This document shows, one piece after another, positions 1 through 32,451 of a stretch of 32,451 nucleotides of DNA (position 1 is the stretch's first letter; every line of letters begins with the position of its first letter). A model generated the notes under the pieces. It was not told where the DNA came from. It ran no database searches and saw only the letters and a program-made list of their open reading frames with translations. A program made the position numbers and the translations under genes. This DNA is from Anabaena subtropica FACHB-260 (GTDB lineage: Bacteria; Cyanobacteriota; Cyanobacteriia; Cyanobacteriales; Nostocaceae), in assembly GCF_014697105.1 (NCBI RefSeq), contig NZ_JACJRF010000054.1, positions 1 through 32,451 of the forward strand, written 5' to 3'.

Positions 1-93
1 ATTGCTGCCAAAATCGCCTCTCACACACTACGCAAATTGCTTCGCCGCCTTTTTGGTATTGATGTTCTCACCTTCCAGTCTCATTCTCTTTAA
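1..93 (+). CDS. Possible C-terminal end of an unidentified gene
   Basis: An open frame enters from the left edge and stops with TAA at 91-93. The 30 visible codons give a basic, helix-like tail (one stretch reads LRKLLRRLFGIDVLTFQ). I do not recognise the family. A 30-codon open frame can occur by chance, so support is limited to its residue pattern and to the AT-rich, non-coding-looking sequence that follows the stop. Confidence 0.35.
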   Translation: MAAKIASHTLRKLLRRLFGIDVLTFQSHSL

Positions 94-153
94 TTCACAT
101 TAGACGTATAATTCGTAATTCGTAAACTTGTAATAATTTAAAGGTAGGGTATG

Positions 154-807
154 TTAAGCCATAGGTGGTTGAGCCGCAGAGATTTGTTGTTTGACCCAAG
201 CGCGAAAAGCACTCTTTGCTGCAAGTTGACCTATTTTTTTGCTTTCTTGTATGAATAGGGGAATCTCTTGTATCAAAACTGGCATAAAAGTAGGACTAAA
301 CTCAACTTCTACGTACTCATTACCTGAAAGACTATAAATTTTTAAGAAAGTCCCGTTGTATCTCCAAAACTCAGGGATACCCATTGAGGCATAAAGAGAT
401 AACTTGTCTATTTTAGGTCGAGAATAATCTACCTCTAGTACTAGGTCTGGTGGTGGGTCTTGAGCTAAATTAATAGTTTCTCTATCCCTAACTAAAAATT
501 CATTTTGAATGTAATAACTACTATCTGGCTCTCCGCCTTTTTCTAAATCGTCTCTTGTTAAGGTAAGGGAGCCTATACTTTTGACTTCTAAGCCAAATTC
601 TTCACACAGCACGAGAATAAAGCCTTCAATCAGGCGATTGGAGTTCTCATGCGGCATTAGTGGAGTCATGATTTCTACTACTCCCTTGTCATAGGCAAGT
701 CGGGAGTTTCGTTCATTTCCCATATCTGCCAGCATTGCTTTGAACGTCTGCCAACTAATGTTTTTCAGCAAAGTTCTTGTTTCTGCGAGTTGTGTTGTTG
801 TCAACAT
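154..807 (-). CDS. Uma2 family endonuclease (DUF820)
   Basis: A 217-residue protein of the Uma2/DUF820 family, restriction-endonuclease-like PD-(D/E)XK proteins that are greatly expanded in cyanobacteria. The core is visible: an acidic residue in a GGEPDSSYY-type region, then PPPDLVLEVDYS supplying the conserved PD and E-V-x elements, followed by the KLSLYASMGIPEFWRY helix typical of the family. The start at 807 (MLTTTQ) is chosen over the upstream ATG at 834 because an AAAGGT ribosome site precedes it and homologues begin near this point. It appears monocistronic. Family assignment is firm. The biological role is unknown, as for most Uma2 proteins. Two more family members lie at 4110-4841 and 5760-6581. 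Confidence 0.88.
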   Translation of the reverse strand: MLTTTQLAETRTLLKNISWQTFKAMLADMGNERNSRLAYDKGVVEIMTPLMPHENSNRLIEGFILVLCEEFGLEVKSIGSLTLTRDDLEKGGEPDSSYYIQNEFLVRDRETINLAQDPPPDLVLEVDYSRPKIDKLSLYASMGIPEFWRYNGTFLKIYSLSGNEYVEVEFSPTFMPVLIQEIPLFIQESKKIGQLAAKSAFRAWVKQQISAAQPPMA

Positions 808-922
808 AGCAATTAACCTTTGGGGAAGATACAAATCTCACACCAAAGAGCAGTTCACCTTTAGGCATTTTTGCAGAGTGGCGCAGAGAGGATGAGAGGT
901 TTGAAATTTTAGTACATCAATT

Positions 923-1564
923 TTATATAGCTTGGAGAGTTACTGCTAATTTATCAGCAATTCCTGCTATCCAATTTTCATCTTGTTTAGTGTAACTTCT
1001 AGGGGCATTTGCTCCTAAAATTAACACTCCTTGATTGCCAATTGGTTGACAAATTACACCTTGAGTATTATCTGGTAAATAATCAAATTCAATCCGTCCT
1101 GGGTAGACATTTGAAGCTACTAAATAAACAGGCTGTTGTTTTTCCAAAACTCGTTTAACAATTGCTCCTGGTATGACTTCTCCCTTGGGGGACAGAATAC
1201 CGCGACGTAACAAAACTTTGCCTTGATAGTAAACCACTAGCGATCGCGTTACTGTATTAGTCAATAACAAATGGGATGCCCAGGCTAGTTCTGTTTTCAC
1301 GGCTTCTGGTAAATCTGCTGCTAAGACAAAACCCTCTTCACCAATGAGTTCTACAGAATCAGGCGATCGCGGCTGCACCTGCTGCCAAATTAAACCCGTT
1401 AAAATGAGAACAGCGCTCAAAATTACTCCCAGCACATCACCACGCGCTTGAGAGTTGGTCAGTTCCGATGTCAATAAACGGTTAACCAGCAAAAGTATAG
1501 CGCCTAACCCACCTACTACTAAGGGCAAGCGCCGTAAAACTCGATTGGGATCAGATTTGGTCAT
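923..1564 (-). CDS. Cofactor assembly of complex C subunit B (CCB2/CCB4-like)
   Basis: A 213-residue membrane protein matching the cyanobacterial CCB2/CCB4 family, whose plastid relatives attach haem ci covalently to cytochrome b6 of the cytochrome b6f complex. Two N-terminal hydrophobic segments are seen (about residues 13-31, and 44-62 containing VLGVILSAVLILTGLIW), followed by a soluble domain with the motifs LLTNTVTRSLVVYY and GVICQPIGNQGVLILGA. Length and two-helix topology fit the family. It lies directly downstream of rpaB on the same strand with a 42-bp gap, so cotranscription is possible. Function is inferred from the family, not from a catalytic motif. Confidence 0.82.
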   Translation of the reverse strand: MTKSDPNRVLRRLPLVVGGLGAILLLVNRLLTSELTNSQARGDVLGVILSAVLILTGLIWQQVQPRSPDSVELIGEEGFVLAADLPEAVKTELAWASHLLLTNTVTRSLVVYYQGKVLLRRGILSPKGEVIPGAIVKRVLEKQQPVYLVASNVYPGRIEFDYLPDNTQGVICQPIGNQGVLILGANAPRSYTKQDENWIAGIADKLAVTLQAI

Positions 1565-1606
1565 TAGTCATTAATCATTAGTCAACAGTGATTATCTCCC
1601 TACTCC

Positions 1607-2335
1607 CTATTCCTCTCCTGGTTCAATTATGCGTTGAAACAAATAGCCAGTACCTCTTGCTGTGAGGATTAGTTCTGGGTTACTGGGGTCATCTTCTAAT
1701 TTTGCCCGTAAGCGGGATATATGCACATCTACCACGCGAGTATCTACATGGCGTTCTGGAGTATAACCCCAGACTTCTTGTAAAATTTCTGAACGGGAAA
1801 AAGCTTCTCCAGAGCGACTGACTAACAACTCTAGTAAACTAAATTCCATACCTGTCAAGCGGATACGCTCATCACCTTTGTAGACTTGGCGCTTGTTGGT
1901 ATCAATTTTGATGTTACCAACGTGAATCACCCCAGAACTGGGGATACCAGAAGCACCGGTTTTATCTACCCGTCGCAAGACTGAGCGAATCCGCGCTTCT
2001 AGTTCTTTGGGCGAGAATGGTTTAACTACGTAGTCATCAGCACCCAACTCCAAACCCGTGATGCGATCGGCAACGTCCCCCAAGGCTGTTAGCATAATAA
2101 TGGGAACGTCTGATTCTTTACGTAATTCTTGGCAAACACCGTAACCATCTAGCTTTGGCATCATCACATCCAAAACCACTAAATCGGGTTCAGCTTTGCG
2201 AAATGTTTCCAAAGCTTCTTCGCCATCCCCTGCTGTCACTACATCGTAGCCAATCATCGAAAGGCGCGTTTCTAAAATCCGGCGAATGCTAGCTTCGTCG
2301 TCTACTACCAGGATTTTTTCTTTATGACTTTCCAA
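1607..2335 (-). CDS. rpaB: Response regulator RpaB (OmpR/PhoB family, Ycf27)
   Basis: A 242-residue response regulator, partner of the kinase Hik33/NblS, that controls high-light and photosystem genes by binding HLR1 motifs. The receiver domain (about 1-120) has the acidic pair D12-D13, phospho-acceptor D56 in LVVLDVMMP, T83 and K105. The C-terminal winged-helix DNA-binding domain has EVWGY and RVVDVHISRLRAKLE, and ends in TARGTGYLF. No ATG is available. Two TTG codons compete: at 2344 the AAGGAG site is only 2 nt away, whereas at 2335 it is 11 nt away and the protein begins MESHKEKILVV, like known RpaB (MENHKEK). I therefore prefer 2335. It diverges from radA across about 170 bp of AT-rich DNA. 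Confidence 0.93.
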   Translation of the reverse strand: MESHKEKILVVDDEASIRRILETRLSMIGYDVVTAGDGEEALETFRKAEPDLVVLDVMMPKLDGYGVCQELRKESDVPIIMLTALGDVADRITGLELGADDYVVKPFSPKELEARIRSVLRRVDKTGASGIPSSGVIHVGNIKIDTNKRQVYKGDERIRLTGMEFSLLELLVSRSGEAFSRSEILQEVWGYTPERHVDTRVVDVHISRLRAKLEDDPSNPELILTARGTGYLFQRIIEPGEE

Positions 2336-2512
2336 GTTGCTCAACGCTCCTTAACTAAAATTTCTCATGATTAATTTTTAATACCATAATATTAAGATAT
2401 CATTCCCACAAATGATTTGGAAAATGCTCTAACTCTTGCTATCAATTGAATTTTCAATTTGAGCAACACTTAAGGAAAAATTAAAATATTTAATATTAAT
2501 TAAGATTTAAGA

Positions 2513-4045
2513 ATGGCAAAGCCTAAAACCTTTTATATTTGTAACGAATGTGGGGCAGAATCTCCCCAATGGTTTGGTAAGTGTCCAGCTTGCGGTACTT
2601 ACAATTCTTTAGAAGAACAGATTACTATTCAGTCCTCCGTAGATGTTCCTAAGGGAGGAGTCAGTGGTTGGCACGCATCTCAGAATAATGGCAAAGCAGC
2701 AAAGCCGGCAAAACCACGAGCTTCTTTAACATTTGACCAAATTACCGATCGCCAAATCGCCCGTTGGGAGTCTGGCTATGGAGAACTGGATCGGGTGCTT
2801 GGTGGTGGTGTGGTTCCAGGTTCTATGGTTTTGATTGGTGGCGATCCCGGTATTGGTAAATCTACTCTATTGCTACAAGTCTCCAATCAATTGGCGCAGA
2901 GATATCGAATTCTCTATGTAACTGGCGAAGAATCAGGACAACAGGTAAAGTTAAGAGCTTCTCGCTTAGGTGTAGCAAAAACTCTAAGTGTTGTGGGAGA
3001 AGAGCAGGGAGAAGAGCAGGGAGAAGAGTTAGAACCAACACATCAAGTATCAATAGCTGAAGGTGCAGGCGCAGACTTATATGTTTTGCCAGAAACAGAT
3101 TTAGAAGAGATATTACGAGAAGTTGATTCACTCAAGCCTAATGTAGCTGTAATTGACAGTATTCAAACCGTGTTTTTCCCAGCACTTACCTCTGCACCTG
3201 GTTCAGTTGCACAGGTGAGAGAATGTACAGCCGCCTTGATGAAAGTGGCAAAACATGAAGATATAACCATGTTAATTGTGGGTCACGTCACCAAAGAAGG
3301 CGCGATCGCCGGGCCGAAAGTTTTAGAACACTTAGTAGATACAGTACTCTATTTTGAAGGCGATCGCTTTGCCTCCCATAGATTATTACGCACAGTTAAA
3401 AACCGCTTTGGTGCAACCCACGAAATCGGTATCTTTGAAATGGTAGCAAATGGACTCCGGGAAGTACCTAACCCCAGTGAGTTATTTTTAGGCAACCGTG
3501 ATGATCCCGCACCAGGTACAGCAATTGTTGTTGCTTGCGAAGGTACACGTCCTATTGTTGTGGAATTACAAGCCTTAGTCAGTCCCACCAGCTACCCTTC
3601 TCCCCGGCGTGCTGGCACGGGTATAGATTATAACCGCTTAGTCCAGATTCTCGCCGTCTTAGAAAAGCGTGTAGGGATTCCCATGTCCAAATTAGATTCC
3701 TACGTCGCCTCGGCCGGAGGATTGAACGTAGAAGAACCAGCCGTAGATTTAGGTATCGCCATTGCCATAGTTGCCAGTTTCCGCGATCGCATTGTTGATC
3801 CCGGTACAGTCTTGATTGGCGAAGTCGGCTTGGGTGGACAAGTGAGATCGGTTTCCCAGATGGAACTCCGGTTAAAAGAAGCAGCCAAACTGGGATTTAA
3901 GCGAGCGATCGTTCCCAAAGGTCAAAAATTTCCCGACTTCGACATTGAAATTTTACCAGTTGCCAAAGTCATAGATGCAATTATTGCCGCCATCCCCCAT
4001 CAGGAATTGACAGACGAAGATTTAGATCCAGACGACGACGAATAG
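2513..4045 (+). CDS. radA: DNA repair protein RadA
   Basis: A 510-residue RadA/Sms, the RecA-related ATPase that processes recombination branch intermediates. Domains in order: a C4 zinc finger (C10, C13, C24, C27); a RecA-like core with Walker A GGDPGIGKST at 109-118, Walker B VAVIDS at about 211-216 and the RadA-specific KNRFG motif at 296-300; and a C-terminal Lon-protease-like domain (about 330-490) containing SAGGLNVEEPAVDLG. An acidic insertion near residues 162-180 is built from a 12-bp tandem repeat (2996-3031). The C-terminus ends in an acidic run. The ATG at 2513 directly precedes the zinc-finger module; its ribosome site is weak. Divergent from rpaB. Confidence 0.97.
   Translation: MAKPKTFYICNECGAESPQWFGKCPACGTYNSLEEQITIQSSVDVPKGGVSGWHASQNNGKAAKPAKPRASLTFDQITDRQIARWESGYGELDRVLGGGVVPGSMVLIGGDPGIGKSTLLLQVSNQLAQRYRILYVTGEESGQQVKLRASRLGVAKTLSVVGEEQGEEQGEELEPTHQVSIAEGAGADLYVLPETDLEEILREVDSLKPNVAVIDSIQTVFFPALTSAPGSVAQVRECTAALMKVAKHEDITMLIVGHVTKEGAIAGPKVLEHLVDTVLYFEGDRFASHRLLRTVKNRFGATHEIGIFEMVANGLREVPNPSELFLGNRDDPAPGTAIVVACEGTRPIVVELQALVSPTSYPSPRRAGTGIDYNRLVQILAVLEKRVGIPMSKLDSYVASAGGLNVEEPAVDLGIAIAIVASFRDRIVDPGTVLIGEVGLGGQVRSVSQMELRLKEAAKLGFKRAIVPKGQKFPDFDIEILPVAKVIDAIIAAIPHQELTDEDLDPDDDE
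2996..3031 (+). repeat. 12-bp tandem repeat inside radA (GEEQ units)
   Basis: Three successive 12-bp units, GGAGAAGAGCAG twice and then a variant ending GTTA, encode GEEQ-GEEQ-GEEL. They lie between the first half of the RecA core and the stretch leading to Walker B. Since the unit length is a multiple of three, expansion keeps the frame. Confidence 0.85.
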
Positions 4046-4109
4046 AAACAGGTTACAGACACTGGAAGAAATAGTTTTCCTCCCCCTACATCCCTAAAAC
4101 CTTACACCC

Positions 4110-4841
4110 ATGACAGCGATCGCCACCCCAAACTACCAAATCACGTGGGAAAAACTCCCCGATGATTACAAGCTACCAGACGAACCAGTAGACAACATCA
4201 ACCAACCAACCTTAGCCGCAGCATTAACCGAAAGTTTACAAATAGCCGGAAAAATCCCAAAAAATACCCTAACAACAACAAATTACGGCATTTGTGCCAC
4301 CCTTAACGGCAAAGTGGTTGTTAAAGCACCTGATTGGGCATATATTCCCAGTATCAGCGTTAATAGAGCAGAAGTAACACGCAGTTACACCCCCCAATGA
4401 CAGGGTGAAATTCCCGTGATTGTCATGGAATTTATTTCCGATACAGAGGGTACAGAATACTCAGTCAAACCAACCCATCCACCAGGAAAATGGTTTTTTT
4501 ACGAGCGCATCCTCAAAGTTCCCAACTATATTATCTTTGAACCAGATAGCGGTAGATTCGAGATGTATCGCTTAGATAACACAGAACGGTACACATTACA
4601 AGAGCCAAACAACAATCAGCTGTACTGGATATCGGAAATGAATCTTTACCTTGGCGTATGGGAAGGTATGTGTGAAAATCACACAGGAAACTGGTTGCGG
4701 TGGTGGGATGAACAAGGAAACCTACTACTTTGGGGTTTCGAGTTAGCCGAAAAAGAAAGACAACGCGCCGAACAGGAACATCAACGGGCTGAACGACTAG
4801 CAGCACAACTACGCGCCGCCGGAATTGAGCCGCAAGATTAG
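4110..4841 (+). pseudogene. Uma2 family endonuclease gene interrupted by an in-frame TGA
   Basis: One reading frame runs from the ATG at 4110 to the stop at 4839-4841, broken only by TGA at 4398-4400. The first part (96 aa) contains KVVVKAPDWAYIPSISV. The second resumes immediately with QGEIPVIVMEF, the Uma2 E-containing strand, then PPGKWFFYERILKVPNYIIF and a coiled-coil tail rich in ERQRAEQE. Together they make a 243-residue Uma2 protein similar in plan to the intact gene at 5760-6581. The frame is the same on both sides, so a single nonsense substitution is the simplest explanation. The downstream part could be translated alone from ATG 4425 or a nearby codon, but it would lack the N-terminal half. 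Confidence 0.85.
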
Positions 4842-5014
4842 ACATTTCGCCAACAATTTAAAAATTGCGATCGCCTCTGCTGGTGTCATAATTTCATGGC
4901 GATTGAATATATTGCTATTGTAAGCTTCATCCCTAGCACCTTAAATCTTCCTGCCGACAAGAGTAAGTTTTGCCTATGCCAGAATAGAATGCCAGTAAAA
5001 CTACGGTTTGACAT

Positions 5015-5323
5015 ATGGTGTGGAATCCAGGGAAGCAGTTATTTGGCGATCGCTACAGAATCGAGAGAAAATTGGGTGAAGGTGGCATTGGGATCACTTA
5101 CCTAGCGAAAAATAAACAGGGTCAACCGCGTGTAATTAAAACCTTGCGTGAAGAAATACTCAATAATCCTACTTGGATACCGCATCAAAGTAGACTCAAG
5201 CAAGATTTCAAAGAAGAAGCATTACGCCTAGCCTTATGTCGCCATCCCCACATTGTAGAAGTAGAAAATGTTTTTGATGATGCTGACTTACCCTGCATGG
5301 CGGCGACGCAGCTAGTTTGGTAA
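5015..5323 (+). pseudogene. Truncated Ser/Thr protein kinase (N-lobe remnant)
   Basis: A 102-codon frame starting MVWNPGKQLFGDRYRIERKLG carries the N-lobe of a eukaryotic-type (Hanks) kinase: the glycine loop GEGGIGITY (about residues 21-29), the ATP-binding lysine in RVIKTL, and an alpha-C glutamate in the FKEEALRLALCRHPHIVEVE region. The frame degenerates right after LPCM, where related cyanobacterial kinases continue into the hinge and the catalytic loop. No HRD, DFG or APE motif follows in any frame before the next gene at 5371. It cannot encode an active kinase and is best read as a gene remnant. The start is the ATG usual for this subfamily. Confidence 0.85.
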
Positions 5324-5370
5324 TCACAGCGTCACAATAGCAAATAAGACTTGCAAACATTAAAACCAAC

Positions 5371-5592
5371 ATGAAAGCATACGAATTTCCAGCAAACGTC
5401 ACCACTGAAGGCAAAGTAGAATTACCGAATACTGTTTTACAAAAGTTAGCAACTAACCAGCAGGTAAAAGTAATTATTCTCGTCAATGAACCCACAGAAG
5501 AAGAACAAGAAGAAGCAGTTTGGCATCGTCTTGCAGCCGATCAATTATTGAAAGGTTACAGCGAAGATGATGCTATCTACGACACGATTTAA
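5371..5592 (+). CDS. Small antitoxin-like protein (partner toxin degraded)
   Basis: A 73-residue acidic protein. Its N-terminus (MKAYEFPANVTTEGKVELP) resembles the AbrB-like or DUF2281-like DNA-binding part of cyanobacterial antitoxins. Its C-terminus, with EEEQEEAVWHRLAADQLLKG and YSEDDAIYDTI, matches the toxin-binding tail I know from proteins encoded just before PemK/MazF-type toxins. In its normal context a toxin gene begins a few bases after the stop; here only a deleted remnant is present (5596-5729). It may therefore be an orphan antitoxin. Assignment rests on remembered family resemblance, with no database search. Confidence 0.72.
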   Translation: MKAYEFPANVTTEGKVELPNTVLQKLATNQQVKVIILVNEPTEEEQEEAVWHRLAADQLLKGYSEDDAIYDTI

Positions 5593-5595
5593 GCA

Positions 5596-5729
5596 GTGCA
5601 AAATTATCAATCTGGCTCAGTCATTTTACTCAAACTGCTTTTGATGTTGAAATTATCGAATGGCAGCAAGCAGGCTTAATGCGTCCGTCGGTAGTGAGAT
5701 TGCATAGGAAACTCAACATTTGGAGATAA
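5596..5729 (+). pseudogene. Remnant of a MazF/PemK-like toxin with internal deletion
   Basis: Starting at GTG 5596, four bases after the antitoxin stop, the first frame reads VQNYQSGSVILLK, the N-terminal strand of PemK/MazF-type toxins. From about 5625 the toxin-like sequence continues in a different frame as TQTAFDVEIIEWQQAGLMRP followed by SVVRL and a stop at 5727-5729. That segment resembles the C-terminal part of the same toxins. The middle, including the expected FPFTD and KRPALVL-type segments, is missing. The junction falls in ACTCAAACTG, readable in both frames, which suggests a deletion at a short direct repeat. The product cannot be a functional toxin. Confidence 0.7.
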
Positions 5730-5759
5730 TAAAAGCAGCAACATCAAAGTTTAGCTGAC

Positions 5760-6581
5760 ATGACTACCTTCCCTAGATACATTCCCCAATCAGATCCGCC
5801 GCTTCCTCCGTGGGAAACTCTACCAACAATGTATGATTTACCTAGCGACAACCCAGAGGAGCCAGGCTTGCCAGACGATTTCCACTTTTTACAGCCCTTA
5901 CTTTTATACTTAACCTTTCAACCCATTAACTGGAATCCTGAATTAGTTTACAGTGCGGCTGACCTGAATCTTTATTACGATCTTGATCATCCACTATGGT
6001 ACAAACGCCCTGATTGGTTTGGCGTTGTGGGAGTACAAAAACTCTACAAAGGCGAAGATTTGCGTTTAAGTTATGTTACTTGGCAAGAACCAGCAAATCC
6101 TTTTGTAGTAGTAGAATTATTATCTCCAGGTACAGAAGAGGAAGATTTAGGCATTACTCAAAAACCAACAGCTAAACCTCCAAGCAAATGGGAAGTTTAC
6201 GAGCGAATTTTGCGAATCCCTTACTATATTGTGTTTAGCCGCTACACCAATGAACTAAGAGCCTTTCAGTTAGTAGGCGGTCATTATGAAGCGATAAATT
6301 TAACTGAGGGACGCATACTCATACCAGAGTTGGGTTTAAGTTTGGGTGTGTGGCAAGGAGGGTTTCGAGATATCAACAGGTTGTGGCTACGTTGGTTCAC
6401 CTTAGCAGGGGAATTAATTTCTGAGCCTACAGAAGAAGTTGTTGCAGCTACGGAAAGAGCAATGATTGCTGAACAGGAAGCTACTGATGCTAAACAAGAA
6501 GCTGAACAGGCAAAAGCAAAAGCAGCACAGTTAGCAGAACGTCTGCGACAACTAGGAGTGAATCCTGATGAGCTAGTGTAA
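5760..6581 (+). CDS. Uma2 family endonuclease (DUF820) with coiled-coil tail
   Basis: A 273-residue Uma2/DUF820 protein. The N-terminal LPSDNPEEPGLPDDFH segment is followed by the nuclease core KRPDWFGVVGVQ and NPFVVVELLSPGTEEEDLG, which carry the D and E-containing motifs, then PPSKWEVYERILRIPYYIVF and LGLSLGVWQGG. The last 45 residues are a charged coiled coil (EATDAKQEAEQAKAKAAQLAE) ending LRQLGVNPDELV, a common C-terminus in this cyanobacterial subgroup. It is a paralogue of the interrupted gene at 4110-4841. The frame is intact and ATG-started. Specific function is unknown. Confidence 0.88.
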   Translation: MTTFPRYIPQSDPPLPPWETLPTMYDLPSDNPEEPGLPDDFHFLQPLLLYLTFQPINWNPELVYSAADLNLYYDLDHPLWYKRPDWFGVVGVQKLYKGEDLRLSYVTWQEPANPFVVVELLSPGTEEEDLGITQKPTAKPPSKWEVYERILRIPYYIVFSRYTNELRAFQLVGGHYEAINLTEGRILIPELGLSLGVWQGGFRDINRLWLRWFTLAGELISEPTEEVVAATERAMIAEQEATDAKQEAEQAKAKAAQLAERLRQLGVNPDELV

Positions 6582-6676
6582 ATTATGCTTACCAGATAAA
6601 CCTGTAGATAGAATTGCGATCGCCTAAAAATTGTCACAATAATGACTGCGATCGTGAATTTAGGACAATTAATTCT

Positions 6677-7573
6677 ATGGGCTTTGGTATTGGTGATTTA
6701 TTCTGGATTTTTCTGCTACTTTCTACCCTGCAACCCCTCTGGCAAAAACGCCAAGTAGAATATCGACGTATCCGGGCTTTACAAGAATTCCAGCAGGAAC
6801 GTAAAAGCCGTGTAATTTTATTGATACATCGTCAAGAGTCTATCAGTTTATTGGGTATTCCCATCTCACGCTACATCACCATTGAAGACTCTGAACAAAT
6901 ACTCCGGGCAATTCGCCTCACACCCCCAGATGTACCCATCGACTTGATTCTACACACACCGGGGGGTTTAGTATTAGCTACCGAACAAATTGCTAGAGCA
7001 TTAATTCGTCACACTGCCAAAGTGACTGTATTTGTACCTCACTATGCCATGAGTGGCGGCACAATGCTTGCCCTCGCCTCAGATGAAATTGTCATGGATG
7101 CCAACGCTGTCTTAGGACCCGTTGATCCCCAACTAGGTAATTTCCCCGCCGCCAGCATTCTTAAAGTAGTCAAAGATAAGCCCATTGGTGACATTGATGA
7201 CCAGACTTTAATCATGGCAGACCTAGCAGGTAAGGCTATTCAGCAAGTACAGCGCTTTGTGCGAACTTTGCTCAAAGATAATATCCCCAAACAAAAAGTT
7301 CAGCCTGAAAATATCGAATCTATTATCGAAGCCTTAACTACCGGACGCGTTACCCATGATTATCCCATCACCGTTGAAGAAGCAACAGAAATGGGGCTGC
7401 CCATAACTGTCGGACTGCCCCGTTCTATTTACGAACTAATGGATTTATACCCCCAACCCCAAGGAGGAAGACCAAGCGTTCAGTATATTCCCATGCCTTA
7501 CGATGACCGTCGTCCTATTTTACCTATACCAAAAGGCAGACCCTTAGAAGAACCAAATCAAAAAATTATATAA
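6677..7573 (+). CDS. SDH family Clp-fold serine proteinase, membrane-anchored
   Basis: A 298-residue protein of the serine dehydrogenase proteinase family (Clp/crotonase fold, related to SppA). One N-terminal hydrophobic segment (about residues 5-20, IGDLFWIFLLLSTLQPL) anchors it in the membrane. The core has DLILHTPGGLVLATEQIA (oxyanion region around G96-G97) and HYAMSGGTMLAL with the likely nucleophile S126, then VMDANAVLGPVDPQLG. The C-terminal part is proline-rich. The ATG at 6677 is preferred over 6614 because the upstream extension lacks family resemblance. Likely role is cleavage of membrane or periplasmic protein substrates; targets are unknown. Confidence 0.87.
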   Translation: MGFGIGDLFWIFLLLSTLQPLWQKRQVEYRRIRALQEFQQERKSRVILLIHRQESISLLGIPISRYITIEDSEQILRAIRLTPPDVPIDLILHTPGGLVLATEQIARALIRHTAKVTVFVPHYAMSGGTMLALASDEIVMDANAVLGPVDPQLGNFPAASILKVVKDKPIGDIDDQTLIMADLAGKAIQQVQRFVRTLLKDNIPKQKVQPENIESIIEALTTGRVTHDYPITVEEATEMGLPITVGLPRSIYELMDLYPQPQGGRPSVQYIPMPYDDRRPILPIPKGRPLEEPNQKII

Positions 7574-7589
7574 AAGTCATAAATCCCTA

Positions 7590-7663
7590 TGACTCTGCGT
7601 CTCTGTGCCTCTGTGGTTAAATAAATTATCTTTTACCACAGAGACACGAAGCACACAGACTCA
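7590..7663. repeat. Long imperfect palindrome (intergenic stem-loop)
   Basis: Arms 7590-7617 and 7635-7663 are imperfect reverse complements, ending in the exact pair CTCTGTGGT / ACCACAGAG around a 17-nt AT-rich loop. The arms belong to the CTCTG-rich intergenic sequence family common in Nostoc-type genomes (a similar run occurs near 22895-22935). It lies between the protease gene and the convergent gene ending at 7731, so it could act as a bidirectional terminator or be a mobile repeat. Confidence 0.65.
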
Positions 7664-7730
7664 AACCTGAAGTAAAAAGCTAAGGGCGAAAGGCTGGATA
7701 AGAGATATTTTTATCACATTGTTGTGTGAT

Positions 7731-8390
7731 TTAAGGTGATGTGGTGGGTGTCGGCGATGTGGTGGGTGTCGGTGATGTGGTGGGTGTTGGCGATGTGGTG
7801 GGTGTCGGTGATGTGGTGGGTGTTGGTGATGTTGTCGGTGTCGGCGATGTTGTCGGTGTTGGCGATGTTGTCGGTGTTGGTGATGTTGTCGGTGTTGGTG
7901 ATGTTGTCGGCTTGCTGATAGCTTTCTTTGCTTCTTCGTTTAGCTTCTGACGGAGTGCTAAATTAGCAATTCCAGTTTCTTCTAGCTGATGCTTTTTCTG
8001 AAATTCTCTAATAGCTGCTTCAGTTTTGGAGTCGTAAAATTGATCACGGGGCAAAGGCGGATTTGGCTTCAATACTACATTTAAGTTTGCTTGTAATATT
8101 TGAATAATGTTAGCAGCGAAATCTTGGGTCTTTGGTCCTGCGATCCCATCAACTGGAGTAATTTTGTAACCCTTTTGAAATTCACTTATGGCTTGTTTCG
8201 TTTCCGCATCAGTGAGAGGTTCGTTAGTTACCTTTACGTTATAGCCTAAACCACGTAACACAGAACGGAATTCCTGTGGCGTATAATTACGTTGACGAGC
8301 TGCAAAAGTTGTATTTGAAATTACTAAACTAGCACTAATTAAGCAGGTCGTAGCAATGATCACACTCGATGTTCTCAATCCACACCACAT
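7731..8390 (-). CDS. Exported peptidoglycan-binding protein with PTTSPT repeat tail
   Basis: A 219-residue protein. Residues 1-31 form a signal peptide (positive start, hydrophobic SSVIIATTCLISASLVIS, cleavage likely after TTFA). Two peptidoglycan-binding-like (PG_binding_1) units follow, about residues 35-95 (AISEFQKGYKITPVDGIAG) and 98-150 (AAIREFQKKHQLEETGIAN). The last 60 residues are a Thr/Pro/Ser tail of PTTSPT hexapeptides encoded by ten 18-bp repeats that run up to the stop codon. The start is well supported by AAGGGAG eight bases upstream of the ATG. It is likely periplasmic and wall-bound, with the tail acting as an extended linker; there is no catalytic domain. Confidence 0.8.
   Translation of the reverse strand: MWCGLRTSSVIIATTCLISASLVISNTTFAARQRNYTPQEFRSVLRGLGYNVKVTNEPLTDAETKQAISEFQKGYKITPVDGIAGPKTQDFAANIIQILQANLNVVLKPNPPLPRDQFYDSKTEAAIREFQKKHQLEETGIANLALRQKLNEEAKKAISKPTTSPTPTTSPTPTTSPTPTTSPTPTTSPTPTTSPTPTTSPTPTTSPTPTTSPTPTTSP
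7735..7914. repeat. 18-bp tandem repeat, ten units, coding for PTTSPT
   Basis: Ten 18-bp units begin at 7735, 7753, 7771 and so on to 7897; the last diverges. They differ only at a few synonymous positions. Two subtypes occupy separate blocks (GTGGTGGGTGT in units 1-5, GTTGTCGGTGT in units 6-9), which suggests separate rounds of expansion. Length variation between strains would keep the frame. Confidence 0.95.
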
Positions 8391-8634
8391 AAGTAAAACT
8401 CCCTTAATTAAAACAGCAAAATGATAAAGGTGAACAAGTGCAACATTCTACGTTACTTTGCAGTTTTTGACTTAATTTTTCATAATTTTTGATGAATGGT
8501 AGTACTTTTTTAGTTAAATATAACTAACATATAAAAAAATATTTTTGTCCTCTGTCTCCAGAAATAATTTGTCTAAATTATAATTTAGACGTGTAAAAAT
8601 CAGTATTGAAAATTCGTATAGTTTAAAACTAAAA
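8391..8634. other. AT-rich divergent intergenic region
   Basis: This 244-bp stretch separates the peptidoglycan-binding gene (minus) from the membrane-protein gene (plus) and must hold both promoters. It is very AT-rich. I see an AAGGGAG ribosome site for the leftward gene, but no clear -35/-10 pair, operator or RNA gene that I would defend. Confidence 0.5.
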
Positions 8635-10080
8635 ATGGCTAAACCACAATCTATAAAAAAGCAGAATTTATACTTTGAAAGATTGATGGCAACTATTGCC
8701 ACACTCAACCTCTGCTTAGTTTTATTTGACTTGAGTTACTTGCCGTGGCGAAATTTTTACTTACTGAGACTACCACAAATTACTCAGACTTATGACCCTA
8801 TTAAAGGTATTGAACCGCACAGAGAAACACAAAACTATTTAAATCAAGTCAAAAAGTTAGAAGAACAAATCAGTCAGACTGGTTTATTGTCACCAGAAGT
8901 GAAAACTCAACTGGAAGAGCTTAGTCGTCTTAGCAGCGAGATGATTGAAGGGAATCCATTTGCAGCCGTTGGTAAAAGTGGGACGTTAGAAAGAATCAAA
9001 AATCGAATGCGCGATCGCACCAGTAATGACTCAGCCAAACATTCCTTTACAACCTTTTGGAGTCAGCCTTACTTATCTCAAAGAGGCTGGCTCCAAGAAA
9101 TTAATTTTTTTAACCGGAGCATCGCCCCTTTAATTGCTACGAATTATTACCGTCAAATCGGTGAAAATGGTGAATTTATCGATAATTTCTGGTGGATAGA
9201 TTTACCATTTGTCCTCTTATTTGGCATAGAATTACTAGCTCGTGTTATTTACATCAAAAGCCGCCATTCGGGGTTCAATTGGTTAAATGCCATTTTGTGG
9301 CGCTGGTATGATTTATTCCTGTTAATTCCCTTCTGGCGATGGTTGCGGATAATACCTGTAACGATCCGGTTAGACCAAGCCCATATCTTGAATTTACAAC
9401 CAATTAATAAACAAATCCATCAACTAGTTTTAGCCGATTTTGCCGAAGAACTGACAGAAATTGTTGTCATCCGAGTAATTAACCAAATGCAGGGATCAAT
9501 TAAAAGAGGCGAAATTACAAGTTGGCTACTACAAAATGATAAATTGCGTCCCTACATAGATATTAATAATATTAATGAAATAGAAGCGATCGCAGGTCTT
9601 CTAGTCCAGACTGTTGTTTATCAAGTACTGCCGAAAATCCAACCAGAACTCATTGCCTTGTTGCGGCATAATATCGACAGCGCCTTCCAACAAGTCCCCA
9701 TCTACAAAAATCTACAAGCCTTACCCGGAATTGGACAAGTCCAAACCCAAATCAGCGAACAACTAGCAAGCCAAATCACCACAAATCTCTACAATGTCTT
9801 AGTCAGCGCCATTAAAGATCCCGTCGGAGCGCAACTCTCCAGCCAACTCGCTCAAAGCTTCAGCCAAGCCTTAGGCACCGAAATACAACAAAAGCACGTA
9901 CTTTCCGAAATCCAGAGCTTACTGGTTGATTTCCTAGAAGAAGTCAAACTCAACTATGTCCAACGCTTATCCCAAGAAGACATCGACCAAATTCTTGAGC
10001 AAACTAGACAAATTAAAACACAAACATCCATCCAGCCATTGGTAGAAAAACTTTCCCCCCTTGTAAAAGTCAAGGAATAG
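8635..10080 (+). CDS. Conserved cyanobacterial membrane protein of unknown function
   Basis: A 481-residue protein I do not recognise by name. One hydrophobic segment is near the N-terminus (about 18-37). A soluble, partly coiled-coil stretch follows (QVKKLEEQISQTGLLSPEVK). A membrane block at about 187-250 has WWIDLPFVLLFGIELLARVI, then LWRWYDLFLLIPFWRWLRII with regularly spaced arginines. The long C-terminal part (250-481) is helical, Gln-rich and amphipathic, with segments such as QISEQLASQITTNLYNVL. The arginine-bearing helix after an acidic helix faintly recalls a voltage-sensor pair, but that is only a suggestion. It is not clearly in an operon; rimP begins 172 bp downstream after two hairpins. 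Confidence 0.75.
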   Translation: MAKPQSIKKQNLYFERLMATIATLNLCLVLFDLSYLPWRNFYLLRLPQITQTYDPIKGIEPHRETQNYLNQVKKLEEQISQTGLLSPEVKTQLEELSRLSSEMIEGNPFAAVGKSGTLERIKNRMRDRTSNDSAKHSFTTFWSQPYLSQRGWLQEINFFNRSIAPLIATNYYRQIGENGEFIDNFWWIDLPFVLLFGIELLARVIYIKSRHSGFNWLNAILWRWYDLFLLIPFWRWLRIIPVTIRLDQAHILNLQPINKQIHQLVLADFAEELTEIVVIRVINQMQGSIKRGEITSWLLQNDKLRPYIDINNINEIEAIAGLLVQTVVYQVLPKIQPELIALLRHNIDSAFQQVPIYKNLQALPGIGQVQTQISEQLASQITTNLYNVLVSAIKDPVGAQLSSQLAQSFSQALGTEIQQKHVLSEIQSLLVDFLEEVKLNYVQRLSQEDIDQILEQTRQIKTQTSIQPLVEKLSPLVKVKE

Positions 10081-10161
10081 ATAGAGACGAGGGGAAGCAG
10101 ATGGAGACCAATAACCAATGACTATTGACTAGTAAAGAAATGCGCTACACTCAAAAGAGGG

Positions 10162-10179
10162 CGAACCATCATCGGTTCG
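10162..10179 (+). other. Small stem-loop in the rimP leader
   Basis: Perfect 6-bp arms CGAACC (10162-10167) and GGTTCG (10174-10179) enclose a 6-nt loop. It lies 35 bases upstream of the terminator-like hairpin before rimP, and may form part of the same leader structure. Confidence 0.4.
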
Positions 10180-10214
10180 TCACAAAACTTCTTGGAAGAT
10201 ATACCTATCGCAGG

Positions 10215-10239
10215 AAGTGGGTTGTTGCCCACTTTTTTT
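10215..10239 (+). terminator. Terminator-like hairpin just upstream of rimP (possible attenuator)
   Basis: Arms AAGTGGG (10215-10221) and CCCACTT (10228-10234) around a 6-nt loop run directly into a seven-T tract (10233-10239), the form of an intrinsic terminator. It ends only 13 bases before the rimP start codon. It could end transcription arriving from the 481-residue gene, or act as an attenuator in the rimP-nusA leader, where feedback by NusA is plausible. The structure is seen; the regulatory role is inferred. Confidence 0.65.
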
Positions 10240-10252
10240 ATTGTATTTGCAC

Positions 10253-10714
10253 ATGACTCATCCTCTAGTCCCACCAATTACAGATTTGGCAATACCAGTG
10301 GCAGAACAACTGGGATTGGAAGTCGTTGACATTGTTTTTCACACCAACCAACGACCACCAGTACTGCGGGTAGATATCCGCAATCCTCAACAGGATACTG
10401 GTCTAGACGATTGCGAGCGCATGAGCCGTGCTTTAGAAGCTGCTTTAGATGCAACGGAAATTATTCCAGATGCCTATGTCTTGGAAGTTTCAAGTCCTGG
10501 TATTTCGCGGCAACTGGTGACTGACAGGGAATTTACTTCTTTTAAAGGGTTTCCTGTAATTGTTTCCACTTCCCCACCCCACGAAGGACAACAAGAGTGG
10601 ATTGGTCAGTTGATTCGCCGGGATGAGACAAAAATTTACATAAATCAAAAAGGTCGCGTCATTGAAATTCCTCGCTCCCAAATTACTAAAGTGCAGCTAA
10701 ATGAGTGCCGATAA
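10253..10714 (+). CDS. rimP: Ribosome maturation factor RimP
   Basis: A 153-residue RimP (YhbC family), a 30S subunit maturation factor. The N-terminal alpha/beta domain has [29 protein letters not shown] and the family signature [14 protein letters not shown]. The C-terminal Sm-like domain ends [13 protein letters not shown]. The start at 10253 (MTHPLVPPI) is preferred over the upstream in-frame ATG at 10217, because that one lies inside the terminator-like hairpin. It is the first gene of rimP-nusA-ylxR-infB, the usual bacterial order. Confidence 0.95.
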
Positions 10715-10725
10715 AAGAGGAGTGA

Positions 10726-10753
10726 GGGACTAGGGACTAGGGACTAGGGATTA
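10726..10753. repeat. Heptanucleotide short tandem repeat (STRR)
   Basis: Four 7-bp units: GGGACTA three times and then GGGATTA, followed by degenerate GGGG/GAGGCA-type sequence. Such STRRs are common between genes of heterocystous cyanobacteria. It lies in the rimP-nusA spacer. Confidence 0.85.
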
Positions 10754-10899
10754 GAAGCTAAAGGCTAGGGGCAAGAGGCAGAGACAGGGGCAAAGGGACA
10801 AAGGAAAAACATTCCTAATTCTCAGTCCCTCATGCCCCATATCTATTGTTCTATACCAATTTCCAGTTCCTAGTACCCCATTTATAAAGGAGATTGCTT

Positions 10900-12177
10900 A
10901 TGTCAATGGTTAGTTTACCAGGATTAAAAGATTTAATAGAAAGTATTAGTCGTGAGCGCAATTTGCCCCGATTAGCCGTTCAAGCAGCTATTAGAGAAGC
11001 ACTACTTAAAGGTTATGAACGTTATCGTCGCGCTCAAAATATAGAGCGCAAGCAGTTTGATGAAGATTATTTTGATAATTTTGAAGTCGAACTAGATATT
11101 GATGAAGAAGGATTTCGCGTTCTTTCCACAAAATCTATTGTCGAAGAAGTTAATAATTCTGACCATCAAATCTCCTTAGATGAAGTACAACAAGTAGCGC
11201 CAGAAGCCCAATTGGGGGACTCAGTAGTACTAGATGTCACCCCAGACCAAGGAGAATTTGGGCGCATGGCTGCCATGCAAACCAAACAAGTACTAGCTCA
11301 AAAACTGCGGGATCAACAGCGCCAGATGGTGCAAGAAGAGTTCCAAGATTTAGAAGGAACAGTTTTGCAAGCCAGAGTGTTACGGTTTGAGCGCCAATCA
11401 GTAATTTTGGCAGTTAGCAGCACCTTTGGACAACCAGAAGTAGAAGCCGAATTACCCAAGCGGGAACAATTGCCCAACGATAATTACAGGGCAAATGCCA
11501 CATTTAAAGTTTATCTAAAAAAAGTTTCCCAAGGTCAGCAACGAGGGCCACAGTTATTAGTGTCACGTGCTGATGCAGGTTTAGTAGTCTATCTATTTGC
11601 CAACGAAGTACCAGAAATTGAAGATGAAGTAGTGCGGATTGTCGCCGTAGCGAGGGAGGCTAACCCCCCTTCCCGTTATGTCGGGCCGAGGACTAAAATA
11701 GCAGTAGACACCCTTGATCGTGATGTAGACCCTGTAGGCGCTTGTATTGGTGCTAGAGGCTCACGGATTCAAGTAGTAGTCAACGAATTACGTGGCGAAA
11801 AAATTGACGTGATTCGTTGGTCTCCAGACCCAGCAACATACATAGCTAATGCCCTAAGTCCGGCGCGAGTAGATGAAGTGCGGCTCATGGATCCGGAAAC
11901 TCGACAAACTCATGTGTTAGTAGCGGAAGATCAGCTGAGTTTGGCTATCGGTAAAGAAGGACAAAATGTGCGCTTGGCAGCCCGGTTGACTGGTTGGAAA
12001 ATAGATATTAAAGACAAAGCCAAGTATGACCAAGCCGCCGAAGATGCCAAATTTGTAGCGGCTCGGGCAAAATATCAACTAGAGGAAGATGACATCGACT
12101 CAGAGGAGCTAGACTATGAAGAAAATCAAGAGGAGGAATTAGAAGACGAATCTTTTGACACCAGCGATGAAGAGTAA
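10900..12177 (+). CDS. nusA: Transcription termination/antitermination factor NusA
   Basis: A 425-residue NusA, which binds RNA polymerase and affects pausing, termination and antitermination. It has the N-terminal polymerase-binding domain (LPRLAVQAAIREALLKGYER), an S1 domain at about 130-200, and two KH domains with VGPRTKIAV, DPVGACIGARGSRIQ and EDQLSLAIGKEGQNVRLAARL. It ends in a strongly acidic tail rather than the repeat domains of E. coli NusA, as is normal for cyanobacteria. The ATG at 10900 has an AAGGAGA site at 10888; an alternative ATG two codons later (10906) cannot be excluded. Confidence 0.97.
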   Translation: MSMVSLPGLKDLIESISRERNLPRLAVQAAIREALLKGYERYRRAQNIERKQFDEDYFDNFEVELDIDEEGFRVLSTKSIVEEVNNSDHQISLDEVQQVAPEAQLGDSVVLDVTPDQGEFGRMAAMQTKQVLAQKLRDQQRQMVQEEFQDLEGTVLQARVLRFERQSVILAVSSTFGQPEVEAELPKREQLPNDNYRANATFKVYLKKVSQGQQRGPQLLVSRADAGLVVYLFANEVPEIEDEVVRIVAVAREANPPSRYVGPRTKIAVDTLDRDVDPVGACIGARGSRIQVVVNELRGEKIDVIRWSPDPATYIANALSPARVDEVRLMDPETRQTHVLVAEDQLSLAIGKEGQNVRLAARLTGWKIDIKDKAKYDQAAEDAKFVAARAKYQLEEDDIDSEELDYEENQEEELEDESFDTSDEE

Positions 12178-12325
12178 TTTAGTAGCCTTAAGAATTTCTG
12201 GTAAGATAGACTTCAGTATTAGTCTTAATTATTACTAAAAATCAGGCAACTTAACGATGAATCTGAGTTGGTAAGTCCAACTTGATTATTACCATCAAGA
12301 GTTCTGTTAAAGTTACAGAAGACCG

Positions 12326-12595
12326 ATGCAACCTAATTATCGACGTTGTATTAGTTGCCGCAAAGTAGGACTAAAACCAGACTTTTGGCGGATTGTCCGT
12401 GTCTTTCCTTCGGGGAAGGTACAATTAAATGAGGGCATGGGGCGTTCAGCCTATATTTGTCCACAGATGAGTTGCCTACAAGCGGCTCAGAAAAAAAATC
12501 GACTAGGGCGATCGCTACAAGCATCGGTGCCAGACACACTGTACCAAACATTGTGGCAAAATCTAGCCCAAAACGATCCCCAAAATCCAAAATAG
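12326..12595 (+). CDS. ylxR: YlxR/RnpM family RNA-binding protein (DUF448)
   Basis: An 89-residue YlxR protein. The family motifs are present: YRRCISCRKVG at the N-terminus, GRSAYICPQMSCL in the middle and KKNRLGRSL after it. The YlxR homologue in Firmicutes (RnpM) has been reported to bind RNase P RNA. It lies between nusA and infB as in most bacteria, 148 bp after nusA. The short C-terminus carries no further domain. Confidence 0.93.
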   Translation: MQPNYRRCISCRKVGLKPDFWRIVRVFPSGKVQLNEGMGRSAYICPQMSCLQAAQKKNRLGRSLQASVPDTLYQTLWQNLAQNDPQNPK

Positions 12596-13086
12596 GCTAA
12601 AAACATTCATGGTGGTAATCCCTAGAGGAATAGTGGTAACAGCGAAAATATTTGAGCTATAGCCATACCCTCTACAATTATTGGGGTTAGTGTCAAAATA
12701 GAAAATGGGTGTAGTTAGCAAGCGGCTCTGCCAAAATCAAGAGGAGCGAAGAATTACTCCCAAAAAATTTCACTCAATTGTGTTGTGGAAGGCGCAGAAA
12801 CAGCAAAACAAAAACCGACAAAATGGCAACCTGGTAGCGCTCAGGCGCAGTTCGGCATCAACGGACATCATGAAAATGTTTTATTTAATTAAGAAATTTT
12901 TATGGGCGTTCGCTAACCATCGATATTTGGTGGAAATGCCAACATTAAACCGAAACATCTCTCTTTCCTGATTGGAGGCACCGGCAAAATCACCAAGGGC
13001 AACCTAAAACAGTAATCAAAGGATGGAGATGTCGCACTCCCAGGCAACCATCCGCAAAAAAACTGTAAATTAAAGGGGAAGAGTGG
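12596..13086 (+). other. Long infB leader/spacer without a supported gene
   Basis: This 491-bp region separates ylxR from infB. An 88-codon open frame at 12705-12971 is present, but its composition (Lys/Gln/Asn-rich, no motif, poor ribosome site) does not look like a conserved protein. The end of the region contains GGCACCGGC- and GGATGG...CCATCC-like pairings and an AGGGGAAGAG ribosome site for infB. It could be a structured 5' leader; I cannot assign a known RNA family. Confidence 0.45.
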
Positions 13087-16000
13087 ATGAACAACGGCAA
13101 AGTTAGAATCTATGAATTATCAAAGGAATTGAATTTGGATAATAAAGAGCTATTAGCAATTTGCGACCAGCTCAACATTGCGGTCAAAAGCCATAGCAGT
13201 ACAATTTCAGAATCTGAGGCAGAAAGTATCCGGGCAGCTGCGGAAAAACTTGCAGCTACAAATGGAACATCTAAAAAAGAATTAAACACAACCAGTCATA
13301 GACCAAATTCAGCACCAGCTGGCTCGCGCAACCGACCTGCGCCACCTCAAAAACAACAACAAATTTTGGAAATTCGTAAACCCAAAATATTGAGAAACAA
13401 TACCTCCAACGCTCCAGAAGCGTCAATTGCTAATAACCAGATTGCTTCTTCTGAAGCTAATTCTGCTGCACCTCCACGGCCTTTCGCTACACCAGTCTCG
13501 CCCATGAAGCCGACGGCACCATCTCGACCTGTACCACGGAATCTATCTGAGACCCAGCAAAAACCTGCTGCACCAGAAACAGAGCCAGAAGCTCAATCAG
13601 AAGCTCCAGAGAGAATCGCGGCAGAGAAGCCAGAAAAAACTGCTCAACCCAGACCCGGCAAGCCGGAGAGACAACCAAAACCCCAATTGGTAGCACCTCC
13701 CAGCAGACCTTTGTCAGAAAAGCCCGATCTAGCTGAAGTAGCAACAGGTGGGACATCAGAAAGACCAATTCTCAAACGCGATCGCCCACGGCAAGAAGAA
13801 GAACGCGACCAGGCTAAACCAAGAGTCGCCAGAGTTTCACAGGGAGAAACATCACAAGCTCCTGTACAAAAACAGGCACGTCCTGCTCAAGGGCCCGTCA
13901 AACCAGAGCAACGGGTCAATAGACCAGGCGCACCATCAGGTGACGGCATCCGTCCCCAAAGACCAGTCCGCCCGTCAGCAGATGTTGCAACACCTGTAGC
14001 TACCCCACCAAGAGGAGTTCCAGGTGGTGGTAGAGGAGAGGCAGGAGATACGGCAGCGATCGCACCAGACCTCCTCGATTTGAAACGCCCCACACCACCT
14101 CGATTAGCCAAAGGTGGTAAAAAGTGGCAGGAAGAAGAAATCATTGATGAAATCAAAGAAAAGGCTGGCAAAGCAGGCGTTAAAGGCAAGCGCGTCAAGC
14201 CATTGGTGGACGATGATTTTGAAGATGAAGATTTACTAGATGAAGAGGGGTTAGAAATACCCGCAACCGTCCAAGTCAGTCTTTCCATCGCCCGTCCTCC
14301 CAAGCCCAAAGCAGCTCGATCTGCTCAGACAGCAACCGCAGCTCCAATTAGTGGACCAACTACCCGTGGTAAGAGGTCGTCTAATAGCCACAACCGTGAC
14401 CAGAACCGCCGCCAAGAAACAGAAGTCAAACGCGATCGCCCGGAAAAAGTTGTCATAACTGGCCCCATGACAGTGCAAGAGTTAGCTGAAGCTTTGGTTG
14501 TTGCCGATACAGAGATTGTGAAAATCCTGTTCATGAAAGGCATGGCGGTGAGTATTACCCAAAATCTGGATATTCCGACAATCACTTTGGTAGGCAAAGA
14601 GCTAGAAGTAGAAGTCGAAACCGCCGAACCAGAAGCTGAAGCCCGTAAAGTTACTGAAATGATTGAAATCGGCGACTTGGAGCATCTCCTGCGTCGTCCG
14701 CCAGTAGTGACAATTATGGGTCACGTAGACCACGGTAAAACCACCCTCCTCGACTCGATTCGCAAAACCAAAGTCGCAGCAGGTGAAGCTGGTGGTATTA
14801 CCCAACACATCGGTGCTTACCACGTCGATATCGAGCATGAGGGTAAACCACAGCAAATCGTCTTCTTGGATACTCCTGGTCACGAAGCCTTTACAGCAAT
14901 GCGGGCAAGAGGCGCAAGGGTGACAGATATAGCTGTCTTAGTCGTAGCTGCCGATGACGGTGTTCGTCCCCAGACAGTGGAAGCAATTAGCCACGCTCAA
15001 GCCGCCGGAGTGCCAATTGTTGTTGCCATCAACAAGATTGATAAAGAAGGCGCACAACCAGACAGAGTGAAACAAGAACTCACTCAGTATGGCTTGACCC
15101 CAGAAGAATGGGGTGGTGAAACAATCATGGTTCCCGTGAGTGCCATTAAGGGTGAAAACCTGGATACTCTCCTAGAGATGATTCTCTTGGTCGCAGAAGT
15201 AGGCGAACTTTCTGCCAACCCAGACCGGAGTGCCAGAGGAACTGTCATTGAAGCCCACCTGGATAAAGCCAAGGGCGCAGTTGCTACCTTGCTGATTCAA
15301 AACGGTACACTCCACGTAGGAGATATGCTAGTTGCTGGTTCAGCATTTGGTAAAGTCCGGGCAATGGTTGACGATCGCGGCAAACGAGTTGATATAGCCG
15401 GTCCTTCATTTGCCGTTGAGGTACTGGGTTTAAGTGATGTACCCGCAGCAGGTGATGAATTCGAGGTCTTTAATAACGAAAAAGAAGCCAGAGCGCTGGC
15501 CTCAGACCGCGCCGACAAGCAACGTCTATCTCGTCTACTACAAGGACGCGTCACCCTGACAACCTTATCTGCTCAAGCTCAAGAAGGGGAGTTGAAAGAA
15601 CTCAACTTAATCTTGAAAGGCGATGTACAAGGTTCTGTAGAAGCCATTGTGGGATCACTCAAACAAATCCCGCAAAACGAAGTTCAGATTCGGATGTTGT
15701 TAGCTACGGCTGGCGAAATCACCCAAACAGATATTGACCTAGCCGCAGCCAGTGGAGCTGTAATTATCGGCTTCAGCACAACCTACGCCAGTGGAGCCAG
15801 ACAAGCTGCTGATGAAGCAGGTGTAGATGTGCGGGAATACAACATCATCTACAAATTGATCGAAGATATCCAAGGCGCTTTGGAAGGTCTGTTAGAACCA
15901 GAGTTGGTAGAAGAACCCCTGGGTCAAACCGAAGTCCGCGCTGTCTTCCCAGTTGGTCGTGGTGCTGTTGCTGGTTGTTACGTCCAATCTGGCAAACTAG

Positions 16001-16215
16001 TCCGCAACTGCAAAGTGCGGGTACGTCGTGGCGGTAAAGTGATCTACGAAGGCGTGCTTGACTCCCTCAAACGGATGAAAGACGACGCGCGTGAGGTCAA
16101 CGCCGGTTATGAATGTGGTATTGGTGTAGATAAGTTCCATGATTGGGTTGAAGGTGACATCATCGAATCCTATCAAATGGTGACAAAACGCCGTACCCTG
16201 GCATTAACAAGATAG
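13087..16215 (+). CDS. infB: Translation initiation factor IF-2
   Basis: A 1042-residue IF-2, the GTPase that brings initiator tRNA to the ribosome. An IF2-N domain is at residues 4-54 ([20 protein letters not shown]), then a long Pro/Ala/Arg-rich linker (about 60-440), a second IF2-N domain (about 458-510, [20 protein letters not shown]) and the GTPase core with G1 GHVDHGKT at 545-552, DTPGH at 595-599 and NKID at 649-652. Domains II, III and the C-terminal tRNA-binding domain follow. The long linker is usual in cyanobacteria. The start has an AGGGGAAGAG site. The long linker produces many spurious frames on the opposite strand. Confidence 0.98.
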
Positions 16216-16352
16216 TGCTGAGTCACGAGTGCTGAGTCGTGAGTAAAGTTACGAGTAGAGAGTTGAACACAGTTCTTATACTGTGACAACTCACAACTCA
16301 CAACTTGATAATCAACACTCAGCACTCAAAACTCAAAACGCAGGACTCTGAT

Positions 16353-16964
16353 ATGCGCTCATTTCGCTCTGAACCGATATTGTGGATTCACATTGCTGGA
16401 TTGGCAACACTACCAATTTTCTTGCTACTGTGTTTGTTGTTCCTTTCTGTGGGTGAGCCACTTTTGCCAGTCTGGATAGAACTTTTGTTAGTCGCAGCAG
16501 CTGGTTTAATACCGCTTCTGTGGATGCAGTTACGCCGCCCTTTTTATATATTTGCTATTTTGGGAATTGCACTCAAGCCGGAAAATCTGACTGAGCAGCA
16601 AAGAAAAATCCTCTGTTTAATTAATACTAAGTTAAATCGTGTACTGGCACTGTTGTCAGCAATCCTATCTATATTCGTATTGTGGCAGCTATATCAAGCT
16701 GCTCCTTTAGTTGTCAATATCACAAGTCATTTGCCCCAATGGCGCATCCTGGGGTTAATACTGGCAGCTTTAACCTTTTTGGCAAGTAATTTGTTTCTGC
16801 AAATTCCCGTGAGTGTAGCGCGAGTTTTAGTGACAAATGACACAGAATTTGCAGCGATAGAACCATTACCTTTAGAGAAGATTAACCAGGATTTCACAAT
16901 TTTAGGGGTGCGGGTGAATAAAATCTTGCCCCAGTTGCCTGTTGACGTTAAAACTGAGGAATAA
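16353..16964 (+). CDS. Low-complexity tail membrane protein (cyanobacterial, infB-linked)
   Basis: A 203-residue membrane protein of a cyanobacterial family that I recall as usually following infB. About four hydrophobic helices are seen: two at about 10-35 and 38-60, one near 100-120 (VLALLSAILSIFVLWQL) and one near 128-152 (RILGLILAALTFLASNLFL). The start at 16353 (MRSFRSEPILWIH) is chosen because the in-frame ATG at 16305 lies in repeat-like spacer sequence. Function unknown. It is probably cotranscribed with the small gene starting six bases after its stop. Confidence 0.78.
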   Translation: MRSFRSEPILWIHIAGLATLPIFLLLCLLFLSVGEPLLPVWIELLLVAAAGLIPLLWMQLRRPFYIFAILGIALKPENLTEQQRKILCLINTKLNRVLALLSAILSIFVLWQLYQAAPLVVNITSHLPQWRILGLILAALTFLASNLFLQIPVSVARVLVTNDTEFAAIEPLPLEKINQDFTILGVRVNKILPQLPVDVKTEE

Positions 16965-16970
16965 GGAACT

Positions 16971-17168
16971 ATGGCTAAGATTCCAGCTACCAGTAATTAT
17001 CAATTTTCTCGTGATCCTGATATTTGGAGCAATCTCCAATATGCGATCGCTGCTAGTTCTGGTTTCCAGCGTTGGCAACTAGAAAGTAATATACACCTTA
17101 AAGAACTACGTTTAGAACAGCAAGTACAGCGTTATTTGCGGGAAACTTTAGAAACCTTGGCTTATTAA
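16971..17168 (+). CDS. Small conserved cyanobacterial protein
   Basis: A 65-residue protein beginning MAKIPATSNYQFSRDPDIWS and ending LRETLETLAY. It has no membrane helix and is helical and charged in its second half. I do not recognise a named family, but composition and placement (start six bases after the preceding stop, with AAGGAA upstream) support a real gene. Its stop overlaps the convergent DUF1400 gene by 4 bp. Confidence 0.65.
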   Translation: MAKIPATSNYQFSRDPDIWSNLQYAIAASSGFQRWQLESNIHLKELRLEQQVQRYLRETLETLAY

Positions 17169-17716
17169 AAACCTAATAAATTTTCTAACCTAGCTTGTAG
17201 GCTGCTAAGTTGACGGTAAGCATTCCCCAAACGCTCTCCGTCAACTTCTACATCTGGGGTAGGATAATTTTGAAGTATTTCTATTAAGGTTACTTGTTCA
17301 TCGCCACTAGCAGAAAGTACCAAAGCTGAACGCAACGCCTGTCTATCAGCCCTGCGCGATGGTGTGTGGATGACTTGACTTAGCTCATCAAGAATAATAT
17401 TACCAACAGGACTGTTTAAAACTCGATCTAAAAGTATGGGGCTGACTTTGACTGGTGTTGTTAAATATTGACGAACTACTTTAGGATCTTGTCGAGCCAG
17501 AGCTAAATTAATCCGTAATGAACTTGAGAGTTCACCCGTTTGGGTAAAGGTTGACAACTCGTCTACAGCAATAGTCTCACGAAAGATGTTGTATTTTAGT
17601 GTCACTCTTTGGGCAGCTAAGACCGAGTTGCTAACAAGTAAAATGCAGCCAGTAACTATTAATGTTAAGGCACGACGCAGCCATACTAACTGGTAGTGCC
17701 TTGTTTTTATTTTCAT
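17165..17716 (-). CDS. Exported DUF1400 protein (no hydrolase domain)
   Basis: A 183-residue protein with an N-terminal signal segment (RRALTLIVTGCILLVSNSVL, cleavage near LAA). The remainder matches DUF1400: AQRVTLKYNIFRETIAVDEL, then LSSSLRINLALARQDPKVVR, LLDRVLNSPVGNIILDEL and RADRQALRSALVLSA. In cyanobacteria this domain often precedes an alpha/beta hydrolase; here the protein ends after it, so it is a stand-alone form. An AGGTGA site precedes the ATG. Probably periplasmic; function unknown. Confidence 0.8.
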   Translation of the reverse strand: MKIKTRHYQLVWLRRALTLIVTGCILLVSNSVLAAQRVTLKYNIFRETIAVDELSTFTQTGELSSSLRINLALARQDPKVVRQYLTTPVKVSPILLDRVLNSPVGNIILDELSQVIHTPSRRADRQALRSALVLSASGDEQVTLIEILQNYPTPDVEVDGERLGNAYRQLSSLQARLENLLGF

Positions 17717-17834
17717 AAGTTCACCTATCCCCAGTGTATGAATTGATTTTTAAGCGCCAAGGGACACAGAGGTTTAAAACCAGTTTTATATTTAGTTTTG
17801 ACAATAGTAGTAATGTCAAATTTATACTTGCATC

Positions 17835-18644
17835 TTAAGCAGACCAAGATTCTCTAAAGTCAGCATACAGAGTGAGTCCACCGTCTATAAACAAAGTTTG
17901 TCCAGTAATGTATGCTGCTTCATCCGATGCTAAAAATGCTACTGCTGCTGCCATTTCCTCGGAAGTACCAGCACGTCCCATAGGAATGTGACTTTCTACA
18001 ACAGCTTTCTTTTCCGGGTCATCAGTCCAAGCTTCATTGATGGGTGTAATTGTCGCACCAGGAGCGACAGCATTAACACGAATACCCCGGTGAGCATATT
18101 CCAAAGCCAAAGTTTTGGTCATATTTTCCATACCACCTTTGCTAATGGAATAGCTGACATAACTCGGTCGGGGAATGATTTCGTGGACACTGGAGATATT
18201 AATAATTACCCCTGTACGATTTTGATTCAGCAGGTGTTTAATAGTTTCACGGGCGCACAAGTAAGAACCCCGCAGGTTAACTCCAATTACTCGATCAAAG
18301 TCTTCTGCTGTGATTTCGTGGGATGGACATTCAGTTTGAATCCCGGCGTTGTTGATGAGAATATCGAGACTACCAAACTTCTCAATTACAGTGTTGACCA
18401 TCTCTATCACATCTGATTCCTTAGAGACATCACCCTGTACTAGTAAAGACTTAACACCGCAGTTTTCTACATTTTTACAGGCCTTTTGCAAAGCCATTTC
18501 CTCAGTTTCCTCTGCACCTGAGGGACTTTTGCGGTAATTAATAGCTATATTACAACCTTCTTGAGCAAGACGAATAGCGATCGCCTGCCCAATACCAGAA
18601 CTAGCACCAGTGATCAGAGTGTTTTTACCTTTTAACCCGTTCAT
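17835..18644 (-). CDS. Short-chain dehydrogenase, glucose 1-dehydrogenase-like
   Basis: A 269-residue classical SDR. It has the cofactor loop TGASSGIG (12-19), an Arg in NYRKSPSG (residue 38) that suggests NADP(H) use, NNAG (98-101), serine in INISSVHE (151-152) and the catalytic Y165-x3-K169 (YSISK). The segment SSVHEIIPRPSYVSYSISKG and the later IPMGRAGTSEEMAAAVAFLA resemble Bacillus glucose 1-dehydrogenase, so oxidation of glucose or a similar sugar alcohol is likely. Substrate is inferred from similarity only. It stands alone, with no sugar-use neighbours. Confidence 0.87.
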   Translation of the reverse strand: MNGLKGKNTLITGASSGIGQAIAIRLAQEGCNIAINYRKSPSGAEETEEMALQKACKNVENCGVKSLLVQGDVSKESDVIEMVNTVIEKFGSLDILINNAGIQTECPSHEITAEDFDRVIGVNLRGSYLCARETIKHLLNQNRTGVIINISSVHEIIPRPSYVSYSISKGGMENMTKTLALEYAHRGIRVNAVAPGATITPINEAWTDDPEKKAVVESHIPMGRAGTSEEMAAAVAFLASDEAAYITGQTLFIDGGLTLYADFRESWSA

Positions 18645-18747
18645 AATAGTCTGGGAATGCCTACATTGTTAGGGTTACAAGCAAATGTGACTGGAAAGTG
18701 ACGAATCTCTGATAAGGCGCTGATGAGAAATATTCAGCAAAAATCTA

Positions 18748-19578
18748 CTAATTTTGTACAACTTCCTGAACTTGCTCAATAGTTAAATCCAAAGCACCTG
18801 CTATCTGTTCTACACTTAACCCCAAGGCCAGCAAACGGGGAATAACCTCTAACTTTGCTTGTAACTTACCTTCTTGTCTACCTTCTTGTCTACCTTCTTG
18901 TCTACCTTCTTCTAGTCCATCTTCTTTAATAGACTGATACATCCTAGTTTTTTTGAATTCATCATCTATACCCAACATAGCTGCTACCTCCTCTCGGCTT
19001 AAGTTGGTAAATTTGTACAACAAGATAGTTTCTATTAATTCTACAATTTGTTTCTTGTTTGCTTCATCGGTCAGTTCTTGCCTTGCCTGTATAATCAGTT
19101 GTCTACCTTGGTCAATAGCTACTGCTTCACTGGCAATAATTAGTTGCACGATCGCTAATTGCAGAGAGTTTTCGTTAGCTGCGCCTAATTCTTCTAAATA
19201 AATGCGTTGTATTTGGGAACTATCCAAAATCAAACGATAAGGCTGTTGATCATCCGGTTCGATAATGCGTTGAGGATAAAGGACAACAGCACGCCAAAAG
19301 TTAACAGATGGGTTTTGACGGAGATAAAGAAAGATTTCGGCAAAGAAGCGTCTATAAAATTTAGGATCTAGTTGAAACTGAACTTCAACAAAATATAGGG
19401 GTTCTTCTGCGGTTTCATGAACAGGTTTAAATACCCCATCAATGCGAAAAGCCGTTTCCTTCAGTTCCACTGAGACAAACTCATAAGTACTGGGATTAAT
19501 ATCTGTTTCCCCAATGATGGCAAAAAATATGCTGGGGAACGCTTGAAACAAGCTGTAGAATATTTTATCTGTTTGCAC
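18748..19578 (-). CDS. DUF2887 / Rpn-family PD-(D/E)XK nuclease-like protein
   Basis: A 276-residue protein of the DUF2887 group, part of the Rpn/PDDEXK transposase-nuclease superfamily. Likely nuclease residues are the Asp in FRIDGVFKP and the Glu-x-Gln in LYFVEVQFQ. The middle is helical (REEVAAMLGIDDEFKKTR). Near the C-terminus are EGRQ repeats encoded by 12-bp units (18869-18904), then a tail with SVEQIAGALDLTIEQVQEVV. The start is GTG at 19578, with no strong ribosome site. Rpn proteins are reported as recombination-promoting nucleases and, in some cases, as toxin-like or phage-defence proteins. A 21-bp periodic array lies directly upstream. Confidence 0.82.
   Translation of the reverse strand: MQTDKIFYSLFQAFPSIFFAIIGETDINPSTYEFVSVELKETAFRIDGVFKPVHETAEEPLYFVEVQFQLDPKFYRRFFAEIFLYLRQNPSVNFWRAVVLYPQRIIEPDDQQPYRLILDSSQIQRIYLEELGAANENSLQLAIVQLIIASEAVAIDQGRQLIIQARQELTDEANKKQIVELIETILLYKFTNLSREEVAAMLGIDDEFKKTRMYQSIKEDGLEEGRQEGRQEGRQEGKLQAKLEVIPRLLALGLSVEQIAGALDLTIEQVQEVVQN
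18869..18904. repeat. 12-bp tandem repeat coding for EGRQ
   Basis: Three exact copies of CCTTCTTGTCTA on the plus strand, with a partial fourth, encode EGRQ repeats on the minus strand. The repeat lies in the charged helical region before the C-terminal tail, a common site for such repeats in Rpn/DUF2887 proteins. Confidence 0.9.
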
Positions 19579-19605
19579 CTGGATATAATTGCTAATTTCG
19601 TTCTT

Positions 19606-20007
19606 ACAACTCCATCATTCCATTTCTAAACACGAAACTTCAAGTTTTAAACTGGAGCGATCGCCTTTACAACTCCACCATTCCACCTCAAAACACGAAA
19701 CTTCGAGTAAAAAGGGTGAGCGATCGCCTTCACAACCCCACCATTCCACCTCAGAACACAAAACTTCGAGTAAAAAGGGTGAGCGATCGCCTTCACAACC
19801 CCATCATTCCACCCCAGAACACGAAACTTCGAGTAAAAAGGGTGAGCGATCGCCTCCAAAACCCCACGATTTCACCTCATAACAAAAACATCCTCACGTA
19901 AAACAAGAATGTTCTCATTTAGAACAAGAACATTCTCATTTGAAATAGGAATGTTCTTATTTGAAACATGAAACTTTGAGTTCAGAACATGAAACTTTGA
20001 TTTCAAA
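19606..20007. repeat. Compound tandem array: 63-bp units and 21-bp units
   Basis: Four 63-bp units (19606-19668, 19669-19731, 19732-19794, 19795-19857) each contain one GCGATCGC. A partial unit follows, then a series of 21-bp units from 19882 to 20007 built around words such as AGAATGTTCTCATTT and ATGAAACTTTGAGTT. The two series are in phase: the CGAAACTT word of unit 2 and the TGAAACTTT word near 19968 are exactly 273 bp (13 x 21) apart. Frames on both strands stay open over the 63-bp part because the unit is a multiple of three, but no start or ribosome site supports a protein. Apart from about 30 bp on each side, it fills the spacer between the DUF2887 start and the TPR gene stop. Confidence 0.9.
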
Positions 20008-20037
20008 GGTTAATTGATGAGGTTGGGAACGTGAATT

Positions 20038-21540
20038 TTACTGTTGTGAGTTGAGAAAATCGCGTAAAATTGCTAAATTTTTACGACAAGTAACAGTATT
20101 AGGATGATTCTCTCCTAACCGTCGCTCCAAAATATCTAAAGCTTGGAGATACAAAATTTCAGCTTTGTTGTAACTTCCTTGGGATTTGTAGAGATATGCC
20201 AAATTGTTGATGCTGGTGGCGACTGAGGGGTGATTGTTTCCCAGCAGGTGTTTTCTCAGGTCTAAGGCTTGGAGAAACAAAGGTTCAGCTTCGTCGTAAC
20301 GTCCTTGGGATTCGTAGAGAGATGCCAAGTTGTTGAGGCTGGTGGCGATATCGGGATGATTATCTCCCAGCAGGCGTTTACTCAATTCTAAAGCTTGGAG
20401 AAACAAAGGTTCAGCTTGGTCGTAGCGTCCTTGGGATTTGTAGAGAGATGCCAAGTTGTTGAGGCTGGTGGCGATATCGGGATGATTGTCTCCCAGTAGG
20501 CGTTTACTCAATTCTAAAGCTTGGAGAAACAAAGGTTCAGCTTGGTCGTAGCGTCCTTGGGAATTGTAGAGAGATGCCAAGTTGTTGAGGCTGGTGGCGA
20601 CTGAGGGATGATTGTCTCCCAGCAGGCGTTTACTCAGTTCTAAAGCTTGGAGAAACAAAGGTTCGGCTTGGTCATAGCTTCCTTGGGAATAGTAGAGTCC
20701 AGCCAAGTTATTGAGGCTGGTAGCTAAGTCTTTCTCTAAACCTAACTGTTGTTGTAGTTCCACAGCCTTACTTAAATACTCAATTCCTAATTCCTGCTCT
20801 TGTTTATAATCCTGACATTCACCACGATTGAGTCTTTTTCTATAAATATCCCCTAAGGTAAAGTACAAAGTCGCTAAAGTCGCATCTTTAATTCCTCTGT
20901 GTTCAATATCTTGAATAAACCTTTGCAAATCTTCTATAGGTAATAAATAATCATTATCATCATCAAAGCTTGAAAACTCATTATCACTGAACACAAAACG
21001 AATCGGTTCTAATTCTCTACCAGAAATAGTGTTTTTCCTTCTAGACACAAACCGAAAAACACCATTGCGCCAACTCCAAAAATCAGGCGCTTTCTTCAGC
21101 AAATCACCTAATATTTGATTAGTCACCCAGAGAACTATAGCAAAAGGAAATTCCCTTAACGCCTCCCTCGTCCACTGTAAATAACCGAAAAAAATCTCTT
21201 GTTCTGAACGCTCATTCTCCAGCTTGAGAAAATAAAGCTGTTCTGCTCCAGTCACAGTAATTACTGCTGGATGATGTTGACGCAAATACTCTTCATTTCT
21301 TACCAATTGAGAAATAGCAGCCGTCAAACTCGGTTCACCCCTTGCCAATTTCACGCGATAGCAACGGATTTCTGGCTGTAATTCTGCTTCATACTGACCA
21401 ATAATCTCATCCCGAAAACTAGCATCATCACAAACGGCAATTAGCAAATTTAACCGATGTGCTTTAGCTTCAATAGAAACCATTAAATCATCATAAGCAT
21501 CTCGATTTTCTGCATCTGCTAACAAGTCTTCATTCACCAT
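20038..21540 (-). CDS. TPR protein with N-terminal degenerate NTPase-like domain
   Basis: A 500-residue protein. Residues 25-165 contain LNLLIAVCDDASFRDEIIGQ, HPAVITVTGAEQLYF and FPFAIVLWVTNQILGDLL, then APDFWSWRNGVFRFV. The plan resembles NTPase domains of cyanobacterial STAND proteins, but no GKT/GKS loop is present where Walker A is expected. An irregular TPR (about 222-263) is followed by five 42-residue kinesin-light-chain-type TPRs at 273-482, each with ATSLNNLASLY and QAEPLFLQALEL. The C-terminus is ILRDFLNSQQ. It overlaps the upstream NTPase gene by 11 bp, implying translational coupling and joint function. Likely a binding or signalling partner of that NTPase; the ligand is unknown. 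Confidence 0.8.
   Translation of the reverse strand: MVNEDLLADAENRDAYDDLMVSIEAKAHRLNLLIAVCDDASFRDEIIGQYEAELQPEIRCYRVKLARGEPSLTAAISQLVRNEEYLRQHHPAVITVTGAEQLYFLKLENERSEQEIFFGYLQWTREALREFPFAIVLWVTNQILGDLLKKAPDFWSWRNGVFRFVSRRKNTISGRELEPIRFVFSDNEFSSFDDDNDYLLPIEDLQRFIQDIEHRGIKDATLATLYFTLGDIYRKRLNRGECQDYKQEQELGIEYLSKAVELQQQLGLEKDLATSLNNLAGLYYSQGSYDQAEPLFLQALELSKRLLGDNHPSVATSLNNLASLYNSQGRYDQAEPLFLQALELSKRLLGDNHPDIATSLNNLASLYKSQGRYDQAEPLFLQALELSKRLLGDNHPDIATSLNNLASLYESQGRYDEAEPLFLQALDLRKHLLGNNHPSVATSINNLAYLYKSQGSYNKAEILYLQALDILERRLGENHPNTVTCRKNLAILRDFLNSQQ
20095..20724 (-). repeat. Five 126-bp TPR-coding repeats, nearly identical in the middle
   Basis: Five 126-bp units encode the TPRs at residues 273-482. 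The words TTGTTGAGGCTGGTGGCGA and AAGCTTGGAGAAACAAAGG recur with exact 126-bp spacing. The central units are almost identical even at silent positions, while the outer ones are more divergent. This points to recent duplication or gene conversion. Confidence 0.92.
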
Positions 21541-22822
21541 TAATTAACCCCCTGCGTCTCAGAGTTTCTACAAGAATGGGGTGAATATCATACCAAGTTT
21601 CATCATTACGATATTCCAAAATATACAACCCATGCAGTAATTCTAAAAATTCCTGCTGCTGTACATCTTCAGGCTCGAATTGCTCATAAGTAGTTTTCAA
21701 AATTTCAAAATCGTCCCTTCCCAAACGCAGAGAAAGGTCATTACGAATTTGCTTAATGGCTTCTTCTATAATTTGGTCATTAATAACAATTTTTTCTCCT
21801 GGTTTCTGCCTGATAAGTCGCAAACAAATGCGACAACACACATTACCCAAACGAATCAATTCACGCAGAACTCCACCACTGTAAACAACAATCTTTTCTG
21901 CTGCTGACTTGTCTATTAATTCACTAGAAATGCGTTTTTGTAAGATTTCACATAAAATATTTTTTGCTTCACTTCGAGGCTGGGCATCGGGCAAACGATT
22001 GTTACCCTTAGCAAAAATCTTGATAACAGGCATAACCACAGTTTGGTAATTAGTTTCTGCACCAATAAGCGGCCAGAGAAAAGTGTCACACATTACCGAA
22101 ATAGGGATAGTATAAATAATCCGAAAATTAGGTTGAAACAGAGCTTTAATATTATCTCGATAAATATCATTAACTCTTCCTAAATCTAGTTTATCTAAAT
22201 CATCAATGATGACTATAACTTCTTGTTTAGTAGCAAACTGAATCAATGCAGCAATTTCATTAATTCGGGCAACTAAATCTGATATTTTCCGTTCAAATTC
22301 CTGTGTAATTTCCTCTCTAACTTTTGCATCAGCCTTTAATTGAGCTTTCAGAAAACTGAGCAAATCAAAACCCAACTCCAGCCCAGCCCCTAACTCTACC
22401 TCAGTAGTTCGAGTGCGAGTTGCAAACCACCCATAGAGTTGATCTTTAGTAGTTTTAGGAATTTGTACTTTGCGTGCCTCTGCCTCATACATTAGATTAA
22501 GAGCGATCGCAAAGAGAATATTGACATGATTAACAGCCGACATTTCAATAGTGTCAGCAATAGAAAATAAAACTACAAAAAAGTTATCCTGAACTTGTCT
22601 ACTAAATTCAGCTAATAAAGAAGACTTTCCACACCCTCGATGTCCAGTAAATACAAACTTGCCATCACCATTAGGGCTATCTTCAACTAATTGCCGCAAA
22701 TCTGCTATTAAATCATCACCATAATCTACCCGAAACTGCTCCATTAATTTCTCTCCCATCAATGGAAACAATTCAAGATTGCTATAAGCTTCCTGAAAAG
22801 ATTTTAATAATTCTTTAGACAT
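21530..22822 (-). CDS. P-loop NTPase with winged-helix C-terminus (STAND/Orc-like)
   Basis: A 430-residue ATP-binding protein. Walker A is GHRGCGKSS at 60-68 and Walker B is EVIVIIDDLDKL at 201-212. Between them is an amphipathic helical region with ELGAGLELGFDLLSFLKAQL (about 143-162) that could contact a membrane or partner. After Walker B come NIKALFQPNFRIIYTIPISV (sensor-like strand) and SGGVLRELIRLGN (sensor-2-like arginine). The last 75 residues look like a winged helix (EDVQQQEFLELLHGLYILEY, then YDIHPILVETLRRRG). This plan is that of STAND/KAP/Orc-type switches. The 11-bp overlap with the downstream TPR gene suggests the two form one complex. Cellular role unknown; defence or signalling are possibilities. 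Confidence 0.8.
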   Translation of the reverse strand: MSKELLKSFQEAYSNLELFPLMGEKLMEQFRVDYGDDLIADLRQLVEDSPNGDGKFVFTGHRGCGKSSLLAEFSRQVQDNFFVVLFSIADTIEMSAVNHVNILFAIALNLMYEAEARKVQIPKTTKDQLYGWFATRTRTTEVELGAGLELGFDLLSFLKAQLKADAKVREEITQEFERKISDLVARINEIAALIQFATKQEVIVIIDDLDKLDLGRVNDIYRDNIKALFQPNFRIIYTIPISVMCDTFLWPLIGAETNYQTVVMPVIKIFAKGNNRLPDAQPRSEAKNILCEILQKRISSELIDKSAAEKIVVYSGGVLRELIRLGNVCCRICLRLIRQKPGEKIVINDQIIEEAIKQIRNDLSLRLGRDDFEILKTTYEQFEPEDVQQQEFLELLHGLYILEYRNDETWYDIHPILVETLRRRGLINGE

Positions 22823-22944
22823 AAACTATGGCAACATAATATTTTTCATACTTATTTATATCATCACCCATCCTCGCAAAAATAGAACTATTCTCTGCGA
22901 AACTCTGCGCCAACCTCCGCGCCACTTTGCGTTTAAAAAACATT

Positions 22945-22970
22945 ACCCCTCTCCGCCGCCGGAAAGGGGT
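22945..22970 (-). terminator. Likely terminator after ndhJ
   Basis: On the minus strand, arms ACCCCT and AGGGGT with an inner TCC/GGA pairing and one mismatch form a GC-rich stem, followed after AATG by a six-T run. It lies about 50 bp beyond the ndhJ stop, in the right place to end the ndhCKJ transcript. Next to it is CTCTGCG-type intergenic repeat sequence. Confidence 0.6.
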
Positions 22971-23019
22971 TAAAGATGAGACATGAAAATTCTCACAAGC
23001 TGACACTTCAGCACTCAGC

Positions 23020-23547
23020 TTAATAAGCGTCCTGCAACTCGTAGAAATCAGGCGAAATGTAATCCTTCCGCAAAGGCCAACCCACCCAATCTTCCGGCAT
23101 CAAAATCCGCTTCAAATTGGGGTGTCCTTCGTAGATAATGCCGAACATATCGTAAGATTCGCGTTCTTGCCAGTCTGCGGTTTTCCAAATCCAGTACACC
23201 GAAGGAACTACCGGATTTTCTCGTGGTAAAAACACCTTCACCCTGATTTCTTCAGGCTTATCAGCATTGTCACTCACTTTCACCAAGTGATACACGCTAA
23301 CCAAATCCTGTCCTGGCCCAAGGTCAACACCACCTTGAAACTGGAGATAATTAAACCCGTAAGCATACAGGGCTGTAGCGATGGGAAGCAAGAAATCTGC
23401 CTCCACTTTAATTATCTCTACACCGTTCTTGTCGGCTGCCAAAGATTCATGAGCAAAGCCATTTTCCGTTAGCCACTGCGAAGTAGCACCAGACGGAACT
23501 ATAGCCTCTTCTGCTGCTGGTACTGGTTGTAATTCTTCATCAGCCAC
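23020..23547 (-). CDS. ndhJ: NAD(P)H-quinone oxidoreductase subunit J
   Basis: A 175-residue NdhJ (NuoC/30-kDa family), a hydrophilic-arm subunit of the thylakoid NDH-1 complex used in respiration, cyclic electron flow and CO2 uptake. Family signatures are [20 protein letters not shown] and [10 protein letters not shown]. The start is GTG at 23547 with GGAGGA upstream, overlapping the end of ndhK by 8 bp. It is the last gene of ndhC-K-J, the order found in cyanobacteria and chloroplasts. Confidence 0.97.
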
Positions 23548-24277
23548 GTTTTTGTTCCTCCTTCTGGGTTTGTGATGTCAGCAGTGCTGGGGGAACAGGA
23601 AGACCGATCGCTTCTGCCAATTCTTTTGGTGGGTTGAAGCGAGTCTCAGACTGCATATACTTACCAGTTAAGATGTTTGCTACTGGTTTCAAGTTATGAG
23701 TTGTGCTGTAAAAACGGTGAGTTTGTCTAATCCGACTCCGTTCCTGCATAGAATCGTCAGCAATCTTCTTCCGCAACTTAATAATTGCATCGATAATCGC
23801 TTCAGGACGGGGAGGACAACCGGGTAAGTAGACATCCACAGGAATTAACTTATCAACTCCCCGCACAGCTGTAGGCGAATCAACGCTAAACATCCCGCCT
23901 GTGATTGTGCAAGCACCCATCGCAATTACATACTTAGGTTCAGGCATTTGTTCATAAAGACGCACCAATTGAGGAGCCATCTTCATGGTGATTGTGCCGG
24001 CTGTGATAATCAAATCAGCTTGACGGGGACTAGAACGGGGAATTAGTCCGAAGCGATCAAAGTCAAAGCGGGAACCAATTAGTGCCGCAAACTCAATAAA
24101 GCAGCAAGCTGTACCAAACAACAACGGCCACAGACTCGAAAGCCTAGCCCAGTTATAGAGGTCATCAACCGTAGTTAAAATCACATTTTCCGACAGGTCT
24201 TGAGTGATTGTAGGACGCTCAATGGGGTTGATGATTCGCTCTTTGTCCTGGGTGGTTAAATCAGAATTCAAGACCAT
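23540..24277 (-). CDS. ndhK: NAD(P)H-quinone oxidoreductase subunit K
   Basis: A 245-residue NdhK (NuoB/PSST family), which carries the N2-type [4Fe-4S] cluster next to the plastoquinone site. Ligand cysteines are C58-C59 ([12 protein letters not shown]), C123 ([11 protein letters not shown]) and C154 ([10 protein letters not shown]). The N-terminus extends about 30 residues before the core, and a C-terminal tail follows, as usual in cyanobacteria. The ATG at 24277 overlaps the ndhC end by 10 bp; AAAGGAG lies upstream, within ndhC. Confidence 0.98.
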
Positions 24278-24630
24278 TCCAAAGCTCCTTTACGCCATGC
24301 GTAAACTAGGGCGACTACAAGAATTGCAATAAAAATCAGCGCCTCAATGAAGGCCAATAGCCCCAGACGGTGAAAAGCAACTGCCCAAGGATATAAGAAC
24401 ACAGTTTCCACGTCAAAGACGACAAAAACCAGAGCAAACATATAGTAGCGGATATTGAACTGAATCCAGGCTCCCCCAATTGGTTCCATCCCAGATTCAT
24501 AGGTGGTGCGGCGTTCCAGGCTGTTACCAGTTGGTCGTAGAAGCTTGGACGCAGAAAGCGCTAAGGCAGGAACTAGGCTACAGATAATGAGAAAGCCTAG
24601 AAGGTACTCGTAACCGCTAAGGACAAACAC
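24268..24630 (-). CDS. ndhC: NAD(P)H-quinone oxidoreductase subunit 3
   Basis: A 120-residue NdhC (NuoA/ND3 family) with three membrane helices: about 8-28, 63-83 and 91-111. The loop motif [20 protein letters not shown] and [15 protein letters not shown] are diagnostic. The start is GTG at 24630. It is the first gene of the ndhC-K-J operon; its promoter lies in the 195-bp region shared with the divergent rubA. Confidence 0.97.
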
Positions 24631-24665
24631 AATGAATATCTACCGCTTATAGTGTAAATAAGGCT

Positions 24666-24683
24666 GTTACTTTCTTTTACATT
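24666..24683 (+). promoter_or_regulatory. Candidate HLR1 site (RpaB-binding) between ndhC and rubA
   Basis: GTTACTTTCTTTTACATT matches the HLR1 consensus, two 8-bp half-sites (G/T)TTACA(T/A)(T/A) separated by 2 bp. The second half is perfect and the first has one mismatch. It lies 36 bp upstream of the ndhC start and about 140 bp upstream of the rubA start. RpaB, encoded at 1607-2335, is the known HLR1-binding protein. Motif match is seen; binding and direction of effect are inferred. Confidence 0.55.
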
Positions 24684-24825
24684 ATATCTTCTTAGCTTTT
24701 CTGAAATCTGCGCAACAAACGCATTTCAGGTATTTGATTCGTTTTTATGAGTGATAGAAAAGTCTAACAGATATGTCATAATTTTTAACGTATATTTAAT
24801 ATTTCTTTTCTGCGAGACTTTAGTT

Positions 24826-25161
24826 ATGAGCGAACAAGCTGTTGAAAATACAGTGTTAGACCGCTTTGAGTGTCGCGCTTGCGGTTATGTTTACGAACCT
24901 GAAAAAGGTGACGATAAGCATGACATTGAGCCAGGGACACCCTTTGCAGAACTGCCCATAAATTGGCGCTGTCCAGTTTGTACAGCGAAAAAGGCAGCTT
25001 TCACCAACATCGGGCCGGCTGGTACAGCCTCCGGTTTCAAAGAAAATCTTGGTTATGGTTTAGGTGTTAACACGCTCACCCCAGCGCAAAAAAATATCCT
25101 AATTTTTGGTGCGTTGGCTCTTGGATTCTTATTTTTTATAAGTCTCTATGGCTTGCAATAA
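24826..25161 (+). CDS. rubA: Membrane-anchored rubredoxin RubA
   Basis: A 111-residue rubredoxin with iron ligands C16, C19 (ECRACGYVYEP) and C49, C52 (WRCPVCTAKK), a linker, and one C-terminal membrane helix (about 91-108). This matches the RubA form of oxygenic phototrophs, needed for photosystem assembly. The ATG at 24826 (MSEQAVENT) is preferred over the in-frame ATG at 24751, whose extension looks like AT-rich leader. It leads a row with ycf48 and psbEFLJ, a conserved cyanobacterial order. Confidence 0.95.
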   Translation: MSEQAVENTVLDRFECRACGYVYEPEKGDDKHDIEPGTPFAELPINWRCPVCTAKKAAFTNIGPAGTASGFKENLGYGLGVNTLTPAQKNILIFGALALGFLFFISLYGLQ

Positions 25162-25190
25162 TGCTAGAGGTTAGAGGCTAGTATTTTTTA

Positions 25191-25225
25191 CTCATTACTC
25201 AGCACTCATTACTCAGCACTCATTA
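25191..25225. repeat. Heptanucleotide repeat (CTCATTA/CTCAGCA)
   Basis: Five 7-bp units alternate CTCATTA, CTCAGCA, CTCATTA, CTCAGCA, CTCATTA in the rubA-ycf48 spacer. It is an STRR-type intergenic repeat; related GAGT/ACTC words occur at 16216-16345. Confidence 0.85.
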
Positions 25226-25288
25226 ATTCTGCTTGAGGTAAACCTTCTAGAGAAACCTTACACAAATTTAGAAACAACTAAAAAATCA

Positions 25289-26311
25289 ATGGTTATTGTG
25301 AAAAGCTGGCAAAAAATATTTGCTTTGTTGATGGTCGTCCTCTTGTGTATTGGTTGTAGTAAGGTTCCCTCTACCAGCTACAACCCTTGGGCAGTCGTTT
25401 CTTTGCCGACAGAGGCTAAATTACTAGATATCGGTTTTACTGATAACCCCAAGCATGGTTTCTTGGTTGGTAGTAACTCTACTTTGCTAGAAACCAATGA
25501 TGGCGGCGACACTTGGCAGCCTTTGAATTTAGCGCTGGATGATGATAGATACCGTTTTGACTCGGTAAGTTTCGCTGGCAAGGAAGGCTGGATTGTCGGT
25601 GAACCTTCTTTACTACTACACACTACTGATGAGGGTCGTTCTTGGTCACGTATTCCCTTGAGTGAAAAACTACCTGGTAATCCAATTGCCATCCAAGCTT
25701 TGGCTACAGATATAGCTGAAATGGCTACAGATGTAGGTGCTATATATAAAACTACAGACGGCGGGAAAAACTGGAAAGCCCAGGTAGAAGCTGCTGTAGG
25801 TGTAGTGCGTAACTTGGAACGTTCTACGGATGGTAAATATGTTGCCGTTTCTGCTAAAGGTAGCTTCTATTCTACTTGGGAGCCTGGACAGAATGCTTGG
25901 GTTCCCCATAACCGCAATAGTTCCCGCCGTGTAGAAAACATGGGTTTTTCTCAGGATGGGCAGATGTGGTTACTTGCCAGGGGTGGTCAGGTACAGTTTA
26001 GCGATCCAAACAAACCAGATGAGTGGCTAGAAGCTGAAAATCCTGAACTTTCTACCAGTTGGGGTTTATTGGATATGGCCTATCGCACACCAAATGAAGT
26101 TTGGGTAGGCGGAGGTAGTGCTAACTTGCTGGTTAGTACTGATGGCGGCAAAACTTGGGAAAAAGACCGAGATGTGGAAGAAGTAGCAGCTAATTTTTAC
26201 AAGGTTGTCTTTCTTAAACCAGATCAGGGGTTTGTGATCGGCGATCGCGGTGTTTTACTAAAATATCAACCAGAGATAGCTAAAGCTGTCCCAACAGAAC
26301 CAGCTGCTTAG
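25289..26311 (+). CDS. ycf48: Photosystem II assembly factor Ycf48 (HCF136)
   Basis: A 340-residue lipoprotein. A signal peptide with lipobox LCIGC (cysteine at about residue 23) precedes a seven-bladed beta-propeller built of BNR-like repeats such as LETNDGGDTW, LHTTDEGRSW, YKTTDGGKNW and VSTDGGKTWE. Ycf48 acts early in PSII reaction-centre (D1) assembly on the lumenal side. Arginines expected in the binding region are present (NRNSSRRVENMG). It follows rubA and precedes psbE as in other cyanobacteria. Confidence 0.96.
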   Translation: MVIVKSWQKIFALLMVVLLCIGCSKVPSTSYNPWAVVSLPTEAKLLDIGFTDNPKHGFLVGSNSTLLETNDGGDTWQPLNLALDDDRYRFDSVSFAGKEGWIVGEPSLLLHTTDEGRSWSRIPLSEKLPGNPIAIQALATDIAEMATDVGAIYKTTDGGKNWKAQVEAAVGVVRNLERSTDGKYVAVSAKGSFYSTWEPGQNAWVPHNRNSSRRVENMGFSQDGQMWLLARGGQVQFSDPNKPDEWLEAENPELSTSWGLLDMAYRTPNEVWVGGGSANLLVSTDGGKTWEKDRDVEEVAANFYKVVFLKPDQGFVIGDRGVLLKYQPEIAKAVPTEPAA

Positions 26312-26347
26312 GTATTTTTCCTACTTTTATGAGAAGAAAGTTGCAAC

Positions 26348-26375
26348 TTGTAACTCTTTCTTAACTTTGTAGGAT
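26348..26375 (+). promoter_or_regulatory. Candidate psbEFLJ promoter
   Basis: TTGTAA (26348-26353) and TAGGAT (26370-26375) are separated by 16 bp, 40 bp upstream of the psbE start. The boxes fit a sigma-70-type promoter moderately. psbEFLJ might also be read from rubA-ycf48, so this would be a second, internal start. Confidence 0.4.
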
Positions 26376-26415
26376 AATAAACTCAATAACAATCTTTGTG
26401 AAGGTAGGGATCTAA

Positions 26416-26664
26416 ATGTCAGGGACTACTGGAGAACGTCCGTTTTCCGATATCGTTACCAGTATTCGTTACTGGGTAATTCACAGCATCACCATTCCAG
26501 CATTATTTATTGCTGGTTGGTTATTTGTCAGCACCGGGCTGGCTTATGACGTGTTTGGCACTCCTCGTCCTGATGAGTATTACACACAAGCACGTCAAGA
26601 ACTGCCAATTGTGAACAATCGTTTTGAAGCGAAAAAACAAGTTGAACAACTTATCGAAAAGTAG
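26416..26664 (+). CDS. psbE: Cytochrome b559 alpha subunit PsbE
   Basis: An 82-residue PsbE. Its N-terminal segment [19 protein letters not shown] carries the haem-ligand His (H23) at the start of the single membrane helix, followed by the conserved [12 protein letters not shown] motif. It binds haem with PsbF in the PSII core. GGTAGGGA precedes the ATG. It is the first gene of psbEFLJ. Confidence 0.99.
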
Positions 26665-26673
26665 TTTGAAATC

Positions 26674-26811
26674 ATGACTAGCGGCAATAACATCAATCAA
26701 CCAGTTACCTATCCTATTTTTACGGTTAGATGGATTGCAGTTCATACACTAGCTGTTCCTACCGTATTTTTCTTGGGCGCGATCGCCTCAATGCAGTTTA
26801 TTCAACGCTAG
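26674..26811 (+). CDS. psbF: Cytochrome b559 beta subunit PsbF
   Basis: A 45-residue PsbF too short for the usual length cutoff. It has the haem-ligand His in [20 protein letters not shown] and ends MQFIQR, as in all PsbF. It starts nine bases after the psbE stop. Together with PsbE it holds the cytochrome b559 haem. Confidence 0.98.
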
Positions 26812-26831
26812 TTACACACTAGGAGTAAATT

Positions 26832-26951
26832 ATGGAAAGAACGCCCAATCCTAATAATCAGCCGGTAGAACTTAACCGGACTTCACTTTACCTGGGACTA
26901 CTATTAGTATTTGTTCTAGGCATTCTATTCTCCAGTTACTTCTTTAACTAA
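26832..26951 (+). CDS. psbL: Photosystem II protein PsbL
   Basis: A 39-residue single-helix PSII subunit: [20 protein letters not shown] followed by a hydrophobic helix and the terminal SSYFFN, the standard PsbL sequence. It has an AGGAG site 8 bp upstream. It helps stabilise the PSII dimer and the quinone region. Confidence 0.98.
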
Positions 26952-27019
26952 CTGGACTCTTGTTTTCAATTTCGGTTTATTGAACCTGCGTTGATTTGTT
27001 GTTAAGGGAGGAGAAAGCT

Positions 27020-27142
27020 GTGTCAGCTGGAAGTGGGAGAATTCCCCTGTGGGTCGTCGCTACGATCGCAGGTTTAGGTGTAATCACTGTTGTAGGTATC
27101 TTCTTCTATGGAGCCTACGCTGGAATCGGTTCTTCAATGTAA
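27020..27142 (+). CDS. psbJ: Photosystem II protein PsbJ
   Basis: A 40-residue PsbJ starting at GTG 27020 behind GGGAGGAG. The sequence has [20 protein letters not shown] and ends [10 protein letters not shown], the conserved Gly/Ala-rich C-terminus. It lies near the PSII quinone channel. It is the last gene of psbEFLJ; a strong palindrome follows 40 bp downstream. Confidence 0.97.
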
Positions 27143-27181
27143 TTTAGTCTGGATTTTCTAGGCTCTTGTTTAGAAAACAGC

Positions 27182-27224
27182 ATGAAAATACCGCCTATCT
27201 CTTAAAGATAGGCGGTATTTTCAT
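27182..27224. terminator. Bidirectional terminator between psbJ and psaI
   Basis: A perfect 19-bp inverted repeat: arm ATGAAAATACCGCCTATCT at 27182-27200, its reverse complement at 27206-27224, and a 5-nt loop. Because the outer arms are A-rich on one side and T-rich on the other, it can end both the psbEFLJ transcript and the convergent psaI transcript. Confidence 0.85.
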
Positions 27225-27321
27225 TTGTTAACTTGAAAACCAATTGGCTGAAAATTTGATCATAGGTAATAAGTAAAAAATGTAGTATTAAATTACATAT
27301 TACCCGTTACCTCTGGTTGCA

Positions 27322-27462
27322 TTAAGCAACATCTTCGCGTTCAATATATAAAAATAGAAATGCGAAGGTGACAATTGGTACAACCCAACCAACTACGGGA
27401 ACCAAAATAGAGGACAAGAAAGAAGTGTCAGCCAAGATAGAAGGCAAAAATGCGGTTGCCAT
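27322..27462 (-). CDS. psaI: Photosystem I subunit VIII PsaI
   Basis: A 46-residue PsaI, below the usual length cutoff. It begins MATAFLPSILADTSFLSS, has one membrane helix (about 20-40, with VPVVGWVVPIVTFAFLFLYI) and ends EREDVA, the standard cyanobacterial PsaI. It sits at the PSI trimer interface near PsaL. It is convergent with psbJ; the ATG at 27462 has a weak AGAGGAA-like site upstream. Confidence 0.97.
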   Translation of the reverse strand: MATAFLPSILADTSFLSSILVPVVGWVVPIVTFAFLFLYIEREDVA

Positions 27463-27572
27463 AGTAAATTTTCCTCTTAAATCACACTACAATTCAAAAT
27501 GAGCTTACTGCAAATTCAGTCAGTTTTTGTAAATTCTCAAGATTTTTAACACAGCTTGAATTCAGACAAAAT

Positions 27573-30179
27573 TTACATACCAAGTAAATCATTTAGGGTG
27601 ACGTTGGGCAAATCAGGAGGAACTACAGTTTTCATAATTGTGACTTTGTGGCTTTCCTGCTGTGTCACTGTATTGAGAGCGATCGCCTCTATGCGAATCT
27701 CTAAACAGCCAAAGGGAATATTGAGTTGAGTCATCCCTTCCAGATTACCGGCAGAGTTTGATAGCAACTCCGTTAGCAGGTGGGGACCATCAAGCAACCA
27801 GCGAGTTTGGCAATCTTCCATCCACAATTTGACTACGACTTGTGGGGTTACTTGTGGCAATTCTACTCGCACTCTCACCAAAGTACCAGCAATCAGTTCC
27901 CCGTCAGGCACATACAGTAAGGGAATCGGTAAAGGTTCCAACATTTCCCTAGAGAGAGATTCGGTTGTGTTGGCGATTGCCTGCTGCTCCACGTTTGGTA
28001 AATGGCTCTTGTTTGTGTCTAATTCATTATCGCTATCATCTATGACAATTTCTTGTGCTAACCAAGTTGATGATGTCTGAATGGGTTCCGTAGATGATAA
28101 TTCAGGTTGTAATGCCGATGATTCTAGAGAAATGTTGTCTATCTCTACAGATATCTGATTTTCTATTTCCTCTGATGTGACTACATCCGTCTCTACTGGT
28201 TCTGTTTCCACATCTGGGACTGATGACAAGCTATCCTCAAAATTTGGAGTTTCCTGCGAACTCAGGGAAATGGTAGACGCTTCATCAGGTGTTATCTGCT
28301 CCGGTGGAACATCATTTGTGTCTGTGAAAAAATCAGGTAAAGAGTATCCTTGGCGCTCCATCCACTTGCGAATTAAAGGCGATGAATAAGGTCGCGGTGC
28401 AGCAATGGATATTTCTGCTACATCCTCATCAATAAATTCATTCTGAGGAATTATTTCTTCTGTTTCTCCGGTTTCAATGATTTCTGCCGTTGATTGAGCT
28501 TCTAGCTCAACCGCAGCTTCATTTGGAATTTCTATATCACTAAGCCCATCTTCTAAATTAGTTTCAGACTCAGTGATCAAAACATCCACCGATGGCAATT
28601 CCTCCGCAACTGGGGTAGTTAATTCATCGGCAAGTTGGCTTGTTTTTACTTCGCTGCTACGAGGGGTGTTTGGCAAGCGTTTTAAGTAAGGTAAAGTACT
28701 TCCCAAAATCCGTGAGCGACTCTGTTTGATTACCAACTGACTCAAATTGATGGGAGCAGGGGTTAAGGGAATGGTTGTATCATGCTGTTCTAAGAGAGGA
28801 ATTTCTAAGCTTGTTTCTACAACTAGATCATCCGTAGAAATTCCATCAGTGGGATTTTCCGGTAGTTTTGGTAATTGTGGTAAACGGAAATCACTTGATT
28901 TCTGGAGCGACTGTAAGTCAATTTGCTGTGGTAGAGGTGTGTTTGCTGATGGATAGATTGGCTGTAATTGACCTGGGAATGGGGTTTTAACTAGATTGAA
29001 AAGTTCCAAATCCAGGCTAGTAGTAGTTTCAGCAGTGGATACAAGTAGTGTGGTGTCATTTTGCTTCTCTACTTGGCTAGCTTGAAACGCATTTTTAACT
29101 GCCAATAAATCAGCTACATCTGCCGTAATGGTGAAGGACTGACTAGCTAATAGCGTCACTTCCCCAGGATTAGCGTTACCATCCGGTGAGGCGTAGCCAA
29201 TCGCTCCATACAAATTAATATCTGCCAAAATTAGCTTAGATTCACAGTCAGCAGGGATATCAATTGCCGAATGAATAATCAGAGGTAGTGATTTATCTCC
29301 TAGAGATTGACGCAGTTGAGTTAATACTTCTGAGGTTAGAGGCGATCGCAATTCAATTCGCAGTTCCACAGCGTAGAGGTTTTCAATATTTAGAGTTTCA
29401 TCTCCAAGCTCCAAATTTTTTTGTAAATCTACACTCCCATGAATAGTAAGTAAATGTCCCCACTGAGTAATATATGTTTCTCGATCCAGCGTCAGCAATA
29501 AGGGAAGTGATTCTTCCTGGATTGGCGAATCTTCAACTTTTGGTTCTTCCGGCAAAAGTTCAGAAGTGGGTAACGCTAAATCAATTAAATTTTGTAAAAT
29601 TTGCTCTGCCGTTTCACCTTTGACCCAAACTGGATTTACTGGCTCGTCAATCGCTGTGTCTTCTTGGTCTAAAGAAAAATCTGTGGTAAGAAAGTCGCTC
29701 TGGTTAGTAACAGCTAGTTCTGTGCCAGAATCTGACCCCAAACTGTCATCAGATATAGAATCTGGTTGATGGAATGAGTTTATTTCTAAATTATTTTCTA
29801 TATTTAATTTTTGGTCTGCTTCATCTGCTGGCTGGGAAGTGACTTGTAGATGGACACCATATTGCCAGGATTTACCAAAAATATCTGATATCAAATCGCC
29901 AGAGCAGCGTAATTCCCAAATACCTGGTTTGAGATATGTGAAAGGAATTACCGCCATTAAGCCTTCGGAGTTAGTGCGACGCAATCGCTTTTGAATCCGT
30001 CGCTTTGGCGGTACTTCCTGGGTAGAAAAGTGCGTCACGCGCACTTCTACATCTTGATTAGGCAGGTTAGAACGAGCTAAAACTCTATACCGACCCTCTA
30101 ATATTTCTGTGTTTGGCGATTCCAAGGCGTGCCAAGAGCGATCGCCCTGTTTCTGAATCAGAAATTGCCAGTGTTCCAT
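27573..30179 (-). CDS. Large acidic protein of unknown function, next to motor-like genes
   Basis: An 868-residue protein without signal peptide or membrane helix. The N-terminal 115 residues look like a beta-sandwich (MAVIPFTYLKPGIWELRC and FGKSWQYGVHLQVTSQ). A second such region is around 230-350 (LTLDRETYITQWGHLLTIHG). The middle (360-730) is acidic, Ser/Thr/Glu-rich and probably disordered, with one conserved-looking motif, SSPLIRKWMERQGYSLPDFF. The C-terminal 120 residues (LIAGTLVRVRVELPQVTPQV to VTLNDLLGM) form a third beta-rich region. I know no named family. It lies on the same strand 191 bp after the OmpA-like gene, so it may belong to that cluster; an own promoter is possible. Confidence 0.75.
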   Translation of the reverse strand: MEHWQFLIQKQGDRSWHALESPNTEILEGRYRVLARSNLPNQDVEVRVTHFSTQEVPPKRRIQKRLRRTNSEGLMAVIPFTYLKPGIWELRCSGDLISDIFGKSWQYGVHLQVTSQPADEADQKLNIENNLEINSFHQPDSISDDSLGSDSGTELAVTNQSDFLTTDFSLDQEDTAIDEPVNPVWVKGETAEQILQNLIDLALPTSELLPEEPKVEDSPIQEESLPLLLTLDRETYITQWGHLLTIHGSVDLQKNLELGDETLNIENLYAVELRIELRSPLTSEVLTQLRQSLGDKSLPLIIHSAIDIPADCESKLILADINLYGAIGYASPDGNANPGEVTLLASQSFTITADVADLLAVKNAFQASQVEKQNDTTLLVSTAETTTSLDLELFNLVKTPFPGQLQPIYPSANTPLPQQIDLQSLQKSSDFRLPQLPKLPENPTDGISTDDLVVETSLEIPLLEQHDTTIPLTPAPINLSQLVIKQSRSRILGSTLPYLKRLPNTPRSSEVKTSQLADELTTPVAEELPSVDVLITESETNLEDGLSDIEIPNEAAVELEAQSTAEIIETGETEEIIPQNEFIDEDVAEISIAAPRPYSSPLIRKWMERQGYSLPDFFTDTNDVPPEQITPDEASTISLSSQETPNFEDSLSSVPDVETEPVETDVVTSEEIENQISVEIDNISLESSALQPELSSTEPIQTSSTWLAQEIVIDDSDNELDTNKSHLPNVEQQAIANTTESLSREMLEPLPIPLLYVPDGELIAGTLVRVRVELPQVTPQVVVKLWMEDCQTRWLLDGPHLLTELLSNSAGNLEGMTQLNIPFGCLEIRIEAIALNTVTQQESHKVTIMKTVVPPDLPNVTLNDLLGM

Positions 30180-30370
30180 TATGAGTGATGCCCAGACTGA
30201 AGAGCAGCTGAGTAATATTTTGCATTATTTTTCTTGCAAGTTTACCTCAGCAATCTGTAATTTGTTGAATGTAATATAATGTTTCGACTCCAATACTGTA
30301 AAGAACTAAAGCTGAATAATAATTTTATTTAACAGCACAAGTTTTATCCATCAAGTTACTAAGCTGATAG

Positions 30371-31018
30371 TTATTTCACTTCCTGCTCCTTACCGAGGCG
30401 AGTGAACCGGATTTCAATACGTCGCCGTGTCTTGTCGTCCTGACGAGCGATCGCTGCAATTTTTCCACTTGGTAGAATCATTTGTGCCGCAGAATAACCC
30501 CTAAATGAGAGTTTAGCCAGTTTCCCCTGCTTTCTCTGCACATCACGCAGTACTTTCACTACCGCCAACGCTCTCATCAATCCCAAGTCGGCGTTAGAAC
30601 CAGCACGAAGATTAACTATCGGTAACTCGCCATTCACTACTTTTTCTAAATTTTGATCCAAGTTGCTTACCACATTACCGTTGGGTTGTCCATCAGTATG
30701 GCCAATGACTTCAACAACATCAATATTATATTTTTTAGCGTTAGATTCTATGTTTGGTATTATTTCCCTCAAAATGTAAGTTAACATTTTTGGAGGAATT
30801 TCAGCACTACCAGAGGCAAATCTATAAGCACCCTCATCTTGAATCAGAATAATTGGCGGTGTATCCGTATTTTGATTTGTTTGTGATAACGATGATGTGA
30901 TGATAGTTAAGAGCAAAAATAGAATTAACATCAGGAAGGCACTAGACATCAAATCTGTAGAAGCCTGCCAGACATTAAGTTCTTCATTATATTCTCTATG
31001 TCTTGATGTCCGAGCCAT
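30371..31018 (-). CDS. OmpA/MotB-like protein (ZorB-like)
   Basis: A 215-residue inner-membrane protein. One helix at about 23-45 (LMSSAFLMLILFLLLTII) is preceded by D22 in QASTDLMSS, the position of the ion-carrying Asp of MotB. The periplasmic OmpA-like peptidoglycan-binding domain (about 65-208) has VIGHTDG with D109, LGLMRALAVVKVL, FRGYS and RRRIEIRFT. This is the MotB/ZorB plan. The partner MotA/ExbB-like gene lies 44 bp upstream. ZorB of Zorya anti-phage systems has the same architecture, but related pairs exist outside defence, so the specific role is open. Confidence 0.82.
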   Translation of the reverse strand: MARTSRHREYNEELNVWQASTDLMSSAFLMLILFLLLTIITSSLSQTNQNTDTPPIILIQDEGAYRFASGSAEIPPKMLTYILREIIPNIESNAKKYNIDVVEVIGHTDGQPNGNVVSNLDQNLEKVVNGELPIVNLRAGSNADLGLMRALAVVKVLRDVQRKQGKLAKLSFRGYSAAQMILPSGKIAAIARQDDKTRRRIEIRFTRLGKEQEVK

Positions 31019-31062
31019 AGTAGTTTTAATTTTCAGAATAAATTAATTTTACTAAACATTTT

Positions 31063-32310
31063 TTAAAAATCACTGTGGTTATCTCTGAGATTACCATTAG
31101 TATTATTCAGTTTATTAATGCTTTCTATCAGGAGATCGCCCACATTCCCATGCGATTTAATCAAAATATCATTACTATGATATAAAGCTTTTAGCTCTTT
31201 GGTTAATGTGTTTAATTGGAAATTAATTTGCTTAGTTAAATCCCCAATACTACCAACTAAATTATTAACTGATTGATTATTATCGTCTAATTTATCAGAT
31301 ACATTTAATAAACCAGAATTAGCATTTTCCGTATATTGGTTTACAGAAATCAATAACTGTTGTAAAGCAACTTCGACATTGTTAAAACTATCTGCATTAT
31401 TAGCAATTTTTTCTTCTAATTTATCAAGCTTATTAATCGCTCTAGAGAAGCTATTTGCCCCTTGCTTCAACTGAGGTATCACCTCTTTCAAAACATCTTG
31501 ATTAGATTGATGTAACTCCAATACTTGCAATGATCTTTGATTTAGCTGCTGAATCTCTGTTCCGAGTTTAATTAATTCCTGATTACAACTCTTAATTTCA
31601 ATTAGCACTGTTTCAAAAGATTTAACAGTAGTAGCCAAACTTGCAGCCGACTCTGAAAATTTTAACTGTGTGCCACTTAAATTTGCTGTAGCTGCTGACA
31701 AATTCTGGGGAAATTGGCTTCTTTCAAAAATTTCCGCAGACTCTTTAAATATATGAGATTTTGCATTCAATTCATCGATCGTATCATCAAATTTACTAGC
31801 GGCACTAGAGATAGTACCAGCCGCTTCATAAAATCTTTTATATACTTCCTTGGCTAAGTCAGAAGCTTCTTTATTTCCTTGAGCAATTTGTTCAGCTACC
31901 TTACCAAGTGATTGTTCCACTGCATCTCTGACTGTAGATCCAAATCGAGTTAAAAACCTATCTTGTTGGGATACCATCCGGTTTACTATTTTATCAAGAC
32001 GGGTATCACCTTGTACTTGTGGTTGATAAACATTATCTAGGTAATCTTCAAGGCTACTAATAAGTTTATTTCTGGCAAAGGTAGTATTTTTCAACCAATT
32101 AAATAATGTTAAACTTGTGCTAAAAAATAATCCAATTAAACTAGTACAAAAGGCAATACTCATGCCTTCTAATGGTTGATTTAATGCAGATACTAAATCA
32201 TTTACATTATTAGCACTAATTTGATTTATTGTTTTACTAATCTGCGACAAGTTAAGGGTGATACCGACAAAAGTTCCAAGTAAGCCAATAGCTAAAAGCA
32301 AATTAGGCAA
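31063..32310 (-). CDS. MotA/TolQ/ExbB-like channel protein with coiled-coil tail (ZorA-like), 5' end interrupted
   Basis: A MotA/ExbB-type protein: LLLAIGLLGTFVGITLNLSQ forms one membrane helix and GMSIAFCTSLIGLFFSTSLT another, typical of proton-channel stators. About 300 residues of helical, Asn/Ser/Gln-rich coiled coil follow. ZorA has the same order, stator helices and then a long intracellular tail. The longest clean frame opens with TTG at 32310, but family-like sequence (ESALSCEQIEYWCRILPN) continues upstream to 32367, where TAA (32368-32370) interrupts it, and beyond. A complete protein would need the upstream part, so the gene may be a pseudogene or read by another start. Paired with the MotB-like gene 44 bp downstream. 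Confidence 0.78.
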   Translation of the reverse strand: MPNLLLAIGLLGTFVGITLNLSQISKTINQISANNVNDLVSALNQPLEGMSIAFCTSLIGLFFSTSLTLFNWLKNTTFARNKLISSLEDYLDNVYQPQVQGDTRLDKIVNRMVSQQDRFLTRFGSTVRDAVEQSLGKVAEQIAQGNKEASDLAKEVYKRFYEAAGTISSAASKFDDTIDELNAKSHIFKESAEIFERSQFPQNLSAATANLSGTQLKFSESAASLATTVKSFETVLIEIKSCNQELIKLGTEIQQLNQRSLQVLELHQSNQDVLKEVIPQLKQGANSFSRAINKLDKLEEKIANNADSFNNVEVALQQLLISVNQYTENANSGLLNVSDKLDDNNQSVNNLVGSIGDLTKQINFQLNTLTKELKALYHSNDILIKSHGNVGDLLIESINKLNNTNGNLRDNHSDF

Positions 32311-32370
32311 AATACGACACCAATATTCTATTTGTTCACAACTAAGAGCTGATTCGTAAAGTAAATATTA

Positions 32371-32451
32371 AATAGACAATCGCCTAACCATGAGACGAAG
32401 TAAGGAACCATAAATCATGGCTTCACTTACCTCTGAATACACTTCATAATC
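32371..32451 (-). pseudogene. Upstream fragment of the ZorA-like gene, separated by an in-frame TAA
   Basis: Reading the same frame beyond the TAA gives DYEVYSEVSEAMIYGSLL, then RLMVRRLSI, up to the stop. The frame stays open to the window edge and looks like coding sequence: an acidic helix and then a basic stretch, suiting the cytoplasmic loop before the channel helices. It joins the downstream CDS without frame change. The real gene start lies outside the window. Confidence 0.6.

Follow-up and report, generated by a model that had tools for sequence, protein, structure and literature searches.

A conserved cyanobacterial gene pair of an ATPase and a predicted pseudo-ATPase that probably forms one molecular switch

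STAND NTPases are defined by a P-loop core with a Walker A and an hhhhDDxD-type Walker B motif, a winged helix and a repeat sensor in the same chain. In nSTAND2 systems, two adjacent genes encode an active and an inactive STAND protein, the inactive one is fused to variable modules and a hetero-ring has been proposed (Kaur et al., 2021, PMC8195603). The same source reports that the effectors are mostly GT4 or HEPN, that the systems are mobile and near DAP3, that both chains belong to one family and that an arginine finger is present in both of them (PMC8195603). The iSTAND and iSTAND2 domains of MoxR-vWA ternary systems, cyanobacteria included, are described as inactive STAND domains beside a separate AAA+ ATPase (Kaur et al., 2020, 2021). 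The BrxB/BrxF iSTAND of BREX is described as having a compact P-loop fold that lacks the Walker motifs, and a role as a sensor has been proposed for it (PMC12839542).

The window, a stretch of 32,451 nucleotides from Anabaena subtropica FACHB-260, contains a gene pair that resembles these published nSTAND2 and iSTAND systems by analogy of its parts. No paper describing this pair was recognised in a search covering openly licensed PMC papers. The first gene codes for an ATPase (P1) and the second for a protein (P2) with an N-terminal pseudo-ATPase domain (N-domain) and tetratricopeptide repeats (TPRs). The following features were annotated (evidence in brackets).

20038-21540, minus strand: P2, N-domain and TPR protein of 500 aa (ORF, Pfam TPR)
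20095-20724, minus strand: TPR array of five 42-aa repeats (Pfam, repeat comparison)
21046-21513, minus strand: N-domain, predicted pseudo-ATPase domain, P2 residues 10-165 (AlphaFold2, Foldseek, alignment of 62)
21530-21540, minus strand: 11-bp overlap of the two genes (sequence)
21530-22822, minus strand: P1, AAA+/STAND-like ATPase of 430 aa (ORF, Pfam, AlphaFold2, Foldseek)
21554-21718, minus strand: predicted C-terminal winged helix, P1 residues 369-423 (AlphaFold2 secondary structure)
21851-21880, minus strand: sensor-2-like motif SGGVLRELIR, P1 residues 315-324 (conservation)
22193-22213, minus strand: Walker B motif VIIDDLD, P1 residues 204-210 (sequence and conservation)
22622-22645, minus strand: Walker A motif GHRGCGKS, P1 residues 60-67 (sequence and conservation)
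22945-22970, minus strand: terminator-like stem-loop of 11 pairs, 7 of them G-C, with a T run, between the ndhJ-like gene and the P1 gene (weak)

According to the ORF call, the P1 gene (22822-21530) is transcribed before the P2 gene (21540-20038), and a Shine-Dalgarno-like AGGGGG is located directly 5′ of the P2 ATG. The stem-loop is a weak candidate, as three such sites occur in the whole stretch and 3.3 are expected by chance.

From its motifs and its predicted structure, P1 is likely an AAA+ ATPase of the ORC/Cdc6-STAND type that is catalytically equipped and carries a winged helix. It was matched by the Pfam models AAA_16 (35.3 bits, cut-off 32.6) and KAP_NTPase (PF07693; 32.1 bits, gathering cut-off 20); in KAP NTPases, the NTPase domain is interrupted by inserted membrane segments. 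The best NCBIfam match, over the NTPase core, was NF047389 (P-loop ATPase, Sll1717 family), but its 31.5 bits fall well below the cut-off of 75, so that assignment to this family was rejected. No paper on Sll1717 was found in a literature search confined to openly licensed PMC papers. In the Walker A motif, G60, G63, G65 and K66 are each conserved in 90% or more of the 54 relatives aligned. The pattern GxxxxGK[ST] was found at the aligned place in all 142 near-full-length relatives (128 clusters), a count that results partly from selection, as the scan that contributed 63 of the 142 used a pattern including Walker A itself. The Walker B residues D207 and D210 occur in 54 of 54 aligned relatives and in 142 of 142 of the larger set, in which position 208, the second D of the motif, is occupied by D (121 cases), N (16) or G (5). 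The SGGVLRELIR motif, which we label sensor 2 by analogy to Orc/Cdc6, contains the invariant G316 and G317 and, in at least 90% of the 54 aligned relatives, R320; R297 and R169 are further conserved arginines of P1.

The AlphaFold2 model of P1 (pLDDT 91.3) ends in two helices (369-381, 390-397), two strands (401-405, 409-413) and a helix (415-423). This pattern is read as a predicted winged helix, and Y404, W410 and P415 within it are invariant in the 54 aligned relatives. A Foldseek search with the model returned Cdc6/Orc1 best, with RdrA, Apaf-1 and CED-4 further down. P1 is also weakly DAP3-like: Pfam gave a match at E 0.013, under the cut-off, and the Foldseek match at rank 40 is to a yeast mitochondrial small-subunit intermediate, in a chain that we take to be the DAP3 homologue. 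The Orc1/Cdc6 matches and the predicted winged helix, as well as the stable chromosomal place of the pair in some Nostocaceae described below, would be compatible with a DNA-binding regulator, in which P1 acts on DNA via its winged helix and P2 is the ligand sensor, in the manner of the MalT-type STAND proteins, which are regulators. We consider this reading quite improbable, because a winged helix is equally standard in STAND proteins without action on DNA, and the fusions to CHAT and STAND modules favour an output at the protein level.

For P2, AlphaFold2 gave a mean pLDDT of 85.5, with ten-residue blocks over residues 11-160 between 88 and 98. The N-domain is confidently predicted to form an AAA+-like five-stranded core (strands 31-36, 59-64, 92-97, 134-139 and 160-163, with alternating helices). 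Its best PDB matches in Foldseek were AAA+/P-loop NTPases, with Avs4 at rank 14 and modest TM-scores of 0.28-0.51 by query length among the 50 matches listed; the fold is AAA+-like by prediction, and the STAND subtype is not separable from it. No Pfam model, NTPase models included, matched P2 residues 1-225 at E 0.1. The N-domain region of the members tested was matched by no Pfam or NCBIfam model and, for the window protein, by no PADLOC model.

Walker A was scored twice, anywhere in the ORF and then at the aligned place, and GxxxxGK[ST] was present in 0 of 149 N-domains (145 clusters). As the profile used to collect these N-domains itself has no P-loop, distant active homologues may have escaped detection. 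In the alignment of 62, a conserved CD/CN...R stretch occupies the P-loop place, W138 and W157 are invariant, and an APDFWSWR motif is found. Where the active site would be expected, the N-domain has conserved residues of its own (C37, R43, G98 and W138), and R125 and again R43 are conserved arginines. With hhalign, the profiles of P1 and the N-domain, perhaps too shallow for a distant relationship, gave no match (probability 0.2, with 0.1-1.3 for 20 column shuffles). As no homology was seen at the profile level, it is the fold that suggests a descent of the N-domain from an ATPase. The TPRs following the N-domain (Pfam TPR_12, E 6.6e-98) are presumably of the kinesin-light-chain type. Units 2 and 3 are 98% identical in protein and DNA alike, and the number of repeats varies among the relatives of P2. 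A first-pass annotation of the sequence had assigned Walker A, Walker B and a winged helix to the first gene, an NTPase-like fold (residues 25-165) without a P-loop and then TPRs to the second, and an overlap of 11 bp to their junction. These assignments agree with the sequence, the predicted AAA+-like core, the Foldseek matches, the missing P-loops and the TPR_12 match.

P1 has the P-loop NTPase core and, by prediction, the subsequent winged helix of a STAND protein, but the repeat sensor is not part of its own chain, as the TPRs are located in P2. STAND/NLR proteins (Avs, NACHT, NB-ARC, Apaf-1, CED-4) have the same parts, NTPase, winged helix and repeat sensor; in the pair these are spread across two proteins, which also include another NTPase-like domain, an inactive one.

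P1 and N-domain genes usually occur together, beyond chance. The best 80 of at least 557 confirmed P1 candidates from public genomes, obtained with a scan pattern that includes Walker A and thus a selection favouring the close clade, were inspected, and in 77 of these 80 loci an N-domain gene is located downstream of P1; the remaining three are all near contig ends. The two genes lie within about 430 bp of each other in 76 of the 77 pairs, the exception being L162 with a gap of 1300 bp and a truncated P1, and 24 of the 77 share the identical 11-bp overlap. Order and strand are constant, and junctions of -11, -4, -1 and 0 bp are most frequent. In an order-wide search, 41 of 46 close-clade places kept the pair, and the five misses comprise three contig ends, the upstream copy of a tandem P1 and a partial P1. 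Since the locus sets overlap (for example, L103 and L184 are apparently the same contig, as are L139 and L244), these two counts and that of the ndhCKJ place below are not mutually independent. The partnership presumed by the first-pass annotation thus proved to be strongly conserved and not a rare coincidence. Neither of the two outcomes that this annotation had named as speaking against it, a fold of residues 25-165 unlike an NTPase or two genes seldom side by side, was obtained.

Among 195 genomes, 122 have both genes, 10 only P1, 2 only the N-domain and 61 neither. The distances of P1 and the N-domain are correlated (0.94 for 98 close pairs, 0.93 for 14 remote pairs); the 112 pairs represent 106 clusters at 98% P1 identity, and shared species history also contributes to these values. 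In the genome of the window itself, all three P1 genes are paired with an N-domain, and two of the five N-domain proteins have no adjoining P1. Across the phylum, the N-domain family was detected in 91 of 386 sampled genomes. In total, 38 full-length N-domain proteins were listed as unpaired, many of which had merely lost their P1 entry in de-duplication, and, besides the two in the genome of the window, only those of L077, L078, L080, L082, L083, L086 and L087 are regarded as being without P1 alongside. Such orphans would fit a reading in which the genes are only co-transcribed and their products do not form one machine. This is very unlikely in our view, because the pairing has persisted among family members that share only about 25% identity and carry differing attached chains, and the catalytic split is without exception among the proteins examined (142 of 142 versus 0 of 149). 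P1 and the N-domain together are probably one molecular switch.

The first-pass annotation had further interpreted the pair as one STAND chain split into two genes. This could not be upheld: neither the ORFs of the loci up to L233 nor the gene calls of L234-L272 contained a fused chain of P1 and N-domain, and several N-domain proteins of the wider family bear a STAND NTPase of their own (NB-ARC, NACHT, nSTAND1) besides the separate ATPase gene, for which reason P1 and the N-domain look like an added module. A 981-aa chain in L076 has a P1 and an nSTAND1 match, with no N-domain detectable in between. The N-domain is fused to a CHAT protease in L103, to NB-ARC in L102 and to NACHT in L081, it occurs in a chain with an AAA_22 match in L173, and it is accompanied by WD40 and/or nSTAND1 in L069, L072, L074, L085, L221, L230 and L231. 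In the VMAP system of a Nostoc plasmid, the protein from the third gene has a P1-family ATPase as its C-terminal part; an N-domain was looked for in the VMAP locus L219 and none was found. Rather than one divided STAND chain, the arrangement looks like a conserved module of ATPase and pseudo-ATPase to which various sensor or effector chains are joined, and the N-domain is most likely an adaptor between a single ATPase family and a range of sensors and effectors.

Compared by description with the nSTAND2 systems, the pair has a similar two-gene layout, in which one NTPase is intact and one eroded, with variable modules. This layout and the DAP3-likeness of P1, given that nSTAND2 is placed near DAP3 (PMC8195603), would be in line with the pair being an nSTAND2 operon of the kind already described, with one active STAND protein and one inactive. 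We judge this identity to be unlikely. The attached chains are TPR, CHAT, NB-ARC, NACHT and nSTAND1-WD40, and GT4 or HEPN effectors were not seen in the proteins examined, among the 25 models listed; P1 and the N-domain show no detectable sequence similarity by hhalign with profiles that may be too shallow for a remote link, whereas the nSTAND2 chains form one family; and some copies of the present pair occupy a single shared place, in contrast to the mobility described for nSTAND2. No match named nSTAND2 was obtained for P1 or P2 in Pfam at E 1, although Pfam may hold no such model. With the iSTAND domains, the N-domain shares the predicted inactive STAND-like fold without Walker motifs and the adjoining separate AAA+ ATPase, but this ATPase is ORC/STAND-like and not MoxR, and no MoxR or vWA gene was recognised beside the window pair by reading. 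The N-domain also differs from BrxB/BrxF in its partner and its TPR array, and no BREX gene was recognised in the window by reading.

A defence role of the pair is suggested by the CHAT and STAND fusions, the fusion in the VMAP system and the neighbourhood on a conjugative plasmid, where a copy of the pair adjoins genes annotated as TIR, CHAT and NB-ARC. P1 matches were found in nine plasmid records (four inspected), and the N-domain search gave one record. The first-pass annotation had regarded the pair as a candidate two-component sensor, perhaps of phage or stress signals. Use in biological conflict would be the likeliest role. In its anti-phage form, this would be abortive infection, in which the TPRs recognise a phage protein, P1 and the N-domain assemble and a shutdown of the cell is triggered; the near-identical TPR units and varying repeat numbers would also fit. 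We regard this as a tentative possibility. No full-length PADLOC match was obtained, those of P1 being partial and weak and those of P2 confined to the TPR region, no effector domain is recognisable in P1 or P2 of the window, and P1 was not matched among 50,697 phage records.

No sign of the association with defence islands, which the first-pass annotation had proposed to examine, was seen in the chromosomal flanks among the PADLOC models listed. For this, 130 proteins around 19 chromosomal pairs were compared with 133 control proteins located about 100-150 kb off in the same genomes (20 control stretches were chosen, and G414 was dropped from both sets because its control stretch did not exist). 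At E 1e-10, 52 PADLOC models were matched by flank proteins versus 66 by controls. Among the 25 commonest models listed per set, PD-T4-6, mads_6 and MkoA were matched by six flank proteins, and mads_2/mads_3 (two proteins) and methyltransferase, Druantia/DISARM-type and PDC-S03 models (one protein each) by controls, with no sign of an enrichment of known defence genes. A protein-kinase motif was present in six flank proteins versus none of the controls, but four of the six are 80-87% identical to each other and thus represent one orthologous gene. Some Nostocaceae have the pair at a single stable place after ndhCKJ-like genes, and the neighbours in the window, by reading of the sequences, are ndhC/K/J-like and other genes.

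On balance, we favour a two-protein switch, in which the N-domain would dock on the ATPase P1 as an inactive subunit. The nucleotide state of P1 would then control, or be controlled by, the chain attached to the N-domain, and a ligand bound to the TPRs may change the ATP/ADP state and the assembly of P1. In the version encoded in the window, the output may proceed via the winged helix of P1 or a recruited partner. A wider and more speculative reading is a tentative possibility: in immunity-like proteins of cyanobacteria, P1 and the N-domain could serve as a general plug-in of ATPase and pseudo-ATPase, with one ATPase family licensing many receptors (TPR, WD40, NACHT, NB-ARC, CHAT) via a shared pseudo-ATPase docking domain, as a bacterial counterpart of helper/sensor NLR pairs in which the partner of the helper is a dead NTPase.

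The N-domain family is widespread, yet this region of the members tested matched no model in the databases searched. If the N-domain docks the ATPase to many receptor chains, this would explain why an ATPase gene precedes a set of cyanobacterial TPR, WD40 and STAND proteins, and the pair would provide a simple two-protein system for testing the control of an active NTPase by an inactive one.

The host genome (5.8 Mb in 104 contigs, the window being contig C55) carries a pair of genes encoding an AAA+/STAND-like ATPase (P1) and a protein (P2) with an N-terminal domain of about 165 residues (N-dom) followed by a TPR array:

22822-21530, minus strand: P1, 430 aa
21540-20038, minus strand: P2, 500 aa
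22970-22945, minus strand: terminator-like hairpin between the ndhJ-like gene and P1 (the count of such sites is not above chance)

The two genes overlap by 11 bp, and AGGGGG lies immediately ahead of the P2 start. Three same-strand genes upstream read, by their sequence, as ndhC, ndhK and ndhJ; as the hairpin follows these genes, P1 and P2 may be driven by a promoter separate from theirs. Just downstream of P2, tandem DNA repeats with units of 63, 42 and 21 bp occupy 19606-20005; a 97-aa ORF within them (19589-19882) is probably no gene.

Public genome contigs were scanned with a P1 alignment; 557 loci were confirmed and the 80 with the best scores were used, all 80 being cyanobacterial by title, including Nostoc, Trichormus and Cylindrospermum. 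The joining of both genes proposed in the first-pass annotation was borne out, as in 77 of these 80 loci an N-dom gene follows P1 in the same orientation, and in the other three the contig ends 0, 202 or 499 bp away. Among the 77 pairs, the junctions -11 bp (24), -4 (7), 0 (6) and -1 (5) were found; a pair with a 1300 bp gap and a truncated P1 (L162) is included. In an order-wide search of 195 genomes, 41 of 46 close-clade P1 places (≥200 bits) had an adjacent N-dom, the remaining five being three contig ends, the upstream copy of a tandem P1 and a partial P1. Using single-sequence queries (E 0.001), 122 of the 195 genomes contained both, 10 P1 only, 2 N-dom only and 61 neither (Fisher p 3e-37, with genomes taken as independent and phylogeny and genome size ignored). 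The distances of P1 and N-dom correlate with 0.94 in 98 close pairs and 0.93 in 14 remote pairs, which was reached by none of 1000 permutations, although shared species history contributes. In the genome that contains the window, each of three P1 genes has its N-dom partner, and two additional N-dom proteins have no adjoining P1.

Some loci deviate from this arrangement. In L027, two tandem P1-family genes (3-1307 and 1486-2775) precede one N-dom gene, which stops after 198 aa. P1 copies with in-frame stops adjoin an open N-dom gene in L031 (1501-2787) and L099 (3500-4807), and a 768-aa N-dom-TPR protein (L083, G023:C150) occurs in a 99% complete genome without a P1 match at E 0.001.

P1 scores above the Pfam cut-offs for AAA_16 and KAP_NTPase, both general models. 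Its AlphaFold2 model (pLDDT 91.3, pTM 0.90) shows an NTPase-type core, into which a long helical segment is inserted, and a helical lid; the secondary-structure pattern suggests a C-terminal winged helix. The top PDB match in Foldseek was Cdc6/Orc1 (E 9.2e-8), followed by other ORC/Cdc6 chains, RdrA, Apaf-1, CED-4 and plant resistosome proteins; P1 was called ORC/Cdc6-STAND-like AAA+. Walker A is present at the aligned place in all 142 relatives with a match >350 residues (128 clusters). Of these relatives, 63 came from the contig scan, in which Walker A is part of the search pattern, and the remaining 79 were found by other means of searching. D207, D210, R297, G316, G317, L395, L396, Y404, W410 and P415 are invariant in an alignment of 54 relatives.

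For P2 residues 1-225, no Pfam model was found at E 0.1. None of 62 N-dom family members matched an NTPase model in Pfam, the 21 families listed were weak matches of a single member or TPR matches, and no N-dom model was found in Pfam, NCBIfam or PADLOC among the members tested. The AlphaFold2 model (mean pLDDT 85.5, pTM 0.73, poor beyond about residue 170) starts with a helix, followed by five strands alternating with helices. The top Foldseek matches were AAA+ proteins, further P-loop NTPases, or complexes containing such (Sec18 complex, ORC, MuB, Yta7, ClpC, Orc2, TnsC, Avs4), with modest TM-scores (TnsC 0.51 by query length) and E ≤0.001 for six; in a viral structure library, AAA+ and other ATPases were the majority of the named matches among 50 listed. 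All 149 N-doms compared, which fall into 145 clusters at 98%, lack GxxxxGK[ST], and this agrees with the NTPase-like fold without GKT/GKS loop assigned to the second protein before. Other residues are conserved at the missing active site, namely C37 (39/42 close, 18/20 remote), R43 (36/42, 16/20), G98 (39/42, 19/20), E or D at position 100 (39/42, 19/20), and W138 and W157 (all 62 members), and therefore N-dom looks like a maintained pseudo-ATPase and not a gene in decay. Because a profile comparison of P1 with N-dom gave no match, it is the predicted fold that points to a possible descent from a former ATPase.

The P2 array comprises five 42-residue TPR units in tandem; units 2 and 3 share 98% identity at the level of both protein and DNA. 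By a simple motif, listed relatives with 61-90% P1 identity have 4 to 8 repeats, with outliers of 1, 2 and 19 below 61%; this fits a fast-changing sensor without proving it. TPR_12 was found in 73 of 77 full-length close-clade partners among the matches listed (the 25 commonest models, so rarer fusions may lie beyond these). Scanned singly, partners contained NB-ARC (L102), CHAT (L103) and an AAA_22 match (L173). L103 (2129-5542; L184 is apparently the same contig) encodes N-dom, TPR and CHAT in a single 1137-aa chain, whose CHAT part reaches 64 bits against the Csx29 model, below the cut-off of 300.

In remote pairs, whose P1 is 23-27% identical to that of the window, N-dom is mostly part of long chains. 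These carry WD40 in L069, L072, L074, L085, L221, L230 and L231; among the matches listed, L072, L085, L221 and L231 also have nSTAND1, and for L069, L074 and L230 WD40-type models take up all 25 places of the list. The L081 chain has NACHT. Stand-alone N-dom proteins of 144-167 aa occur in L080 (3006-3509), L232 (3760-4263) and L079 (3578-4012); in L079 N-dom alone (144 aa) is the P1 partner, and no adjoining P1 gene was found in L080 and L232. Phylum-wide, N-dom was detected in 91 of 386 genomes sampled (54 of 142 genera). Of 72,556 plasmid records, nine match P1 and one the window N-dom; a weak pair on an Acidobacteriota plasmid (L220) has a partial P1, an N-dom at E 7.8e-5 and a 4-bp overlap.

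The CHAT and STAND fusions would suit a conflict (defence) system, which may be the likeliest role of the pair. In its favour, a conjugative Acaryochloris plasmid has the pair beside genes annotated as TIR, CHAT and NB-ARC, and in a VMAP ternary system of Nostoc sp. C057 plasmid p057_J (L219, 5066-10239) a VMAP gene (Pfam VMAP-C 1.1e-33) and a MoxR gene are followed by a protein whose C-terminal part, residues 543-972, is a P1-family ATPase. This third protein, annotated as SAV_2336 N-terminal related, holds the vWA-effector place; no vWA Pfam match was seen in it and no N-dom was found in the locus. However, the flanks of 19 chromosomal pairs matched 52 PADLOC models and the controls 66, and the main flank signal, among the models listed, came from six proteins. 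These are presumably the six flank proteins with a kinase motif, four of which are one orthologous gene; no control protein had the motif. Furthermore, an ndhJ homologue lies 0.2-5.2 kb upstream on the same strand in 11 of 100 loci (at least one counted twice), so part of the pair copies is located at a stable place.

In the parts considered of Kaur 2020 (PMC7159879), Kaur 2021 (PMC8195603), a BREX paper (PMC12839542) and a DGR paper (PMC10907252), the closest kind by published description is nSTAND2. In that system two STAND genes lie side by side, the eroded one is joined to effectors that vary, and a mixed ring was suggested for the chains (Kaur 2021, PMC8195603). Compared with this description, the window-type pair bears other attached modules, and P1 and N-dom have no detectable sequence link to each other. 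Beside the gene order, catalytic split, folds, pairing and modular attachment, taken from sequence or prediction, a mechanism is proposed in which the TPRs would do the sensing, N-dom would dock physically on P1, the assembly would be ATP-dependent and the resulting P1/N-dom switch would have an output.
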